From NCBI GenBank assembly GCA_001803565.1, contig MHDQ01000159.1:426-7488 (forward strand): a stretch of DNA of 7,063 bases. The letters run 5' to 3'. This stretch comes from Nitrospinae bacterium RIFCSPLOWO2_12_FULL_45_22. GTDB lineage: Bacteria; 2-12-FULL-45-22. The notes beneath the pieces are model-generated. The model saw nothing but the letters and a program-made list of their open reading frames with translations, ran no database searches and had not been told where the DNA came from. This document shows, piece by piece, positions 1 through 7,063 of this stretch; the stretch's first letter is position 1; each line of letters begins with the position of its first letter. The position numbers and the translations under genes are program-made.

Positions 1-1533
1 ACCGGTATGCTCCCCACCGCTATGGCGCAGGTTATGGGTAGCCAATGCCTGGCCACTAAGGAAGATACTCTTGCCGGGGTTCAGCAACGGGATATAGGTA
101 GGCCGATCAATGCCCACAGCCCACTTCAAGCGATCTACCCGATCCTTCCAATCCCATTTATCCGTATTAGTGATCAGGACCTTGGGAGTAAAGGAAGACT
201 CTATGCGCCATACGGTCGAGGTATATTGCTCAAAATAGTCTACGGATAAACCAAAGGTATTCTTTCTGGGGTTCTCGATCACACCAAAACCCCCTTCTGG
301 TATGGGCATACCCATCAGGGCACTCAAGACCGGGTCCGGGCCATAGGAACCACCCAGGTAGTTAGATACTAAGTCTAACAGTCCTTTGTAGGGCCGACCG
401 GGGTAAGGGGACCATTTAGCCCAGGGATTAATCATATGCAGATACCCATCATCGTCAAAGCCATACCAGTGGGTCAGGGCAAAGCGCCAGTCTTTATAGC
501 GCCACTCTAACCGCCCACCCCACTCGCTATTGCTCATAGAGGAACCATACTTCTTTACCTTCCAGAGGGCCTGAGTACCCCACGCATCAGGTTGGCTACC
601 ATAGGGACGAGGGACACCTAATAACCTACCCAATGCCCCGGAGGCATCAAAGAACTGACTATACAGCCTCAGATTCTCGGCAAAGGGGTTGGCCCAGGGC
701 TCTCCCCCCTGCCCCAGACCAGTCGGCTCAAAGTCATCCCAGAGCCATACCCCCTCAAGGGCAATATTATCAAAAGGACCAATGGTGCCAATTTGATACT
801 GATAGCGGGTAGACCATTGCGGGATGCGGATGTCTTCCCAGGAGTCATAGAAACCATGCCGACCGAAGTCTATCGGGTTAGGGATGTCCTGCGAGCGGAA
901 GAAGTCGGTCTTACCCCAGACGATTTGTTGCTTGCCGATGCGGAACCAGTGGGGGCCAGCAGTAATATCCAGATAGAGCTCTCGCAGCTCATTCTCATCA
1001 CTGGAGTCGTTATGCCACCACTCCAGCTTGCTCTCGGTATAGCCCACATTGTTCCGGCCACTCCCCCAGGCCCGCTTCACCACGGGTACTACAGGTAGCA
1101 CCACTGGCTGATCGGTCTCAAAGGCCCGGGGCAGTTTCAACCACCGGGTCAGGGTAGAGCCGTTCCAGACAAACCGGGCGGCATCGTCCCCATAGGTATC
1201 GGGGTTCAGGTCATAGACCCCATCATAGACCGCCCGGGTAGTAGTGAAGAGGTCTACCCGGTTAATAAAGCCCCAGTTCTTTATCAGGTTCTCTACGGTG
1301 ATCTCAAACTGGGCTGTGTTACGGAATGAAGTGAGCTGCATCTGTTTGCTGAAGCGAAAATCATCTGAGCGCATGATGGTATAATTCTCTAAAAAACCCT
1401 CTACAATCAGGTTCCTTTCCCCAGGTAATAGATATTCCATCCTGCCCTGGGAAATGCCTGGTAAGACCAGTGGTAAAACCAAAACTAACAATATTAACAC
1501 GCTTCGGAGAACGAATTTCATTCTTCTAACCAT
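1..1533 (-). CDS. DUF1302 family putative outer-membrane protein, 3' end cut off by the window
   Basis: The minus strand is open without a stop from ATG at 1533 to base 1, giving 511 residues; the C-terminus lies beyond the left edge. Residues 1-28 form a signal peptide: MVRRMKFVLR, then a Leu/Val core, with a likely cut near GIS-QG. The recognisable DUF1302 block is RIGKQQIVWGKTDFFRSQD at 198-216, followed by IPNPIDFGRH at 217-226. The chain is rich in Trp, Tyr and Phe with alternating polar residues (for example EWWHNDSS and RLEWRYKDWRFALTHWYGF), as expected of an outer-membrane beta-barrel. Members usually run to roughly 500-650 residues, so only the last strands should be missing. The start is set by AAGGAGGG five to six bases upstream; the internal ATG at 1521 is too far from it. 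DUF1302 proteins have no firmly assigned substrate. Encoded next to DUF1329 and an RND transporter, this one is probably the outer-membrane end of the system (inference). Confidence 0.88.
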   Translation of the reverse strand, partial: MVRRMKFVLRSVLILLVLVLPLVLPGISQGRMEYLLPGERNLIVEGFLENYTIMRSDDFRFSKQMQLTSFRNTAQFEITVENLIKNWGFINRVDLFTTTRAVYDGVYDLNPDTYGDDAARFVWNGSTLTRWLKLPRAFETDQPVVLPVVPVVKRAWGSGRNNVGYTESKLEWWHNDSSDENELRELYLDITAGPHWFRIGKQQIVWGKTDFFRSQDIPNPIDFGRHGFYDSWEDIRIPQWSTRYQYQIGTIGPFDNIALEGVWLWDDFEPTGLGQGGEPWANPFAENLRLYSQFFDASGALGRLLGVPRPYGSQPDAWGTQALWKVKKYGSSMSNSEWGGRLEWRYKDWRFALTHWYGFDDDGYLHMINPWAKWSPYPGRPYKGLLDLVSNYLGGSYGPDPVLSALMGMPIPEGGFGVIENPRKNTFGLSVDYFEQYTSTVWRIESSFTPKVLITNTDKWDWKDRVDRLKWAVGIDRPTYIPLLNPGKSIFLSGQALATHNLRHSGGEHTG

Positions 1534-1537
1534 AGCA

Positions 1538-1545
1538 CCCTCCTT
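1538..1545 (-). promoter_or_regulatory. Ribosome binding site of the DUF1302 gene
   Basis: The minus strand reads AAGGAGGG, with five bases between GGAGG and the ATG at 1533. This supports 1533 over the in-frame ATG at 1521 (MVRRM versus MKFVL), which would sit 17 bases from the same motif. Confidence 0.8.
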
Positions 1546-1627
1546 CTGTGTCGTTATTAGCTCTCATGGTAACGGCTAAGGCAGTATTTTAACCCGGAAC
1601 TCACGCTTATCGAGGAGACAGAAACCA

Positions 1628-1792
1628 ATGCAACGAGTCAGTCTTGCAATTGATGAACAGCGAAAATCTCTCCTATTCGCTACCGTCAGAGGGAAATTGG
1701 CAAGGGGAAGAGCAGCGGTCAGCAAAAATTCTATCGCACTTGGGGCTGGAGCAACTCGGCTTCAGATAACAGGTGGAATATCGTTGGCTTAA
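1628..1792 (+). CDS. Doubtful 54-codon open frame in the spacer
   Basis: ATG at 1628 opens 54 codons to TAA at 1790-1792. GAGGAG lies at 1612-1617, ten bases upstream, which is a plausible but slightly long spacing. The peptide is basic and Ala/Gly-rich (it includes VRGKLARGRAAVSKNS) and has no signal, membrane segment or motif I recognise. It runs against all neighbouring genes. A second frame over the same bases is also open, ending SAKILSHLGLEQLGFR, so openness alone is weak evidence. It is listed because it is the only candidate with a ribosome site in the gap, and it is more likely chance or a remnant than a working gene. Confidence 0.12.
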   Translation: MQRVSLAIDEQRKSLLFATVRGKLARGRAAVSKNSIALGAGATRLQITGGISLA

Positions 1793-1800
1793 TTTATTTA

Positions 1801-1835
1801 TCTTCTAAAGCATCACCTCCTTCGCTGATTCGTTA
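1801..1835 (-). repeat. Degenerate copy of the DUF1302 initiation region
   Basis: On the minus strand this block resembles 1556-1522, which carries the DUF1302 ribosome site and start. Both blocks are 35 bp, begin TAACGA, contain GAAGGAGG followed by TG and ATG, and end TTAGAAGA. About 27 positions agree if two small compensating gaps are allowed. In this copy the ATG is followed at once by CTT TAG, so it cannot encode more than a dipeptide. Part of the likeness comes from both being ribosome sites; the shared flanking words are not explained that way. Confidence 0.45.
1812..1822 (-). promoter_or_regulatory. Orphan Shine-Dalgarno sequence without a usable start codon
   Basis: The minus strand reads AAGGAGGTGAT, an 11-base perfect complement of the conserved 3' end of 16S rRNA. 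It lies 17 bases downstream of the DUF1329 stop, where the next gene of a tight operon would start. The only ATG (1813) is two bases from GGAGG, too close for normal initiation, and is followed by one codon and a TAG at 1807-1805. No ATG, GTG or TTG sits at five to ten bases. It could be the relic of a lost or moved start, or a ribosome-holding leader element. Confidence 0.5.
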
Positions 1836-1839
1836 CCGA

Positions 1840-3180
1840 TTAGCGGCCGCGGGTGAGGCGGTTGATATCAAAATACTTTACCGTACCCGGGCCACTCATC
1901 TTCTCGGTTGTTTCTCCTGGGATACCCTGGTAAACGCTGGCGGTCCATTTCGAATCTGGGCCGGGCATGGCAATAGTACCCTTATTATTCTGATAATCTA
2001 TACAGGTAAGGGAGGCCCATACTGGCAGACGCAACCCCTTGTTTTGCGGGTTAAAGCCATCCTCACTCCAGTACCAGCCCAAAATAAAGCCTTTCCAGAG
2101 CTCATTCTTCTTATCCCAGGCCGAAGTCCAGGTGGAATACATGGTCTGGACATCTACATAGAAGAGCTTACGGGCATAGGGATGCCTTTCCCATTTAGGG
2201 ATATTATCCACGATAAAGGTATCCCGGAGCTCCCAGCGGGTAATAGGTATCAATTTATGATGCCCATAGAGGTCATTATCCGTAATAGTCTTTTTATCTA
2301 TGGCGATAGAGGTAAGCATCTTCCTGCGGTTAATAAGTTTCCATTCCCAATCAGCCGGTCGTCCAGAGAAGTTATAAAAATCGTCTATGGTATACTCCGT
2401 GCCCATAAAGGAGTCGGCCCGGGTCGCCATAGACATACGCCGCACCCGGCGCAAGGCCGGCACATAGGCCCAACCATCATCCTCTTTGAAAGAATCGGCA
2501 TAACGGAAAGAGACGAAGGTGGTATCCTTCACATCAAAGGGCATGGTGATCTGTACCCACTCCTTGCGCTGGAAGTCTTTAGCATCCGGGGCCTCAACGG
2601 TATAGTTATTCTCTGGCAAATCGGCCCGGTGGGTAAAATAGGTCCTTTTATATAACCCGCCCACTTTGCGGTCTATAGTACCGCCGGGGCTCCTGAGCCA
2701 ACCCTCCCAGTGATCAGCGCCTAATCCTTCATTCTGCCAGCGGTATTCCCAGTTCCATACCAGCTTATAGCCGGCCTGCGGGTCACCCACCTTGATACTA
2801 TCCGAGGGAAATGGGTAGCCAGCAACATAGTCGAGCAGTTCGCCTTTGGGACCGATCCTGGCCTGGGTGCCAAATTTTTTCGTTGCTTCAAGATAGAGGG
2901 GATGAGGAGAATAGTCGCGGGTCTCGGCAATAGTGATCTTCATATCCTTAGTAAAGATAGCGCTCCAGAACTCCCGCGGTATCCAGGGCTTGAGTTTCTC
3001 TATATCCTTGTAAGTGAGCACATCCCCGGGCTTAAACTGGGGCTCACCCGGGTCTTGTTTGAACCACTCCAGACACTCATCCAGCTTGACCAACTCCAGC
3101 TCCTGCGCCCACAGGACAAAACTGCTTACCAGGACCAACGTAGTGACGACCAACCCAACCAAGAAAGCCTTTTGTAACAT
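1840..3180 (-). CDS. DUF1329 periplasmic protein (LolA/LolB-like family)
   Basis: The product has 446 residues from ATG 3180, close to the usual length for DUF1329. Residues 1-25 are a signal peptide (MLQKAFLVGLVVTTLVLVSS, then FVLWA) with a likely cut before QELEL. No cysteine lies at the cleavage site, so it should be soluble in the periplasm rather than a lipoprotein. Family hallmarks are HPLYLEATKKF (93-103), YVAGYPFP (118-125), GLYKRTYFTHRADLP (175-189), and a long conserved stretch at 222-273 with ALRRVRRMS and DSFMGTEYTIDDFYNFSG. Databases place DUF1329 near the LolA/LolB fold, which binds lipid or acyl chains in a hydrophobic cavity; a carrier role between the RND pump and the outer membrane is therefore inferred. 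An ATG 21 bases further upstream (3201) is in frame, but only 3180 has a well-spaced ribosome site. The gene follows the MMPL gene by 101 bp. Confidence 0.9.
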   Translation of the reverse strand: MLQKAFLVGLVVTTLVLVSSFVLWAQELELVKLDECLEWFKQDPGEPQFKPGDVLTYKDIEKLKPWIPREFWSAIFTKDMKITIAETRDYSPHPLYLEATKKFGTQARIGPKGELLDYVAGYPFPSDSIKVGDPQAGYKLVWNWEYRWQNEGLGADHWEGWLRSPGGTIDRKVGGLYKRTYFTHRADLPENNYTVEAPDAKDFQRKEWVQITMPFDVKDTTFVSFRYADSFKEDDGWAYVPALRRVRRMSMATRADSFMGTEYTIDDFYNFSGRPADWEWKLINRRKMLTSIAIDKKTITDNDLYGHHKLIPITRWELRDTFIVDNIPKWERHPYARKLFYVDVQTMYSTWTSAWDKKNELWKGFILGWYWSEDGFNPQNKGLRLPVWASLTCIDYQNNKGTIAMPGPDSKWTASVYQGIPGETTEKMSGPGTVKYFDINRLTRGR

Positions 3181-3188
3181 AACCTGCG

Positions 3189-3196
3189 CCCCCCTT
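3189..3196 (-). promoter_or_regulatory. Ribosome binding site deciding the DUF1329 start
   Basis: The minus strand reads AAGGGGGG, eight bases before the ATG at 3180. This purine tract would lie inside the coding region if translation began at the upstream in-frame ATG (3201), which itself is preceded only by AT-rich sequence. The resulting protein also begins with a cleaner signal peptide. Confidence 0.65.
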
Positions 3197-3205
3197 CTCA
3201 TATTG

Positions 3206-3263
3206 ATTAATGGTTACTGGTTATTTCTTTGGTTTTTCTGTCTCTTCAAGGTATAAGGTATAA
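3206..3263. repeat. AT-rich spacer with simple repeat words
   Basis: The spacer between the MMPL and DUF1329 genes contains ATTAATGGTTACTGGTTATT at 3206-3225 and a tandem pair of GGTATAA at 3250-3263. The 10-mer TTACTGGTTA (3214-3223) recurs on the opposite strand at 5922-5931 in the other long AT-rich spacer, so the two belong to one family of low-complexity intergenic words. No hairpin with a T-run is present, so read-through between the genes is likely. Confidence 0.5.
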
Positions 3264-3281
3264 TGATTAACAACAAAATTA

Positions 3282-5819
3282 TTACTCTACTAACTGAACT
3301 ACAATACCATGGACCATCATGGCAATACCCAGGCCACCCAATACGGAAAAGAAATAGGTATCAATATTTCGGTGCCCGGTAGATAGAGCATAGAGGGATA
3401 TAGCGCCCATACCTGCTATAACTATGATTATAGTGAGTATAATACGCTGTATCCGCCTCTTCCGGGCCATAGCCGGGTCTTTCTCTCCTAGGGCAAACCG
3501 GGGCTTGATGATAGAGAACAGGGCTGGCACCAGGGTCACAGCAAATACACCATTAGCAGTCAGGACAATAGCCAGTAGCAGGGCCATCTCGGCCATAAAC
3601 CGGATACTGGATAGGGGATACCAGAAGAGGATGCCGGCCACCAGACAGACCGCGGTAAAGGTCACGGCCATACCCGTGGTAGAGATGGCCTTACGGATAG
3701 CGGCATCCATATCACCACCCAGGGTCCGATACTCCTTCTTCATGCGATCCACAATATATACCGCATAGTCTACACCCACACCCACACCGATAGCAGCCAC
3801 CGGCAAGGTATTGACATTCATACCGATATTTTGCCAGGCCATATAAGCCAGGGCAATGAGGGTAGCCAGGCCCAGCGGGGCCACGATCAGGCAAGAGGCT
3901 ATTGCGGAGAAATAGCTGACAAAGACACAGAAAAAGACCATAGAGAAGACCAGGATATTGTTCCAATGGTCTGACCATTCAATGTCCTCATTGGTAGCGG
4001 CCAGGACACCAATCAGCCCCCCGGCCAGTTTGTATTTAAAATCCTTCTGGGGATTTTCGGCAATAAACTCCTTGGTCTTCTCCAGGGCACTGGTAATAGT
4101 AGCGCCGGTCGTATCTTTATAATACACGGCCAGGTTGGCCTCTTTGCCTTTATAATCAATATAAGAGCTGAGGACCCGCGGCACCGGCGAGCCCGCCTCA
4201 TACATGAACATCAGACCTCCTACATCCTCAAGACTATCAGGTATGGTGGACCACATGGGGTCTTCGTAATGATACATCTTGTTGATGGATTTCATCAGGG
4301 TAGCAATGCTGAATTCACCACCGGCCTGCGGGTCTTCCACCAGATATTCCCCCATCCGCTCCATAACCTTTAGGGCCTCTGGCTCTTTAATAATATTCTC
4401 TTTGTCACCCGAGAAGATCACATAGAGGTGATTAGCCCCAGCAAACTTGCTGTTTATAGCCCGGGCAGAGACATTATAGTCATGTTCAGGCCAGAGTAGC
4501 GGTGAGCCCGGCTTGGTATCGCCATAGGTGATATAATAAGAGGTGGGGAAAACAAGGGCAAAGAGCAGGATAGCGGCCCCTAGTATGCCCCACCGCCTTG
4601 TCTTACCTGTAGATAGCTTCGCCATCTGCTCCAGGTACCAATGGACTGGCCCCACTACATACCGCTGGCGCTGGTGTGGGGCGGGCAGATAAGAGATCAG
4701 GATAGGGGTGAGCATTAGCACAGAAAAGATGATACTCATGCCCCAGAAGGTATTGAAGAAGGCCAGCCGATGCATCATGGGTATGCTGGATACCGAGACC
4801 ACAAAGATACCCATCGCATCCGTAACTACAGAGATCATACCGGGTACAAAGAGGTCCCCCATGGCCTTGGTAGCAGAGTACTTCTTATCCCCGGTATCTT
4901 CATATTCTTCCAGGAAGCGCTCGGTCATCTGTACCGAATGGCTGATACAGCGGGCCGTCACCAGCAGGTGGACAATAAGGATCAGGGGATCGAAATTATA
5001 ACCGGCAATACCGGCAAAACCCACACCCCAAATACAACTGATCCCCGCACCCACAAAAGGCACCAGCACACCCACCAGGCGGCGGAAATAGAAGATCAAT
5101 AAGCCAAACAATACCAGCAGAGTGATAGATATGGCCACAATTATGGAAGCGCCCCGGTACAGTTGCGTGGTATGCCCATAATGATAATAGATCCAACCAT
5201 AGAGCATAGGAGAGCCACTAATATATAGGGTAGTATTATTATCTTCTAATTCCTTTCTCATTTTTTGCAGCCGCTCAAAGACAATACTATAGTTGAGTCG
5301 CTGCTCATAAAAGGCTGCCGAGACCAGAGCTGCTTTACCATCATAAGAGACCAACCGCCCCCGTACATTATCATTAATAAAGCAATCCCGTTTAAACTGA
5401 GCCAGTTCTTCTTTGGTCTTAGGCATAATATCGGGCATGACGGGATAAGAATTCAACGTCCCATCCGGGGTAATGACCAGGGAGCGTACCTTGGGGTGGG
5501 CGATAGATTCAAGCTGGTAATGGTTTATACCAGGGATCAGGTCGAGCTGGTCAGTAAGATATTTAATCTTTTGCAGGGTCTTGGTATTAAAGATATCCCC
5601 TTGTTTTACCTCTAAGGAGATAGTTACGATATTAGCGCCACCAAACTTATCCCGTACCTCTTTATGGAGGTCGATATAGGGGTGTTTTTGGGGCAGGAGT
5701 TCGTCAAAAGAGGTCAAGACATGCACATCCATAAAATTGAGGAATAGATAAGTAGTAGCCCCCAGGATTAATAACGTAGCCAGGAGCCTATGCCGCATCA
5801 CCAATTCTGCAAAACGCAT
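3282..5819 (-). CDS. RND-superfamily transporter, MMPL type, with two extra C-terminal membrane segments
   Basis: This is an 845-residue inner-membrane protein with the duplicated RND plan. A first membrane helix (about 11-29) is followed by an extracytoplasmic loop (30-221) and helices at about 222-245, 249-272, 277-296, 324-345, 353-378 and 410-430. A second loop (431-618) is followed by helices at about 620-640, 641-662, 670-691, 715-735 and 739-770. The signature IGVGVGVDYAVYIVDR (677-692) in the tenth helix carries D684 and Y685, matching the proton-relay Asp-Tyr of MMPL proteins. The equivalent helix of the first half (HLLVTARCISHSVQMTERF, 284-302) lacks the Asp-Tyr pair. Two further helices (about 790-811 and 820-842) follow the normal 12. 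The family exports or shuttles lipids and other hydrophobic compounds by proton-motive force; the substrate here is unknown. AAGGAGG, seven bases upstream of 5819, fixes the start. The gene lies between the propeller and DUF1329 genes. Confidence 0.92.
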   Translation of the reverse strand: MRFAELVMRHRLLATLLILGATTYLFLNFMDVHVLTSFDELLPQKHPYIDLHKEVRDKFGGANIVTISLEVKQGDIFNTKTLQKIKYLTDQLDLIPGINHYQLESIAHPKVRSLVITPDGTLNSYPVMPDIMPKTKEELAQFKRDCFINDNVRGRLVSYDGKAALVSAAFYEQRLNYSIVFERLQKMRKELEDNNTTLYISGSPMLYGWIYYHYGHTTQLYRGASIIVAISITLLVLFGLLIFYFRRLVGVLVPFVGAGISCIWGVGFAGIAGYNFDPLILIVHLLVTARCISHSVQMTERFLEEYEDTGDKKYSATKAMGDLFVPGMISVVTDAMGIFVVSVSSIPMMHRLAFFNTFWGMSIIFSVLMLTPILISYLPAPHQRQRYVVGPVHWYLEQMAKLSTGKTRRWGILGAAILLFALVFPTSYYITYGDTKPGSPLLWPEHDYNVSARAINSKFAGANHLYVIFSGDKENIIKEPEALKVMERMGEYLVEDPQAGGEFSIATLMKSINKMYHYEDPMWSTIPDSLEDVGGLMFMYEAGSPVPRVLSSYIDYKGKEANLAVYYKDTTGATITSALEKTKEFIAENPQKDFKYKLAGGLIGVLAATNEDIEWSDHWNNILVFSMVFFCVFVSYFSAIASCLIVAPLGLATLIALAYMAWQNIGMNVNTLPVAAIGVGVGVDYAVYIVDRMKKEYRTLGGDMDAAIRKAISTTGMAVTFTAVCLVAGILFWYPLSSIRFMAEMALLLAIVLTANGVFAVTLVPALFSIIKPRFALGEKDPAMARKRRIQRIILTIIIVIAGMGAISLYALSTGHRNIDTYFFSVLGGLGIAMMVHGIVVQLVE

Positions 5820-5970
5820 CTATGCTCCTCCTTATTTCTTATAAGCATTCAGCTTTCAGCCAGTCTTTGGTGAGTGGTTAATTGGTAAATAGTTAATTAG
5901 TAATACCCACCACTCACCAATTAACCAGTAAAATGCTGCCTGCTGATTATTGAGTGCTGAACACTAACAG
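5820..5970. other. Repeat-rich spacer between the propeller and MMPL genes
   Basis: These 151 bp hold no open frame of note. Besides the MMPL ribosome site at 5825-5833, they consist largely of short repeated words. TTCAGC occurs at 5848-5853 and 5855-5860, with its complement GCTGAA at 5956-5961. GCATT at 5845-5849 faces AATGC at 5932-5936. Variants of GGTTAATTGG and AGTTAATTAG fill the centre. The outer inverted words could extend the central hairpin, described separately, into a larger imperfect fold. Confidence 0.55.
5867..5927. repeat. Two overlapping 12-bp inverted repeats
   Basis: TTGGTGAGTGGT (5867-5878) is perfectly complementary to ACCACTCACCAA (5909-5920), and TGGTTAATTGGT (5875-5886) to ACCAATTAACCA (5916-5927). 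The left arms share four bases and the right arms share five, in the order A-B-A'-B', so the full stems cannot form together. Each hairpin would have a loop of about 30 bases. No T-run follows on either strand, so this is not an ordinary intrinsic terminator. Confidence 0.75.
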
Positions 5971-7020
5971 TTATTGCTTTGGGGGGAAGAGTTGCTGCCA
6001 GGTCTGCCCTCCATCCCCGGTCTTGAAGATGGTGCCGCTCCCTCCTACTACCCACCCTACCTCCCGGTCCGAGGAAAAGGCTGTGCCCCGAAACCAATTT
6101 ATGGACTCAATATCTTTAATATTGTGCCAGCTATTCTCTGGATCATCAGAATATTTTAAGGCCGTGCCTACCGAACCGAAGGCAAAATCTTCTTTGCCTA
6201 AGCCAATAGAAAATAGGTTCTGAATGGTGTGAGAAGGGACTTTCCGCCAGCTCTGGCCACCATCCTCGGTATGGACAGTAGTGCCAGCCAGCCCTGCTAC
6301 CCAGCCATGGGCCAGATCCCGGAATTTAATATCATACCAATAGGTACTGGTTGGCATTTCTTCCAGGAAATTTTCCTGGGGTTGCCAGGTCAAGCCACCA
6401 TCTTCGGTATGGAGTATATGGGCAAATTCCCCTATTATCCAGCCCTGCTGGGCATCATAAAAATATACCCGGTTGAGGACCAGGTCAGGGTTCTCTTCTG
6501 GCCGCAAAAACTTATCCAGTTGCTCGACCGGCCAGGTCTTCAATGATCTATCTTGCCAGGTCTTGCCACTGTCGGGGCTATGGAGGATAGTGCCAAAGTC
6601 GCCCACGGCCCAGATATTTTGTCTATCAGCATAGGCCACTGAGATAAGATGGTGCTTTGTGCCGCTGGTAGCTTTTATCCAGGTCTTACCACCGTCGTCG
6701 GTACGCAGGATAGCCCCCTCCCGGCCGGTGATAATACCCTGCCTCTCATCAATAAACTTGACACTGTATAAAGGCTTATCCGTACCACTGGTCTGCAATT
6801 CCCAGGTCTTACCACCATTAGCCGTATGGAGTATCTTGCCCCAATAGCCTACTACCCAGGCATGCTCTCTGCCTACTGCCGCTACGCCATATAAACTATC
6901 CCGCTCGCTAATAATTGCTGTTTGCGCTCTTATTTTTGCGGGTAAAAGGAAAAGGGTTAGGGATACTCCGAGGATTGTTAGTAGATAGAGGGACCGGCGC
7001 TTGACTAGAAATATAGACAT
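5971..7020 (-). CDS. Secreted Ycf48/HCF136-like seven-bladed beta-propeller
   Basis: This is a 349-residue exported protein. Residues 1-32 are a signal peptide (VKRR, then a Leu-rich core) with a likely cut in KIRA-QT. The mature part is seven repeats of the BNR-like type ending in a Gly-x-Thr/Ser-Trp turn. Their cores lie at 58-73 (GYWGKILHTANGGKTW), 99-114, 140-155, 197-212, 243-258, 282-298 (degenerate, SDDPENSW) and 326-341 (GGSGTIFKTGDGGQTW). An insertion of about 27 residues (156-182) separates blades three and four. Ycf48/HCF136 is known as a photosystem II assembly factor, but related propellers occur widely in non-photosynthetic bacteria, and nothing here suggests photosynthesis. As the first gene of the cluster and in the same compartment as DUF1329, it may act as a scaffold or assembly factor for the transporter (inference). 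The ribosome site is AAGGGAGG at 7032-7039, eleven bases before the ATG, slightly long. Confidence 0.9.
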   Translation of the reverse strand: MSIFLVKRRSLYLLTILGVSLTLFLLPAKIRAQTAIISERDSLYGVAAVGREHAWVVGYWGKILHTANGGKTWELQTSGTDKPLYSVKFIDERQGIITGREGAILRTDDGGKTWIKATSGTKHHLISVAYADRQNIWAVGDFGTILHSPDSGKTWQDRSLKTWPVEQLDKFLRPEENPDLVLNRVYFYDAQQGWIIGEFAHILHTEDGGLTWQPQENFLEEMPTSTYWYDIKFRDLAHGWVAGLAGTTVHTEDGGQSWRKVPSHTIQNLFSIGLGKEDFAFGSVGTALKYSDDPENSWHNIKDIESINWFRGTAFSSDREVGWVVGGSGTIFKTGDGGQTWQQLFPPKQ

Positions 7021-7063
7021 GCTATCTGATTCCTCCCTTAAAAAATCGAAAGATCAGGCGGAA
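7021..7063 (-). other. Short leader upstream of the propeller gene
   Basis: Only 43 bases remain before the window ends. They contain the ribosome site (7032-7039) and a minus-strand run of six T (7040-7045 region). No promoter can be recognised in so short a stretch, so whether the propeller gene is the first of the operon is unknown. Confidence 0.4.

Follow-up and report, generated by a model that had tools for sequence, protein, structure and literature searches.

The closest described counterpart of the genes considered here is AmeABCD of Castellaniella defragrans 65Phen, a tetrapartite RND transporter for monoterpenes. Its pump AmeD stands for a lineage of its own within HAE3, one that is invariably found in cassettes of this kind (PMC6394551). 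Deletion of ameABCD lowered monoterpene tolerance and increased accumulation of Nile Red, and an insertion in ameB impaired growth on monoterpenes (PMC6394551). The same families make up the “Nanopod” cluster of ORM2a, a methanogenic benzene degrader, where it is abundant in the proteome (PMC13101534); the genome of this organism is devoid of known benzene carboxylase genes. For Delftia, the same paper cites work in which deletion of a DUF1329 gene impaired growth on phenanthrene. In Pseudomonas putida these families are represented by PP_0765/PP_0766 together with PP_2018/PP_2019, all needed for growth on Tween 20, and predicted contacts are strong between pump and propeller and weak between the DUF1329 protein and the barrel (PMC10866462). 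The kind of transporter discussed below has been known since 2018, and the set described here is its further member in a deep uncultured lineage.

The window, i.e. the whole analysed stretch of 7,063 nucleotides, contains four genes of the minus strand and no further convincing gene. In the order of transcription they encode a Ycf48-like propeller (7020–5971), an RND pump (5819–3282), a DUF1329 protein (3201–1840) and a DUF1302 protein (from 1533 to beyond position 1). The preliminary description had already listed four consecutive same-strand genes of these families with no cytoplasmic enzyme between them, and gene calls in combination with Pfam confirm it; nothing is interleaved. These four genes are all that the contig of 7,488 bp carries: at one side it ends with the window, 43 bases before the start codon of the propeller gene, and at the other it breaks off inside the DUF1302 gene. 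The source genome, a draft of 3.67 Mb with 85% completeness, comes from a lineage that has, to our knowledge, no cultured member. In the search for relatives a single other genome of the same taxonomic order was found (JACOWJ01, a Nitrospinota bacterium from groundwater). Neither promoter nor terminator signals above the level of chance were registered in the window, nor did it match any Rfam RNA. The 151 bp spacer between the propeller and pump genes (5820–5970) contains an inverted repeat (5867–5927) and a small dispersed repeat, which has a second copy with 80% identity in the same genome (C300:20480–20617) and two partial ones (C292:382–453 and C88:4092–4123), the copies being 78–91% identical.

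Of the known systems AmeABCD resembles the window most fully, combining a DUF1302 protein, a DUF1329 protein of the LolA superfamily, a Ycf48/COG4447 propeller and an HAE3 RND pump. It belongs, however, to a far lineage and has the order barrel–DUF1329–propeller–pump, whereas that of the window is propeller–pump–DUF1329–barrel, and no monoterpene genes were seen here. The cluster of ORM2a shares the DUF1329, Ycf48-related, MMPL and porin-like proteins, as well as an anaerobic host using aromatics, but genes for a universal stress protein and another hypothetical protein belong to it as well. The P. putida proteins, which also include DUF1302 and DUF1329 members, a periplasmic protein and a transporter of the multidrug-efflux type acting together, are encoded in two separate places, and their substrate is Tween 20. 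Pump, LolA-like carrier and barrel stand in a row in yet another type of sets (L081, L125 and TOL_3187–3188 of Thalassolituus, PMC6304351), but these have no propeller, some of their pumps are fused to LolA, and they form a separate pump clade. HpnN is an HAE3 RND pump as well, though it works without the three partners.

The propeller (5971–7020, minus strand, 349 aa), which would be the equivalent of AmeC, matches PSII_BNR/YCF48 in Pfam (1.9e-35) and Ycf48 in PDB (2.3e-25). Its identity with the photosystem II assembly factor Ycf48 itself was rejected, as the score was 127.6 bits against the curated equivalog cut-off of 326. Signal peptides were recognised by eye at the N-termini of this and the two other non-pump proteins. 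The pump (3282–5819, minus strand, 845 aa), a predicted AmeD equivalent, was assigned to the HAE3/MMPL type by the MMPL match (6.2e-29, Pfam), by trees and by the HAE3 profile, which was the best NCBIfam match (4.6e-26) yet remained below its cut-off (91.1 of 351.9 bits). It has 12 hydrophobic segments, predicted to be membrane helices, and large periplasmic loops at approximately 31–224 and 431–621, following the first and the sixth segments. In the alignment the second half contains D684, the Asp of the D684–Y685 proton-relay pair (codon 3768–3770, minus strand); this position is occupied by Asp in 21 of 21 Ycf48-linked pumps and in 62 of 63 other RND sequences. The site expected for the Asp-Tyr pair of the first half is taken by S293–H294 (codons 4938–4943, minus strand). 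Both residues are invariant in all 21 Ycf48-linked pumps, the sister type having mostly Gly-His, and the histidine may take part in proton passage. MmpL3 and the sterol transporter BstA were rejected as identities of the pump, which scored 50.1 and 18.6 bits, respectively, on curated profiles requiring 1400. A tripartite efflux pump of the HAE1 type was dismissed too, because neither a membrane fusion protein nor a TolC-type factor was found by Pfam among the four proteins.

The DUF1329 protein (1840–3201, minus strand, 453 aa) is the presumable AmeB equivalent, periplasmic and with a LolA-like domain (DUF1329 2.4e-48, LolA_like 7.5e-17, Pfam). An in-frame ATG at 3180 has, by eye, a better ribosome site upstream and is a more likely start than 3201. 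The model of this protein (mean pLDDT 55) matches 3bk5, 9tp6 (LolA3 of Porphyromonas gingivalis) and 4z48, a solved DUF1329 protein, and the LolA-like fold named for this family in the preliminary description is confirmed by both profile and fold matches. The outer-membrane appearance suggested there for the DUF1302 protein (5.4e-14, Pfam), a putative AmeA equivalent, is also borne out, though by a weak model (mean pLDDT 51) with long antiparallel strands and porin matches, as would be expected for the family. Since both models are of low confidence, we keep fold assignments at the level of families. Only the N-terminal 511 aa of the barrel fall into the window (1–1533, minus strand). Its open frame runs without a stop to the contig end and comprises 652 codons or more there, counting a 34-N scaffold gap (L004:392–425) just before window base 1. 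The same ~30 bases stand on both sides of this gap, so that it is probably an unrecognised overlap.

One refuting outcome named in the preliminary description was a lack of conserved linkage outside this genome; the search was performed and strong linkage was found across phyla. In the source genome and three others (G001, G015, G036) an RND gene is no farther than 6 kb away from 9 of 10 Ycf48-like genes, with no more than 0.5 expected; in 13 further genomes, searched whole, 23 of 36 Ycf48-like genes have a DUF1329 gene at a distance of up to 8.5 kb (expectation at most 0.8). The corresponding probabilities are rough, because the lists were reduced by hand to a single entry for each reading frame and because the genomes had been selected for carrying a related pump, but the excess is not in doubt, and chance is excluded as an explanation of the four-gene linkage. 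A survey of 79 named loci seeded with the pump revealed pump, DUF1329-like and DUF1302-like genes together in most of them. Pump, DUF1329 and DUF1302 were recorded in 18 loci, pump and DUF1302 in 32 and Ycf48 in 5. The pumps of the second group often have ~1,050 aa, a length compatible with fusion to a LolA-like domain such as that reported for Thalassolituus (PMC6304351).

A tree computed for 103 pumps unites all 21 Ycf48-linked ones, that of the window included, in one clade with support 100, and pumps linked solely to LolA-like and DUF1302 genes fall outside it; a second tree (mixture model, 30 rows) concurs. This single clade agrees with the distinct AmeD lineage published earlier (PMC6394551), though AmeD itself was absent from the tree. 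Closest to the pump of the window are two pumps of G001 (65% and 56% identity) and a lone pump on contig C174 of the source genome (54%), followed by those of G063 (42%) and G060 (41%). Partner genes are present in both latter genomes: DUF1302, DUF1329, Ycf48 and pump stand in a row in G063, while in G060 DUF1302 and DUF1329 are several kb away from the pump. With A to D denoting equivalents of the Ame proteins, the order is A-B-C-D in L054 and L205, C-D-A-B in L075 and L191–L193, and C-D-B-A in the window. As gene order varies within the pump clade, it was not treated as defining the Ame type.

Based on gene families, family-level folds, conserved linkage and the shared pump clade, all computed here, we consider it likely that the four genes encode a single AmeABCD-type RND transporter with four components, in which propeller, DUF1329 protein and barrel are partners of the pump. 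We conclude that the window encodes a predicted proton-driven, envelope-spanning transporter for apolar compounds. The assumption of the preliminary description that the four proteins jointly move a hydrophobic compound across the envelope is supported by its match with the genetics of AmeABCD and P. putida and with the proteomics of ORM2a. In such a machine the DUF1329 protein, as a LolA-like half-barrel, would take the cargo over and ferry it through the periplasm, the DUF1302 barrel would pass it across the outer membrane, and the propeller might bind to the pump at its periplasmic loops and serve in assembly or coupling. From these comparisons we infer the physical complex, the hand-over of cargo and a substrate that may be hydrocarbon, aromatic or lipid-like. 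Some features speak against one machine: the spacers (151 and 306 bases) leave room for separate promoters, the gene order differs from that of Ame, and the nearest relative of the set in G001 adjoins, as judged by eye, arginine-synthesis genes and no catabolic neighbour. If the assignment is correct, it suggests what DUF1302, DUF1329 and non-photosynthetic Ycf48 proteins probably do in the source lineage. It also offers a concrete candidate, present in several copies per degrader genome, for the envelope handling of benzene, phenanthrene and similar oily compounds by anaerobes.

The direction of transport is suggested to be outward by the Castellaniella deletion, while growth defects in other systems make uptake possible; we regard export as moderately favoured and import as a weaker option. 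An uptake system, in which a hydrocarbon, an aromatic or a fatty ester would enter through the barrel to serve as growth substrate, is a possibility that we hold only tentatively. We know of no importing RND pump in the HAE3/MMPL branch, and small hydrocarbons cross membranes unaided. The ameABCD mutant, moreover, accumulates more Nile Red, not less (PMC6394551), although the requirement of the P. putida proteins for growth on Tween 20 (PMC10866462) fits an inward flow. Two other observations in favour of uptake come from genomic surroundings, and the first of them is a second set in the source genome. Contig C5 carries a propeller, a pump, a DUF1302 gene and the N-terminal part (170 residues) of a DUF1329 protein; C96 opens with the C-terminal part (128 residues) of such a protein. 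In G001 a single protein of 494 residues corresponds to both parts (75% over 9–178 and 81% over 367–494), and the gene that follows on C96, whose 359-residue product falls in no Pfam family, has its counterpart in the following gene of G001 (67%); the two contigs therefore probably represent one locus. It is flanked at one side by three UbiD-family genes and at the other by a molybdoenzyme from the group of perchlorate reductase and ethylbenzene dehydrogenase and by an HGD-D protein, i.e. a member of the benzoyl-CoA reductase/2-hydroxyacyl-CoA dehydratase superfamily.

The second observation concerns uncultured Desulfobacterium sp. TRIP AH-1, whose PITCH scaffold name agrees with the gene tags used for the phenanthrene-degrading culture TRIP (PMC11497795, PMC12016498). 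Seven of its loci have Ycf48 beside pump or DUF1302/DUF1329 genes; L191, L192, L193 and L195 are complete, L190, L194 and L144 are partial or interrupted by masked stretches, and four of the seven (L190, L192, L193, L195) contain UbiD genes. Of the 26 UbiD genes of this genome, 13 have a DUF1329 gene at most 8.5 kb away, a proximity reached in 7 of 20,000 position rotations if the length of one contig is assumed. One UbiD gene of C5 is 54% identical to that of L195, and the L195 pump stands next to the C5 pump in the trees (support 94–96, long branches). The occurrence of such families near hydrocarbon genes, put forward in the preliminary description, is confirmed for the C5/C96 paralogous set and for TRIP AH-1, but not for the window's own set. 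It is conceivable, though we would not rely on it, that anaerobes degrading unsubstituted aromatics pair their UbiD-type ring carboxylases with transporters of the Ame type. Each carboxylase set would then have its own pump set delivering the hydrocarbon to the membrane or clearing it from there, the source genome (C5/C96) and TRIP AH-1 being two distant cases and the set of the window a further paralogue. This pairing is not universal, since the sister set of G001 lacks UbiD genes up to a distance of 40 kb, but it is a testable link between transporter and enzyme. No statement of it was found in the literature searched, to which the proteogenomic study of TRIP_1 (PMC6849830) did not belong. 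Both this link and the repeated presence of Ame-type sets in a deep uncultured lineage may be novel.

Export of one of the cell's lipids (hopanoid-like or of another kind) to the outer membrane, in the manner of HpnN, seems unlikely. Relatives of the HAE3/MMPL type do carry lipids, the set includes a LolA-like carrier, no catabolic neighbour is visible on the four-gene contig and the same applies to its arginine-associated relative in G001. On the other hand, related sets elsewhere reside in degradation islands, and the pump falls far below the curated cut-offs for HpnN (29.6 of 751.85 bits), BstA and MmpL3; this HpnN score and the three partner genes beside the pump led us to reject HpnN identity. 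Finally, neighbours with separate roles and no joint function, an idea that could appeal to spacers up to 306 bases, to the dispersed repeat between propeller and pump genes and to a Pseudomonas genome with its best DUF1329 and Ycf48 matches on separate contigs, are highly improbable, given that linkage exceeds chance by far in various phyla and with several arrangements of the genes, and that the unlinked P. putida genes share a phenotype (PMC10866462).

Ten more DUF1329 profile matches, several of them in neighbouring genes, were found in the source genome outside the window. One DUF1329/DUF1302 group (C148) adjoins two HGD-D genes, and on C181 (L046) two similar DUF1329 and DUF1302 genes form tandem pairs with no pump nearby. 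The molybdoenzyme gene of C96 (L042:610–3455) seems to be divided between two reading frames, and a PD-(D/E)XK_3 gene immediately precedes it. The protein of 359–368 aa encoded directly after DUF1329 in C96 (L042:3952–5028) and in C35 of G001 (L051:12231–13334) has an N-terminal hydrophobic segment and is possibly a fifth component of the transporter. Next to one cassette of TRIP AH-1 (L144:957–8449) there are genes for a glycyl radical enzyme, for its activase and for a molybdenum hydroxylase of the aldehyde oxidase/xanthine dehydrogenase type. The genome of L105 (G063), an 8.3 Mb “Deltaproteobacteria” draft from groundwater, gave 121 UbiD matches, an extraordinary expansion of (de)carboxylases.
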